From: Rubrivivax sp.
GTDB lineage: Bacteria > Pseudomonadota > Gammaproteobacteria > Burkholderiales > Burkholderiaceae_C
Assembly: GCA_027484825.1 (NCBI GenBank)
Contig: JAIXSE010000022.1
Location: forward strand, 1-64,000
DNA: 64,000 nucleotides
Reading direction: 5' to 3'
Part shown: piece after piece, positions 1 through 64,000 of the stretch
How the letters are laid out: each line of letters begins with the position of its first letter
Numbering within the stretch: the stretch's first letter is position 1
Notes under the pieces: model-generated
Databases searched by the model: none
Told to the model about the DNA's origin: nothing
Seen by the model: the letters and a program-made list of their open reading frames with translations, nothing else
Program-made: the position numbers and the translations under genes

Positions 1-4196
<4,196 letters not shown>

Positions 4197-4212
4197 GGCG
4201 GGCCCCCGCGGC

Positions 4213-5892
4213 TCAGCGACTGAAGTGCGCTTTGGCGTCATACAGCGTCTCCAGGGTGATGAGCGGCAGTTGCCGGATGCGGGCATAGGCCTCGGTGTTG
4301 CGACGGGCCTTGGCGCGGACGAAGAAGGGGATCTTGCGCAGCTCCTGCTCGGCGTCGGCGGACCACGGCGCGTCCTGCGGCGGCACCTCGATCGGACGAT
4401 GGGCCGCAAGCGGCTCGGCGTCGATCATGGTCGGCATCGCTGCGGGCAACGCTTCATTGGAGGGCTGCATCGACAGCGGTGCCATCCGCCCATCCACCGC
4501 CTCGACCTGCGGGCCGGACGACACCGACACCGACGGTGACCGAGCGGCGTGGCCCAGGTGGGACGGCATCGCATCCGCATGGAATTCAAAGTCACCGCGG
4601 AACATGCCCAGCAGATGCTCCTCCAGGCCCATCATCAGCGGATGCACCCAGGTGTCGAACAGCACATTGGCGCCTTCAAAGCCCATCTGCGGCGCGTGGC
4701 GGGCCGGAAAGTCCTGCACATGCACTGGCGCGGAGATGACGGCGCAGGGCACCCCCAGGCGCTTGGCCATGTGGCGCTCCATCTGCGTGCCCAGCACCAG
4801 TTCCGGGGTCGCTGCGGTGATGGCCGCTTCCACTTCCAGATAGTCGTCGGTGATCAGCGCTTCCAGGCCATAGTGCGACGCGGCCGCCCGCAACTCGCGA
4901 CCGAATTCGCGGCTGTAGCTGCCCAGTCCCACCAGTTCGAAACCGAATTCTTCCGTGGCCACCCGCGCGGCGGCGATGGCGTGCGTCGCGTCGCCGAAGA
5001 TGAACACGCGCTTGCCGGTCAGGTAGTTGGAATCGACCGAACGGGCATACCAGGGCGAGCGCGAATGCTCGGTGGTCAGGGCACGCACGCGAGCGGCATG
5101 CAGGTCGTCTCCGTCCAGGCCTGCCAGGGTGCTGAGCTCACGGATGAAGTCCTGCGTGGCACGGGCCCCGATGGGGATGATGCTTGTGGACGGCTGTCCC
5201 AGCTGGCGCCGGAGCCAAGCGGCCGCCGTCTGCGCCACTTCGGGATAGAGCACCACATTGAAATCCGCATCGCCCAGCCGGGCCAGATCCGCCGGCGTGG
5301 CCTGCCACGGCGCCACCACATTGATCTCGATGCCCAGTTGCTGCAGCAGCTGCGTGATCTCCCGCAGGTCATCGCGATGGCGGAATCCCAGTGCGGTCGG
5401 GCCCAGCACATTGCAGCGCGGGACGGCCCCGCGCACACGCGGCGCCTGCGGCTTGACCACCAGGGTACGCACCAACTGATAGAAGGTCTCGGCCGCGCCC
5501 CAGTTTTCCTTGCGCTGATAGGCCGGCAGTTCGAGCGCGATCACCGGCACCGGCAGGTCCAGCGCGGCGGCCAGGCCGCCAGGATCGTCCTGGATCAGCT
5601 CGGCCGTGCAGGAGGCACCCACCAGCAGGGCCTGCGGCTGGAAGCGGTCGTAGGCCTGCTTCACCGCGTCCTTGAACAGCTGCGCGGTGTCGCCGCCCAG
5701 GTCGCGCGCCTGGAAGGTGGTGTAGGTGACCGGGGGACGCTCCGGCCGCCGCTCGATCATGGTGAAGAGCAGGTCGGCATAGGTGTCGCCCTGCGGCGCA
5801 TGCAGCACGTAGTGGACGCCGCGCAGGGCGGTGGTCACGCGCATCGCCCCCACATGCGGGGGGCCTTCGTAGGTCCAGAGCGTGAGCTGCAT
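4213..5892 (-). CDS. bchB: Light-independent protochlorophyllide reductase subunit B (BchB)
   Basis: [50 protein letters not shown]-terminal PCP-reductase-type domain. Confidence 0.96.
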
Positions 5893-5901
5893 GATGGGTC
5901 C

Positions 5902-7728
<1,827 letters not shown>

Positions 7729-7748
7729 CTAGGCCTGCCCCAGAAAGA

Positions 7749-7782
7749 TGTCAATCCAGATTGACGTAATAAAAACTGGACA
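7749..7782. promoter_or_regulatory. Putative PpsR operator upstream of bchF (TGT-N12-ACG, overlapped by CGT-N12-ACA)
   Basis: TGTCAATCCAGATTGACG at 7749-7766 and CGTAATAAAAACTGGACA at 7765-7782. Confidence 0.65.
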
Positions 7783-7963
7783 TGAGGGTTGTCGCCTGAA
7801 ATACCTCTTGACGGCAAGTTCGGGGCGGCGGACATTGCACCAACGCGGTTCGCCCCCCCCACAAGGGTGCGCGGCTGTGCTGTCCACAAATAAAAACAAT
7901 CGAGTCGAAGAGAAGAGACCTCAACGGTTTGCAGTCGATTTCTGACGCTGCCCAGCGCCGCGG

Positions 7964-8995
7964 GTGGGAGCCGATACTCTCCCACCCCCCAGGGAACCTG
8001 ATGCTGCCGATCCACCCCAGAGGAGACGCGTGGTGGCTGGATGGACAACCAATCGGCAGGCCAAGCGCCCGCTGCAGCGGCGCCGTGCCGACATGGAGGC
8101 TGCGCCCGAGCGTGCAGTCAGGGGCGCAGTGGATGCGCTGACCATCAATGCGCTGCTGGCAGCGCGTGAAGAACCGCAGGACCGCCCGCCCGCCCGCGCG
8201 GCCCCGCATCTGGACGACGAGGCTGAGGATCAACTGACCCGGCTGGTCGAGGCGGAGATCATTCCCCGCCTGATGCTGCTGCACCGCGTGCCGTCCCTGG
8301 GGGCGGTCAAAGCCGCGCCGCGTTTTGTGCCCACCCATGCGCATGTGCTGCGGCTCAGTGAGCTGGCGGTGCAGGGTGATGCCGACGCCGCGCCGACCTA
8401 TGTGCGGGGGCTGGTAGCGGAGGGCGCCACGCAGGAGCAGATTTTTCTGGACCTCCTGTCGGCCAGCGCCCGCTACATGGGGCAGCTGTGGGAAGAGGAC
8501 CGCTACAGCTTTTCCGAGGTCACCATCGGCCTGTGGCGGTTGCAGCGGGTGCTGCATGACCATGCGCAGCGCGATCTGCCCCTGATCGGTGGCCCCGGCG
8601 TGGCCCGGCGCTGCCTGCTGGCGGCCGAGCCCGGCACCCAGCACACCTTCGGGCTGAGCATCGTGGCGGAATTCTTCAGCCGGGGCGGCTGGCAGGTGCA
8701 CTGTGAACCGCAGGTCAGCTGGCAGCACATGAAGCGGCAGCTTGCTTCTGAGCATTTCGACCTGCTGGGCTTGTCAATCTCGTCGAGCGAGGCGATTCCG
8801 AAGATAGCGTCTGCTATTCTTGACATCAGACGGGCATCGGCCAATGCCAAGCTGGTCGTGATGGTCGGTGGACCCATGGCCGGTGTGCTGCCGGACCTGG
8901 CGCAGCGCTGCGGCGCGGACGCCATGGCCGCGGACGCTCAGGCGGCTGTTGACCTGGCCAACGCATGGCTGGGCGCTGCCGTCAAGCACGCTTGA
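7964..8995 (+). CDS. ppaA: AerR/PpaA-type cobalamin-binding photosynthesis regulator (start uncertain; 8093 ATG also possible)
   Basis: C-terminal B12-binding-like segment PGTQHTFGLSIVAEFFSRGGWQVHCEPQ; adjacent to ppsR and divergent from bchF. Confidence 0.85.
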   Translation: MGADTLPPPREPDAADPPQRRRVVAGWTTNRQAKRPLQRRRADMEAAPERAVRGAVDALTINALLAAREEPQDRPPARAAPHLDDEAEDQLTRLVEAEIIPRLMLLHRVPSLGAVKAAPRFVPTHAHVLRLSELAVQGDADAAPTYVRGLVAEGATQEQIFLDLLSASARYMGQLWEEDRYSFSEVTIGLWRLQRVLHDHAQRDLPLIGGPGVARRCLLAAEPGTQHTFGLSIVAEFFSRGGWQVHCEPQVSWQHMKRQLASEHFDLLGLSISSSEAIPKIASAILDIRRASANAKLVVMVGGPMAGVLPDLAQRCGADAMAADAQAAVDLANAWLGAAVKHA

Positions 8996-9182
8996 CGGCA
9001 GCGGCACGTCGGTTGAGGCACAGACAAACCGTGAGAAGACACCCGCCAGCGCCTTGCAAGCAGCAGGCCCGTAGAAGGTGTCAGGCACATTGGATGCCGC
9101 GAACAGAACGGCAGATGGACGCAGGGATCAACACAGGCGGCTCGGGGCGAATCGTGCCGCAGGATTCATAACAGGGACTTTG

Positions 9183-10691
9183 ATGCAGACCCACGGTACA
9201 GCGGCCAGTCACCAGCGTTTCGAGGCGCCGGAGCGCCACTTCGCGGGGATGAGTGCCGATTTTCTGGCTCGAATCGTCGCCGCCGCGTCCGACGTGGCGC
9301 TGGTCGTGGACAGCCAGGGCGTCATCCGCGATGTCTCCCTGGGCGCCTCGGCCGCCGCCGAACTGTCCGAATTGCGGCAGTGGGTCGGTCGGCGCTGGTC
9401 CGAAACCGTGACCATCGAGAACCGCGGCAAGGTGCAGGCCATGTTGTCCGCGGGGCAAGCGGCTTCGGCGTCCAAGACCGCTGCTCTTCCCGTGATGCCG
9501 GAGCGCCAAGTCACCCACGCCCTGTCCGGCGGCATCGACCTGCCCATCAGCTACAGCATCGTCCCGCTGGACGAGCTGGGCGGCGTACTGGCCCTGGGGC
9601 GCGACCTGCGCGAAGTGGCGGCCGTGCAGCAGCGTCTGGTCGATGCACAGCAGTCGATGGAACGCGACTACCTGCGCCTGCGTCACACCGAAGCCCGCTA
9701 CCGTCTGCTGTTCGAGGCGGTCGATGAAGCGGTGCTGGTGCTGGACGCCAGCTCGCTGGTGGTGTTTGAACACAATGCGGCGGCGACGCAACTGCTGGGC
9801 GAGGTCGGCAAGCGCCTGATCGGCCGCAGCCTGCTGGACGTGCTGCAGGCAGACAGCCAGGCCGATGCCCAGGCCGCGCTGGCCCAAGCCCGCAGTGGCG
9901 GGCGCTGCGACGATCTGCCGGTGCAGCTGGCTGCCAGCGCCGGTGCGAAGGGGCCGGGGGCGACACTGCATCTGTCGGCATCGGCCTTCCGCCAGGACAG
10001 CACGACCTTGCTGCTGGCCCGTTTGTCGGCCGCTCAGCCGTCCGCATCGGCGGGCAAGGCGGCACAGGGCGATGGGGCCCCCTCCTTGCTGGATGTGGTG
10101 AACACACTGCCCGACGCCTTTGTGCTGACGGACATGCAAGGGCGCATCCTCAGCGCCAACCAGGCCTTCAGCGACATGCTGCAGTTGCCGCCCGGCGAAG
10201 CCGTGGTGGGACAGCCCCTGGACCGCTGGCTGGGTCGCACCTCGGTGGACATGAGCGTGCTGATCGGCAACCTGCGTCAGCACGGCGTGCTGCGCCTCTT
10301 CCCCACCACGCTGCGCAGCGGCTTCGGTGAGGCCAGTCCGGTGGAAGTGTCGGCGGTGGCGGTGCCCGACGGCCGTCAGGCCTGCCTGGGCTTTGCCATC
10401 CGCGACGTGGCCCGGCGGCTGCCTGCGGAGACGCGACCGACGCGGCAACTGCCCCGGTCGGTGGACCAGCTCACCGGGCTGGTGGGTCGTCTCCCGCTCA
10501 AGGACATCGTCGGCGAGACCACCGATCTCATCGAGAAACTCTGCATCGAAGCCGCCCTGGAACTGACCCGCGACCATCGCGCTTCCGCCGCGGAAATGCT
10601 GGGTCTCTCGCGTCAAAGCCTCTACGTGAAGCTGCGCCGCTACGGCATTCTGGGCGACTCGACCCAGGATGACACGATGGCGTCAGACTGA
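9183..10691 (+). CDS. ppsR: PpsR/CrtJ transcriptional repressor (PAS-PAS-HTH)
   Basis: PAS segments plus C-terminal Fis-type HTH LIEKLCIEAALELTRDHRASAAEMLGLSRQSLYVKLRRYGILGD with Cys at the HTH; start taken at ATG 9183 within ORF 9078-10691. Confidence 0.94.
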   Translation: MQTHGTAASHQRFEAPERHFAGMSADFLARIVAAASDVALVVDSQGVIRDVSLGASAAAELSELRQWVGRRWSETVTIENRGKVQAMLSAGQAASASKTAALPVMPERQVTHALSGGIDLPISYSIVPLDELGGVLALGRDLREVAAVQQRLVDAQQSMERDYLRLRHTEARYRLLFEAVDEAVLVLDASSLVVFEHNAAATQLLGEVGKRLIGRSLLDVLQADSQADAQAALAQARSGGRCDDLPVQLAASAGAKGPGATLHLSASAFRQDSTTLLLARLSAAQPSASAGKAAQGDGAPSLLDVVNTLPDAFVLTDMQGRILSANQAFSDMLQLPPGEAVVGQPLDRWLGRTSVDMSVLIGNLRQHGVLRLFPTTLRSGFGEASPVEVSAVAVPDGRQACLGFAIRDVARRLPAETRPTRQLPRSVDQLTGLVGRLPLKDIVGETTDLIEKLCIEAALELTRDHRASAAEMLGLSRQSLYVKLRRYGILGDSTQDDTMASD

Positions 10692-10701
10692 CGCCCGTCG
10701 G

Positions 10702-10746
10702 TGTCACCTTGGTGATGACACTGCTCAATGTAAATCTATATTGACA
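10702..10746. promoter_or_regulatory. Putative tandem PpsR operator upstream of bchG
   Basis: TGTAAATCTATATTGACA (TGT-N12-ACA, 10729-10746) preceded by TGT-N13-ACA (10702-10720) with 8 bp between; TTGACA at 10741-10746 could also be a -35. Confidence 0.7.
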
Positions 10747-10775
10747 ACCCGCTGCATCGGCCCAGAATAGGCCGC

Positions 10776-11654
10776 ATGCAGCGCCCCGCCCTGTCGGCCA
10801 TTGCCGAACTGCTCAAGCCCATCACCTGGTTCCCTCCCATGTGGGCTTTTGCCTGCGGGGTGGTGGCCTCGGGCCTGACCGTTGATGGCCGCTGGCCGGT
10901 CATCGTGGCCGGCGTCCTGCTGGCCGGGCCCTTTGTCTGCGCGACCAGCCAGGCGGTCAACGACTGGTTCGACCGCGAGGTCGACGCCATCAACGAACCG
11001 CAACGCCCGATTCCGTCCGGCCGCATGCCGGGCCACTGGGGCTTGTACATCGCGGTGTTGTGGACGCTGCTGTCGCTGCTGCTGGCCTGGCAGATCGGCG
11101 TGGTGGGTTTCTTCGCCGCCGCCTTCGGTCTGCTGCTGGCCTGGGCCTACAGCGCGCCGCCGCTGCGACTCAAGCGCAATGGCTGGTGGGGCAATGCGGC
11201 CTGCGGCCTCTGCTACGAAGGGCTGGCCTGGATCACCGGCGCGGCCGTGATGGCGATGGGGCAGTGGCCGGATGGCCGCTCGCTGTCGCTGGCGCTGCTC
11301 TACAGCCTCGGTGCCCACGGCATCATGACGCTGAACGACTTCAAGTCCATCCCGGGTGACCGGCAGATGGGCATCCGGTCCCTGCCGGTCATGCTGGGCG
11401 CCCCGCGTGCGGCGCAGGTGGCGTGCGCCGTGATGGCGCTGCCGCAGTTCGTCGTCATCGGGCTGCTCGGCCTGTGGGGGCAGACCGGCCATGCGCTGGC
11501 CGTCACCCTGCTGCTGGTGGCGCAAGCCGTGCTGATGCGCCGCTTCCTGGCGGAGCCCCTGTCGCGCGCCCGCTGGTACAGCGGCTTCGGCGTGCCGCTG
11601 TATGTGGCCGGCATGCTGGTCAGTGCCTTTGCCTTGCGAGGGGTGGTGACATGA
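10776..11654 (+). CDS. bchG: Bacteriochlorophyll synthase BchG (UbiA family prenyltransferase)
   Basis: NDWFDREVDAINEPQRPIPSGRMPG and GIMTLNDFKSIPGDRQMGIRSLPVMLG motifs. Confidence 0.96.
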   Translation: MQRPALSAIAELLKPITWFPPMWAFACGVVASGLTVDGRWPVIVAGVLLAGPFVCATSQAVNDWFDREVDAINEPQRPIPSGRMPGHWGLYIAVLWTLLSLLLAWQIGVVGFFAAAFGLLLAWAYSAPPLRLKRNGWWGNAACGLCYEGLAWITGAAVMAMGQWPDGRSLSLALLYSLGAHGIMTLNDFKSIPGDRQMGIRSLPVMLGAPRAAQVACAVMALPQFVVIGLLGLWGQTGHALAVTLLLVAQAVLMRRFLAEPLSRARWYSGFGVPLYVAGMLVSAFALRGVVT

Positions 11655-12979
11655 ACAACAACGGCTTCATGGGGTGGTCCGGCGTGCTGCGCCTGGGCCT
11701 GGTGCAGTCGGCGCTGGGCGCCATCGTGGTGCTGACCACCTCCACCCTCAATCGCGTGATGGTGGTGGAGATGGCCTTGCCGGCGCTGCTGCCCGGCCTG
11801 TTGCTGGGCTGGCACTACGTTGTGCAGGTGGCCCGGCCGCGCATGGGCCACGGCGCGGACCAGGGACGGCGCTGCACGCCCTGGATCCTGGGCGGCATGG
11901 TGACCCTGGCCGCGGGCGGATGGCTGGCGGCGCTGGCGACGGTGCTGATGGGGCCGCACCTGGCGGTCGGCCTGATGCTGGCGGTGCTGGCGTACGGACT
12001 GATCGGGCTGGGCGTGGCGGCCAGCGGCACCTCGCTGTTGACGCTGCTGGCCAAGCGGGTGGCCCCGGAGCGCCGCGCGGCGGCAGCCACGACGGTGTGG
12101 ATGCTGATGATCGTCGGCTTCGTGATCACGGCCGGTGTGTCCGGCCGTTTGCTCGATCCCTTCACGCCGCAGCGTCTGCTGATGGTGGCCGCCGGTGTGG
12201 CAATGACCGCCGTGCTGGTGGCGGCCCTGGCGCTGTTCCGCCTGGAGGGCCGAGACCGCCCGGGCCTGCCGCAGACACCAACGATCCCGGTGCCGTTTGC
12301 CCAGGCGTTGCGGGACACCTGGGCCGAGCCACGCGCCCGTCGCTTCACCATCTTCGTCTTTGTCTCCATGCTGGCCTACAGCATGCAGGACCTCATCCTG
12401 GAGCCCTTTGCCGGCCTGGTGTTTGGCCTGACGCCCGGCGCCACGACGCAGCTCTCCGGCACCCAGCACGGCGGGGCCCTGGTCGGCATGCTGCTGGCGG
12501 CCGGGGCGGGCAGCCGCTGGGCCGGGGGACGTTGGGGCAGCCTGCGGCAATGGACGGTCTGGGGCTGCGTGGCCTCGGGCCTGGCACTGGCGGGGCTGGT
12601 GTGCGCAGCCTGGCGCGGACCGGGATGGCCGCTCGCGGCCAATGTCTTTGCGCTGGGCGCCTGTACTGGTGCGTTTTCGATCGCGGCCATCGGCTCGATG
12701 ATGGGCTTGGCCGGCGCGCAAGGGCCCGGGCAGGAAGGCGTGCGCATGGGGCTGTGGGGTGCGGCCCAGGCGCAGGCCTTTGCACTCGGGGGCCTCGTGG
12801 GCACCGCAGCCAGTGATCTGGCGCGCTGGTGGCTCACCGCCAACGGCCCGTCCTACGGCCTGGTCTTCCTGGCCAATGCGCTGCTCTTCCTGGTGGCGGC
12901 CTGGCTGGCCGCACGGGTGGAGCCCCGTCCTGTGGCGGCGCCTCAGGTCTTCATCCGACCCCTTCGGAGAGCCTCATGA
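11651..12979 (+). CDS. PucC/LhaA-family (BCD-type MFS) light-harvesting assembly protein
   Basis: Multi-TM; LRLGLVQSALGAIVVLTTSTLNRVMVVEMALPALLPGLLLGWHY is typical of this family; ATGA overlap with bchG and position before bchP. Confidence 0.9.
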   Translation: MNNNGFMGWSGVLRLGLVQSALGAIVVLTTSTLNRVMVVEMALPALLPGLLLGWHYVVQVARPRMGHGADQGRRCTPWILGGMVTLAAGGWLAALATVLMGPHLAVGLMLAVLAYGLIGLGVAASGTSLLTLLAKRVAPERRAAAATTVWMLMIVGFVITAGVSGRLLDPFTPQRLLMVAAGVAMTAVLVAALALFRLEGRDRPGLPQTPTIPVPFAQALRDTWAEPRARRFTIFVFVSMLAYSMQDLILEPFAGLVFGLTPGATTQLSGTQHGGALVGMLLAAGAGSRWAGGRWGSLRQWTVWGCVASGLALAGLVCAAWRGPGWPLAANVFALGACTGAFSIAAIGSMMGLAGAQGPGQEGVRMGLWGAAQAQAFALGGLVGTAASDLARWWLTANGPSYGLVFLANALLFLVAAWLAARVEPRPVAAPQVFIRPLRRAS

Positions 12980-14169
12980 ACGACGCCTCAGCTTCAGACC
13001 TGGATGCGGTCATCGTCGGCGGCGGGCCGGCTGGCGCCACGGCGGCGGACGACCTGGCCCGTCAGGGGCTGCGGGTGCTGCTGCTGGACCGCGCCGGACG
13101 CATCAAGCCGTGCGGCGGTGCGATTCCGCCGCGGCTCATCCAGGACTTCGCCATTCCAGAGGACCTGCTGGTGGCCCGGGCCACGGCAGCCCGCATGGTT
13201 TCGCCCCAGTCGGTGCAGGTGGACATTCCCATCGAAGGCGGCTTTGTCGGCATGGTGGACCGGGAGCAGTTCGACGAATGGCTGCGGGCCCGCGCCGCGT
13301 CCCATGGGGCGCAGCGTCAAGTCGGCCAGTTCGACCGCATCAGCCGGGATGCCGACGGCGTGTGCGTCGTTCACTTCCAGACCGAGCAGGGGCCGCAGCA
13401 GGTGCGCACCCGCACGGTCATCGGCGCCGACGGCGCACGGTCCAAGGTGGCCCAGCAGGAGGTGCCGGGGGCCGACCGTGGACGGTTTGTGTTTGCTTAT
13501 CACGAGATCATCGCCGTGCCGGACGAACGGCCGGCCGGTTATGCGCCGGGTCGCTGCGAGGTGCACTACCGCGGCGGCGTCTCCCCCGATTTCTATGGCT
13601 GGGTCTTTCCCCACGGTCCCAGCGTCAGCGTGGGCACCGGCAGCGCGGACAAAGGCTTTTCGCTGCGCCGCGGCGTGATGCAGCTGCGGGAGACGGCCGG
13701 CCTGACCCATGCCCGCACGCTGCGCCGGGAAGGCGCACCGATTCCGATGAAGCCGCTGCCCCGCTGGGACAACGGCCGCGACGTGGTCCTGGCCGGTGAT
13801 GCGGCCGGCGTGGTGGCACCGGCCTCGGGCGAGGGCATCTACTACGCGATGCTGGGCGGCCGGCTGGCCGCCGATGCAGTGGCGCAGCGCCTGCGCACGG
13901 GGCAGGGCCGCGCACTGGCCACGGCACGCCGACGTTTCATGCGCGAGCATGGCCGCGTCTTCTGGGTGCTGGGCCTGATGCAGCACTTCTGGTACAGCAG
14001 CGACAAACGCCGCGAACGCTTTGTGAGCATCTGCCGGGATCGCGATGTCCAGCAATTGACCTTCGATGCTTACATGCACAAGCGCCTGGTGCGGGCACGG
14101 CCCATGGCTCATGTGCGCATCTTCCTCAAGGACGTGGCCCATCTGCTGGGACTGGCCCGTGTGTCATGA
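12976..14169 (+). CDS. bchP: Geranylgeranyl reductase BchP
   Basis: FAD motif DAVIVGGGPAGATAADDLARQGLRVLLLDRAGRIKPCGGAIPPRLI; ATGA-type junction with upstream gene. Confidence 0.95.
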   Translation: MNDASASDLDAVIVGGGPAGATAADDLARQGLRVLLLDRAGRIKPCGGAIPPRLIQDFAIPEDLLVARATAARMVSPQSVQVDIPIEGGFVGMVDREQFDEWLRARAASHGAQRQVGQFDRISRDADGVCVVHFQTEQGPQQVRTRTVIGADGARSKVAQQEVPGADRGRFVFAYHEIIAVPDERPAGYAPGRCEVHYRGGVSPDFYGWVFPHGPSVSVGTGSADKGFSLRRGVMQLRETAGLTHARTLRREGAPIPMKPLPRWDNGRDVVLAGDAAGVVAPASGEGIYYAMLGGRLAADAVAQRLRTGQGRALATARRRFMREHGRVFWVLGLMQHFWYSSDKRRERFVSICRDRDVQQLTFDAYMHKRLVRARPMAHVRIFLKDVAHLLGLARVS

Positions 14170-14489
14170 GCGGTCTGCCCGATTGGCATACGCTGTCCAC
14201 CTGGACCGACATGCCGCTGCTGCTGCGCCTGTGCGAGCTGGTGCTGGCCGTAAGCCTGATCGAACTGCTCTGGTTTATGACCCGCAGACCGGCAGGGCCA
14301 CCCGGGCTGGTGCCCAATCTGCTGGCCGGTCTGAGCCTGGTCCTGGCCTTGCGGCTGGGTCTGGGGGGTGCCGGCGTGCTCTGGGTGGCGGCCTGTCTGG
14401 CGGCCGCCGGAGTCAGTCACGTGTTCGACCTTCGGGCCCGCTGGCGCCGACCGGTCGCTTCTTCCTCCTTGCGTCGCCAGCGATCATGA
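14166..14489 (+). CDS. Small multi-TM protein of unknown function coupled to bchP
   Basis: 107 aa, hydrophobic segments, ATGA overlap with bchP stop. Confidence 0.7.
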   Translation: MSGLPDWHTLSTWTDMPLLLRLCELVLAVSLIELLWFMTRRPAGPPGLVPNLLAGLSLVLALRLGLGGAGVLWVAACLAAAGVSHVFDLRARWRRPVASSSLRRQRS

Positions 14490-14501
14490 AAGGCTCACAC
14501 C

Positions 14502-14804
14502 ATGAACAGCCGTCGCCAGTTCATCCGTCTTGTTCCCCTGGCCGGAGCAGGTCTCCTGGTCGGTCCGGCCTGGTCGCAGACCATGGTCGACGAGAAGGAT
14601 CCAACGGCCGTTTCTCTCGGCTACCACGCCGATGCGTCCAAGATCGACAAGGCCAAGCAGCCCAAGTACGTGGCCGGATCGGCCTGCGGCAACTGCTCGC
14701 TCTATCAGGGCAAGGCCGGTGCGGCGTCCGGGCCGTGTCCGATCTTTGCGGGCAAGCAGGTCTCGGCCAAGGGCTGGTGCTCGGCCTATGTGAAGAAGGC
14801 CTGA
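14502..14804 (+). CDS. hip: High-potential iron-sulfur protein (HiPIP)
   Basis: Tat-like leader MNSRRQFIRL and CGNC...CP...GWC Cys arrangement (SACGNCSLYQGKAGAASGPCPIFAGKQVSAKGWCSAY). Confidence 0.93.
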   Translation: MNSRRQFIRLVPLAGAGLLVGPAWSQTMVDEKDPTAVSLGYHADASKIDKAKQPKYVAGSACGNCSLYQGKAGAASGPCPIFAGKQVSAKGWCSAYVKKA

Positions 14805-14815
14805 ATGAACACAGC

Positions 14816-14845
14816 CAGCTTGAACAAGGTCAGCTTGAACAAGGA
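14816..14845 (+). repeat. 15-bp tandem direct repeat (2 copies) between hip and DUF3422 gene
   Basis: CAGCTTGAACAAGGT CAGCTTGAACAAGGA. Confidence 0.9.
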
Positions 14846-14889
14846 CTGACCCAACGCGGCTTGTGCCGCGACACGGCGGGGGCCGCCTC

Positions 14890-16197
14890 ATGAGGCTGCT
14901 GCCCGCCGACCTCCCGGAGCGCGCTGCGCTCGCGATGGAGATCCACGCCCGCCCACCGGAGCCCTTGGCGCCACCGGGGCGGGCGAGTTACATCGCCGTG
15001 CTGGTGGATGCCGATGAGCGGGAGCGCGAGCTGGCCCACCTGTCGCGCCTGTGCCGCCAGCACGCGCAAATGGGGCCCGGTGCCGATGCGGTGCACTGGA
15101 GCGGCACCATCGGCACCTTGCGGCTGAAGTGGGAACGTCACGGCGAGTTCTCCAGCTACACGCTGCTGACGCCCTCGGCGGGGCCGGTGCCGTTTGCGGA
15201 GACGGCCGCAGCCGAACTGCCTGCGGGCTGGCTGGCCGGGGTGCCGGGGCTGACCGTGTATGCCGGCCATGCCGAACTGCTGTCTCCCGCCGAAGGCCAG
15301 GAACTGGGCGAGCTGCTGCGCCAGAGCTTTGGCGACCGGACGGTGGTGGGCAGCGCGCTGGGGGACGGCGCCGGCCTGGTCTATTCCGATTTCCTCATCC
15401 ACGGCGACGGCTTCGGGCGGCTGCTGCTGATCGACCAGGGCTTCACGCCGCTGGTGGCCGGCCGCATGCTGCAGCGCCTGTTCGAGATCGAGGCCTATCG
15501 CATGATGGCCCTGCTGGCCTTCCCAGTGGCGCGCCGCTTGTCCCCGCGCCTGTTGGCGATCGAGCGGGCCTTGGCCTCCCTGGCCGACAGCATCGCTGCC
15601 GGCAATGCCCGCGAAACCGGCCGCGACGAAAACCTTCTGCAGGAGTTGACCCGCCTGGCCGCCGAAATCGAAAGTGGCCTGGCCGCGAGTCAATTCCGCT
15701 TCGCCGCCTGCCGCGCCTATGCCGAGCTGGTGCGCACCCGCATCGATGAGCTCAGGGAGCGGCGCCTGACCGGCCTGCAGACCCTGGACGAATTCATGAG
15801 CCGCCGTTTCGCGCCGGCGGTGGCGACCTGTGCGACGGTCTCGCGGCGCATGCACGACCTCTCCGAGCGGGTGGCGCAGGCCAGCCATCTGCTGTCCACC
15901 CGCGTCGACATCGTGCGGGAACAGCAGAACCTGGCCCTGTTGGCCTCCATGGACCGCCGGGCCAAGCTGCAGCTGCGTCTGCAGCAGACGGTGGAAGGAC
16001 TCTCCATCGCGGCCATCGTGTATTACATGGCCGGAGTGATGGGCTATCTGGCCAAGGGCGGGCGTTCGCTCGGCCTCAGGCTGGATGTGGATCTGGTGGT
16101 CGGACTGAGCGTGCCGCTGCTGGCGCTGCTGGTGTTCCATGCGGTGCGCCGCGCCCGTCGCCATGCCAGCGAGCGGGACCTGAAGGAAGGGCCTTGA
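14890..16197 (+). CDS. DUF3422-type membrane protein
   Basis: MRLLPADLPERAALAMEIHARPPEPLAPPGRASYIAVLVD... with C-terminal two-TM segment; start chosen at ATG 14890. Confidence 0.8.
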   Translation: MRLLPADLPERAALAMEIHARPPEPLAPPGRASYIAVLVDADERERELAHLSRLCRQHAQMGPGADAVHWSGTIGTLRLKWERHGEFSSYTLLTPSAGPVPFAETAAAELPAGWLAGVPGLTVYAGHAELLSPAEGQELGELLRQSFGDRTVVGSALGDGAGLVYSDFLIHGDGFGRLLLIDQGFTPLVAGRMLQRLFEIEAYRMMALLAFPVARRLSPRLLAIERALASLADSIAAGNARETGRDENLLQELTRLAAEIESGLAASQFRFAACRAYAELVRTRIDELRERRLTGLQTLDEFMSRRFAPAVATCATVSRRMHDLSERVAQASHLLSTRVDIVREQQNLALLASMDRRAKLQLRLQQTVEGLSIAAIVYYMAGVMGYLAKGGRSLGLRLDVDLVVGLSVPLLALLVFHAVRRARRHASERDLKEGP

Positions 16198-16198
16198 G

Positions 16199-17218
16199 AT
16201 GAGCATTCCCTATCCCTTCTCCGCCCTGGTCGGCCAGGACGAGATGAAGCGCGCCATCCTGATCGCCGCTGTGGAGCCCGCCATCGGCGGACTGCTGGTG
16301 CTGGGGGATCGAGGCACTGGTAAATCCACCGCCGTACGGGGTCTGGCGGCGCTGCTGCCGAAGATGCGGGCGGTGCAGGGTTGCCGCTACCACTGCGATC
16401 CGGAAGCGGACGCGGTGTGCGAGGACTGCGCGCGCCTGAAGGCCGGCGGGCGCATCAAGACCGATCAACTGCCGGTGCCGGTGGTGGACCTGCCGCTGGG
16501 CGCCAGCGAGGACCGGGTGCTGGGCGCGCTGGACCTGGAGCGGGCGCTGTCGCAGGGCATCAAGGTGTTCGAGCCGGGCCTGCTGGCCCGTGCCCATCGC
16601 GGCTTTCTCTACATCGATGAGGTCAACCTGCTGGAGGACCATCTGGTGGACTTGCTGATCGATGTGGCGGCGTCCGGCGAAAACGTGATTGAGCGCGATG
16701 GGCTCAGCCTGCGGCATCCGGCGCGTTTTGTGCTGATCGGCAGCGGCAATCCGGAGGAGGGGGAACTGCGACCGCAGTTGCAGGACCGCTTCGGGCTGTC
16801 GGTGGAGGTGAGCACCCCCACGGAGATTGCCGCGCGGGTGGAGGTGGTGCGCCGGCGCGATGCGTATGAGCGGGATCCGGCTGGCTTTGCATCGCAGTGG
16901 AGCAAGGTCGATGCACAGGTGCGCAAGCAGATCCTGCAGGCGCGCGACCGGGCGGGATGCCTGGAGGTTGGCGAGGCGGTGCTGGAGCGGGCCGCCGAGC
17001 TGTGTGTGGCGGTGGGCAGCGACGGCTTGCGGGGCGAGCTGACCCTGATGCGCGCAGCACGCGCCATGGCGGCACTGGAGGCCGCGACCGAGGTGACGCT
17101 GGAGCATCTGCGGGCGGTGGCGGTGATGGCCTTGCGGCACCGCCTGCGTCGCAATCCGCTGGATGACACCGCCTCGGGCGAGCGCATCGAGCGGGCGGTG
17201 GCCGAGCTGTGGCACTGA
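16199..17218 (+). CDS. bchI: Magnesium chelatase ATPase subunit I
   Basis: YPFSALVGQDEMKRAILIAAVEPAIGGLLVLGDRGTGKSTAVRGLAALLP; Walker A and AAA+ motifs. Confidence 0.97.
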   Translation: MSIPYPFSALVGQDEMKRAILIAAVEPAIGGLLVLGDRGTGKSTAVRGLAALLPKMRAVQGCRYHCDPEADAVCEDCARLKAGGRIKTDQLPVPVVDLPLGASEDRVLGALDLERALSQGIKVFEPGLLARAHRGFLYIDEVNLLEDHLVDLLIDVAASGENVIERDGLSLRHPARFVLIGSGNPEEGELRPQLQDRFGLSVEVSTPTEIAARVEVVRRRDAYERDPAGFASQWSKVDAQVRKQILQARDRAGCLEVGEAVLERAAELCVAVGSDGLRGELTLMRAARAMAALEAATEVTLEHLRAVAVMALRHRLRRNPLDDTASGERIERAVAELWH

Positions 17219-19410
17219 ACACCTGGCCGCCGGTCTGGCAGGCCGTTGCGCTGCTGGCCGTGGACCCGTCCGGACTGGGCGGGCTGGTGCTGCGCGGCGG
17301 TGCGGGGCCGGAGCGGGACGCGGTGCTGGCGGGCTTGCGGGCCGCGCTGCCAGCGGGGACGCCGTGGCGACGGATGCCCGTGCGGGTGGATGAACAGCGG
17401 CTGTCGGGCGGGCTGGATCTGGGGTTGAGCCTGGCGGCCGGGCGGCCGGTGCAGACGGCCGGTCTGCTGGCGGAAGCGGCCGGCGGGGTGATCGTGCTGC
17501 CGATGGCGGAGCGGATGGAGGCGGGCCTGGCGGCTCGGCTGGTGGCAGCGATGGAGGCTGCGCCGGGGCTGGAGGCAGCGTCTGAGTCCAAGGCAGAGTC
17601 AGTGTCAGCGTCGATGTCGGTGTCCACGTCGTTGTCACTGCCGGCTTCTGAATCCAGGCCGCGGCAGTCTCTGGCCCTGGTGGCCTTGGACGAAGGGCAG
17701 GGCGAGGACGAGCGCTTGCCGACCAGCCTGCAAGAGCGGCTGGGGTTGATGGCCACGCTGGATGGGGCGGCGGGGGGATCGATAGGCGCCATGCCTTCTG
17801 GCTTGGGCCCAGATTTGGCCTCTGCGTCTACGCTTGGGCCTGCGTCTGTAAGTGGCAGTGGCAGTGGCAGTGGCAGTGGCGGTAGCAGTCGCAGTCGCAG
17901 TCGCGGTGGCAGTAGCTCTGGCTCTGGCATTGCATCGTCCGCATCCGACATGGGGCCACTCATTGCCGACGCCCGAGCCCGTCTTGCCCACATCCCCTGC
18001 GACATCGAGGTCATCGAGGCCTTGTGTGTCACGGCAGCAGCGCTGGGCTTGCACTCGATGCGCACCGTCTGGCAGGCATGGGCAGCCGCACGTGCGGCGG
18101 CGGCGCTTTCGGGGCGAACCTCTGTCGAGCAGGCGGACGCGGAACTGGCCGCGCGCCTGGTGCTGGCACCGCGCGCACGGGCGTTGCCGTCCGGCGCGCA
18201 GACCGGCGATGGAACGGCGCCCGGTGCGTCGTCCGTAGCTTCCGAGTCGGACGCGAATTCCAAGACGGCCGCAGGGGATTCCAGCAAAGGAAGAGACCCA
18301 TCAGCGCCGGACGCTGCGGCATCTTCCGCATCCACCGACACTCGCGCAGGCACAGACGGGGATGGCGAGCATGACGCCGCTGCGGATCACGCCGACGCAC
18401 TCAACACGGGCGCCGCAGCGGACGAGCGTGCCGACGCCAGCAGCTCCCAGTCCCTTGACCGACACGCTGCCATCGATCAACAAGCCGCCTCTCAGAACCG
18501 CGAACTTCAGACCTGCACGCTGGCCGCCGCCAAAGCAGCCATCCCGGCGGGACTGCTGCAGAGTCTGTGCGGGGGCTCGGCCGGTGGGGGCGGTCCTGGC
18601 GGACGGGGCGCTGGCCGCAGTCGCGCCCCCACCCGGGCCCACACCAGCGGCCGTCCCCTGGCCTCCCGACGCGGCACCCTGTCGGACGGGCGTCGTCTCG
18701 ATCTGGTGGCCACGCTGCGTGCGGCCGTCCCCTGGCAGCGACTGCGCCAGCAGGAGCGAGACCATCAAGGCCTGCCGCCCCCCGCGACGCGGCTGCTGCT
18801 GCGCCGTGAGGATGTTCATCTCAAACGCTTCCAGCGTCCCCAGGAGACGACCACGCTGTTCGTGGTGGACGCCTCCGGCTCGCAGGCCCTCAATCGCCTG
18901 GCGGAAGCCAAGGGCGCGGTGGAGCTGCTGCTCGCCGACTGCTACGTGCGCCGTGACCGTGTGGCGCTGCTGGCCTTCCGCGGCCACAGCGCCGAATTGC
19001 TGCTGACGCCGACGCGGTCCCTCGCACGGGCGCGCCGGGCGCTGGCCAGCCTGCCGGGCGGCGGCGGCACGCCCCTGGCCGCAGGCATCGAAGCGGCCTG
19101 GCTGCTGGGCCGTCGCGTGCAGTTGCGCGAGGGCGGCCGTGTGGTGCTGGTCTTCCTCACCGATGCGCGGGCCAATGTCGCGCTGGATGGCAGTCCGGGT
19201 CGCGACAAGGCGGTGCAGGATGCCCTCACGACCGCCCGCCGCCTGCGCCTGGACGGCTTGCAGAGCCTGCTGATCGACACGGCCCCCCGGCCTCTGCCCA
19301 CGGCCATGATGCTGGCCCAGGCGATGGGGGCCCGCTATGTGCCGCTGCCGCATGGGCAGGCGGCCGAGGTCTATGCAGCGGTCTCTGCCGCCGTGTCCCC
19401 GGCCACCTGA
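17209..19410 (+). CDS. bchD: Magnesium chelatase subunit D
   Basis: Degenerate AAA+ N-half, low-complexity linker, C-terminal VWA domain with MIDAS-like FVVDASGSQALNRL. Confidence 0.95.
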   Translation: MALNTWPPVWQAVALLAVDPSGLGGLVLRGGAGPERDAVLAGLRAALPAGTPWRRMPVRVDEQRLSGGLDLGLSLAAGRPVQTAGLLAEAAGGVIVLPMAERMEAGLAARLVAAMEAAPGLEAASESKAESVSASMSVSTSLSLPASESRPRQSLALVALDEGQGEDERLPTSLQERLGLMATLDGAAGGSIGAMPSGLGPDLASASTLGPASVSGSGSGSGSGGSSRSRSRGGSSSGSGIASSASDMGPLIADARARLAHIPCDIEVIEALCVTAAALGLHSMRTVWQAWAAARAAAALSGRTSVEQADAELAARLVLAPRARALPSGAQTGDGTAPGASSVASESDANSKTAAGDSSKGRDPSAPDAAASSASTDTRAGTDGDGEHDAAADHADALNTGAAADERADASSSQSLDRHAAIDQQAASQNRELQTCTLAAAKAAIPAGLLQSLCGGSAGGGGPGGRGAGRSRAPTRAHTSGRPLASRRGTLSDGRRLDLVATLRAAVPWQRLRQQERDHQGLPPPATRLLLRREDVHLKRFQRPQETTTLFVVDASGSQALNRLAEAKGAVELLLADCYVRRDRVALLAFRGHSAELLLTPTRSLARARRALASLPGGGGTPLAAGIEAAWLLGRRVQLREGGRVVLVFLTDARANVALDGSPGRDKAVQDALTTARRLRLDGLQSLLIDTAPRPLPTAMMLAQAMGARYVPLPHGQAAEVYAAVSAAVSPAT
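17851..17928 (+). repeat. In-frame hexanucleotide repeat tract within bchD
   Basis: (AGTGGC)x5 then GGTAGC (AGTCGC)x3 GGTGGC AGTAGC (TCTGGC)x2, encoding SGSGSGSGSGGSSRSRSRGGSSSGSG. Confidence 0.97.
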
Positions 19411-20354
19411 TCCCGCAGCGCCAGCAGCAGTGCCTGGATCTTCTCCGGCGCCTCCTCATGGGCCAGATGCCCCAGCCCGCTGAGCGGCACGAACTTGCCG
19501 TGCTTCATCAGCCGCGCCAGCTCCAGCGAGCGCACCGGTGCTGTCGTGCGGTCACACAGACCGGCGGCCAGCCACATCGGCAGTTGCAGCCCCGGCAAAC
19601 GCTGACGCAGCGATTCCAGCCGCCAATGGGCCAGCATGTCCAGCACGCCTCGCACGTGGGAAGGCTGGCTCAGCAGGTCGCGGTAGTGGGCCACGCCGTC
19701 CGCATCCAGCCGGGAGCCGGTGGAGTGGATCAAGTGCCCCAGGGCGCGGGGCTGCGAGGCATGCCGGGTCACCCAGTCCGGCAGCAGCGAACTACGGGCG
19801 GCAAATCGCGCCGCAGCCGGCGCCACCAGCCCCATCAGGCCTGGCAAGGGCTCCAGCGCGCCGTTGACTGCCAGCAGGCCTCGCAGGGAGGGCACCTGCC
19901 GATCCAGGGCCAGTTGGGCCATGATGGCCGCCCCGGCCGAATGGCCAGCGGCCAGCGCCGGCTCGGCGCCCAGGGTGTGGAGCAATTCAGCCACCGCCTG
20001 GGCCATGCGGGGCAGGGTGGCACGGCGGTCCGCGAAGGCGCTGGTGCCGCCGTGGCCCGGCAGGTCGGGCACGATGACCCGGAAATGCTGCGCCAGACCC
20101 GCCACACACCCACGCCAGGAACCCAGCGAGGCGCCGGTGCCGTGCAGCAGCAGCAGGCACGGCGCCGTTCGGTCGTCGGCGTCTGAGGCCCAGCCAGCGT
20201 CCGTGAGGCTGCCGGCCCCCTCGTTCGTTCCCGGTCCGGCGCATTGCACCCGCCAGCGAAGTCCAGCCGCCTGCACGGAAACAGGCTCGGCGACGGTGCC
20301 GGAGCGAGGGGTGGGGTCGGGCGCCGACCCAGCAGGGGCAAACTCGGGGGGCAT
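19371..20354 (-). CDS. bchO: BchO-type alpha/beta hydrolase of magnesium chelatase region
   Basis: LLLLHGTGASLGSWRGCVAGLAQHFRVIVPDLPGHGGTS and GHSAGAAIMAQLALD; start placed at ATG 20354. Confidence 0.92.
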   Translation of the reverse strand: MPPEFAPAGSAPDPTPRSGTVAEPVSVQAAGLRWRVQCAGPGTNEGAGSLTDAGWASDADDRTAPCLLLLHGTGASLGSWRGCVAGLAQHFRVIVPDLPGHGGTSAFADRRATLPRMAQAVAELLHTLGAEPALAAGHSAGAAIMAQLALDRQVPSLRGLLAVNGALEPLPGLMGLVAPAAARFAARSSLLPDWVTRHASQPRALGHLIHSTGSRLDADGVAHYRDLLSQPSHVRGVLDMLAHWRLESLRQRLPGLQLPMWLAAGLCDRTTAPVRSLELARLMKHGKFVPLSGLGHLAHEEAPEKIQALLLALRDQVAGDTAAETAA

Positions 20355-20360
20355 TTTGGT

Positions 20361-20403
20361 TGTCAACTAAAGTGGACAAGCATAAGATAAATGCATGTTG
20401 ACA
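20361..20403. promoter_or_regulatory. Putative PpsR operator in bchO/crtI divergent promoter
   Basis: TGTCAACTAAAGTGGACA (TGT-N12-ACA) 20361-20378 and degenerate GAT-N12-ACA at 20386-20403; also TTGTCA-17 bp-TAAGAT. Confidence 0.65.
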
Positions 20404-21969
20404 CCAACCCAGGCCATCGCCAACGGTTATCCGTCCCAGCCGCATGCCGTGGTCATCGGCAGCGGATTCGGTGGTCTGGCGGCGGCTGTCCGGCTGGGCG
20501 CCCGGGGGTACCGGGTGACCGTGCTGGAGCAACTGGATGCGCCCGGGGGGCGCGGCTACGTGCATCGGCAGGACGGCTTCACCTTCGACGCCGGCCCCAC
20601 CGTCATCACCGCGCCCTTCCTGTTCGAGGAGTTGTGGGCCCTGTGCGGTCGCCGTCTGGCCGACGATGTGGACCTGCGGCCAGTGTCACCGTTCTACCGC
20701 GTGCGCTTCCATGATGGCACGAGCTTCGACTACAGCGGCGATGCGGAAGCGATGCGACGCGAAGTGGCCCGTCTCTCCCCGTCCGATGTGGACGGCTACG
20801 AGCGCTTCCTCCAGGCCAGCGAAGCCATCTACCGGGTCGGCTTCGAGCAGCTGGGGCATGTGTCCTTCGAGCGCTGGACCGACATGGTCCGCGTGCTGCC
20901 CGACCTGCTGAAGCTGGAGGGTTACCGCACCGTCTGGGGGCTGGCCTGCAAGCATGTGAAGAACGAGAAGCTGCGGGTGGTGCTGACTTTCCAGTCGCTG
21001 CTGGTGGGCGGCAACCCGTTCGCCACCACCTCGGTCTACTGTCTCATCGCCTTTCTTGAGCGGCGCTTTGGCGTGCACTTCGCCATGGGCGGCACCGGGG
21101 CGCTGGTGCGGGGGTTGGTGGATCTCATCAATGGGCAGGGTGGCCGTGTGCGCTGCGGTGTGTCGGTGCAGGAAATCCTGGTGGAGGATGGTGCGGCCTG
21201 CGGGGTCCGGCTGGCCTCCGGGGAACGGATCGCGGCGGATGTGGTGGTCTCCAATGCCGATGCGGCCTGGACCTATCGCCATCTGCTGCCGGCCCGCCAT
21301 CGCCGCCACTGGACCGACCGGCGCATCGAGCGCGCGCGCTACTCCATGAGCCTGTTCGTCTGGTACTTCGGCACCCGGCGCCAATATCCGGACGTTGCGC
21401 ATCACACGATTTCATTGGGCCCGCGGTATCGCGGCCTGCTGGACGACATCTTCACCCGCAAGCATCTGGCCGACGACTTCAGCCTCTACCTGCACCGCCC
21501 CACCGCCACCGATCCCAGCCTGGCCCCTGCGGGCTGCGACGCCTTCTATGTGCTGTCGCCGGTCCCGCACCTGGAGGCGGGCGTCGATTGGCAGACACGG
21601 GCCGAGCCCTACCGGGCGGCGATTGAGAAGCGGCTGTCGGAGACCTTGCTGCCGGGCCTGGCGCAGGAGGTCATCAGTTCGCTGATGCTGACCCCGCAGG
21701 GCTTTGAGGACCGGCTCAGCGCCTACAAGGGCGCCGCCTTCTCCCTGGAGCCGGTGCTGACCCAGAGCGCCTGGTTCCGCCCGCACAACCGCAGCGAGGA
21801 GGTGGAGCGGCTCTACCTCGTCGGGGCGGGCACCCATCCCGGCGCCGGTCTGCCCGGCGTGCTGTCGTCCGCGCGGGTGCTGGATGCGGTCGTGCCTCAC
21901 GCCCGTGACCTGCCCCGCCGTGTTTCCCATCCGATCCAGGAGGGCCTTGCCCATGTCCGACCCGCATGA
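20395..21969 (+). CDS. crtI: Phytoene desaturase CrtI
   Basis: HAVVIGSGFGGLAAAVRLGARGYRVTVLEQLDAPGGRGYVHRQDGFTFDAGPTVITAPFLFEELW. Confidence 0.97.
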   Translation: MLTPTQAIANGYPSQPHAVVIGSGFGGLAAAVRLGARGYRVTVLEQLDAPGGRGYVHRQDGFTFDAGPTVITAPFLFEELWALCGRRLADDVDLRPVSPFYRVRFHDGTSFDYSGDAEAMRREVARLSPSDVDGYERFLQASEAIYRVGFEQLGHVSFERWTDMVRVLPDLLKLEGYRTVWGLACKHVKNEKLRVVLTFQSLLVGGNPFATTSVYCLIAFLERRFGVHFAMGGTGALVRGLVDLINGQGGRVRCGVSVQEILVEDGAACGVRLASGERIAADVVVSNADAAWTYRHLLPARHRRHWTDRRIERARYSMSLFVWYFGTRRQYPDVAHHTISLGPRYRGLLDDIFTRKHLADDFSLYLHRPTATDPSLAPAGCDAFYVLSPVPHLEAGVDWQTRAEPYRAAIEKRLSETLLPGLAQEVISSLMLTPQGFEDRLSAYKGAAFSLEPVLTQSAWFRPHNRSEEVERLYLVGAGTHPGAGLPGVLSSARVLDAVVPHARDLPRRVSHPIQEGLAHVRPA

Positions 21970-23092
21970 ACTGCAGGAGGCCGACCTGGCCGTCTGCCGC
22001 GCCAGCCTGGCCTTCCATTCCAAGACCTTTCACGCCGCCTCGCTGCTGCTGCCTCCTTCGGTGCGCGCGCCCGCCACCGTGCTGTATGGCTTTTGCCGTC
22101 TGGCCGATGACACGGTGGATGTGGAGGGCGGGCGGCGGCTGTCGCTGAAGCAGTTGCACCGGCGCCTGGACCAGGTGTTTGACGGTCGGCCTCAGCCGGT
22201 GGCGGCCGACCGGGCGCTGGCGGCGGTGGTGGCGACGCATGGCATTCCCCGTCGGCTGCTGGACCTGCTGCTGGAGGGCCTGGCCTGGGATGTGGACGAG
22301 CGGCGCTACGACACCCTGGAGGACCTGCTGGACTATGCGGCCCGGGTAGCCGGCAGCGTGGGCGCCATGATGAGTTTGTTGATGGGCGCGCGGGATGCCG
22401 CCGCGTTGGCGCGGGCCTGTGATCTGGGCGTGGCCATGCAGTTGTCCAACATTGCGCGCGATGTGGGGGAGGATGCCCGCATGGGGCGCCTCTATCTGCC
22501 ACAGCAGTGGATGCGGGACGCGGGCCTGGCGCCGGACGCCTGGTTGGCCGAGCCCAGGCACAGCCCGGCGCTGGCCTCGGTGGTGCAGCGGCTGGTGCAG
22601 GCGGCCGACCCGCTGTATGAGCGCGCAGCCGCCGGGATCAATCGCCTGCCGCTGGGCTGCCGTCCCGGCATCAATGCGGCACGGCTGTTCTACCAGGCGG
22701 TGGGCCGCCGGGTGGAGGCCGCCGGCTTCGATGCGATCAGCCGTCGCGCCGTGGTGCCACGGGAGCAAAAGCTGCAGTTGCTGGCGCGTGCCGCGGTGAG
22801 CCTGCGGCCTTCACCGAAGCTGCTGCATGAACCGCCCTTGCCGGCCTGCGAGCCTTTGCTGGCGGCTGTGGCTGCCAAGGCGACTGCGGATGCCATCACC
22901 GCCAGGACCGCAGCCCAGACCGCTGCGGCAATTGCCGCAGCGATCGCCGCCGACATCGTCGCCGGGGCGGTGCCGACACCCGACCCTCGGCCCCGCACCG
23001 AAGCGGTCATCGACCTCTTCACCCGGCTTGAGCTGGAAGACCGCCGCCATCGGCGCTCCCAGGACGAAGTCTGGCGCAGGAGTGCGGCATGA
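21953..23092 (+). CDS. crtB: Phytoene synthase CrtB (start near 21953, ATG of MSDPHELQEADLAVC)
   Basis: SKTFHAASLLLPPSVRAPATVLYGFCRLADDTVD; NIARDVGEDARMGRLYLPQQWM; Ala-rich C-terminal stretch. Confidence 0.94.
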   Translation: MSDPHELQEADLAVCRASLAFHSKTFHAASLLLPPSVRAPATVLYGFCRLADDTVDVEGGRRLSLKQLHRRLDQVFDGRPQPVAADRALAAVVATHGIPRRLLDLLLEGLAWDVDERRYDTLEDLLDYAARVAGSVGAMMSLLMGARDAAALARACDLGVAMQLSNIARDVGEDARMGRLYLPQQWMRDAGLAPDAWLAEPRHSPALASVVQRLVQAADPLYERAAAGINRLPLGCRPGINAARLFYQAVGRRVEAAGFDAISRRAVVPREQKLQLLARAAVSLRPSPKLLHEPPLPACEPLLAAVAAKATADAITARTAAQTAAAIAAAIAADIVAGAVPTPDPRPRTEAVIDLFTRLELEDRRHRRSQDEVWRRSAA

Positions 23093-24375
23093 CAGTGCTG
23101 GCCCTGGGACTCAATCACGGCAGCGCCCCGCTGGATCTGCGGGGGCGCTTCGCCATTCCCACCGAGGCGCTGGGTCGCAGCATCCAGGGGCTGCGGGACC
23201 ATCTGTCGCAGGCGCAGCCGGAAGTGGCCATCCTCTCCACTTGCAACCGCACCGAGGTGTATGTGGGCCTGCCGGCGAGTGCCTGCCCGCGTCATGCCCT
23301 GGCGCTGGCCGAACCCGCGATGGAGTGGCTGGCCGGGCACGGCGGCACGCCCTCCGGGGAACTGCGTCGCCACAGCTATTTCCGCGAAGGCGCGGAGGCC
23401 GCGCGGCATGCCTTCCGTGTGGCGGCGGGCCTGGATTCGATGGTGCTGGGCGAACCCCAGATCCTGGGCCAGATGAAGACGGCGGTGCGGGAAGCCGATA
23501 GCGCCGGCGCGCTGGGCACCACCTTGCATCAGATGTTCCAGCGCAGCTTCGCCGTGGCCAAGGAAGTGCGCAGCCGTACCGAGATCGGCAGCCATGCGGT
23601 CAGCCTGGCCGCGGCGGCGGTGCGCCTGGCCCAGCAACTGTTTGACGACCTGCCGCGCCGGCGCGTGCTCTTCATCGGCGCCGGTGAAATGATCGAACTG
23701 GTGGCCACGCACTTTGCGGCCCAGAAGCCGCTGCAGATGACGGTGGCCAACCGGAGCCTGGAGCGGGCCGAGGCATTGGCCCAGCGACTCCACGCCACAC
23801 AGATGCCGCTGGCCGATGTGGCCGAGCGCCTGGGCGAGTTCGATATCGTCATCAGCTGCACCGCCAGCAGCCTGCCGCTGATCGGGCTGGGGGCGGTGGA
23901 GCGGGCGCTCAAGCGGCGCAAGCGCCACCCGATGCTGATGCTGGATCTGGCCGTGCCGCGGGACATCGAACCCGAAGTCGGGCAGGTGGACGATGTCTAC
24001 CTGTATTCGGTGGACGATCTGGCTCATCAGGTGCAGGTCAACGGGGCGCGTCGGCAGGCCGCAGTGAGTGAGGCCGAGGCCATCGTGAGCGCGGGTGTGG
24101 ACAGTTTTTCCCAGTGGCTGCAACAGCGGTCCGCCGTGCCGCTGATCCAGGCGCTGCAGACGCAGACCGAAGCCTGGCGCCAGGCCGAGCTGCAGAAGGC
24201 CCGCAAGGCGCTGGCCCGTGGGCAGGATGTGGAAGCGGTGCTGGAGGCGCTGTCTGCCGGTCTCACCCGCAAGATGCTGCACGGCGCGCTGAGCGAGTTG
24301 CACAGCAGTGCCGGCGAGGCCCATCAGCAATGGGCAGCCTCGGTCCAGCGGCTGTTCCTGCGCGGCGGTTCATGA
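23089..24375 (+). CDS. hemA: Glutamyl-tRNA reductase (PGC-embedded copy)
   Basis: LALGLNHGSAPLDLRGRFAI...ILSTCNRTEVYV...FIGAGEMIELVATHF. Confidence 0.96.
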   Translation: MTVLALGLNHGSAPLDLRGRFAIPTEALGRSIQGLRDHLSQAQPEVAILSTCNRTEVYVGLPASACPRHALALAEPAMEWLAGHGGTPSGELRRHSYFREGAEAARHAFRVAAGLDSMVLGEPQILGQMKTAVREADSAGALGTTLHQMFQRSFAVAKEVRSRTEIGSHAVSLAAAAVRLAQQLFDDLPRRRVLFIGAGEMIELVATHFAAQKPLQMTVANRSLERAEALAQRLHATQMPLADVAERLGEFDIVISCTASSLPLIGLGAVERALKRRKRHPMLMLDLAVPRDIEPEVGQVDDVYLYSVDDLAHQVQVNGARRQAAVSEAEAIVSAGVDSFSQWLQQRSAVPLIQALQTQTEAWRQAELQKARKALARGQDVEAVLEALSAGLTRKMLHGALSELHSSAGEAHQQWAASVQRLFLRGGS

Positions 24376-24542
24376 TCGATGACCGCCTCTATGGGCTGAT
24401 CGAGCTGGTGCTGGTGTTCGGCTTGATCCTGGGCTGGGCGGGCTGGCAGTGGTGGGATTGGCGACGGTGGAAGCGGGAGCAGGCGCGCAAGGACGCCGAA
24501 GAGGGCAGGAAGGGCGGGGAGGGCGACGCTGGGCCACCCTGA
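24372..24542 (+). CDS. Small single-TM protein coupled to hemA
   Basis: MIDDRLYGLIELVLVFGLILGWAGWQWWDWRRWKREQARKDAEEGRKGGEGDAGPP; ATGA overlap with hemA stop. Confidence 0.6.
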   Translation: MIDDRLYGLIELVLVFGLILGWAGWQWWDWRRWKREQARKDAEEGRKGGEGDAGPP

Positions 24543-24582
24543 TCGGCTACCCCTTCCGTCATCGGCCATCACCGGCCATCTC

Positions 24583-25572
24583 TCAGAAGACCGAATGGTC
24601 CCCCCGCTCCGGCAACGCAGCATCGCCCCGCGCCAGCGCCGCATAAAACGCGCCCAGCGTCTCACGTCCGGTTGACGGCGTGAGCGTGGCGTCATACCGC
24701 CCACTGACCGGATCCATCACCAGCATCGACTCCGTCGCGTAGTAACGACCGATACGAGCCAGCTCTGCCTTGGCGGCGGCGGCCGGCCAGACGCGCCCCA
24801 ACTGCGTCAGCCCGCCCACGATGGCATCCATCATCCTCACCGGCACCTGACGAAAACGCGGCGGTTTCCCGAGCGCTTCGAAGAGCAGCTCGCCCTGGTC
24901 CCGCAGCGTCAACGCCGGACCGGGGCCGCCGATGGGCAGGATGCGATTGCGGCGTGACGGCGCATCGATGCAGGCCACGAGATAGTCGGCCAGATCGTCG
25001 TCGCTGATGGGCTTGCAGGCGGTGAGCCTCCCGTCGCCGAACAGCAGGAAGGGCTGGCCGCGTTGCACCCGCTGCACCTGGCCGCACAAGGACTTGAAGA
25101 AGGCGGTGGGGCGCACGATGGTCCAGGGGATGCCCGAGGCCATCAGCGCCTGCTCGGCGGCCAGCTTGGCCTGCTGGAAGGCCAGGCGGGGCTTTTGCAG
25201 GCACAGGGCCGACAGCAGCACGATCTGGCGCACGCCCGCCTGCCGGGCCTGTTCAAAGGCCTGGACATGGGCGGCATGGTCCACCGCCCAGGCATCCTGC
25301 GGCAGACCGGTGCGGGACGCCAGACAGGACATCAGCACCTCAAAGCGATCACCCCGCCAGCCAGCCCGCTGCTGCGAAGCCGCATCCGCAGCATCACCGA
25401 ATCGCAGCTCCACACCGGGCAGTGTCCGGGCCAGCTCGGTGCCTGCAAGCCGTCCGCCCACACCGGCCTGCGGACGCACCAGCGCCACCACCGTGTGGCC
25501 CTGTCGCCGCAAGGCGCTTGCGGTGGCCTGGCCCAGCGTGCCGGTGGCGCCCAGCAGCAACACATGGGCCAT
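24583..25572 (-). CDS. bciA: BciA-type divinyl (proto)chlorophyllide 8-vinyl reductase
   Basis: NAD(P)-binding VLLLGATGTLGQATASALRRQGHTVVALVRP; IPWTIVRPTAFFKSLCGQV; PGC location. Confidence 0.85.
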   Translation of the reverse strand: MAHVLLLGATGTLGQATASALRRQGHTVVALVRPQAGVGGRLAGTELARTLPGVELRFGDAADAASQQRAGWRGDRFEVLMSCLASRTGLPQDAWAVDHAAHVQAFEQARQAGVRQIVLLSALCLQKPRLAFQQAKLAAEQALMASGIPWTIVRPTAFFKSLCGQVQRVQRGQPFLLFGDGRLTACKPISDDDLADYLVACIDAPSRRNRILPIGGPGPALTLRDQGELLFEALGKPPRFRQVPVRMMDAIVGGLTQLGRVWPAAAAKAELARIGRYYATESMLVMDPVSGRYDATLTPSTGRETLGAFYAALARGDAALPERGDHSVF

Positions 25573-26540
25573 CAGTGGCTCCCGGCCCAGGCCGCGCGCC
25601 GGGGCATGCGAAACGGCAGCAGGGCCTGGACCCAGCGCTGGTCAAAGCGTTGCAGGGAGAGGCTTTCGTGCATGGCCAGGGCGCCGCTGTCGGTATCGCG
25701 CAGCAGCGAGCGGCAGTAAAAGGGACCGCTTTCCAGTGTGGCGAGCAACTGAGGCGCTTGATGACCGCGGCTGTGGCGGGCCACCTGCCAGGCGCTGGCG
25801 GACAGCGCCTGTCTGGGCGGCGGTGGCAGACTGCGCAGGCGGCCGTCCGGCTCGATGGACAGGGCCAGAACCTGACCCGGCCCCTGCACCGGCTGCACGT
25901 CGTAGAGCAGGGCGGTGCGACCGTCGGGGGCGGTGGCCCGCTGCCATTGCCAGCTGCGGAAGTCGCGCGCCAGCGGGCGGCTGCCGTGGTTCATATCGAC
26001 ATAGGCCTCGCCGTGCCAGCGCCGCCGCGGCGATTGAAGATCCACCTCCACGCGGGACGACGGGCTGATCGGCTGCCATTGATGGCGCCCCGCTTCATCG
26101 AGTGAAAACGACCAGCCCGGCATGGCACCGGGCCGCACCGTGATGCGACCGCGAATGCGCTGCGGCCATGGCACGGTCCACTCGTCCAGGTCGATCTGCA
26201 GGCCGCCGTCAGCGCGCCATTGCAGCTGGCTGGGGCCGATGCCGAGGTGCTGCGCATCCCGGGTCAGGGCCGAGGCACCGCGCTCGGTCATCGTCCACAG
26301 GCGGGAGAAGCCCGCGTCGCCCGGTGCTCGTCGATACAGCGAGACGTTCACGGCGCAATGTGCCTGCGCCGGAGCGCCCTCGTCACCGCGTTGGCGCCGG
26401 GCCCAGGCGTAGTAGGGCGAAAACACGCTGCCGATGAAGGTAATCAGCGTGAGCGCCTGCACGCTGCCATCGGGCTGGACGTCGCTCACCGCATCGACAT
26501 ACCACCAGGCATAACCACCGTGCGGGACCGTGAGGTCGAA
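25572..26540 (-). CDS. crtC: Hydroxyneurosporene/neurosporene 1,2-hydratase CrtC (start uncertain; supplied ORF extends to 26897 out-of-frame over crtD)
   Basis: FDLTVPHGGYAWWYVDAVSDVQPDGSVQALTLITFIGSVFSPYYAWARR; ARDFRSWQWQRA. Confidence 0.9.
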   Translation of the reverse strand, partial: FDLTVPHGGYAWWYVDAVSDVQPDGSVQALTLITFIGSVFSPYYAWARRQRGDEGAPAQAHCAVNVSLYRRAPGDAGFSRLWTMTERGASALTRDAQHLGIGPSQLQWRADGGLQIDLDEWTVPWPQRIRGRITVRPGAMPGWSFSLDEAGRHQWQPISPSSRVEVDLQSPRRRWHGEAYVDMNHGSRPLARDFRSWQWQRATAPDGRTALLYDVQPVQGPGQVLALSIEPDGRLRSLPPPPRQALSASAWQVARHSRGHQAPQLLATLESGPFYCRSLLRDTDSGALAMHESLSLQRFDQRWVQALLPFRMPRRAAWAGSH

Positions 26541-28081
26541 GCCAGGTCCTCGAGCAGCTGCGCGGCGGCCAATTGGCCCGACAAAGCCGCCATCGGCACG
26601 CCCGGACCCGGATGCACCGAGCCCCCCGCCAGGAACAGCCCCGGCAGCGTCGTGCGGCCCGCCGGACGGTCCCGGAAGCTCGCCTGCCAGCCCCGGCTGG
26701 CCGGTCCGTAGAGCGCGCCCTGGCTGGCCGGGAAACGGCGCGCGAAATCCTCCGGCCGGGTCAGCAGCGGCGGACCGCAGAGGCTCACCTCCAGGCCGGC
26801 CTGCCGCAGCCGGTCCCACATCTGTGCTTCGCATCGTGCGATCTCCTCGGGGCTGAGGCCGCGCCCATGGGCATCGGCGGGAGCGTTGACCAGGCACATC
26901 AGGCGTTCCGGCCGCCGGGCGCCGTCCGGCAGGCCGGGGCGAAGCCGGTGGGCCTGGCCGCTGCGGTCCTGGGCGCAGACATACACGGTGGGGGATTCGG
27001 GCAGGCGTCCCGCCGCGATGGCGTCGAATTCCTGCCGGTAGGCGCCTGCGGGGCCGAACACCACGTTGTGGTGGGACAAATCGAACCCCCCGGTCACCGC
27101 TTCCGCATGCCAGGTCAGCGCGGAGAGCGACGGCGAGCCGTGGCGCAGGCCAGCCGGCGTGTCGGTGCCCAGCAGCCCGGCGGTGAGGGCGCGGGCATCG
27201 CCGTTGAAGACCACCGCCTCGGCCGCGATCACCTCGCCGCCGTTCAATTGCACGCCGCAGATGCGGCCATCCGTTACCAGCAGACGCTGGACCTCGGTGG
27301 CGCAGCGCAGCCGCACGCCCAGTTTCTGGCCTTGTTGCGCCAGGGCCTGGGCCAGGCGCGCCATGCCCCCTTCAATCTGCCAGACCGCCTCACGTTCCAC
27401 ATGGGCCACCAGCATCAGCGTGGCCGGTGCGTCAAAGGGCGAGCTGCCACAGTAGGTGGCATAACGCCCGAACAGCTGTTGCAGGCGCGGGTCCTGGAAG
27501 TAGCGCCCCAGTGCCCGCCACAGCGTGGTGAACGGGGAGATGCGCATCAGCCGGCGCAACCCGTCCGGCCCCTGCTGCCGCAGCACCCGCCAGGTGAGGG
27601 ACAGGGGAGAGGGGCGGCTGCTGCGCATGAAGCTGCGGTCCAGCGTGTCGTGCACCTGGGCGGCCCGCAGGCAGAAAGCCTTGTAGCGGGCGGCTTCGGC
27701 GGGACTGCTGAAGGCGGCGATGGCATCGAGGCTCTCGGCCATGTCGGCAAACAGGTCCAGACGCTCGGTGCCGCTCCAGGCATGCCGGGCCAGTACCTCG
27801 CAGCGGCGCAGATGTACCTGCTGGTCCAGGGAGGTGCCGAGCTGGTCAAACAGCTCATCCAGCACCCAGCGCATGGTGAGCACGGTGGGCCCGCCGTCCA
27901 GCTGCAAGGCACCCAGTTCCACCGGCTGCATCTTGCCGCCCGGTGAGCCGGCCCGCTCCAGCAACTGCACGTCCAGACCCTGGCGCGCCAGCAGCGCCGC
28001 GGCCGCCATGCCGCCCATGCCGGCGCCCACCACCACCACACGCGGTGGCTGCAGGGGAGAGCGCGGACGGACACGGTTCAT
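26486..28081 (-). CDS. crtD: Hydroxyneurosporene desaturase CrtD
   Basis: VVVVGAGMGGMAAAALLARQGLDVQLLERAGSPGGKMQPVELGALQLDGGPTVLTMRWVLDELF. Confidence 0.95.
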   Translation of the reverse strand: MNRVRPRSPLQPPRVVVVGAGMGGMAAAALLARQGLDVQLLERAGSPGGKMQPVELGALQLDGGPTVLTMRWVLDELFDQLGTSLDQQVHLRRCEVLARHAWSGTERLDLFADMAESLDAIAAFSSPAEAARYKAFCLRAAQVHDTLDRSFMRSSRPSPLSLTWRVLRQQGPDGLRRLMRISPFTTLWRALGRYFQDPRLQQLFGRYATYCGSSPFDAPATLMLVAHVEREAVWQIEGGMARLAQALAQQGQKLGVRLRCATEVQRLLVTDGRICGVQLNGGEVIAAEAVVFNGDARALTAGLLGTDTPAGLRHGSPSLSALTWHAEAVTGGFDLSHHNVVFGPAGAYRQEFDAIAAGRLPESPTVYVCAQDRSGQAHRLRPGLPDGARRPERLMCLVNAPADAHGRGLSPEEIARCEAQMWDRLRQAGLEVSLCGPPLLTRPEDFARRFPASQGALYGPASRGWQASFRDRPAGRTTLPGLFLAGGSVHPGPGVPMAALSGQLAAAQLLEDLASTSRSRTVVMPGGMSMR

Positions 28082-28099
28082 TGACGCGACTTCCGGTTG

Positions 28100-28143
28100 T
28101 GTCTATTCTGGTTGACGAACTGTAATGTAATTCCGCACTGACA
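28100..28143. promoter_or_regulatory. Putative tandem PpsR operator in crtD/crtE divergent promoter
   Basis: TGTCTATTCTGGTTGACG (28100-28117) and TGTAATTCCGCACTGACA (28126-28143), 8 bp apart. Confidence 0.72.
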
Positions 28144-28171
28144 TGCGGAGGAATCTGGAGCTCAGGCCGCT

Positions 28172-29050
28172 ATGTCCTATGACGACCGGATTGAACGGGC
28201 CCTGCGGGCCAGCCTGGTGCCGGCCTTGCAGCCGGGCCATCCCCCTCAGTTGGCGGCTGCCGTGCAGCATGCGGTGTTTCCGGGCGGGGCCCGGATCCGT
28301 CCCAAACTGACGCTGGCGGTGGCGCAGGCCTGCGGGGAAGACGATGCCCACCTGACCGATGGCGTGGCGGCGGCGATCGAACTGCTGCACTGCGCCTCCC
28401 TCGTGCATGACGATCTCCCGTGTTTTGATGATGCGCAGACGCGACGGGGCCGACCCTCGGTGCACAACGCCTTTGGCGAGCGGCTGGCAGTGCTGGCCGG
28501 GGATGCACTGATCGTGGCGGCCTTCGAGGTGCTGGGCCGAAGTTGCCGGCAGCATCTGTCGCGACTGCCGGTGCTGATCCGCTCGGTGACGCAGGGCGTG
28601 GGCATGCCGCTGGGCATCGTGGCGGGGCAGGCCTGGGAATGCGAGCCGCAGTTGTCGCTGGCGGACTATCAGCAGGCCAAGACCGGCGCCCTGTTCGCGG
28701 CGGCCACCATGGCCGGTGCGCAGGCGGCCGGCGCCGACGGCGAACCCTGGCGGGCCCTGGGCGAGCGGCTGGGTCAGACCTATCAGGTCGCTGACGACAT
28801 CCGCGATGTGGTGCTGGATGCCGAGGTGCTGGGCAAGCCAGGCGGGCAGGACGTGGCCTTGGATCGCCCCAGCTACGCCCGCAGCCTGGGCCTGGACGGG
28901 GCCATGGCGGAGTTTCAGCGGCTGGTGCAGGCGACCCTGCTGACCGTGCCGCTCTGCCCCGGCGCCTCGCAGTTCCGTCAGCTCATCCGTCGAGAAGCGG
29001 ACCGGCTGGTGCCGCAGCAACTCTGCGCCCGGGTGGCGTCCACCGTGTGA
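28172..29050 (+). CDS. crtE: Geranylgeranyl diphosphate synthase CrtE
   Basis: FPGGARIRPKLTLAVAQACG; LLHCASLVHDDLPCFDDAQTRRGRPSVH; DDIRDV. Confidence 0.96.
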   Translation: MSYDDRIERALRASLVPALQPGHPPQLAAAVQHAVFPGGARIRPKLTLAVAQACGEDDAHLTDGVAAAIELLHCASLVHDDLPCFDDAQTRRGRPSVHNAFGERLAVLAGDALIVAAFEVLGRSCRQHLSRLPVLIRSVTQGVGMPLGIVAGQAWECEPQLSLADYQQAKTGALFAAATMAGAQAAGADGEPWRALGERLGQTYQVADDIRDVVLDAEVLGKPGGQDVALDRPSYARSLGLDGAMAEFQRLVQATLLTVPLCPGASQFRQLIRREADRLVPQQLCARVASTV

Positions 29051-29060
29051 CGCCCCCCTG

Positions 29061-29128
29061 GCTTGACGTCCCTCGCTTGACCGCCCTCGTTTGACCTCCT
29101 TCATTTGACCTCCTTCATTTGACCTCCC
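29061..29128 (+). repeat. 14-bp tandem repeat, about 5 degenerate copies, between crtE and crtF
   Basis: GCTTGACGTCCCTC / GCTTGACCGCCCTC / GTTTGACCTCCTTC / ATTTGACCTCCTTC / ATTTGACCTCCC. Confidence 0.92.
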
Positions 29129-29140
29129 AAGGAGCCGGCC

Positions 29141-30490
29141 ATGCACAGCGTCTCTCCGCCGCCGCCGGGCCTGGCGCCGCCCCTGACCCATTGGACCGAC
29201 ACACCGCTGGCCTGGCGGGATCGCCTGCTCGCCAGCCCGCGCTTTCGGCGCTGGGCGCAGATCTTTCCGCTGACCCGGTGGGTGGCGCGGCGCCGGGCGA
29301 CGGCAGTGTTCGACCTGGTGGCTGGCTTTGTGTATTCACAGGTGCTGCTGGCCTGCGTGCAACTGCGCCTGTTTGACCTGCTGCTGGCCGAAGGGCCGCA
29401 GACGGCGCAGGCGCTGGCGACGCGATGGGCGCTGCCGCTGCTGTCCACCGAGCGCCTGTTGCGCGCGGCGGTGGCGCTGCAACTGCTGGAAGTGCGTCCC
29501 CATGGCCGCTTTGGTTTGGGGCCGCTGGGGGCGCCGTTGGCCGGGGATGCCGGCCTGGCCGCGATGATCGAGCATCACACGGCCCTGTATCGGGACCTGG
29601 CGCAGCCGCTGACGCTGCTGCGTGCTGAAGGACCGTCGGGGCAAGCATTTCCGATGGCGCCGATGACAGCGATGGCGCCCGTCGTCCCAACCACGGCCAC
29701 GACGGCCACGGCGCCCAGTACGGCCACCCCCACGAACACGCCGAGCGGATCGATCGGACCGAGCAGGTCTATCGGACCGATCGCACAGACCCTCGCACAG
29801 ACGCCGCCAAGAGAGGCCACCGGAGCAGGCCTCTCCCGCTACTGGCCCTACGCCGGCACCGACACGCCGCAGAAGCTCCCGTCTGCCCAACTGCTGGCCT
29901 ACTCGGAACTGATGGCGGCCTCCCAGCCGTTGGTGGCCGACCAGGTGCTGCAAGCCTATTCGCTGGAAGACCATCGCCGCCTGCTCGACGTGGGCGGTGG
30001 CACCGGCGCCTTCGCCTGCCGGGCCGCGCGCACCGTGCCGCATCTGGCGGTACAGGTGTTCGACCTGCCTGGCGTGGCTGCGCTGGCTCGTCAGCGCTTC
30101 GAGCAGGCGGGCCTGGGAAGCCGATGTTCGGCCCAAGGCGGCGACTTCTTCGAGGACCCCCTGCCGCCGGGCGCCGACCTGGTGACGCTGCTGCGCGTGG
30201 TTCACGACCATGACGACGCCCGGGTGCTGCGCCTGCTTCGGGCGGTGCGGCAGGCCCTGGTCCCCGGCGGCACGCTGTTGCTGGCGGAGCCCTTTGCCGA
30301 GACCCCAGGCGCTGAGCGCATGGGCGACGCCTACTTCGGCATGTATCTCCTGGCCATGGGGCGCGGCGAGCCGCGCAGTGAAGAACGTCTGCGGGCCCTG
30401 CTGGCCTCAGCCGGCTTCGTGGACGTGCGCCGCCTGCCCACCGCCTTGCCGCTGCAGGCCAGCGCGCTCTTGGCGAAAACCCCCATCTGA
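29141..30490 (+). CDS. crtF: Hydroxyneurosporene O-methyltransferase CrtF
   Basis: SAM motif LLDVGGGTGAFACRAARTVPHLAVQVFDLPGVAALA; DLVTLLRVVHDHDDARVLRLL; low-complexity insert. Confidence 0.94.
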   Translation: MHSVSPPPPGLAPPLTHWTDTPLAWRDRLLASPRFRRWAQIFPLTRWVARRRATAVFDLVAGFVYSQVLLACVQLRLFDLLLAEGPQTAQALATRWALPLLSTERLLRAAVALQLLEVRPHGRFGLGPLGAPLAGDAGLAAMIEHHTALYRDLAQPLTLLRAEGPSGQAFPMAPMTAMAPVVPTTATTATAPSTATPTNTPSGSIGPSRSIGPIAQTLAQTPPREATGAGLSRYWPYAGTDTPQKLPSAQLLAYSELMAASQPLVADQVLQAYSLEDHRRLLDVGGGTGAFACRAARTVPHLAVQVFDLPGVAALARQRFEQAGLGSRCSAQGGDFFEDPLPPGADLVTLLRVVHDHDDARVLRLLRAVRQALVPGGTLLLAEPFAETPGAERMGDAYFGMYLLAMGRGEPRSEERLRALLASAGFVDVRRLPTALPLQASALLAKTPI

Positions 30491-30496
30491 TCCGTG

Positions 30497-30540
30497 TGTA
30501 AATTCAGGTTGACGTTTTGCGGTGTAAGCGTAGGATGACT
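30497..30540. promoter_or_regulatory. Putative tandem PpsR operator upstream of bchC
   Basis: TGTAAATTCAGGTTGACG (30497-30514) and TGTAAGCGTAGGATGACT (30523-30540), 8 bp apart; TTGACG-16-TAGGAT promoter-like overlap. Confidence 0.7.
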
Positions 30541-30581
30541 TTCATGGACACCTTCCACACCCCCTGCCACCGGGCCCTCTC

Positions 30582-31535
30582 ATGAACACCCAAGCCGTGG
30601 TCATCGAGCAGCCCCAGCGCCTGAGCCTGACGCCGCTGCGTCTGCCGGCACCGCAGGCGGGTGACGTGGTGGTGGAAGTGGAATTCAGCGGCATCAGCAC
30701 CGGCACCGAACGCCTGATCTGGGACGGCACCATGCCGATGTTCCCCGGCATGGGCTACCCGCTGGTGCCGGGCTACGAGGCGGTGGGCCGGGTCATCGCG
30801 GTCGGGGCTGACAGCACGCACTGGGTCGGTCAGCGGGTCTTCGTGCCGGGCGCCCGCTGCTTTGGCGAGGTGCGCGGTCTCTTCGGTGCTTCGGCGTCGC
30901 GGCTGGTGGTGCCGGAAGCCAAGGTCGTCCCCGTTGATGAAAAGCTCGGCGAGCGCGCCGTGCTGCTGGCGCTGGCCGCAACCGCTTATCACAGCGTGGC
31001 CGGCGGCGGGCAAGGCCAGCCGCACACACCGCCGGACCTGATCGTGGGCCATGGCGTGCTGGGCCGGCTGCTGGCCCGCATGAATGTGGCCGCCGGCATC
31101 GAGGACTTCACCGTCTGGGAGACCAACCCGGTCCGCCAGTCGGGCGCCACCGGTTACCGGGTGCTGCATCCGCAGGACGACCCTCGCCGCGACTACCGCG
31201 CCATCTACGACGTCAGCGGCGACGCTGGGCTGCTGGACAGCCTGATCGGACGCCTGGGCTTCGGCGGCGAAGTGGTGCTGGCCGGTTTCTATGCCCAGCC
31301 GCTGAGCTTGAATTTCCCGCCCGCCTTCATGCGGGAGGCCCGTATCCGCGTGGCCGCCGAATGGAAGAAGCCCGACATGTGGGCGGTGAATGCGCTGCTG
31401 CATGCCGGAAGGCTGTCGCTGGACGGTCTGCTGACCCACAGCGAACCGGCAGAACGCGCACAGGCCGCTTACACGCAGGCCTTTGGCGATTCCGCCTGCC
31501 TGAAGATGGTTCTGGACTGGAGACACCACGCATGA
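30582..31535 (+). CDS. bchC: Bacteriochlorophyllide a dehydrogenase BchC
   Basis: VEFSGISTGTERLIWDGTMPMFPGMGYPLVPGYEAVGRVIAVG. Confidence 0.95.
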   Translation: MNTQAVVIEQPQRLSLTPLRLPAPQAGDVVVEVEFSGISTGTERLIWDGTMPMFPGMGYPLVPGYEAVGRVIAVGADSTHWVGQRVFVPGARCFGEVRGLFGASASRLVVPEAKVVPVDEKLGERAVLLALAATAYHSVAGGGQGQPHTPPDLIVGHGVLGRLLARMNVAAGIEDFTVWETNPVRQSGATGYRVLHPQDDPRRDYRAIYDVSGDAGLLDSLIGRLGFGGEVVLAGFYAQPLSLNFPPAFMREARIRVAAEWKKPDMWAVNALLHAGRLSLDGLLTHSEPAERAQAAYTQAFGDSACLKMVLDWRHHA

Positions 31536-31588
31536 CCGATTCCACCGCAGTCGTGGGCCTTCGTGCCTGCGTGAAGGACGCCGCATGA
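31532..31588 (+). CDS. Candidate 18-aa micro-ORF overlapping bchC stop and bchX start
   Basis: ATG in ATGA with bchC stop; TGA in ATGA with bchX start; MTDSTAVVGLRACVKDAA. Confidence 0.35.
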   Translation: MTDSTAVVGLRACVKDAA

Positions 31589-32640
31589 GCACCTCCACCA
31601 TTCCGGCCGAGGCCACCGTGACCTTCCAGCCGCGCCGCCAGACCGCCGTCCCGTCCCAGGTGCGGGCCCATGTGGAGGCTCTGCGCGACGAAGCCGCGGC
31701 CGAGCCGCAGGCGCCGGCCACCGGTGCGGTGACCAAGACCACGCAGATCATCGCCATCTACGGCAAGGGCGGCATTGGCAAGAGTTTCACCCTGGCCAAC
31801 CTCAGCTACATGATGGCCCAGCAGGGCAAGAAGGTGCTGTTGATCGGCTGCGATCCCAAGAGCGACACCACCAGCCTGCTGTTCGGCGGCAAGGCCTGCC
31901 CGACCATCATCGAGACCAGCAGCCGCAAGAAGCTGGCCGGCGAGGCGGTGGCCATCGGGGATGTCTGCTTCAAGCGCGACGGTGTCTACGCCATGGAATT
32001 GGGTGGCCCGGAAGTGGGACGCGGCTGCGGGGGGCGCGGCATCATCCATGGCTTCGAGACGCTGGAGAAGCTGGGCTTCCACGACTGGGGCTTCGACTAC
32101 GTGCTGCTGGACTTCCTGGGCGACGTGGTGTGCGGCGGCTTCGGACTGCCGATTGCGCGCGACATGTGCCAGAAGGTCATCGTGGTGGCCAGCAACGATC
32201 TGCAGAGCCTGTACGTGGCCAACAACGTCTGCAGCGCGGTTGAGTACTTCCGCAAGCTCGGCGGCAATGTCGGCGTGGCCGGCATGGTGATCAACAAGGA
32301 CGACGGCACCGGTGAGGCCAGCGCCTTCGCCCAGCGGGCCGGCATCCCGGTGCTGGCCGCTATTCCGGCGCATGAGGACATCCGCCGCAAGAGCGCCAGC
32401 TACGAAATCATCGGCAAGCCGGACGGAGAGTGGGGCCCGCTGTTTGCGGAACTGGCGCAGAACGTGGCCGATGCGCCGCCGCAGCGTCCCAAGCCGCAGA
32501 CCCAGGACGAGCTGCTGGGTCTGTTCGCCGCCGAAGTCACCGGCCGCGACTTCCAGATGGAGCCGGCCACGCTGTTCGACATGGTCGGCCGCAGCGAGAT
32601 CAGCAAGCCCACGCTCGAAGTGGTCTACGACGCGACCTGA
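31585..32640 (+). CDS. bchX: Chlorophyllide reductase iron protein BchX
   Basis: [60 protein letters not shown]. Confidence 0.97.
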   Translation: MSTSTIPAEATVTFQPRRQTAVPSQVRAHVEALRDEAAAEPQAPATGAVTKTTQIIAIYGKGGIGKSFTLANLSYMMAQQGKKVLLIGCDPKSDTTSLLFGGKACPTIIETSSRKKLAGEAVAIGDVCFKRDGVYAMELGGPEVGRGCGGRGIIHGFETLEKLGFHDWGFDYVLLDFLGDVVCGGFGLPIARDMCQKVIVVASNDLQSLYVANNVCSAVEYFRKLGGNVGVAGMVINKDDGTGEASAFAQRAGIPVLAAIPAHEDIRRKSASYEIIGKPDGEWGPLFAELAQNVADAPPQRPKPQTQDELLGLFAAEVTGRDFQMEPATLFDMVGRSEISKPTLEVVYDAT

Positions 32641-32679
32641 TGGCCGCCCACCGACTGCAGCCCACCGACCGCCACCATC

Positions 32680-34167
32680 ATGAGCTCATGCCACGCCGCC
32701 ATTGAACGGGCCCAGGCCGAAAGCGCCGCCACGCGGGAGACGCTGGCGCGTTATGCGGCGGACTATCCGACGGCCGGCAACGGCCCGCATGACCAGCCGC
32801 AGAGCATGTGCCCGGCTTTCGGGTCGCTGCGGGTGGGACTGCGGATGCGGCGCACCGCCACCATCCTCAGCGGCTCCGCCTGCTGCGTCTACGGACTGAC
32901 TTTCACCTCCCATTTCTACGGCGCCAAGCGCAGCGTCGGTTATGTGCCGTTCAACAGCGAAAGCCTGGTGACCGGCAAGCTCTTCGAGGACATCCGCGAA
33001 GCGGTCCATGCCCAGGCGGATCCGGCGCTTTTGGATGCGCTGGTCGTCATCAACCTGTGTGTGCCGACGGCCAGCGGCGTACCGCTGCAACTGCTGCCCA
33101 AGGTGATCAACGGCGTGCGCATCATCGGCATCGATGTGCCCGGCTTCGGCGTGCCGACCCATGCGGAAGCGAAGGACGTGCTGGCCGGCGCGATGCTGCA
33201 GCGGGCCCGCAGTGAAGCCGAGGCGGGGCCGGTCTCCGCGCCGCGCGGCTGGCGTGAACAGGGGCTGGATGAGGCCCGCACGGTGAGCCTGCTGGGCGAG
33301 CTGTTTCCGGCCGATCCGATGGTGATCGGCGCCTTGCTGGCGCCGCTGGGCCTGAAGGTCGGACCCACGGTGCCGACGCGGGAATGGCGGGAGCTGTATG
33401 CGGCCCTGGATTGCAGCGTCGTCGCTGCGACGCATCCGTTCTACACCGCCTGTGTGCGGGAGCTGAAGGCGGCGGGACGTCCGGTCGTCGGCTCCGCACC
33501 GGTGGGCGTGGACGGGACGGCCGCCTGGTTGCGCGCCATCGGTGAAGCGGCGGAAGTGCCTTCGTCGCAGGTGGAAGCGGCCATCGCGGCGGTGCTGCCG
33601 TCCATCCAGGCGGCTCTGGCCCGCTCCCCGACCACCGCCCGTGTGACGGTGAGCGGCTATGAAGGCTCTGAACTGCTGGTGGCCCGGCTGCTGATCGAGA
33701 GCGGTGCCACCGTGCCGTATGTGGGCACGGCCTGCCCCCACACGCCCTGGTCCGAACCGGACCGTGTCTGGCTGGAAGCCCATGGCTGCGAGGTGCAATA
33801 CCGCGCCACCCTCCAGCAGGACCTGGGCGCCGTGCAACGCCATCGCCCGCAACTGGCCATCGGCACCACGCCGCTGGTGCAGGCCTGCAAGGAGCGGGGG
33901 CTGCCGGCGCTCTACTTCACCAATCTGATTTCCGCCCGACCCTTGATGGGCGCAGCCGGCGCAGGGTCGCTGGCCCAGGTGATCAATGCCGCCATCAGCA
34001 ACCAGTCCCGCTTCGACGCGATGCGCGACTTCTTCGGCGATGTCGGCACCGGCGATCAGGCCGGCATCTGGTCCGAGACCCCGGTGCTGCATCCGGGCTT
34101 CCGGGAAGACACCCGGCGCCAGGTCATCAAGGTGATGAAGCGTCGCCAATCGGAGCAGATGCTGTGA
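32680..34167 (+). CDS. bchY: Chlorophyllide reductase subunit Y
   Basis: [54 protein letters not shown]. Confidence 0.96.
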
Positions 34168-35648
34168 GCTTCGTCCTCGACCACGACCGGGCCGGCGGCT
34201 ATTGGGGCGCCGTGTATGTCTTCACCGCCATCAAGGGCCTGCAGGTCGTGATCGACGGGCCGGTCGGCTGCGAGAACCTGCCGGTGACCTCGGTGCTGCA
34301 CTACACCGATGCCTTGCCGCCGCATGAGCTGCCCATCGTCGTGACCGGACTGGCCGAGGAACAGCTGGGCCGCGAGGGGACCGAAGGCAGCATGCGACGC
34401 GCCCATGCCGCGCTCGACCCGGACCTGCCCAGCGTGGTGGTGACTGGCTCGATCGCCGAGATGATCGGCGGCGGCGTCACGCCCGAGGGCACGACCATCG
34501 CCCGCTTCCTGCCCCGCACCATCGACGAGGACCAGTGGCAATGCGCCAACCGGGCGATGTACTGGTTGTGGTCCGAGCACGGCCTTCGCCAGGTGCCGGC
34601 CCGCACACCCTTCGAGCAGCGTCCCGCCGGCGAGAAGCCCCGGGTCAATCTGATCGGGCCCTGCTACGGACAGTTCAACAGCGCCAGTGACCTGCATGAG
34701 ATCCGCCGCCTGGTGGAGGGCATCGGCGCCGAGGTCAACATGAGCTTCCCGCTGGGCAGCCATCTGGCCGATGTGCCGCAGCTGGCCCAGGCGGATGTCA
34801 ACGTCTGCCTCTACCGGGAATTCGGCCAGTTGCTGTGCGAGACGCTGGACCGGCCCTGGCTGCAGGCCCCCATCGGCCTGCACAGCACCACCGCCTTCCT
34901 GCGGGAGCTGGGCCGGTTGCTGCATCTGGATCCCGAGCCCTTCATCGAGCGCGAGAAGCACACCACCATCAAGCCGCTGTGGGACCTGTGGCGCTCCGTG
35001 ACACAGGACTTCTTTGCCACCGCCAGCTTCGGCATCGTGGCCAGCGAGACCTACACCCGCGGCGTGCGCCACTTCCTGGAAGACGAGCTGGGCTTGCCCT
35101 GCCAGTTCGCTGTCGCCCGCAAGCCGGGCGAGAAGACCAACAACGCGCAGGTGCGGGCGCTTGTGCATCAAAAGCCGCCGCTGGTGCTCTACGGCAGCTT
35201 CAATGAACGCATGTACCTGGCCGAGGCCGCCAGCACCGGACCGATGAAGCCGGCCTTCATTCCCGCATCGTTCCCCGGTGCCATCGTGCGCCGCGCCACC
35301 GGCACGCCCTTCATGGGTTATGCGGGGGCGACCTATCTGGTGCAGGAGTTCTGCAACGCGCTGTTTGATGCGCTGTTCCACATCCTGCCGCTGGGCACGG
35401 ACCTGGACCGGGTGGACCCGACCCCGGCGCGGGCGCTGGCCTCGCTGCCCTGGAGCGACGCCGCACGTGAACTGCTGGAAGAGCTGCTGGAAGCCCAGCC
35501 GCTGCTGGTGCGCATCTCCGCGGCCAAGCGCCTGCGAGACCAGGCGGAAGCCGCGGCCCGCGCCCGTCAGGGCGCCACGGTGGACGTCGAGGACCTGGAG
35601 CGTCAGGCCCGTCAGCTGGCCGCTGCCGCGCTGGGAGCGGTGGCATGA
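34164..35648 (+). CDS. bchZ: Chlorophyllide reductase subunit Z
   Basis: [58 protein letters not shown]. Confidence 0.97.
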
Positions 35649-35740
35649 ACACAAGGCTTGCCGTGGGCATGTGGCCCTGGAAGTCCCTGCCGCGCGGGAG
35701 CTGCGCGGTGCAGGGCCGCAAGGCCCATTCTCAGGAGTGA
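35645..35740 (+). CDS. Candidate 31-aa leader ORF between bchZ and pufB
   Basis: ATG overlaps bchZ stop (ATGA); [31 protein letters not shown]; stop lies within the AGGAGTGA ribosome-binding region of pufB. Confidence 0.35.
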
Positions 35741-35745
35741 TCGAT

Positions 35746-35895
35746 ATGGCTGATAACAGATCAGGCTCGTTATCCGGGCTGACTGACACAGAAGCCCGGG
35801 AGTTCCACGGCATCTTCATGACCAGCTTCATTGGCTTCACGGCGATTGCCGTGGTGGCCCATGTGCTGGTGTGGATGTGGCGTCCGTGGCTTTGA
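35746..35895 (+). CDS. pufB: Light-harvesting 1 beta polypeptide
   Basis: [49 protein letters not shown]; conserved FH and AH...WRPW. Confidence 0.97.
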
Positions 35896-35932
35896 GCCCG
35901 GGTTTGCGTTCCCACTGAAAGAGAGGTCCGCC

Positions 35933-36157
35933 ATGGCGCAGATCACGAACCTTCCAGCAGGCAGCCCTGCCGCGCAGGACACCAGGACCGACGAGGCCCT
36001 GTTCCTCGTGAGTTTCATCTTCGTGCTTCTGATCGCGCTTGCCGCGCAGTTGCTGTTTCTGGACTGGCGCACGTGGTTGCCTGGGGCGGAGTGTGAGAAA
36101 TCACTGATCAAGGGTGTGCGGGCGGGGGTCTACACCTTCATGTCCCACCTCAATTAG
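35933..36157 (+). CDS. LH1-beta-like single-TM protein of unknown function inserted between pufB and pufA
   Basis: [74 protein letters not shown]; good RBS (AGAGGTCC); SFI...A..AxLL..WR.WL aligns with PufB. Confidence 0.85.
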
Positions 36158-36168
36158 GAGATCCAAGC

Positions 36169-36354
36169 ATGTGGAAGATCTGGTTGTTATTCGACCCGCG
36201 CCGAGCGCTGGTCGCGCTGTTCGCCTTCTTGTTCGTTCTGGCGCTGGTGATTCACTTCATCCTGCTCAGCACCAACAAGTACAACTGGCTCGACGGTCCG
36301 AACACCAAGCCGGTGGTTCAGAACTCGGCGATGCCGGCGCCGGCGCCGAAGTAG
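36169..36354 (+). CDS. pufA: Light-harvesting 1 alpha polypeptide
   Basis: [44 protein letters not shown]. Confidence 0.97.
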
Positions 36355-36379
36355 TCCTCGCGTCTGCGTCATTGACGGT

Positions 36380-36435
36380 GCGGGGCTGGCGCCTCGCATC
36401 GTCCCGCGACTGCACAGGGCCCCGCATGCCGCGGG
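36380..36435 (+). promoter_or_regulatory. Hairpin-rich pufA-pufL intercistronic region (possible mRNA stabilising/processing element)
   Basis: CCCGC-atgcc-GCGGG (36421-36435) and GCGGG...CCCGC (36380-36407) between pufA stop and pufL start. Confidence 0.45.
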
Positions 36436-36460
36436 TGACCCTCTACCTGAGGTGGCAAAC

Positions 36461-37285
36461 ATGGCCATGCTGAACTTCGAGAGGAAGTACCGCGTCCGCG
36501 GCGGAACCCTGCTGGGAGGCGATCTGTTCGACTTCTGGGTGGGGCCGTTCTACGTCGGCTTCTTCGGTGTCACCACGATGTTCTTTACCCTCGTGGGCAC
36601 GTTGCTGATCGTCTGGGGTGCGTCCCAGGGCGGCACCTGGAACCTCTGGCGGATCAGCATCGCGCCGCCCGATCTCAAATACGGGCTGGGCATGGCGCCC
36701 CTGATGGAAGGCGGGCTCTGGCAGCTCATCACCGTCTGCGCCATCGGAGCCTTTGTCTCGTGGGCGCTTCGGGAAGTGGAGATCTGCCGAAAACTGGGTA
36801 TGGGCTATCACGTGCCCTTCGCCTTTGCGGTGGCCATCTTTGCCTATGTGACGCTGGTGGTGATCCGCCCGGTGCTCATGGGCGCCTGGGGACACGGCTT
36901 CCCCTACGGCATCATCAGTCACCTGGACTGGGTGTCCAACACCGGCTACCAGTACCTGCACTTCCACTACAACCCGGCGCACATGCTGGCGGTGAGCTTC
37001 TTCTTCGCCACCACCTTCGCGCTGAGTCTGCACGGAGCCCTGATCCTGTCGGCGACCAATCCGGCGCCTGGCGAAGTGGTCAAGACCGCCGAGCACGAGA
37101 ACACCTTCTTCCGCGATGCCATCGGCTATTCGATCGGCACGCTGGGCATCCACCGTCTGGGCCTGTTCCTGGCCCTGTCGGCCGGTTTCTGGAGCGCCGT
37201 CTGTATCGTCATCAGCGGACCGTTCTGGACCCGCGGCTGGCCGGAATGGTGGAGCTGGTGGCTCAACCTTCCGATCTGGAAGTGA
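36461..37285 (+). CDS. pufL: Photosynthetic reaction centre L subunit
   Basis: [61 protein letters not shown]. Confidence 0.97.
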
Positions 37286-37377
37286 TGTCATGAAGTGCCC
37301 CCACGTCCGGCCCTGCCGGCCCCTTGACCTCTGTGGTCTGTCCTCGCGGGAACCGCGGGCGGCCGAGGAGTTCCGTC

Positions 37378-38358
37378 ATGCCTGAATATCAGAACCTCTT
37401 CACCAGCGTGCAGGTGGCCGCGCCGTCGTATCCCGGCGTGCCGCTGGGGCGGGACGAGTATCAGCGCAGCGGCGGCGCCACGCATGTCCACTGGCTGGGC
37501 CGGCTGGGAGATGCCCAGCTCGGGCCCATCTACCTGGGTTGGCTGGGGCTGTGTTCGCTGATCTGCGGCTTCATCGCCATCGAGATCATCGGGCTCAACA
37601 TGCTGGCGTCGGTGAACTGGAATCCGATCCAGTTCGTGCGCCAACTGCCCTGGCTGGCGCTGGAGCCGCCACCGCCGGCCTACGGGCTGCATCTGCCGCC
37701 GCTCAACCAGGGCGGATGGTGGCTGCTGGCGGGCTTGTTCCTCACCACCTCCATCCTGCTGTGGTGGGTGCGCATGTACCGCCGTGCCCGCAAGCTGGGC
37801 ATGGGCACCCATGTGGCCTGGGCCTTTGCCGCGGCCATCTGGCTCTACCTGGTGCTGGGCTTCATCCGCCCGGTGCTGATGGGCAGCTTTGGCGAGGCCG
37901 TGCCCTTCGGGATCTTTCCGCATCTGGACTGGACGGCGGCCTTTTCGCTCCGATATGGCAACCTGTTCTACAACCCGTTCCACATGCTGAGCATCGTGTT
38001 CCTGTATGGCAGCACCCTGCTGTTTGCGATGCACGGGGCGACCATCCTGGCGGTGAGCCGCTTCGGTGGTGAGCGGGAGATCGAGCAGATCACCGACCGC
38101 GGCACCGCCAGCGAGCGTGCCGCGCTGTTCTGGCGCTGGACCATGGGCTTCAACGCCACCATGGAGTCCATCCACCGCTGGGCCTGGTGGTTTGCGGTGC
38201 TGTGCCCGCTGACCGGTGGCATCGGCATCCTGCTGACCGGCACCGTGGTGGACAACTGGTATTTGTGGGGCGTGAAACACGGCATTGCGCCGATGTATCC
38301 GGCCGTGTTCCCGCCGGTGGTGGACCCGTCGCTGATCGTGCCCGGGAGCCAGCCATGA
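37378..38358 (+). CDS. pufM: Photosynthetic reaction centre M subunit
   Basis: [75 protein letters not shown]. Confidence 0.97.
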
Positions 38359-38531
38359 GCGCGGCGCGATGGACGCGTGTGGCGGTCCGGCTGTGGTCGG
38401 CGCTGTTTGAGGCGCTATTTGAGGCGGGAAGGACCGTCGCCCTGCAGCACGGCATTCCCATCGCGGGGACGCAGACCCTGATCAACAGCCCGGTCAACAG
38501 CCCTGTCCTTGGGGCGGGGGAGACAGCATGA
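38355..38531 (+). CDS. Candidate 58-aa micro-ORF coupling pufM and pufC
   Basis: ATGA overlap with both pufM stop and pufC start; [58 protein letters not shown]. Confidence 0.5.
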
Positions 38532-39673
38532 CGCAGACTCAGACACGCCAGCGGGCGCCCCTGCGGGTGCTGATGCTGGCCTCGACCCTGGTGCTCGGGC
38601 TGCTGGCCGGCTGCGAACGGCCGCCGGTGGAGACGGTGCAGCGCGGCTACCGCGGCACCGGCATGGAGCAGGTCTACAACCCGCGCCTGCTGGCCGAGCA
38701 GGCGGCGGCCAACGAGGCGCCGGCACCGCTGGAGCCCGCGTCGCCGGACGGGCCCAAGGCCGGCCAGATCTACCAGAACGTGAAGGTGCTCGGCCACCTC
38801 AGCGTCGGGGAATTCAACCGCACCATGGCGGCGATGACCGCCTGGGTCGCGCCCAAGCAGGGCTGCGTGCACTGCCACAACGTGCAGAACTTCGCCGATG
38901 ACTCGCTCTATCCGAAGCTGGTGGCGCGGCGCATGCTGCAGATGACGCAGACCATCAACAGCGACTGGCAGCGGCACGTCGGCAAGACCGGCGTCACCTG
39001 CTACACCTGCCACCGGGGCGAGCCGGTTCCGAAGGAAGTGTGGTTCCAGCCGCTGACCCCCAGCGGGGCCAACACCTTCTCCGGCAACAAGGCCGGACAG
39101 AATGCGCCGGCTGCGAGCGTCGGGCTCGCGTCCCTGCCCAATGACCCGTTCACACCGTTCCTGCTGGAGAGCGAGAACATCCGTGTCGCCGGCACCCAGG
39201 CGCTACCGGCCGGCAATCGCCAGTCCATCAAGCAGGCGGAGTGGACCTATGGGCTGATGATGCACATGTCCAAGTCGCTGGGGGTGAACTGCACGCAGTG
39301 CCACAACACCCGGTCGCTGGGGTCGTGGGACAACAGCTCCCCGCCGCGGGTCACCGCCTGGCATGGCATCCGCATGGTGCGGTCCTTGAATAACGACTAC
39401 CTGGTCCCGCTCACCCAGACCTTCCCGGCCAACCGGCTGGGACCGATGGGGGATGTGGCCAAGGTCAACTGCGCGACCTGCCACCAAGGCGCGCACAAGC
39501 CGCTGTATGGCGCGGAAATGGCCAAGTTCCATCCGGAGCTGCTGACCAAGTCCCCGCTGGCGCCGGCAGCGGCGTCGAGCCCGGCGTCGGATCCGTCGAT
39601 GGTGACGGCGGAGGATCTGCAGATGCTGCGGGCCCTGACGCCCGAGGGCGCCAAGCCAGGCGCGCCCAGCTGA
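38528..39673 (+). CDS. pufC: Reaction-centre-bound tetrahaem cytochrome c subunit
   Basis: Lipobox-like VLGLLAGCERPP; four CxxCH motifs CVHCH, CYTCH, CTQCH, CATCH. Confidence 0.97.
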   Translation: MTQTQTRQRAPLRVLMLASTLVLGLLAGCERPPVETVQRGYRGTGMEQVYNPRLLAEQAAANEAPAPLEPASPDGPKAGQIYQNVKVLGHLSVGEFNRTMAAMTAWVAPKQGCVHCHNVQNFADDSLYPKLVARRMLQMTQTINSDWQRHVGKTGVTCYTCHRGEPVPKEVWFQPLTPSGANTFSGNKAGQNAPAASVGLASLPNDPFTPFLLESENIRVAGTQALPAGNRQSIKQAEWTYGLMMHMSKSLGVNCTQCHNTRSLGSWDNSSPPRVTAWHGIRMVRSLNNDYLVPLTQTFPANRLGPMGDVAKVNCATCHQGAHKPLYGAEMAKFHPELLTKSPLAPAAASSPASDPSMVTAEDLQMLRALTPEGAKPGAPS

Positions 39674-39836
39674 ACGTCTGCGTGGCCGCTGGACGCGTCC
39701 CGGGGAGGGCGCGTTCATGCAGCCCCGGTGGGAAGGGCCGCCGACAGAGCAGCCCGCAACAGGATGAATCGCCACACGCCCCGGCAACGCCTCGCGCGAT
39801 GCCGGCCTGTCATCCCATCGCTCGGGAGCCGCGACG

Positions 39837-41033
39837 GTGTCCACGCCCTCCGAACCCGACCTCAGTGCGTTTGCGTCCCTGGCGCATGAACTGGCCCTCA
39901 CCATGGCGCATGTGGTGGGGGACCTGTCCCTCGTGGTGGACGCACAAGGCGTGGTCATGGCGGTGGCTGAGGGGGCCTCGGCCCCGGTGGACGGCAGTGC
40001 GTCCTGGGTCGGGCAGGCCTGGGCGGAGACCGTCTGTGCCGGCAGCCGTGCCAAGCTGACGGCGCTGCTGGACGAGGTGGACCGCTCCGGTCAGGTCGTC
40101 CATGGGCGGGAGCTGATGCATCCCGGACCGCAAGGCGCCACCGTGCCGATTTCGTGGTCCGCCATTCGCTTGGGGCCGCTTGGACCGGTGCTGGCCGTGG
40201 GGCGGGACCTGCGCGCGATGACGGCGATGCAGCAGCGGTTTGTCGAAGTGCAGCAGGAGATGGAGCGGCATTACTGGCGCTACCGCCAGGTGCAGAGCCG
40301 TTATCAGCAACTCCACCAGGTGGCGCACGATGCGGTGCTGATGCTGGATGCCGGCAGTCTGGTGGTGTTGCAGGCCAATGAGGCGGTGGCGACGGTGCTG
40401 GGGCGGGATCTGCCCCAGCTGCTGCATCAGCCGCTCACGGACAACCTGCCGGACCAGCTGCGCGGTGACGTGCTGGAGCTGCTGGTGGCGGCGCGCAGCG
40501 GCGGGCGGGCACTGTCCCGGCACGCGCTGGCAGGCGAGGGCACCGTGTCCCTGGACATGACGGTGGCGCCGCTGGCGGTGGACGGACGACGGCATCTGAT
40601 GCTGCGGGTGCGTGATGCCCGGCTGTCGGCGGAGGATGAGGCACTGGCGCTGACCCGCATGGCGAATTTTGTCGAGCGCACGCCGCAGGGGCTGGTGATC
40701 ACCGATGCGCAGGGTCATGTGCGGATGGCCGGGCCTGCATTCCTGGCCTGGGTGGGACAGGCGGATGACCACGCGATGCGGGATCGGACCTTGGCCGATT
40801 GGGTGAAGGATCCGGGCGGTGCCTGGTCGGCGCTGACGGCGCAGGTGCGGCGGGTGGGCATGGTGTCGGGGCTGCGACTGGACCTGCAGACCTCCACAGC
40901 AGAGGTGCAAGCGGTGGAGGTGTCCGTGGCCTTGCTGGCGGAGACCGAGCCGGCGGGCCTTGGCTGGGTGCTGCGGCTGCGTCAAGAGGAACGGGGCAAG
41001 CGGGCGAGGGGACGCGGCAAGCGTCAGGGCTGA
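39837..41033 (+). CDS. PpsR-like PAS protein lacking the C-terminal HTH
   Basis: GTG start; DLSLVVDAQGVVMAVAEGASAP, GPVLAVGRDLRAMTAMQQRFVEVQQEMERHYWRYRQVQSRYQQLHQVAHDAVLMLDAGSLVVLQANEAVATVLG parallel PpsR at 9183; ends in basic tail RGKRARGRGKRQG with no HTH. Confidence 0.85.
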   Translation: MSTPSEPDLSAFASLAHELALTMAHVVGDLSLVVDAQGVVMAVAEGASAPVDGSASWVGQAWAETVCAGSRAKLTALLDEVDRSGQVVHGRELMHPGPQGATVPISWSAIRLGPLGPVLAVGRDLRAMTAMQQRFVEVQQEMERHYWRYRQVQSRYQQLHQVAHDAVLMLDAGSLVVLQANEAVATVLGRDLPQLLHQPLTDNLPDQLRGDVLELLVAARSGGRALSRHALAGEGTVSLDMTVAPLAVDGRRHLMLRVRDARLSAEDEALALTRMANFVERTPQGLVITDAQGHVRMAGPAFLAWVGQADDHAMRDRTLADWVKDPGGAWSALTAQVRRVGMVSGLRLDLQTSTAEVQAVEVSVALLAETEPAGLGWVLRLRQEERGKRARGRGKRQG

Positions 41034-41149
41034 GGCGGTCGGCGCTGGGCCAACGATTAGAATCGCCGACTGGGTGTTGGGGGAGGGTCCCTTGGCAGGA
41101 TGACGCGAATGGCAGGGGCGCCTCGCGGGACCTGTTGTGCCTGCCCGAG

Positions 41150-42469
41150 ATGACACCCACCACGATCCAACTGGTTGGGGCCGCGCTGTTTGCCGTCGCC
41201 CTGATCCATACCTTCTCCACCAAGTTCTTCGAGCGGCTGGCTCATTCGCAGCCTCGTCATGCGGGCCTGTGGCATCTGCTGGGGGAAGTCGAGATCGTCT
41301 TCGGCTTCTGGGCCATGGTGCTGATGCTGTTCATGTTCGGCATCGAAGGCAAGGCCAGCGCCACCCATTACCTGGACACCCGCAACTTCACCGAGCCGAT
41401 GTTCGTTTTCGCCATCATGGTGATCGCGGGCACGCGGCCGATTCTGCAGTTTGCAGGAACGGTGGTGCGTCTGGCCGCCACGGCCATGCCGCTGCCGCGG
41501 GGCATGGCGATGTACTTCATGGTGCTGGCGCTGGTGCCGCTGCTGGGCTCGTTCATCACCGAACCGGCCGCGATGACGCTGGCCGCGCTGATGCTGCGGG
41601 ACACGCTGTTCTCCCAGCCGGTCAGCCGCCGCCTGATGTATGCGACGGTGGGGGTGCTGTTTGTCAACATCTCCATCGGCGGCACGCTCACGCCCTTTGC
41701 GGCACCACCGGTGCTGATGGTGGCCAGCGCCTGGAACTGGGACATGAGCTTCATGCTGACGCATTTCGGCTGGAAGTCCGCGCTGGCGGTGTGCGTGAAT
41801 GCGGCTGTCGCGGCGCTGGTGTTTCGCAAGCAGCTGGGGCATATGGGGCAGGCGGCGTCGGTCGCGTCCGCGGGCACTGGGGGGGCTCAAGGCACTGAAG
41901 GCACTGAAGAGGCCGGCTCTGTGGCTCCTCCCGCCAAAGTCCCGGCCAGCATCATCGCGGTCCAGCTGATGTTCCTGGTGGGCGTGGTGGTGTTTGCCCA
42001 TCACCCGGCCGTGTTCATGGGCCTGTTCCTGTTCTTCATGGGCTTTGCCACGGCCTACAGCGCCCATCAGGACCGGCTGATCCTGAAAGAGGCACTGCTG
42101 GTGGCATTCTTCCTGGCCGGACTGGTGGTGCTGGGCGGGCAGCAGCAATGGTGGCTGCAGCCGGTGCTGCTGGCCATGGATGCGGATGCGGTGTACTTTG
42201 GGGCCACCGCGCTGACGGCCATCACCGACAACGCGGCGCTGACCTATCTCGGGTCCCTGGTGCCGGGGCTGAGCGAGCCGTTCAAGCTGGCGTTGGTGGC
42301 GGGGGCGGTGACGGGCGGCGGCCTGACGGTCATTGCCAATGCGCCCAATCCGGCCGGTGTGGCCATCCTGCGTGGGCGCTTCGAGGACCAGACGATTCAT
42401 CCTCTGGGTCTGCTGATGGCCGCGCTGCCCCCGACCGTGGTGGCCATGCTGGCCTTCAGGGTGTTGTGA
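41150..42469 (+). CDS. Putative Na+/H+ antiporter family membrane protein
   Basis: Multi-TM; MTPTTIQLVGAALFAVALIHTFSTKFFERLAHSQPRHAGLWHLLGEVEIVFGFWAMVLMLFM; GGGLTVIANAPNPAG. Confidence 0.8.
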   Translation: MTPTTIQLVGAALFAVALIHTFSTKFFERLAHSQPRHAGLWHLLGEVEIVFGFWAMVLMLFMFGIEGKASATHYLDTRNFTEPMFVFAIMVIAGTRPILQFAGTVVRLAATAMPLPRGMAMYFMVLALVPLLGSFITEPAAMTLAALMLRDTLFSQPVSRRLMYATVGVLFVNISIGGTLTPFAAPPVLMVASAWNWDMSFMLTHFGWKSALAVCVNAAVAALVFRKQLGHMGQAASVASAGTGGAQGTEGTEEAGSVAPPAKVPASIIAVQLMFLVGVVVFAHHPAVFMGLFLFFMGFATAYSAHQDRLILKEALLVAFFLAGLVVLGGQQQWWLQPVLLAMDADAVYFGATALTAITDNAALTYLGSLVPGLSEPFKLALVAGAVTGGGLTVIANAPNPAGVAILRGRFEDQTIHPLGLLMAALPPTVVAMLAFRVL

Positions 42470-42506
42470 GTGTGAGGGCCCGCGGTCAGGGGCAATGGCG
42501 CCGGCG

Positions 42507-43580
42507 CTACGCTTGAGGTTCGATGTCTGCGGTCAATGCCAGCAACGTGTCCGCAGACCAGGTCCGATGCAAGGCCGGAAGCGAGGTCTGGAGCGAGCTC
42601 TGAAGTGAGGATTGCAGCGAAGCCAGAAGCGATGCCTGGGGCGCGGCCGTAGCCGGTTCCACGCCCAGCCGGGTGTGGATGCCCAGCAGCTGCCAGGCCA
42701 CCGGCGCCGAGGCCGAGCGGCTGATCGCACGCCGACGAAGCACCGGCGCCCCCTCGCAACCCGCGCCGGACAAGACATCCGTCAGGAAGCAGTCCCGGTC
42801 CTGCACGCGCATTTGCAGCGGTGAAGCCAGAGAGCCGGTGCGCGCAATCGGCAAAGGCCTGCGCGGCAGCGACAGGCCTTGCGGAAAACCCACCATCGAC
42901 ACCACATCGCCGATGGCGATGTCCTCGCCTTGGGCCGTCAGGTGCGTCTCATCAAAGGCCAGCCACAGGGCGTGCTTTGGCAGGTCGGAGGGGGCGATGG
43001 GCAGCACCGCCACATCGACTGCCCCCTGCGCATCACGCATGCCACGCCAGAGCGGCTTCTCGCCGTTGACCAGCGGCAGCACGCAGGTCTCGCGGCGAGC
43101 GGGGTCCATTGCATCGACCGCCAGCTCGATGTCCAGCCGGTTCGGCGCTGGCGAGTCCGCCTGACCCGCCATCACCGAGCGGGCGCTCACTAGGAACACC
43201 TGCGCGCCACGGCGGAAGAAAAATCCGCTGGCCTGGCCCACCTGCTGCGTGCCGGCATGTGCCGAGACCGGCGTGATGGCCATCAGCATCGGGTCCAGCC
43301 CGGGGGCCTGCGGCAGCGGTTCAGACGCCTTCAGGCTGCGGCGCAGCAGGGCGCCATTGCGCAGCACTTCCCGCTCGAAGGCCGCCAGCACGACATCGGA
43401 CATGTCGGAGTGCAGCATCACCGTGCGCGCCACTTCGGCATGCGCATCAAACGATGCCGACAGTCGACTCAAGCCGGCCGCGGACAGGGTGTCGATGACG
43501 GCCGGCAGCAAAGCGTCCAGCGCCACCAGACTGCCCTTGAGCTCACAGATCCGCTCGGTGGCGTCTTGCAGGTTTTTCAT
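42507..43580 (-). CDS. Trypsin-fold-like protein, probably catalytically inactive
   Basis: ASGFFFRRGAQVFLVSARSVMAG, AVDVAVLPI and GAGCEGAPVL align with the His/Asp/Ser regions of trypsin-like peptidases. Confidence 0.55.
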   Translation of the reverse strand: MKNLQDATERICELKGSLVALDALLPAVIDTLSAAGLSRLSASFDAHAEVARTVMLHSDMSDVVLAAFEREVLRNGALLRRSLKASEPLPQAPGLDPMLMAITPVSAHAGTQQVGQASGFFFRRGAQVFLVSARSVMAGQADSPAPNRLDIELAVDAMDPARRETCVLPLVNGEKPLWRGMRDAQGAVDVAVLPIAPSDLPKHALWLAFDETHLTAQGEDIAIGDVVSMVGFPQGLSLPRRPLPIARTGSLASPLQMRVQDRDCFLTDVLSGAGCEGAPVLRRRAISRSASAPVAWQLLGIHTRLGVEPATAAPQASLLASLQSSLQSSLQTSLPALHRTWSADTLLALTADIEPQA

Positions 43581-43597
43581 GGGGGACTCCGGATGGG

Positions 43598-43626
43598 CAA
43601 AAAAAAAGCGCGGCCATGCCGCGCTT
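43598..43626 (-). terminator. Rho-independent terminator downstream of cold-shock gene
   Basis: GCGCGGC-cat-GCCGCGC flanked by A-run (U-run on minus strand). Confidence 0.85.
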
Positions 43627-43698
43627 GGTCGAGACGCTCCGCAGGGAGCGCATCGGTCAGCGTGGTCAGGCCGGGCCTGGCACGCTGTGAGTGGGTTT

Positions 43699-43911
43699 TC
43701 AGCCCAGAGTGCGAATTCGCGAGGCCTGCGGGCCCTTCTGGCCTTGCGTGACCTCGAATTCCACGCGCTGGTTTTCGCTCAGCGTCTTGAATCCGCCGCC
43801 TTGAATTTCCTTGAAATGGGCGAAGAGGTCCTTGCCGCCATCATCGGGAGCGATGAAGCCAAAGCCCTTGCCTTCGTTGAACCACTTCACGGTACCGGTT
43901 TGAGTCGTCAT
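43699..43911 (-). CDS. Cold-shock domain protein (CspA family)
   Basis: [37 protein letters not shown]. Confidence 0.97.
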
Positions 43912-44145
43912 GTCGATGTCTTTCCTGGGACTGTCAGACGCACGATTGCCTCTGACGAAGAGACGCCAAGAAAATCTTCATGGGGGATTCAACAAGGCAC
44001 CCGGCAGAACGCCGGGGCGAGTGGAAAGACCTAAGAGCGGACGGTCTTGTGCATATCAGCTAGCCCATAGTAGTGGGGTTCCGGCCGTCTGTGCATATTT
44101 ATTCTTTGCACAGGCGCCAGGCCCCGCAGCCAGGGCGCTGAGGCT

Positions 44146-44502
44146 TCAGTAGCGGCCGCCGCCAAAGCCCCCATTGCCGTATCCGACGTCCTGGCGCTTG
44201 GAGGCGCGGTAGCCGGCCGGTGCCTCGGAGGCACCCGGTGCACGGTCTTCACGAGGACGGGCCATGTTCACGACGATGGAGCGACCTTCGACGGAGAGAC
44301 CGTTCAGGCCCTTGATGGCGGCTTCGGCGTCTTCCGCCGACTTCATCTCGACGAAACCAAAGCCCTTGGATTGACCGGTGTCACGGTCCATCATGACCCG
44401 GGCAGACGCCACAGCGCCGAATTCGCCGAAGTTGCTCTTGAGGGTCGCGTCAGTGACGGAGTAGGGCAGGTTGCCCACATAAATCTTGGTGGTCATGGGA
44501 CG
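44146..44502 (-). CDS. RRM-domain RNA-binding protein
   Basis: TTKIYVGNLPYSVTDATLKSNFGEFG; GFGFVEMKSAEDAEAAIKGLNG; RNP1/RNP2; Gly-rich tail. Confidence 0.94.
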   Translation of the reverse strand, partial: RPMTTKIYVGNLPYSVTDATLKSNFGEFGAVASARVMMDRDTGQSKGFGFVEMKSAEDAEAAIKGLNGLSVEGRSIVVNMARPREDRAPGASEAPAGYRASKRQDVGYGNGGFGGGRY

Positions 44503-44569
44503 CCTTTCTGGCAGTTGTTGCATCAGCGTGATGCGTGCGAACGAAATGGGGGGACGCGTGCGGCTGCCG

Positions 44570-44791
44570 TCAGGGCAGGCACGTGTGCAGCCAACCCTGG
44601 GTGACGGCGAAGATGCGCGCGGCGTCCCGGGAGGCGAAAGTGGTGTCGAACTCGAAGCGTCGCGTGGACCTGTCGAGGCCGTGAGCGTGCTGGACGGTCA
44701 CGGAGGCGCGGAATCGGCCACTGCTGGTGGCGTGCGTCGTGGGCGAGACGTCGTAGTCGCCCATGGGGATCGAATGTGTGATGGTGGTCAA
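44570..44791 (-). CDS. Small hypothetical protein
   Basis: 73-aa ORF MTTITHSIPMGDYDVSPTTHATSSGRFRASVTVQHAHGLDRSTRRFEFDTTFASRDAARIFAVTQGWLHTCLP upstream of RRM gene. Confidence 0.45.
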   Translation of the reverse strand: MTTITHSIPMGDYDVSPTTHATSSGRFRASVTVQHAHGLDRSTRRFEFDTTFASRDAARIFAVTQGWLHTCLP

Positions 44792-45095
44792 TCAGTAGGC
44801 AGGCGGTGGTCAGGCCTGCTTGAGCGGTGGGGCTCGGTGGGTTGCAGCTCTGCGGCCTTGAGCGCAACGGCGGGGCGACGGACGTCGCGTGGGGGTGTGC
44901 GGTGAGGTCGGCGCCGCGAAGGCAGGGGATCACCGTCCCTTCAGTGTACACCCATGGCTGGTGCGGGGCCTTTGGGGGCCTTTTGGTGGGCTTTTGGTGG
45001 CGTCGGCGCGGCGTTGGGGCGGTCTGGCGAGGCTGCCAAGCAGGGCGATGTTGGCTTGGGAAGTGCGCAGGGTTTGAGCAGATGCGGTCAAAGGC

Positions 45096-46478
45096 TCAGA
45101 GGTACTCATCCTTGACGCGCGCGGCGTCTGCAACCAACTGCGTCAGCCGCCGCGCCTGCTCAGCGACGAAGTCAGCAATGCGCCGCACGAAGGCTTGTTC
45201 CTGCCCCTCTTCGTAGTCGATCGCTTCTGCCTGAGCCTGAGCCTGCGTCGTGGCCAGCTTTGCCAGGCGCTGGCCTTCGCGTTGCATCAGCTTGCGATCA
45301 ATGCCGCAGCGCGTCGCGAAATCCGCCAGAGCGAAAGGAGACACTTGATCGTGGCTGAACACGTCCCCGTAGGCCATGGCCAGTTCGTTGTCGAAGCCGT
45401 CGTATTGCAGGACGCTCACCAGGTCATACCAGGGGGTGGGTTCCAACAGGCCGCCTGCACGGACAAAAAACGAGAAATTCTTTCCGTGGGCATCGCTGTT
45501 CCCGATCAGGAACTGGAAGAGGGCCCAGCGCAGCATGGCGAGCCGCGCTGCGGCCGTGTTGGCCGTCATGGCCGCGCAGCCGAACAGGCGCTCAAAGCTC
45601 ACGCCGTCTCGAATGTGTTGGACCGCTGGCGCGTTGCCAAGGTTGCGCTCGTACTTGTAGGTCACCGGCAGGTCGCAGGCCTGGGCGGCGTCGATGATGT
45701 GTCGCCGGAGAACCCGAGCTCGGCCTTTATGGTCTTCGACAGTGCGGTCGAAGCGCCGTACGACCAGAACCGGCCGGGGTGTCCGAAGCAGTTCGACTTC
45801 AGCAGCCGGCAAGCCCATTCGGCGCGCCAGCGACATGCAGAAGTGTTCATTGACCGCCAAGTGCGGTGTCTGTGGATTGGCGGTGTCGGGCTTGAGGATG
45901 TGGGTGGACGCCAGTCGCTGCCCGTCCACCAGGAAGAGCCGCCCGCCTTCATTCAGCGGTTGGTCGAGGTAGACCAACAGTTTGTCCTGCAGGCCCGCCA
46001 CCGAGATGCGTACTTTGCCGTCCCACACGGTCAGCGGCACGTGGTCTCGTTCGGCGATGCGGTGGTCGAGCTCTTCCCGCGAGACTTCTCGCAGGACGGG
46101 CTCGCTCGCCGGATGGGCTGCCGCCGCTTCACCTGTGAAGCGCAGAGCCCCCGCAGTCTCGGCCCCGAGCGCCCAGATCAGCCCAAAGACGTTGGTCCTG
46201 GCAAGGCCGTTATAGGCAACTGCCACATCCAAGGCCCTGCCTTCGGGCAGCAGATGCTCGATGAAGCGCTTGATGGATGCAGACGGATAGTTCTCCGGAG
46301 GAGCTGCCAAGGGCACAGCGGGTGACAACGGGTAGGACTGTGTGTCGCTCACCCACGGCTCGGCGTAACGCAGGCTCCAGCGGTCGTCGCGCCCGTCGTG
46401 TTCGATGGTGGCCATTTGGGCCTCGTCGGCCCAGACGTGCAGCGCGTGGGTCATGCCAGCTGCCTCATGCCTTTCCAT
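45096..46478 (-). CDS. hipA: HipA-type serine/threonine kinase toxin
   Basis: ISVAGLQDKLLVYLDQPLNEGGRLFLVDG; GNSDAHGKNFSFF; NEHFCMSLARRMGLPAAEVELL; overlaps hipB-like gene. Confidence 0.9.
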   Translation of the reverse strand: MERHEAAGMTHALHVWADEAQMATIEHDGRDDRWSLRYAEPWVSDTQSYPLSPAVPLAAPPENYPSASIKRFIEHLLPEGRALDVAVAYNGLARTNVFGLIWALGAETAGALRFTGEAAAAHPASEPVLREVSREELDHRIAERDHVPLTVWDGKVRISVAGLQDKLLVYLDQPLNEGGRLFLVDGQRLASTHILKPDTANPQTPHLAVNEHFCMSLARRMGLPAAEVELLRTPRPVLVVRRFDRTVEDHKGRARVLRRHIIDAAQACDLPVTYKYERNLGNAPAVQHIRDGVSFERLFGCAAMTANTAAARLAMLRWALFQFLIGNSDAHGKNFSFFVRAGGLLEPTPWYDLVSVLQYDGFDNELAMAYGDVFSHDQVSPFALADFATRCGIDRKLMQREGQRLAKLATTQAQAQAEAIDYEEGQEQAFVRRIADFVAEQARRLTQLVADAARVKDEYL

Positions 46479-46767
46479 CGGCGGCCGGTGCCGACGGTTG
46501 GCCGCTGGCAGCCTCTCGGCTCCAGGGGTGCTCCTTGGGCAACACCATCAGGGCCAGCCCCAATCCATCAAGGACGGCCAGTGCCTTGTCCAGGCGCACC
46601 GATCCTTGGCCGTTTTCGAGACGCGACATGAGGTCAACGGACACGCCAAGCAACCCGGCGGCATCGTCGATGCGAAGCGCCTGCGACTTGCGGCGCTCTC
46701 GCACGACCGGGCCCAGATCAGAGACTGCCATTAACAGAGTGGGGCGGCGACTCGCGTTGTCGGTCAT
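46465..46767 (-). CDS. hipB: HipB-type HTH antitoxin
   Basis: RKSQALRIDDAAGLLGVSVDLMSRLENGQGSVRLDKALAVLDGLGLALMVLPK. Confidence 0.88.
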   Translation of the reverse strand: MTDNASRRPTLLMAVSDLGPVVRERRKSQALRIDDAAGLLGVSVDLMSRLENGQGSVRLDKALAVLDGLGLALMVLPKEHPWSREAASGQPSAPAADGKA

Positions 46768-46877
46768 TTCGGAATTTCAGGAGTGACGGGCTCAAAGGGG
46801 CTAAGGTTAGAAGATATTTCTGCTATTCCGAAATTTCAACTGACTGAGCAGGAGTGTCAAGCAAAATTTCGGAAAAT
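46766..46877. promoter_or_regulatory. Three ATTTCGGAAAT-like operator candidates upstream of hipBA
   Basis: ATTTCGGAATTTC (46766), ATTCCGAAATTTC (46825), ATTTCGGAAAAT (46866). Confidence 0.65.
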
Positions 46878-46945
46878 CAGAAACAAGCTGCCGTCGAGAC
46901 GTTCATCCAGAGCTTGAGCCTTGAGCGAGAACGACATCCCTGAAC

Positions 46946-47230
46946 TTACCAAATGGGCTGATCGGAACTGCGCGTCTGTGGGGCGCCACGCGCAGGTTCT
47001 GGATCGACGGCTGGTTTGCTGAGTGCCAATTCAACGCCGAGGATGTTGAGCAGCTTGAGCAGTCGGCCGGTACCCACGGTGTCCGCATTGCGCTCCAGCG
47101 CGGAGTAGGTCTGCTGTGACACTCCCAGGCGCAGGGCGACTTCGCTTTGGGTCAACCCGGCATCCTTGCGAAAGGCCCTGAGCAGGATGGGTAGCTGGTG
47201 GGGTGTGCGGACGGTGAAGTGGGTGCTCAT
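46946..47230 (-). CDS. Orphan HTH (Xre/HipB-like) regulator
   Basis: LRAFRKDAGLTQSEVALRLGVSQQTYSALERNADTVGTGRLLKLLNILGVELAL. Confidence 0.85.
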   Translation of the reverse strand: MSTHFTVRTPHQLPILLRAFRKDAGLTQSEVALRLGVSQQTYSALERNADTVGTGRLLKLLNILGVELALSKPAVDPEPARGAPQTRSSDQPIW

Positions 47231-47240
47231 ACAGTCTGTA

Positions 47241-47263
47241 GGCTGTAATTGGTTTTTACAGCC
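47241..47263. promoter_or_regulatory. Perfect 8-bp inverted repeat upstream of orphan HTH gene (candidate autoregulatory operator)
   Basis: GGCTGTAA-ttggttt-TTACAGCC. Confidence 0.65.
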
Positions 47264-47401
47264 TTTAATATGTACACCAAGAACCCCCATCAAAAGCAGT
47301 GAAGGCCTCTACAGCTGGCGGCCTGTATTGGGTCCGACTCGCTGACAACACCTGGCCCCAACGCGCAAAGGCCAAAGCCAAAGTCTCAAAGCCCAAACGC
47401 A

Positions 47402-47437
47402 AAAAAGCCCAAGCACTTTGCAGCACTTGGGCTTTTC
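47402..47437 (-). terminator. Rho-independent terminator for tRNA-Pro
   Basis: GCCCAAG...CTTGGGC hairpin with A/T runs directly 3' of the tRNA on the minus strand. Confidence 0.85.
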
Positions 47438-47446
47438 AAAAATTCC

Positions 47447-47523
47447 TGGTCGGGGTGAGAGGATTCGAACCTCCGGCCTCTACGTCCCGAACGTAGCGCT
47501 CTACCAGGCTAAGCTACACCCCG
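47447..47523 (-). tRNA. tRNA-Pro (anticodon CGG), CCA encoded
   Basis: Reverse complement CGGGGTGTAGCTTAGCCTGGTAGAGCGCTACGTTCGGGACGTAGAGGCCGGAGGTTCGAATCCTCTCACCCCGACCA folds as cloverleaf. Confidence 0.95.
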
Positions 47524-47575
47524 ATGGTTTTGTCTCAATCTGCTGAGTGGTTTGTTGAAGTTCTCTTGAATCGCT

Positions 47576-48562
47576 TCAAGAACTTCTCTCAACCGACTGA
47601 GCCGCAAATTCTAGCAGACTTTCTCGCCACTTGTTAAGAGGCAATTGAGACAAACATTCTTTCGCGTGTTCGATCTCCGCGCGAGCGGCATCGCGAGTGG
47701 CGTCGAGCGCGCCAGTGCGACGCACGATCTCGACGATGTCCTTCAACCGCTCCACCTCGCCATGCTCGATGGCGTGGCGGATCAGCGCCCGCTCCTGCTC
47801 GGTGCCGCGCTCCATGGCGATCAGCAGCGGCAGCGTGGGTTTGCCTTCACGCAGGTCGTCGCCGACGTTCTTGCCCAGTGACTCGCTGCTGCCTTCATAG
47901 TCCAGCGCATCGTCGATCAACTGGAAAGCGGTCCCCAGCGCGCGGCCATAACCGGCGCAGGCATCTTCCAGCGGCTGCGGCGCTTCCGCCAGCACAGCGC
48001 CCAGGCGCGCGCTGGCCTCGAAGAGCTTGGCCGTCTTGTAGCGGATGACGCGAAGGTAGCTGTCCACCGCCACGTCCGGGTCATGCATGTTCATCAGCTG
48101 CAGCACTTCCCCTTCAGCGATGACGTTGGTGGCATCCGCCAGCACTTCCAGCACCCGCATGCGGTTCACCGACACCATCATCTGGAAGGCCCGCGAGTAG
48201 AGGAAGTCGCCCACCAGCACGCTCGCAGCATTGCCGAACATGGCATTGGCGGTCTGCTTGCCGCGGCGCAGCTCGGACTCGTCCACCACATCGTCGTGCA
48301 GCAGGGTGGCCGTGTGGATGAACTCCACCACTGCGGCCAGTTCGCGGCTGGCCGGACTGTCGGCGCCCAGCGCATTGGCAAACATCAGCACCAGCTTGGG
48401 CCGCATGCGCTTGCCACCAGCGTGGATGATGTAGGCGGAGATCTGGTTGATCAGGGCAACGTCGGAAGACAGGCGGCGCGCAATGACGGCGTCCACTTCT
48501 TCCATCTGCGCATTCAGCGCAGCGAGGACCTCGGCAACAGGGGTAGAGGCAATGGGCTGCAC
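47576..48562 (-). CDS. ispB: Octaprenyl diphosphate synthase (polyprenyl synthetase family)
   Basis: HAGGKRMRPKLVLMFANAL; LLHDDVVDESELRRGKQTAN; DDALDYEG; start taken as GTG at 48562. Confidence 0.93.
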   Translation of the reverse strand: MQPIASTPVAEVLAALNAQMEEVDAVIARRLSSDVALINQISAYIIHAGGKRMRPKLVLMFANALGADSPASRELAAVVEFIHTATLLHDDVVDESELRRGKQTANAMFGNAASVLVGDFLYSRAFQMMVSVNRMRVLEVLADATNVIAEGEVLQLMNMHDPDVAVDSYLRVIRYKTAKLFEASARLGAVLAEAPQPLEDACAGYGRALGTAFQLIDDALDYEGSSESLGKNVGDDLREGKPTLPLLIAMERGTEQERALIRHAIEHGEVERLKDIVEIVRRTGALDATRDAARAEIEHAKECLSQLPLNKWRESLLEFAAQSVERSS

Positions 48563-48910
48563 TCTTGGCTCACAAAAGGGGGAAGCGCGGATTATAGAAA
48601 GGCCTGCCGACTTGCCGTGGGAGCCCTGTGCTTTCTCGCACGCTTGTTGATGTGACGAGGGGATGAGGGCGTCACAATTCCTCCTCCAGCCCCTCCTCAA
48701 GCCCTGCCCCAGCGCCTCTCCAAGGCTTTTGGCTTGCTTCGGGGAAACCCCTTGTGCTAGGATCTGCGGCTTCCGCGTTTTATGCGGGAGTGTTGTCTTT
48801 GGCGAAGAAAAAGTACCAGTGACCTTGGTGCGGCATGAGGGCTAGCGTCTGATCTGTAGACCAGTGTTAGACCCCGACCTGATGCAAGCAATTCAAGCGC
48901 CTGGGAGCGC

Positions 48911-48931
48911 CAGTCCCCACAGGGGGGACTG
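48911..48931 (+). promoter_or_regulatory. Strong hairpin in rplU 5' leader
   Basis: CAGTCCCC-acagg-GGGGACTG about 35 nt upstream of rplU start. Confidence 0.5.
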
Positions 48932-48965
48932 TGTGAAGTCAAAGCGGTATGTTGAAAGGGCTGAT

Positions 48966-49277
48966 ATGTACGCGGTCATAAAAACCGGTGGCAAGCAATA
49001 CAAGGTTGCTGCTGGCGAGAAGATCAAGGTAGAACAGATTGCTGCGGAAGTTGGCCAAGAGATCGTGATCGAGCAGGTGCTCGCCGTGGGTAACGGCGCT
49101 GACCTCAAGATCGGGACTCCCTTGGTTGCTGGCGCAAGCGTGAAGGCCACCGTGGTGGCGCATGGCAAGCACGACAAGGTGCGTATCTTCAAGCTGCGTC
49201 GTCGCAAGCACTACAAGAAGAGCCAAGGCCATCGCCAGACCTACACCGAGCTGGAAATCAGCGCGGTGAACGGCTGA
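48966..49277 (+). CDS. rplU: 50S ribosomal protein L21
   Basis: [39 protein letters not shown]. Confidence 0.98.
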
Positions 49278-49326
49278 AACATCGGCTGAACCTCAGCTGA
49301 TTCACGCAACCATTTAGGAGTAATCC

Positions 49327-49584
49327 ATGGCACAGAAAAAAGGCGGCGGCTCAACACGAAATGGCCGCGACTCCAAGCCCAAGATGCTGGGCGTGAAGGT
49401 GTATGGCGGTCAGGCTGTGTCGGCCGGCTCCATCATCGTCCGTCAACGTGGCACCAAGTTCCACGCTGGCACCAACGTGGGCATGGGCAAGGACCACACG
49501 CTGTTCGCACTGATCGACGGCGAAGTGTCCTTCACCGTCAAGGGCGAAAACAACCGTTCCACCGTCGTCGTTACGCCGGTCTGA
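49327..49584 (+). CDS. rpmA: 50S ribosomal protein L27
   Basis: [48 protein letters not shown]. Confidence 0.98.
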
Positions 49585-49644
49585 ATCTGTTGTTGAGTTC
49601 CTGATGCGCAGCCGCCGGGTTCGTCCCGGCCCTGCGCAACGCCA

Positions 49645-49673
49645 GAGCCCCGGCATTGCCCGGGGCTTTTGTC
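49645..49673 (+). terminator. Rho-independent terminator after rpmA
   Basis: AGCCCCGG-cattg-CCCGGGGCTTTT. Confidence 0.85.
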
Positions 49674-49738
49674 TTTCTCACGAATACGCACCGCGTCATT
49701 TGTGAAACCTCGGGCCGCGCGGGAGCGTCGGACCATGA

Positions 49739-52218
<2,480 letters not shown>

Positions 52219-52253
52219 ACGGCGCGCGAGGCCTGCGCCCGCACGCCAGCAAC

Positions 52254-52294
52254 AAAAAACCCGCCCGTCGCAGCGACGAGGCGGGTTTTCTTTT
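52254..52294. terminator. Bidirectional Rho-independent terminator between proB and rppH
   Basis: AAAAAACCCGCC...GGCGGGTTTTCTTTT hairpin with inner CGTCG/CGACG stem. Confidence 0.88.
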
Positions 52295-52325
52295 GGGCGT
52301 GACGGCGCCGGCGCCTGGCCGATGA

Positions 52326-53141
52326 TCAATCGACGATGGGTGGGTCCGACCGATCCGTTCGCGGAAGCCTCGATGAATCCACCGCGCCGACCTTCTCATC
52401 CGGCCGCGTCTGCGGCTCCTTCAACACGGCCGCTGGCCGACCGTCGTGGTGGATGTCGTGCAGGGTGTCATGCGCGGAGGTCGGCGCGATCTCATGCTTG
52501 TCAGGCCCGCTGACCTCACGCGCATCGGCCGGCGGATGGTTCCCCGCATCGCCATGAAACTCCCCATGGCCCCCACGTCCGCCGCCATCATGCCGGTCGT
52601 GCCGCTCCGGCCGATCTCCGCGAGGAGGCGGCCGCATGCCGGCCCGCAGATAGCGGTTGTGGTGGTTCAGCCGGGGCAGGAAGCGCGCCAGTTCGGTCAG
52701 CGCCATCTGGTAGACGCCGCGCTTGAACTCGATCACTGCTTCCAGCGGCACCCAGTATTCATTCCAGCGCCAGGCGTCGAACTCGGGATGGTCGGTGGCG
52801 CGCAGGTTCATGTCGCTGTCGCGGCCGGTCAGCTGCAACAGGAACCAGATCTGTTTTTGCCCGCGATAGTGCCCCCGTGCGTCCCGCCGGATGAAATGGT
52901 CTGGCACTTCGTAACGTAGCCAGTCCCTGGTGCGCGCAATGATGCGCACATGGTCTGCAGTGAGGCCCACTTCCTCATGCAGCTCTCTGAACATCGCCTG
53001 CTCGGGCGTTTCTCCATGCTTGATTCCCCCTTGAGGGAACTGCCAAGAATGGGTGCGTATGCGCTTGCCCCAGAACACCTCGTTCTTGTGGTTGAGCAGG
53101 ATGATGCCGACGTTGGGCCGGAAGCCTTCACGGTCGAGCAT
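52326..53141 (-). CDS. rppH: RNA pyrophosphohydrolase (Nudix) with long disordered C-terminal tail
   Basis: [60 protein letters not shown]; supplied ORF starts at 53153. Confidence 0.93.
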
Positions 53142-53253
53142 AATCAACCTCAAATCATTCGTTGAGTCGATTATTGCACCGGGGCAAAGAACCGGGGCGA
53201 TTGTCGCTAACCCTCAGTCCCACCGCTCTTTTTCCCCGCGTGCCGACGGCCCC

Positions 53254-55008
53254 ATGAAAGCATCCCAGTTCTTCATCTCCACCCTCAAGGAAGCCCCCGC
53301 TGACGCGGAGATCGCCAGCCACAAGCTGATGATGCGCGCCGGCATGATCAAGCGCCTGGGCGCTGGCCTGTACAACTACATGCCCATGGGCCTGCGGGTC
53401 ATCCGCAAGGTGGAAGCCATCATCCGTGCCGAGATGAACCGCGCCGGCGCGGTGGAGCTGCTGATGCCGGTGGTGCAACCCGCCGAGCTCTGGCAGGAAA
53501 CCGGCCGCTTCGAGAAGATGGGCCCCGAGTTGCTGCGGGTGAAGGACCGGCACGGCCGCGACTTCATCATCCAGCCCACCTCGGAAGAAGTCATCACCGA
53601 CATCGCCCGACAGGAGCTGCGCAGCTATAAGCAGCTGCCCAAGAATTTCTATCACATCCAGACCAAGTTCCGGGACGAGCGTCGTCCGCGGTTTGGCGTG
53701 ATGCGCGGCCGCGAATTCACCATGAAGGACGCCTACTCCTTCGACCGTGACGTGGAATCCGCCGGTCGCAGCTACGAGAACATGTACCAGGCCTACTGCC
53801 GCGTCTTCGAGCGGCTGGGTCTGGAATACCGCGCTGTGGCGGCCGACACCGGCGCCATCGGCGGCGACCGCTCGCATGAATTCCAGGTCATCGCCGAGAC
53901 CGGCGAAGACGCCATCATCTACAGTCCCGAAGGCACCTACGCGGCCAACATCGAGCTGGCCGAGGCCCTGCCGCTGCTGAAGGAACGCGCCGCGGCGGCC
54001 CAGTCGCTGACCAAGACGCCCACCCCCGGCAAGTCCACCTGCGCCGACGTGGCGGAGCTGCTCAAGCTGCCGCTGACGCAGACCGTCAAGTCCCTGGTGC
54101 TGGCCGCCGACGAGACCAACGAGGCCGGTGAGATCGTCAAGACGCAGGTCTGGCTGCTGCTGGTGCGCGGTGATCACGATCTCAACGAGGTCAAGGCCGG
54201 CAAGCTGGAAGGCCTCAAGGGCGGCTTCCGCTTCGCCACCGTCTCGGAGATCGAGCAGCACTTCAGCTGCAAGCCCGGTTACCTCGGCCCCATCGGTCTC
54301 AAGCGCGAAGGCGAAGGCAGCGTCAAGGTGGTGGCTGACCGCACGGTCGCGCTGATGGCGGACTTTGTCTGCGGCGCCAATGAGGTGGATGCCCACTACA
54401 CCGGCGCCAACTGGGGCCGCGACCTGCCCGAGCCCGATGTGGTGGCCGACATCCGCAACGTCGTCGCGGGTGATCCCTCGCCGGACGGCAAGGGCGTGCT
54501 GGCCATCCAGCGCGGCATTGAAGTGGGCCATGTGTTTTATCTCGGCACGAAGTACTCGGCCGCGATGAACGCCACCTACCTCGACGAAAACGGCAAGCCG
54601 CAGCTGATGGAAATGGGCTGCTACGGCATCGGCGTCACCCGCATCCTGGGTGCGGCGATCGAGCAGAACCACGACGAGCGCGGCATCATCTGGCCGGACG
54701 CGATTGCGCCCTTCACCGTGGTGGTGTGCCCCATCGGCATGGACCGCAGCGAAGAGGTCAAGACGGCCGCTCACCAGCTCTACCAGGACCTGATGGACCT
54801 GGGCGTGGACGTGCTGCTGGACGACCGCGGCGAGCGCCCCGGCGCGATGTTCGCGGACTGGGAGCTGATTGGTGTGCCGCACCGTGTGGTGATCTCCGAC
54901 CGTGGCCTCAAGGAAGGCCAGGTCGAATACCAAGGCCGTCGCGACGCTGCCGCCACCAAGCTGGCGCTGGCTGACGTGGTGCCGCATCTGCAGCAACGTC
55001 TGAAGTGA
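53254..55008 (+). CDS. proS: Prolyl-tRNA synthetase
   Basis: [66 protein letters not shown]. Confidence 0.98.
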
Positions 55009-55039
55009 CGTGCGGCGGGAGCGCGGAGGGGGCCGCGCC

Positions 55040-56158
55040 GTGAGCCGCGCCGTGAGCGAAGTGGCCTCTCCATCCTCCCGCATCGCGGTGATCGACGCCC
55101 TGCGTGCCCTGGCCCTGATGCCGGTGGTGATCGTGAACTGGGTCGGCTACCCGGCCCTGCCCGACGGCGGCCCGCTGAGCCCGCCGTCCCCGGTCGATTC
55201 ACCGCTGGCGCAGGCCCTGTCTTTTCTGCTGCATGCGCTGGTGGCCGGCAAGGGCATCAGCCTGCTGGCCTTCCTCTTCGGCTACAGCCAGGCGCTGTCC
55301 CAGCGGTCCCGCTCGGACGCGGCGCTCACCCATCGCCGTCAGCGCCTTCAGCGCATGGCAATCCTGGGCCTGCTGCACGGCTGTCTGCTCTACATGGGCG
55401 ACATCCTCACCACCTATGCGGTGTGCGGGTGGATCATGCTGGGCTGGATGGCACGGCGCCTGAGCGAGGTGCGTGTGCGGCTGCGGGTGATCGTGGTGCT
55501 CAATGGGCTGATGCTGCTGCTGGCCCTGGTGCTGTCGCAGATGCCCATCGGCGCGCCTTCCTCGATTCCGCTGAGCACGCCCATGTCCTGGGCCGACTGG
55601 ACGCTGCGCAATGGCGGGCACTACCTGGCCATGACGATCACCATGATCGTGCTGGGCCTGCCGCTGCCGCTGCTGCTGATGACGCTGGGCTTGATGGCCG
55701 GCCGCCTGCGGCTGTTTTCGCATCCGCGCTGGCGACCGAGACTGGCCGCCTGGGTGCGCCGCTGGGCCTGGCCGGCGCTGGCGCTGAACGTGCTCTGTGT
55801 CACGCTGTTGTGGCCTGGATTGTCGGTGGGAGATGTTCGCGAGGGCAGTCACTACGCCATCGGTTATCTTTATCCCACCCTGCTGCTGCTCAGCGCCGCA
55901 GTGCCGGCCCTGGTGCTGCTGTTCCATCGGCAGCCGCAGTGGCTGCACCTGCTGGCGCCCATGGGCCGCCATACGCTGACGATCTACATCGGCAGCTCGG
56001 TTGTGAGCCTGGTGCTGTTCAGCGGCGCAGGCCTGGCCTGGCAGCCGGGTACCGCGCTGGCCCTGCTGCTGGCCGTGCTGTACTGGGGCGGCGGCTTGGG
56101 GCTGTCGCACCTGCTGGGCTCGCGGCGCCTGCCGCTGGAAGCCTGGATGTCCCGTTGA
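55040..56158 (+). CDS. DUF418-type membrane protein (start approximate)
   Basis: RIAVIDALRALALMPVVIVN; multi-TM; HTLTIYIGSSVVSLVLF. Confidence 0.75.
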   Translation: MSRAVSEVASPSSRIAVIDALRALALMPVVIVNWVGYPALPDGGPLSPPSPVDSPLAQALSFLLHALVAGKGISLLAFLFGYSQALSQRSRSDAALTHRRQRLQRMAILGLLHGCLLYMGDILTTYAVCGWIMLGWMARRLSEVRVRLRVIVVLNGLMLLLALVLSQMPIGAPSSIPLSTPMSWADWTLRNGGHYLAMTITMIVLGLPLPLLLMTLGLMAGRLRLFSHPRWRPRLAAWVRRWAWPALALNVLCVTLLWPGLSVGDVREGSHYAIGYLYPTLLLLSAAVPALVLLFHRQPQWLHLLAPMGRHTLTIYIGSSVVSLVLFSGAGLAWQPGTALALLLAVLYWGGGLGLSHLLGSRRLPLEAWMSR

Positions 56159-56166
56159 ACTTGAGG

Positions 56167-56874
56167 ATGAACGTGTCTGGATTGCGATCGGTCCTGCAGC
56201 CGCCCAGCGATGCTGCGCCCGCCGATAAGGGAGAGGGGCTGCCCGGCAGCCCGATGCGCCGTCGCCTGCTCCTGGGTGCGGGGGCCAGCGCCCTGAGCGC
56301 CGGGCTCGGCGGCCTGCCCACGCCCGCATGGGCCGGTGCGCAGGTGGAAGAGCCGCTGGCTGATGCCGTGCGCTCGGCCCTGTCGGCCGCCATCGCCTAC
56401 GACGCACCGCCCAAGCCGCATTTCGAGAGCATCGAGCCGCGGCTGGTCTACCTGCGCTGGCTGGGGGAGATGAGCGAGCGGCTGAAGCGTCAGAAGGCGG
56501 AGGCGCAGACCCGCATCGAGTTTCTCGAAACCGTCTGGTATGAGAGCACCCGCGCCGGTCTGGAGCCGGCCCTGGTGCTGGGCCTCATCCAGGTGGAGAG
56601 CGGCTTTCGCAAATACGCCATCAGCGTGGCGGGGGCGCGGGGCTACATGCAAGTGATGCCGTTCTGGACCCGCCTGATCGGCGACGGCCAGGCGTCGCGC
56701 CTCTTCCACATGCAGACGAATCTGCGCTTTGGCTGCGTGATCATGCGGCACTACCTGGACCGCGAGAACGGTGACCTGTTCCTGGCCCTGGGCCGCTACA
56801 ACGGCAGCCGCGGCAAGCGCGAGTATCCGGACCTGGTCTTTGGTGCCCGCAAGCGCTGGCTGCCGCCGGCCTGA
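56167..56874 (+). CDS. Lytic transglycosylase (SLT domain)
   Basis: ALVLGLIQVESGFRKYAISVAGARGYMQVMPFWTRLIGDG; RR-type leader MRRRLLLGAGASALSAGLGG. Confidence 0.88.
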   Translation: MNVSGLRSVLQPPSDAAPADKGEGLPGSPMRRRLLLGAGASALSAGLGGLPTPAWAGAQVEEPLADAVRSALSAAIAYDAPPKPHFESIEPRLVYLRWLGEMSERLKRQKAEAQTRIEFLETVWYESTRAGLEPALVLGLIQVESGFRKYAISVAGARGYMQVMPFWTRLIGDGQASRLFHMQTNLRFGCVIMRHYLDRENGDLFLALGRYNGSRGKREYPDLVFGARKRWLPPA

Positions 56875-56883
56875 CCTCAGGCC

Positions 56884-57486
56884 TTACTTCAGTCCCAGCC
56901 AGGCCTGCGGCTTGGCACCGGGCAACTGGCACAGGTCCAGCACCCGCTCCACTGTCTCCGCCACCATCTCGTCGATGGAGGCCGGCTTCAGATACAGCGC
57001 CGGCAGCGGCGGGAAGATGATGCCGCCCATCTCGGTCACGGCCGTCATGTTGCGCAGGTGGGCCAGATTGAAGGGGGTCTCCCGCACCATCAGGATCAGG
57101 CGACGGCGCTCCTTGAGCGTCACGTCAGCCGCGCGCGTCATGAGGTTGTCGGACAGGCCATGGGCGACCGCCGCCAGTGTGCGCATCGAGCAGGGCGCCA
57201 CCACCATCGCGGCGGTGGAAAAGCTGCCGCTGGCCACACAAGCGCCCACATCGCCGGGCGCGTAGGACCGGTCGGCCTCACGCTCCAGCGCATCGCGGTT
57301 CAGACCCAGTTCATGATGGGCGTTCAGCACGCCGGCCGGGCTCAGGATGAGGTGCGTCTCGGCCCCCAGGGCGCGGGCCCGGCGCAGCAGTTGCAGCCCG
57401 TAGGCCGCCCCGGTGGCGCCGGTGATGCCCACCACCAGCCGCGGCCGGGGGGGAGAGGGAAGTCCGGCCGAACCGGCGGTGGTCAT
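56884..57486 (-). CDS. ubiX: Flavin prenyltransferase UbiX
   Basis: LVVGITGATGAAYGLQLLRRARALGAETHLILSPAG; VAPCSMRTLAAVAHGLSDNLMTRAADV. Confidence 0.93.
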   Translation of the reverse strand: MTTAGSAGLPSPPRPRLVVGITGATGAAYGLQLLRRARALGAETHLILSPAGVLNAHHELGLNRDALEREADRSYAPGDVGACVASGSFSTAAMVVAPCSMRTLAAVAHGLSDNLMTRAADVTLKERRRLILMVRETPFNLAHLRNMTAVTEMGGIIFPPLPALYLKPASIDEMVAETVERVLDLCQLPGAKPQAWLGLK

Positions 57487-57491
57487 CGGGA

Positions 57492-57806
57492 TCAGGCCTT
57501 GGTCAGCAGCTGCTGCAGCTCACCGCTTTCGTACATCTCCATCATGATGTCCGAGCCGCCGACGAATTCGCCGCCGATGTAGAGCTGGGGAATGGTCGGC
57601 CAGTTGGCATATTCCTTGATGCCCTGGCGCACGGCTTCGTCTTCCAGCACGTTGAAGGTCTTGAGGTCGCTGGCGCCGCTGGCCTTCAGGATCTGGATGG
57701 CACGGCCGGAGAAGCCGCACATCGGGAACTGGGCGGTCCCCTTCATGAACAGCATGACGCGGTTGTTCTTCACCAGGTCATCAATGCGTTGTTGAACGTC
57801 GCTCAT
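57492..57806 (-). CDS. grxD: Monothiol glutaredoxin Grx4 family
   Basis: MSDVQQRIDDLVKNNRVMLFMKGTAQFPMCGFSGRAIQILKASG; YIGGEFVGGSDIMMEMYESGEL. Confidence 0.95.
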   Translation of the reverse strand: MSDVQQRIDDLVKNNRVMLFMKGTAQFPMCGFSGRAIQILKASGASDLKTFNVLEDEAVRQGIKEYANWPTIPQLYIGGEFVGGSDIMMEMYESGELQQLLTKA

Positions 57807-58040
57807 GGGGAAATCCTTTCTTGAATGCGAGGGCCGATCAGGGGCCCCTGGGCTCGATAGGGGGATTATCGGCCAGGCGCCAAGACCCGTGCGCACGGGG
57901 GTGCTTGCACCGGCGCACACAGCCGCTGTTGCCGAGGTGCGCAAGGGGTGTCAAAGCAGGGGCGCGACGGTCCACGCGTGGGCGGAGGCGTCGCGCCTCA
58001 GCGGGTCAGCGGCTCAAGCGGCTCAGCAGCGCTGAAGGCC

Positions 58041-58742
58041 TTAGAAGCTGTAGCTCACGCCGAACTGCAGCACCGGCTTGAAGCGGATGTCGCGATTCGG
58101 ATCATCCAGCGGAGCGCTGTTGCCCAGGCGCAGGCCGGGGGCGCCGCTGGCCAGCAGGCCCAGGTCGGCACTGAACCCCCAGCCGCCGCGCAGTGAGTAG
58201 CTGGTGTAGCCCAGTCCCACATACGACATGGACAGGCTGGGTTCGCGTTCCGCCGCAGTGAGCAGGCTGAGGCTGCGTTGGCCGACCGACAGATAAGGCG
58301 AGACGCTGGCACTGCGACCCAGGGCCAGGCCGGAGCTGCTTTGCACCAGGGACAGCGGCCCCACCAGCAGGCCGCCGGTGGCCCGAAGACCGCCGCGGGT
58401 GCCTTGGCCCAGGCCCGATCCGGTGAGGTAGTAGTCCCCCAGCAGATTGGCGCTGAGGATGCGGCTGCCGTTGCGGGCGTCGTAGCTGCTGCTGGCGTCG
58501 TCCAGCGTCTGATTCATCTGGAAGCGCGCCTGCCAGTGGCTGGTGGGCGCGGTGCCGCTCTCATTGACGCTCATGCCGCTGCCAAAGCCTTTGCTGCCGT
58601 AGTCACGGCCCAAGGCACTGCCCGACGCACTGCTGTAGGCGTTGGACTTGAGTTGCAATCCCTGCTGGGCCAGCACGGAACCGGCCGATGTCATACCGAC
58701 CAGGACCAGGGCCAGGCGCAGGAGCACAGGGGCGGCGCGCAT
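58041..58742 (-). CDS. Secreted/outer-membrane barrel-like hypothetical protein
   Basis: Signal-peptide-like N-terminus ending in SVLAQ; Gly/Ser-rich beta-like repeats; C-terminal VLQFGVSYSF. Confidence 0.6.
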   Translation of the reverse strand: MRAAPVLLRLALVLVGMTSAGSVLAQQGLQLKSNAYSSASGSALGRDYGSKGFGSGMSVNESGTAPTSHWQARFQMNQTLDDASSSYDARNGSRILSANLLGDYYLTGSGLGQGTRGGLRATGGLLVGPLSLVQSSSGLALGRSASVSPYLSVGQRSLSLLTAAEREPSLSMSYVGLGYTSYSLRGGWGFSADLGLLASGAPGLRLGNSAPLDDPNRDIRFKPVLQFGVSYSF

Positions 58743-58967
58743 TGGAGGTCTCCTTACAGGGACCGCAGAGGTCCGATAGAACTCATGCTACGCGGTGGCC
58801 TGGGGCTTGTGTAGCCCGAGATGAAAGGGGATTCATCGGCTGTTGCAGTTTTGGTCGGGCGACACGCAGCGGCGGCCTGTGCAGGGGGCGAAGGTGTTGC
58901 CCGAAAGCCGCAGCGTCGGGGGGAGAGCCGCCGCCGGCTGTGGCGGCGCTGCGTCAGCTGCGGTGGC

Positions 58968-59798
58968 TCAGCCCGCCCAGCGTCCGCCGCTGACGCGCGG
59001 TTGGCCGCCCAGGTCGTGTCTCAGGGACACGTCCCCAAAACCCCGCTCATTCAGCAGGGACGCCACAGCATCGGCCTGATCCCAGCCGTGTTCCAGCAGC
59101 AACCAGCCCCCGGACACCAGCCAATCGGGCGCGTGTTGAGTCAAGTGACCAAGGTCACTGAGCCCGTTACCTTCTGGCGTGAGGGCGGAACGGGGTTCGT
59201 GACGTAATGCACGCAGATGCTGGTCGTTCCCCGCCACATAGGGCGGGTTGCTGACGATCAGGTCGAACGGCGCCTGCCCTGCCAGCGGTTCAAACCAGCT
59301 GCCGAGATGGGCCTGAACCGTCAGGCCGAGCCGGCTGGCATTGGCCGACGCCACCGCCAGGGCTCCGGCGCTGGCGTCCACCATGTGAATGACCGCGTCG
59401 GGCCGCCGAGAGGCAATGGCCAGTGCAATGGCGCCGCTGCCGGTGCCCAGATCCACAACACGCGGGGCCTGGAAGCCGTCCATCCGCTCCAGGGCCCACT
59501 GCACCAGCACTTCCGTGTCGGGGCGGGGGATGAGGGTGTCGGGCGTCACTTGCAGGGTCAGGCCGAAGAATTCCTTCTCGCCCACCAGATACGCCAGCGG
59601 CACATCGTCCAACCGCTGCGTCAGCCAGCTTTCGAAGCGCTGTTGCTGCTCGGGAGTCAGCCCATCCGTGTCGTGGGCGATCAGCCAGCTGCGGCTGCAG
59701 CCCAGCACGGCCTGCAGCAGATACTGGGCTTCCGCTCGCGGCAGGCCGGCGCGGGTGGCCTGTTGCAGGGCTTCGTCCACTGTCATGGGGCGGCTCAT
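58968..59798 (-). CDS. prmC: Peptide chain release factor N5-glutamine methyltransferase
   Basis: [37 protein letters not shown]. Confidence 0.95.
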
Positions 59799-60883
59799 GC
59801 CCGGCCCTCCAGCGCGGCCAACTGCTCAGCCGCCTGGGCTTGCTGCAGGCCCTGGATTACGTCGCTCAGGTCGCCGTCCATGATGGCGCCCAGCTTGTAG
59901 AGCGTCAGGTTGATCCGATGGTCGGTCAGCCGGCCCTGCGGGAAGTTGTAGGTGCGGATGCGGTCGCTGCGGTCCCCGGTACCGACCAGGCTCTTGCGCT
60001 GGGCGGCTTCCTTGGCGGCGCGTTCGTTGCGGTCCTTGTCGCGCAGGCGGGCGGCCAGCACGGCCATCGCCTTGGCCTTGTTGCGATGCTGGCTGCGGTC
60101 GTCCTGGCATTCCGCCACCAGGCCGGTGGGCAGGTGGGTGATGCGGATGGCACTGTCGGTCTTGTTGACGTGCTGGCCGCCGGCGCCGCTGGCGCGGAAG
60201 GTGTCGATGCGCAGGTCGGCCGGGTTGAGCTGAATCTCCTCCGCCTCGTCCGGCTCGGGCATCACCGCCACGGTGCAGGCGCTGGTGTGGATGCGGCCCT
60301 GTGACTCAGTGGCCGGCACCCGCTGCACCCGGTGGCCGCCGGACTCGAACTTGAGCCGCCCATACACGCCGTCTCCCTCCAGGCGCAGCACCAGTTCCTT
60401 GTAGCCGCCCAGATCCGACTCGCTCGACGACAGCACCTCATGCCGCCACCCCTGGCTTTCCGCAAAACGGGTGTACATGCGGGCGAGATCGCCCGCGAAC
60501 AGCGCGGATTCGTCGCCGCCGGTGCCGGCGCGGATTTCGAGGAAGGCGGGGCGCTCGTCGTCCGGATCCTTCGGGATGAGGGCCAATTGCAGGGCCTGGT
60601 CCAGCTCGGTCAGGTCGGTCTCGGCGCTGGTGATCTCGTCGCGGGCCATGGCGATCATGTCGGCGTCGCCGCTGTCCAGCAGTTCGCGGGCGGCGGCCAG
60701 GTCACTTTCGCGCTGCTGGTAGCGCCGGTAGCGCTCGACCAGCGACGACACCTCGGACTGCTCCCGGGTCAGGGCCCGGTAGCGCTTCATGTCGGTGGCC
60801 ACGCTGCCGTCGGCCAGGGTGTTGTCCAGCTCGACCAGGCGGAAGGCCAGGCGTTCGAATTGTTGGCGAAGGGTGTCGTTCAT
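59795..60883 (-). CDS. prfA: Peptide chain release factor 1
   Basis: [43 protein letters not shown]. Confidence 0.98.
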
Positions 60884-61171
60884 GGGGCATTCCCAAAAGG
60901 TGCCTGTACGCGAGGCCTGCCGGGGCGGAACGTGAGAGTCCCTAAGTGGCGATCCGGTGAGGACAGGATCGCTGCGCTGCGGCGGGGCAGGACGATGCGA
61001 ACAGGAACTGGAGGAGCGGTGGTGTCGCCGTCAGGGGCTTGCTGAACCGATGGAGGCGGGGAGGGCTCCATCAGGGATCGCCAGCCTGGCAGCGATCAGC
61101 GGGCATCAGGCTGCGGCCGCTATCCAGCGCACCAGCGCACAGATTCAGCAGCCGACAGTGATCGGTCGCCG

Positions 61172-62626
61172 CTAAGACTCGTGGGTGGAGTCGCGGGACA
61201 GGTCGCGCGTGGGGGTAGAAGCGGCGGACGCGTCGTGGGCGGCGTCAGCGCCAGACCCGGACCCGGCACTGAACGCAGGGCCGGCGGCCGGCAGATCGAC
61301 CGCCGTGTTGCGCAGGAACAGACGCGAGACGGTCTGGGCCATGGCCAGTCGCTGGTCGCCATCGCTGGAATTGAGTTCCGCCATGGCGCCGTGCAGCATC
61401 TTCTGCGTCAGCCCCTTGGACAGTGCTTCCAGCACTGTGTCGATGTCCTGGCCCTTGGCCAGCAGCTTGCGGGCGCGCTGGATCTCGGCCTGCCGCCAGC
61501 TGTCGGCCTGCTGATGCAGGGCCTGGATCAGCGGCACGGTGTGGCGCTGACCCAGCCAGTGCACAAAACTCTGCACGCCGTGTTCGATGATGGCTTCCGC
61601 CTGCTGCACAGCCGCCTGACGCTTCTCACCAGCGGTCTGCACCAGTTGGGACAGGTCGTCCACGGTGTAGAGATAGACGTCGTCCAGCTGGGCGACTTCG
61701 GGCTCGATGTCTCGCGGCACGGCCAGGTCCACCATGAACATCGGGCGGTGCTTGCGCCGCTTCAGGGCCCGTTCCACAGCGCCCAGGCCGATCAGCGGGA
61801 GGCTGGAGGCGGTGCAGGAGATCACCGCATCGAATTCGTGCAGGCGCTGCGGCAGGTCGACCAGGCGGATGGATTCGGCGCCCAGATGCTGCGCCAGCTT
61901 CTCGCCGCGCTCCAGTGTGCGGTTGGCCACGGCCAGCCCCTTGGGGCCTTTGGCGGAGAAGTGGGTGCCGACCAGTTCGATCATTTCCCCGGCGCCGACC
62001 AGCAGCACCCGGATGTCCGACAGGTTCTCAAACAGCTGAGCCGCTAAGCGCACGGACGCAGCGGCCATGCTGATGGAGTGGCTGCCGATCTCGGTGGAAC
62101 TGCGCACTTCCTTGGCCACGGAGAAGCTGCGCTGGAAGAGTTGATGCAGCGTGGTGCCCAGCGTGCCGGCCTGGTCGGCCTCCCGGACGGCCTGCTTGAG
62201 CTGGCCCAGGATCTGCGGTTCGCCCAGGACCATGGAGTCCAGGCCGCTGGCCACCCGGAAGGCGTGGCGGGCGGCCTTGCCGTCTTCAGCCACGTAGGCG
62301 TGGTCCAGCAGCGTCGCGCTGCCGACGCCGCCGACCCCGGCCAGCCAGTCCACCGCGGGGCGGACCATGTCCGGATGGCCGGCCACGTAGAGCTCGGTGC
62401 GGTTGCAGGTGGAGAGCAGGGCGGCTTCGGGCAGGTTGTTGCCGTTGCCGTGGCCACCGCTACCGCCGCTGAAGGGGCTGGCGCGGCGGGTCGATGCAGC
62501 GCCCTGGCCGAGCTGGTCGGTGAAGCGCTGCAGGGTGGGCGCCAGTTGCTCCAGGGTGAACGCAAAGCGTCCGCGCAGGTCCAGGGGCGCGGACTGATGG
62601 TTCAAACCCAGAGCGAAGACCGTCAT
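61172..62626 (-). CDS. hemA: Glutamyl-tRNA reductase (second copy, prfA-linked)
   Basis: MTVFALGLNHQSAPLDLRGRFAF; LLSTCNRTELYV; VLLVGAGEMIELVGTHF; extra Ser/Gly-rich insert and C-terminal tail. Confidence 0.96.
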   Translation of the reverse strand: MTVFALGLNHQSAPLDLRGRFAFTLEQLAPTLQRFTDQLGQGAASTRRASPFSGGSGGHGNGNNLPEAALLSTCNRTELYVAGHPDMVRPAVDWLAGVGGVGSATLLDHAYVAEDGKAARHAFRVASGLDSMVLGEPQILGQLKQAVREADQAGTLGTTLHQLFQRSFSVAKEVRSSTEIGSHSISMAAASVRLAAQLFENLSDIRVLLVGAGEMIELVGTHFSAKGPKGLAVANRTLERGEKLAQHLGAESIRLVDLPQRLHEFDAVISCTASSLPLIGLGAVERALKRRKHRPMFMVDLAVPRDIEPEVAQLDDVYLYTVDDLSQLVQTAGEKRQAAVQQAEAIIEHGVQSFVHWLGQRHTVPLIQALHQQADSWRQAEIQRARKLLAKGQDIDTVLEALSKGLTQKMLHGAMAELNSSDGDQRLAMAQTVSRLFLRNTAVDLPAAGPAFSAGSGSGADAAHDASAASTPTRDLSRDSTHES

Positions 62627-62785
62627 GATGCGGCCGATTATAAAATTCCTACCGAACTCCCGCACCTGTCAGGGGAAAGGCATCCGCGTGATCCGTCAAG
62701 GATGCGGCGACTTCCCCCGCAAGGCCGGTTGTTTTTCGGCGTCTTTGGTGATTGCCGCCCCGTCATCCAACCCAATGGGTCACTC

Positions 62786-63070
62786 TTGAATTCTCTGGAC
62801 GTCGTCTGGCACCTGTGCAATCTCTTCCTGCCGGCCTGGGTCGTCGCGGCCCTGATGGCCGGGGCGCTCAAGCTGCTGTGGCGGGACCGGGCCCGCGGCA
62901 TGAGCTGGGCGCAGTTGGCGCTGTGGGGGGCGGCGGGTGGCTCGATGGCCACCGTGTTTGCGGTGCTGCTGATCGGCCGGGACGGCAGCATGGCCGGCTA
63001 TGCGGCCATTCTGGTGGGCGTCACGCTGCCGCAGTGGGGGCTCACATGGCGGGCTTCGCCGAATAGCTGA
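62786..63070 (+). CDS. Small 3-TM hypothetical protein (TTG start inferred)
   Basis: [67 protein letters not shown]. Confidence 0.6.
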
Positions 63071-64000
63071 GCCCTGGCTCACCGTCGGCCAGCGGCACTT
63101 CCCCGCGCAGCGAATGCGCAAAGGCTTCAGTGATCCGCATCGGGATCAGCTGGTGCATCAGCCGCTCATGGCCCTTGAAGTTGACGATGCGGTTGCATTC
63201 GGTGCGGCCCATCAGTTCGGTGGCATCGCGGCGGGCATGGCCGGAGACCAGCACCGGCACCGTCTTGCCCACCAGTTCCTGGTTGTAGCGCAGGGCGGTG
63301 GCTTCGATCTCCGCCTGCAGCTCCTGCAGGCGACGCACCTTCACCTCATGCGGCGTGTCGTCGGGCAGATTGGCGGCCGGCGTGCCGGGACGCGGGCTGA
63401 AGATGAAGCTGAATGAGGCGTCGAAGCCGACATCCCGCACCAGCTGCATCGTCTTGGCATGGTCTTCGTCCGTCTCCCCGGGGAAACCGACGATGAAGTC
63501 GCTGGCGATGCGGATGTCCGGCCGCACGGCCCGCAGGCGGCGCACGATGCTCTTGAACTGCAGGGCGGTGTAGCCGCGCTTCATCGCACTGAGGATGCGG
63601 TCGCTGCCATGCTGCACCGGCAGGTGCACATGGTTCACCAGTTGCGGAATCTTGCCGTAGGCGTCGATCAGGCGCTGACTGAATTCATTGGGGTGGCTGG
63701 TGGTGTAGCGGATGCGTTCGATGCCGGGGATTTCCGCCACATATTCCAGCAGCAGGGCGAAGTCGGCGATCTCCTCGGTCTCGCCCATGCGGCCGCGATA
63801 GGCGTTCACGTTCTGGCCCAGCAGCGTCACTTCCTTGACGCCCTGGTCGGCCAGCCCGGCCACTTCCTCCAGCACGTCCTCGAAGGGGCGGCTCACTTCC
63901 TCACCGCGGGTGTAGGGCACCACGCAGTAGGAGCAGTACTTGGAGCAGCCCTCCATGATGGACACGAAGGCGCTGGCGCCTTCCACCCGTGCGGGGGGTA
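63042..64000 (-). CDS. miaB: tRNA-2-methylthio-N6-dimethylallyladenosine synthase MiaB (partial, N-terminus beyond window)
   Basis: [28 protein letters not shown] radical-SAM Cys motif; C-terminal TRAM-like region. Confidence 0.95.

Follow-up and report, generated by a model that had tools for sequence, protein, structure and literature searches.

Small chains encoded in puf operons

ORF74 of Roseateles depolymerans (RD2015_RS05155) is a named gene that was published without a function (PMC10037100). In that species, one transcript of 1 kb, the major one from puf, covers pufB, ORF74 and pufA; ORF74 ranks in the top three loci for change under carbon starvation, and when the SP70 sigma factor is deleted it falls to 2.34% (PMC10037100). 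In Rubrivivax gelatinosus, pufA is preceded in the puf operon by an ORF2; the accessible text of the 2025 paper that describes it sets ORF2 against PufA (alpha) and PufA2 and notes the missing alpha His, and that text makes no comparison with beta (PMC12817894). ORF2 is presumably ORF74, since the two share a position, and the Rubrivivax loci L099, L100 and L107 have an ORF74 member between pufB and pufA. The first-pass annotation of the DNA studied here had allowed for prior characterization under an existing name. The gene is indeed already named, as ORF74 and ORF2, but no function has been published for it, and the open-licence literature yielded no comparison of ORF74/ORF2 with beta or PufQ.

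Several described chains resemble ORF74 in part. Long-form LH1 beta (chains of 7xxf, 8z81 and 9m8m) shares with it a single transmembrane (TM) helix, the WRxW-(L/I)P motif, a C-terminal extension and a place in the puf operon. LH1 beta in general (PufB; PF00556, LHC) carries an Mg-ligating His, an FH His and an SGLT-EA-EFH motif, whereas ORF74 lacks all three. PufQ (PF05398) and the PufQ-position ORFs, which lie between bchZ and pufB, match ORF74 in size (about 70-80 aa), in their one TM helix, in a variable N-terminus with a conserved C-terminus, and in the absence of the ligand His from nearly all members. Unlike both of these, ORF74 has its gene between pufB and pufA, has retained WRxWLPGAE and is more closely related to beta.

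PufX, protein-W and LH1-gamma are likewise small single-TM chains, and theirs is an accessory role in RC-LH1. PufX is encoded after pufM, whereas ORF74 lies between pufB and pufA. LH1 gamma in Rhodopila and Blastochloris is a very short chain encoded away from pufLMC (PMC9640540); the gamma-like chain of Rhodopila has 22 residues, the opposite orientation and a gene far from puf, in contrast to the 74 aa of ORF74 inside the operon. When the ORF74 profile is run against the PDB, its matches include no PufX, protein-W or gamma chain. A separate observation concerns the RC-LH1 of Halorhodospira halochloris, in which chain 4 of 8k5o, present in a single copy and 105 aa long, carries the annotation of an antenna alpha/beta domain protein; its matches have E 2.2e-10 with long beta and E 0.001 with the ORF74 profile. 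This chain is possibly a precedent for a beta-like chain present once per complex.

Gene layout, spread and selection

The window, the whole 64,000-nucleotide stretch of Rubrivivax sp. DNA analysed here, contains a puf operon with the following features.

34164..35648, + strand: bchZ, identified by gene order and because it matches loci annotated as bchZ
35746..35895, + strand: pufB, short-form LH1 beta, 49 aa, WRPWL end, both His kept (NCBIfam equivalog pufB_517_ASD)
35933..36157, + strand: ORF74/ORF2, 74 aa, assigned from its sequence as a His-less LH1-beta paralogue (ATG 35933, TAG 36157)
Parts of ORF74: variable N-terminus, about 1-20; TM helix, about 21-43; WRTWLPGAE, 45-53; C-terminal helix, about 58-73
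36169..36354, + strand: pufA, LH1 alpha, 61 aa (NCBIfam equivalog pufA_517_ASD)
36374..36403, + strand: hairpin directly 3' of pufA, GACGGTGCGGGGC...GCCTCGCATCGTC (whole-spacer z -2.09)
36461..37285, + strand: pufL, downstream of pufA
37378..38358, + strand: pufM, downstream of pufL
38528..39673, + strand: pufC, reaction-centre cytochrome (CxxCH motifs, place after pufM)

The 74 codons of ORF74 lie between pufB and pufA, and AGAGAGG 5' of its ATG is a plausible ribosome-binding site. Coordinates and motif bear out the first-pass description of a 74-aa ORF with its own ribosome-binding site separating the two antenna genes, and the C-terminal extension and the ending quoted for it also hold. 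Helix bounds are taken from low-confidence AlphaFold2 models (mean pLDDT 64 and 67.4), with which a Foldseek search returned no match; therefore they give no fold support for ORF74 either way. Neither Pfam (at E 10) nor NCBIfam has a family that matches the window ORF, while LHC (PF00556) is reached at E <= 1 by 8 of 37 ORF74 members, with a best E of 4.4e-6. Where a single member matched DMT_YdcZ or DUF2567 in Pfam, the match was set aside as noise, such matches being scattered and at or under the cut-off.

The gap between bchZ and pufB measures only 97 bases, so the usual pufQ place holds no PufQ-like gene in the window. This spacer (35649-35745, + strand) forms strong hairpins, CCGCGCGGGAGCTGCGCGG and GGCCGCAAGGCC (GNRA-type loop), which have counterparts in relatives and may be a leader element in the puf mRNA. 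At the other end, relatives have a strong stem at the same place after pufA, and the post-pufA hairpin suggests that pufB, ORF74 and pufA form one stabilized mRNA segment. Further downstream, a 58-aa ORF (38355-38531, + strand) between pufM and pufC overlaps the pufM stop (ATGA) and the pufC start, in the place held by ORF77 in R. depolymerans and, elsewhere, by pufX. ORFs that overlap likewise occur in the Roseateles/Sphaerotilus group with poorly conserved sequences, and other relatives mostly lack them.

Genome searches show that ORF74 is a regular part of Burkholderiales puf operons. Across 301 genomes of the family, strong matches (E <= 3e-10, plus G046 at 3.8e-8) occur in 39 of 48 phototrophs, recognized by pufL/pufM, and in none of 253 non-phototrophs. 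A relative is encoded at 324 places in a scan of 85,462 species genomes, and the best 80 of the 324 come almost entirely from Burkholderiales or betaproteobacterial records, apart from a few odd MAG labels. The gene is present in many families across the order Burkholderiales; what a class-wide search picked up outside the order were beta chains and ORFs at the PufQ position, plus one unrelated ORF. Conservation in related puf operons, which the first-pass annotation had proposed to look for, proved wide: ORF74 occupies the pufB-pufA interval in every one of the 108 distinct loci parsed. The R. depolymerans copy (L050) is 92% identical to that of the window, which marks the genome of the window as Roseateles-like.

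Median dN/dS is 0.135 over 96 related pairs (0.1 < dS < 1.2), and by this measure ORF74 is under purifying selection. In the alignment, for which the starts of L001, L008, L012 and L020 were set by hand, mean column entropy is 0.47 bits in WRxWLPGAE, 1.24 in the extension, 1.84 in the TM part and 3.05 in the N-terminus. ORF74 is a real gene, not a chance ORF. That it might be a functionless relic or a spurious frame, as the lack of a Pfam or NCBIfam match to the window ORF could be taken to mean, is highly improbable given 108 distinct loci at one place, a dN/dS of about 0.14, a conserved C-terminus and regulated transcription in R. depolymerans (PMC10037100).

Descent from LH1 beta

Sequence and profile comparisons join ORF74 to the beta chains. 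The window ORF aligns with the PufB of the same operon over 23 residues without a gap and with 11 identities, and a phmmer search of the PDB ranks the LH1 beta chain 8z81_B first (E 1.2e-6). A 37-member ORF74 profile likewise recovers LH1 beta chains from the PDB, with a best E of 1.6e-16. In hhalign, ORF74 matches long-form beta over 73-74 columns, its whole length (prob 99.5, E 7.2e-23), and the profile comparison with short beta gives E 7.3e-12, against E 0.07-0.4 for reversed-profile controls. An alpha-chain origin was rejected, as that comparison reaches only E 0.003 with reversed controls at 0.07-0.08. ORF74 forms one clade (SH-aLRT 95) and the PufQ proteins another (94) in a tree of 74 columns, most forks of which are unresolved. 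By these comparisons, ORF74 and the LH1 beta polypeptide are paralogues, with homology along the full length of ORF74.

The window ORF has Gln at the Mg-ligand His position of PufB and Glu at the FH His position, while both His are invariant in short PufB (112 of 112). Gln takes the ligand position in 81 of 107 ORF74 proteins, Thr, Ser, Lys or Glu in 17 and His in 1; some members have Ala, Leu, Gly or Cys. The single member with His there (VGHLL) is encoded at 787-1008 of L034 (G093). The N-terminal beta motif SGLT-EA-EFH is gone, whereas WRxW-LPGAE and the conserved C-terminal segment, otherwise a long-form beta feature, are kept. Beta homology, the lost His and the retained extension together suggest that ORF74 arose by duplication. 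On all these points the first-pass annotation reads well: a recount gives its 11 identities in 23 ungapped positions, the two replaced His are Gln and Glu as it said, the LH1-beta-like nature it saw is clear in the profile comparisons, and its idea of a duplicated beta is supported by profile, tree and residue statistics, which also show changed sequence constraints.

Loss of the ligand His need not mean loss of pigment. The magnesium of chlorophyll can be ligated by Gln, and ORF74 could be a variant beta that binds one bacteriochlorophyll through Gln39, giving odd alpha-ORF74 units with a shifted absorption. A polar residue at the ligand position in most members would fit, as would Trp48, which takes the place of the second Trp of the beta WRPW and is kept in 102 of 107. 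Yet the members with Ala, Leu, Gly or Cys at that position, and the disappearance of both the second conserved His and the SGLT-EA-EFH motif, make such binding improbable, and ORF74 is probably not a light harvester.

The length of the neighbouring PufB adds to the picture. PufB measures 47-50 aa in 108 of 108 ORF74 loci, and 11 Burkholderiales loci with a long PufB (76-78 aa) all lack ORF74, as if the extension had been shifted from PufB onto ORF74. Some of these long PufB, such as that of L151 with DGVKAAVNSFMPYVFMA, have a C-terminal extension that resembles the one of ORF74. An ORF74 member at 909-1212 of L152 (G351) ends in GVRKAANSVIPLMFM, intermediate between VYTFMSHL of ORF74 and the MPYVFMA or IPFAFM of long-beta/PufQ-like chains. 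The mutual exclusion of long PufB and ORF74 seems to be a new pattern and would fit a duplication whose products came to share the tasks; no significance is claimed for it, because the 10 changes of the ORF74 label on the PufL tree drop to one on supported branches.

The preferred reading, held at just under an even chance, is that ORF74 is a histidine-less beta paralogue serving as an accessory chain of LH1 or RC-LH1. After duplication of a long-form pufB, the tasks would have been shared out between the two copies: pigment binding would have stayed with PufB, which gave up the extension, whereas ORF74 would have retained the extension but not the pigment site. Made from the common pufB-ORF74-pufA mRNA, ORF74 would insert like beta, with its N-terminus in the cytoplasm and its C-terminus in the periplasm, and would lie along the edge of the beta ring or on its outer face; from there its WRxWLPGAE region and C-terminal helix may touch the periplasmic side of LH1 or of the reaction centre. 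Both the insertion and the accessory role are proposed because of descent, the shared mRNA and the conservation in WRxWLPGAE and the C-terminal segment. The loss of the N-terminal beta motif speaks against this reading. The first-pass annotation had suggested a ring-gap, capping or assembly subunit, a role that ORF74 may have.

PufQ-position ORFs and the role of ORF74

The ORF74 profile also matches ORFs at the pufQ place, between bchZ and pufB, in other lineages. A PufQ-type profile, free of ORF74 and beta sequences, was built from these PufQ-position ORFs together with PufQ proteins annotated on plasmids, and in a phylum search the strong matches read out lie upstream of a pufB. For the comparisons, the PufQ-position ORFs first found via the ORF74 profile were removed. 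This reduced set matches ORF74 with prob 96.8 and E 2.2e-10 (reversed control 0.18), long beta with E 2.0e-11, short beta with 2.2e-6 and Rhodobacterales PufQ with 1.2e-6, while the values are 0.33 with alpha and 0.07-0.39 with reversed controls. That TM segments resemble one another by chance was rejected as the source of these matches, given that alpha and reversed controls reach only 0.07-0.4 and that the ORF74 match survives the removal. Rhodobacterales PufQ alone matches ORF74 weakly (prob 43.6, E 2.4e-4) and in profile comparison does not match beta (E 0.14-0.16), so the link between beta and PufQ runs via the PufQ-position ORFs. From sequence, ORF74 and LH1 beta both appear homologous to these ORFs, a relationship that seems to be new.

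Because of this kinship, a non-structural role is possible for ORF74. In Burkholderiales it may be the PufQ counterpart, a membrane helper derived from beta and lacking the His, and would deliver or steer (bacterio)chlorophyll precursors or restrain ferrochelatase in photosystem assembly; this reading is tentative. Besides the homology of the reduced set, the genome-wide best match of the PufQ-type profile falls at the puf operon (ORF74, beta or upstream ORF) in 16 of 18 Burkholderiales genomes. No parsed locus has both ORF74 and an upstream PufQ-like ORF, and four Burkholderiales loci with short PufB that lack ORF74 (L048, L154, L159 and L161) have the upstream ORF. PufQ is also described as having a divergent N-terminus and a conserved C-terminus (PMC5725709). 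Such a counterpart would account for the mutual exclusion and the common conservation layout.

It does not account for the nearness of ORF74 to long beta rather than to the PufQ-position ORFs (scores 110 vs 57), nor for the 11 long-PufB loci, which, like Novosphingobium, have neither ORF74 nor an upstream ORF; because of these, a PufQ-like function is not always needed or lies elsewhere. The position downstream of pufB and the weak homology to Rhodobacterales PufQ itself also speak against it, as does the window's own genome (G000), where the best match of the PufQ-type profile is ORF74 but weak (E 0.05, next place 0.07). G000 was also searched for another PufQ outside this operon, and that idea was rejected, as PF05398 gives no match over the cut-off and its best E, 0.2, lies off the puf operon. 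The accessory chain and the PufQ counterpart are not wholly exclusive, because PufQ is itself tied to LH assembly in earlier work cited in PMC5725709.

Outside the Burkholderiales question, a PufQ-like ORF annotated as hypothetical lies between bchZ and pufB on a Thiodictyon syntrophicum plasmid (L184, 720-944), and more occupy this place at L138/L168, L139/L169, L183 and L194-L204. The Pfam PufQ model does not recognize the PufQ-like ORFs between bchZ and pufB that were tested; according to a 2022 paper, Chromatiaceae lack pufQ (PMC8877833).

For PufQ, the resemblance reported so far is to reaction-centre helices (Bauer and Marrs 1988, as cited in PMC5725709). Homology of the PufQ-position ORFs to LH1 beta gives PufQ a possible origin, and these ORFs widen the known spread of PufQ-like genes. 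It also touches topology: the PufQ C-terminus is predicted to be cytoplasmic, and would be periplasmic if PufQ inserted like beta. LH1 beta, PufQ and ORF74 could conceivably form one superfamily in which antenna chains lost their ligand at least twice and became helpers in pigment supply or assembly, with the ORF74 of Burkholderiales, derived from long-form beta, replacing PufQ; this wider view is doubtful enough to be offered only as a suggestion. An un-annotated puf-operon gene of most Burkholderiales phototrophs, Rubrivivax gelatinosus included, thereby gains a descent and two testable functions, and antenna proteins seem, from these sequences, to have given rise to helpers that bind no pigment.

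Follow-up and report, generated by a model that had tools for sequence, protein, structure and literature searches.

The 64,000-nucleotide stretch of DNA analyzed here (the window), from a genome deposited as Rubrivivax sp., carries two genes of the PpsR family, and the second of them raises the question of what a PpsR-like protein might do without a DNA-binding end. The first gene, ppsR1 (9183..10691, plus strand, as are all window features below), encodes a canonical PpsR with a Fis-type helix-turn-helix (HTH) and the HTH cysteine. The second, ppsR2 (39837..41033, GTG start), encodes a 398-aa paralogue, and its coordinates and PpsR-like order of motifs are as a previous sequence-only reading had described them. 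Two features support the GTG start at 39837: an N-terminus, ending in PDLSA, that is conserved among orthologues, and an ATG at the same spot in one of them.

The predicted structure of PpsR2 consists of three PAS folds, a 40-residue helix (residues 125-164) and a disordered tail from residue 385, with a mean pLDDT of 89. The N-terminal PAS domain (N-PAS; residues 10-124, 39864..40208), modeled with pLDDT mostly >90 and aligned to the PpsR of PDB 4hh2, is followed by the Q-linker helix (residues 125-164, 40209..40328), by PAS1 (residues 165-262, 40329..40622; placed by domain search and structure model) and by PAS2 (residues 263-382, 40623..40982). This domain order is common to PpsR2 and the known PpsR/CrtJ proteins (TIGR02040; R. 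sphaeroides PpsR, 4hh2). PDB 4hh2, which is R. sphaeroides PpsR without its HTH, was the best match both by sequence and by fold search; the global TM-score was only 0.28, a low value that a different placement of the domains would explain. Aligned domain by domain with PpsR1, all four parts pair up (N-PAS 39% identical, Q-linker 46%, PAS1 31%, PAS2 22%; 33% over 395 aligned columns, E 2e-46), and only the HTH is absent.

The differences from PpsR/CrtJ are the loss of the HTH, of its cysteine and of the PAS2 docking residues discussed below, and a score under the family cut-off: the TIGR02040 (PpsR-CrtJ) profile matches PpsR2 over positions 2-359 of 442 at 217.3 bits (curated cut-off, 275.4 bits), versus positions 2-442 at 465 bits for PpsR1. 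Pfam HTH_8 likewise matches PpsR1 but not the window PpsR2, so the claim that the Fis-type HTH is missing holds. In its place is a basic disordered tail, KRARGRGKRQG (40983..41030; residues 385-398 have pLDDT <50), which differs among species. It had also been noted that no remnant of the domain lies downstream in any frame; a search with HMMs made from the canonical PpsR HTH and from the HTH of PpsR2 relatives found none when all six frames of the 500 nt past the ppsR2 stop were scanned in the window genome and in its five congeners that carry the gene, which rules out an HTH shifted into another frame or a nearby ORF. The protein's single cysteine is indeed C67, in VCAGSRAK. Redox sensing through the HTH cysteine is ruled out for PpsR2, which lacks that residue; in Rubrivivax the HTH cysteine has been reported not to explain PpsR control (PMC4452267).

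Is this simply a broken gene? Within Roseateles, the genus in which the window genome falls, ppsR1 is present in 6 of 16 genomes, and each of these six also carries the HTH-less paralogue, located downstream of pufC. The orthologues are 60-85% identical, with the frame intact in 6/6 PGC-bearing genomes. A recent truncation or a sequencing error is ruled out by the occurrence of the same HTH-less form in six genomes, and a full-length HTH, which the sequence-only reading had named as the sign of such a truncation, was found only in relatives outside the genus, where it is non-canonical. The R. depolymerans orthologue, 85% identical and adjoining pufC, very likely corresponds to ORF350 of the R. 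depolymerans cluster (Suyama 2002), since an internal ATG at codon 41 would give a product of exactly 350 aa. ORF350 was described as a "crtJ homologue" of unknown contribution (PMC10037100); the available portion of that description names the crtJ homologue only and does not speak of HTH loss. Two Roseateles-group genomes have short tandem repeats with stop codons at or just past the point where ppsR2 ends: CCCTGAC repeats at L086 7130-7175 and GGTTGATGCGGCC-like repeats at L085 7425-7480.

Substitution rates point to a gene under selection. Between the window and R. depolymerans, dN/dS for PpsR2, calculated with a simple estimator and from small per-domain counts, was 0.20 overall, 0.11 in N-PAS, 0.03 in the Q-linker and about 0.25-0.28 in PAS1 and PAS2. 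In each of the PpsR2 pairs examined, the Q-linker had the lowest rate (0.02-0.03 in near pairs of the genus, and 0.02-0.12 as its full range), followed by N-PAS (0.11-0.22 in near pairs), and PAS1 and PAS2 evolved faster than either, with omega up to 0.43-0.66 in some pairs. For PpsR1, dN/dS against R. depolymerans was 0.10, with the HTH and Q-linker at zero, and its PAS2 evolves much more slowly than that of PpsR2. These values bear on the proposal that PpsR2 is the leftover of a lost light module, drifting toward a pseudogene after losing a neighboring bacteriophytochrome gene (bphP) and its HTH. That both are missing on the same branch, that omega is high for PAS1 and PAS2 in some pairs, and that the gene has an uneven 3′ end, which carries tandem repeats in two species, would all fit such drift, but a frame that stays intact in all six genomes down to 60% identity, a Q-linker omega of about 0.03 and an N-PAS held at 0.11-0.22 are unlike those of a decaying gene, and we consider it an improbable account. 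Judged from its substitution pattern, the window ppsR2 is a selectively maintained paralogue without a DNA-binding end.

To place this paralogue, we collected homologues from family, order and phylum searches and built trees without the HTH columns. The window gene groups with other sampled Burkholderiales proteins in a clade of 31 (100/100 support), for which we coin the name PpsR2. A search for plasmid-borne relatives gave only distant matches, annotated as ppsR. For Rubrivivax gelatinosus, a single ppsR has been described (PMC4452267). PpsR2 coexists with an intact PpsR1 in 35 of 36 genomes. In the exception, G446, ppsR2 and bphP are present and neither ppsR1 nor bchG was found; an assembly gap is likelier than a true absence of PpsR1 there, because bchG is missing as well and adjoins ppsR1 in G246, a genome of the same genus.

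Outside Roseateles, PpsR2 proteins have an HTH-like C-terminus (with exceptions in one group, f30, described below), and the loss in Roseateles maps to a single event on a 100/100 branch whose sister, G379, retains the HTH. The retained domain is, however, far from canonical. The HTH cysteine and, in the recognition helix, Arg, Gln, Tyr and Lys do not vary among 71 canonical PpsRs drawn from Burkholderiales and other proteobacteria, whereas the HTHs of PpsR2 proteins retain them in 0, 21, 14, 0 and 0% of cases, respectively. The missing HTH cysteine, to which the sequence-only reading had drawn attention in the window protein, is thus a trait of the whole clade and not only of the truncated form. 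Of the roughly 37 HTH columns conserved in canonical PpsRs, 19 are lost across PpsR2, whereas over the PAS domains and Q-linker the loss is 7 of 59. Profile scores follow suit: HTH_8 gives 40.6 bits for PpsR1 versus 29-17 bits or no match for the PpsR2s tested, and an HMM of the canonical-PpsR HTH gives 16-55 bits for PpsR2 versus at least 124 for canonical members. The diverged HTH nevertheless appears changed rather than dead in the near relatives, and by the same token to do something there, since purifying selection continues to act on it (omega 0.03-0.09 within two sister genera and 0.18-0.41 between genera). These comparisons place the loss of the canonical recognition residues from the clade's HTH earlier than the disappearance of the whole domain in Roseateles. 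About 10-25 residues past the diverged HTH, PpsR2s often terminate in a short conserved tail such as LLN, LIN or SIN (L089-L096, L101, L103).

The genomic company kept by ppsR2 differs between these two sets of genomes. In the window, ppsR2 starts 163 nt after the stop of pufC (38528..39673), which encodes the reaction-centre cytochrome, and the link to the reaction-centre operon that the sequence-only reading proposed is real but local: it is confined to Roseateles and three sister genera (11 genomes), whereas at greater evolutionary depth ppsR2 is linked to a bacteriophytochrome gene. At 31 of the 35 PpsR2 loci outside Roseateles (six of them from the f30 group), the next gene on the same strand encodes a bacteriophytochrome, and counting G090, where that gene is cut by the contig end, brings this to 32 of 35. 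The three exceptions are G342, with bphP on another contig, G257, in which no such bphP was found, and G057, an incomplete genome. The one-strand ppsR2-bphP pair is a conserved element of many Burkholderiales photosynthesis clusters (L089-L103, L124-L136, L208). The one ppsR2-linked phytochrome that we tested by domain search has PAS_2, GAF, PHY and PAS_9 domains; in the linked phytochromes, the PAS9 domain is followed by a short helical end.

In Roseateles, there is no phytochrome gene next to ppsR2. The position that bphP occupies in relatives is taken in the window by a putative Na+/H+ antiporter gene (PF07399; 41150..42469), and the linked bphP type was found neither at the ppsR2 loci of the six Roseateles-group genomes nor elsewhere in those genomes. 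A single deletion removing both the HTH and bphP is not supported, because the downstream neighbors of the Roseateles and sister-genus loci do not match. Five of the six genomes do have a phytochrome, 32-36% identical to the linked type, and in the sixth, G012, the search returned no phytochrome match. The sole match in the window genome lies on another contig (C26:18369-19841; L219, L273), and its C-terminus resembles the ATPase end of a histidine kinase, unlike that of the PpsR2-linked type.

The f30 group offers a second example of HTH loss. These sequences form a separate, long-branched group from another family in which a PpsR paralogue is again followed by bphP; the HTH is absent in four genomes, and membership of the group in the PpsR2 clade gave an AU p of 0.358. 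In three of its genomes (L204 6347-9699, L205, L203), the TGA stop of the HTH-less ppsR overlaps a possible GTG start of bphP (GTGA), an arrangement that suggests translational coupling; the phytochrome gene there follows immediately and encodes PAS2, GAF, PHY and PAS9 domains. From the sampled sequences, then, the HTH is lost in at least two lineages: Roseateles, where bphP is gone too, and f30, where bphP is retained.

A related pairing is known from alphaproteobacteria. The PpsR2-BphP1 system of Rhodopseudomonas palustris and Bradyrhizobium resembles the arrangement in most of the Burkholderiales relatives in that a PpsR paralogue lies beside a bacteriophytochrome, and BphP1 shares with the linked Burkholderiales phytochromes a PAS9 domain and short helical end. 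In the alphaproteobacterial genomes examined that have two PpsRs, one of them adjoins a divergent kinase-type phytochrome gene. These phytochrome-linked PpsRs keep a canonical HTH and recognition helix, unlike the PpsR2 proteins described here, and they form a clade of their own, although a tree joining them with PpsR2 was not rejected (AU p 0.108). In R. palustris, the piece of PpsR2 that BphP1 binds comprises the Q-linker and PAS1 (PMC13058837), so a PpsR2 without its HTH could still bind a phytochrome.

If PpsR2 no longer contacts DNA in the canonical way, which protein contacts might it have kept? In the R. sphaeroides PpsR tetramer, Q134 and E138 of the Q-linker pack against L340 and R339 in PAS2 of the other dimer, and PpsR from which the HTH was deleted still dimerises, with tetramers at higher concentration (PMC3949515). 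PpsR2 retains the equivalents of Q134 and E138 (34 of 35 rows each). At the positions of R339 and L340, by contrast, its residues vary, being S344 and G345 in the window protein, and most PpsR2s have also lost E356; PpsR1 has all of these residues. Judged from this alignment, in which one side of the contact is retained and the other lost, PpsR2 could plausibly offer its Q-linker yet not return the PAS2 contact.

The same Q-linker could have a different customer. In R. sphaeroides, AppA docks on it (PMC3949515), and it is the best-retained part of PpsR2. A ppaA/aerR-like gene for a B12-binding antirepressor (PF02310, PF02607; 7964..8995) adjoins ppsR1 on its upstream side and encodes a candidate alternative partner, so PpsR2 might act as a decoy, titrating PpaA/AerR or a different antirepressor through its Q-linker and PAS domains, in which case repression would be strengthened rather than weakened. 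We consider this unlikely: PpsR2 has clade-specific conserved residues in N-PAS and in the Q-linker (F135, W147 and V162 in the window protein), and the Q-linker changes could weaken the binding of a PpsR1 partner. A PpsR operator in front of ppsR2 is not supported: no TGT-N12-ACA site lies between pufC and ppsR2, and the window as a whole has eight such sites versus five expected, which is not clearly above chance. Possible PpsR sites lie at 7881, 10729, 14194, 15893, 20361, 25250 and 28126, with those at 7881, 10729 and 20361 near gene boundaries.

The best reading of the domain anatomy and of the retained, selected Q-linker is that they are compatible with an HTH-less partner of PpsR, predicted, as the sequence-only reading had also suggested, to tune it through hetero-oligomers. 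We put at about even chances the proposal that PpsR2 is a protein-contact partner of PpsR1 that weakens repression, formerly phytochrome-controlled and free-standing in Roseateles. PpsR2 would not bind PpsR operators on its own; it would pair with PpsR1 through N-PAS and the Q-linker to give hetero-oligomers with too few HTHs and improper tetramerisation, and weakened repression of the bch, crt and puf genes would follow. Where relatives have the phytochrome, it would bind PpsR2 at the Q-linker and PAS1, as BphP1 binds that region in Rhodopseudomonas palustris, and would thereby control the pairing. In Roseateles, which has lost the light input, PpsR2 would persist as a free-standing antirepressor or buffer whose PAS domains may sense some signal.

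Several observations count against this account. The Q-linker is equally constrained in PpsR1, a pattern to be expected of a PpsR2 homodimer no less than of a heterodimer. PAS1 and PAS2 of PpsR2 change faster than its N-PAS and Q-linker, with PAS2 far less constrained than in PpsR1, and the diverged HTH of the nearest relatives is still selected. The clade-specific Q-linker residues F135, W147 and V162 might even favor self-pairing. PpsR2 could accordingly be a homodimeric PAS sensor, or a scaffold for a partner other than PpsR1, such as the other, kinase-like bacteriophytochrome. The conserved PpsR2-specific residues in N-PAS and the Q-linker, and the phytochrome with a different C-terminus on contig C26, would suit such a role, but G012 keeps ppsR2 with no phytochrome match in the search and the phytochromes of the other five genomes are only distantly similar to the linked type, which makes this a rather doubtful alternative. 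What leads us to favor an antirepressor or buffer of PpsR1 is the near-constant presence of PpsR1 beside PpsR2, the dimerisation of HTH-deleted PpsR, and two precedents among HTH-less LuxR paralogues: TrlR of A. tumefaciens binds and disables intact TraR (PMC3907764), and CerN of Cereibacter sphaeroides binds and disables intact CerM (PMC11655674). As with PpsR2, an intact regulator is present in the cell and the partner-binding domains are retained; TrlR and CerN differ in belonging to an unrelated protein family and in that contact with the intact partner, published for them, is a prediction for PpsR2.

For the clade as a whole, we suggest more tentatively that PpsR2 gave up canonical DNA binding to become an adaptor between a bacteriophytochrome and PpsR1, that the HTH was then wholly lost at least twice, and that the Roseateles protein is a free-standing antirepressor. 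In the literature outside subscription papers, we found no report of HTH loss, of a PpsR2 clade or of phytochrome pairing in Burkholderiales. The trigger for photosynthesis genes in Roseateles is carbon starvation, and the regulators are largely unknown (PMC10037100). More generally, little is known of how photosynthesis genes are switched in betaproteobacterial phototrophs, for which PpsR2 and the ppsR2-phytochrome pair provide a candidate regulator and a candidate light input. The clade also offers a natural series in which a transcription factor sheds its DNA-binding domain and retains its partner-binding helix.
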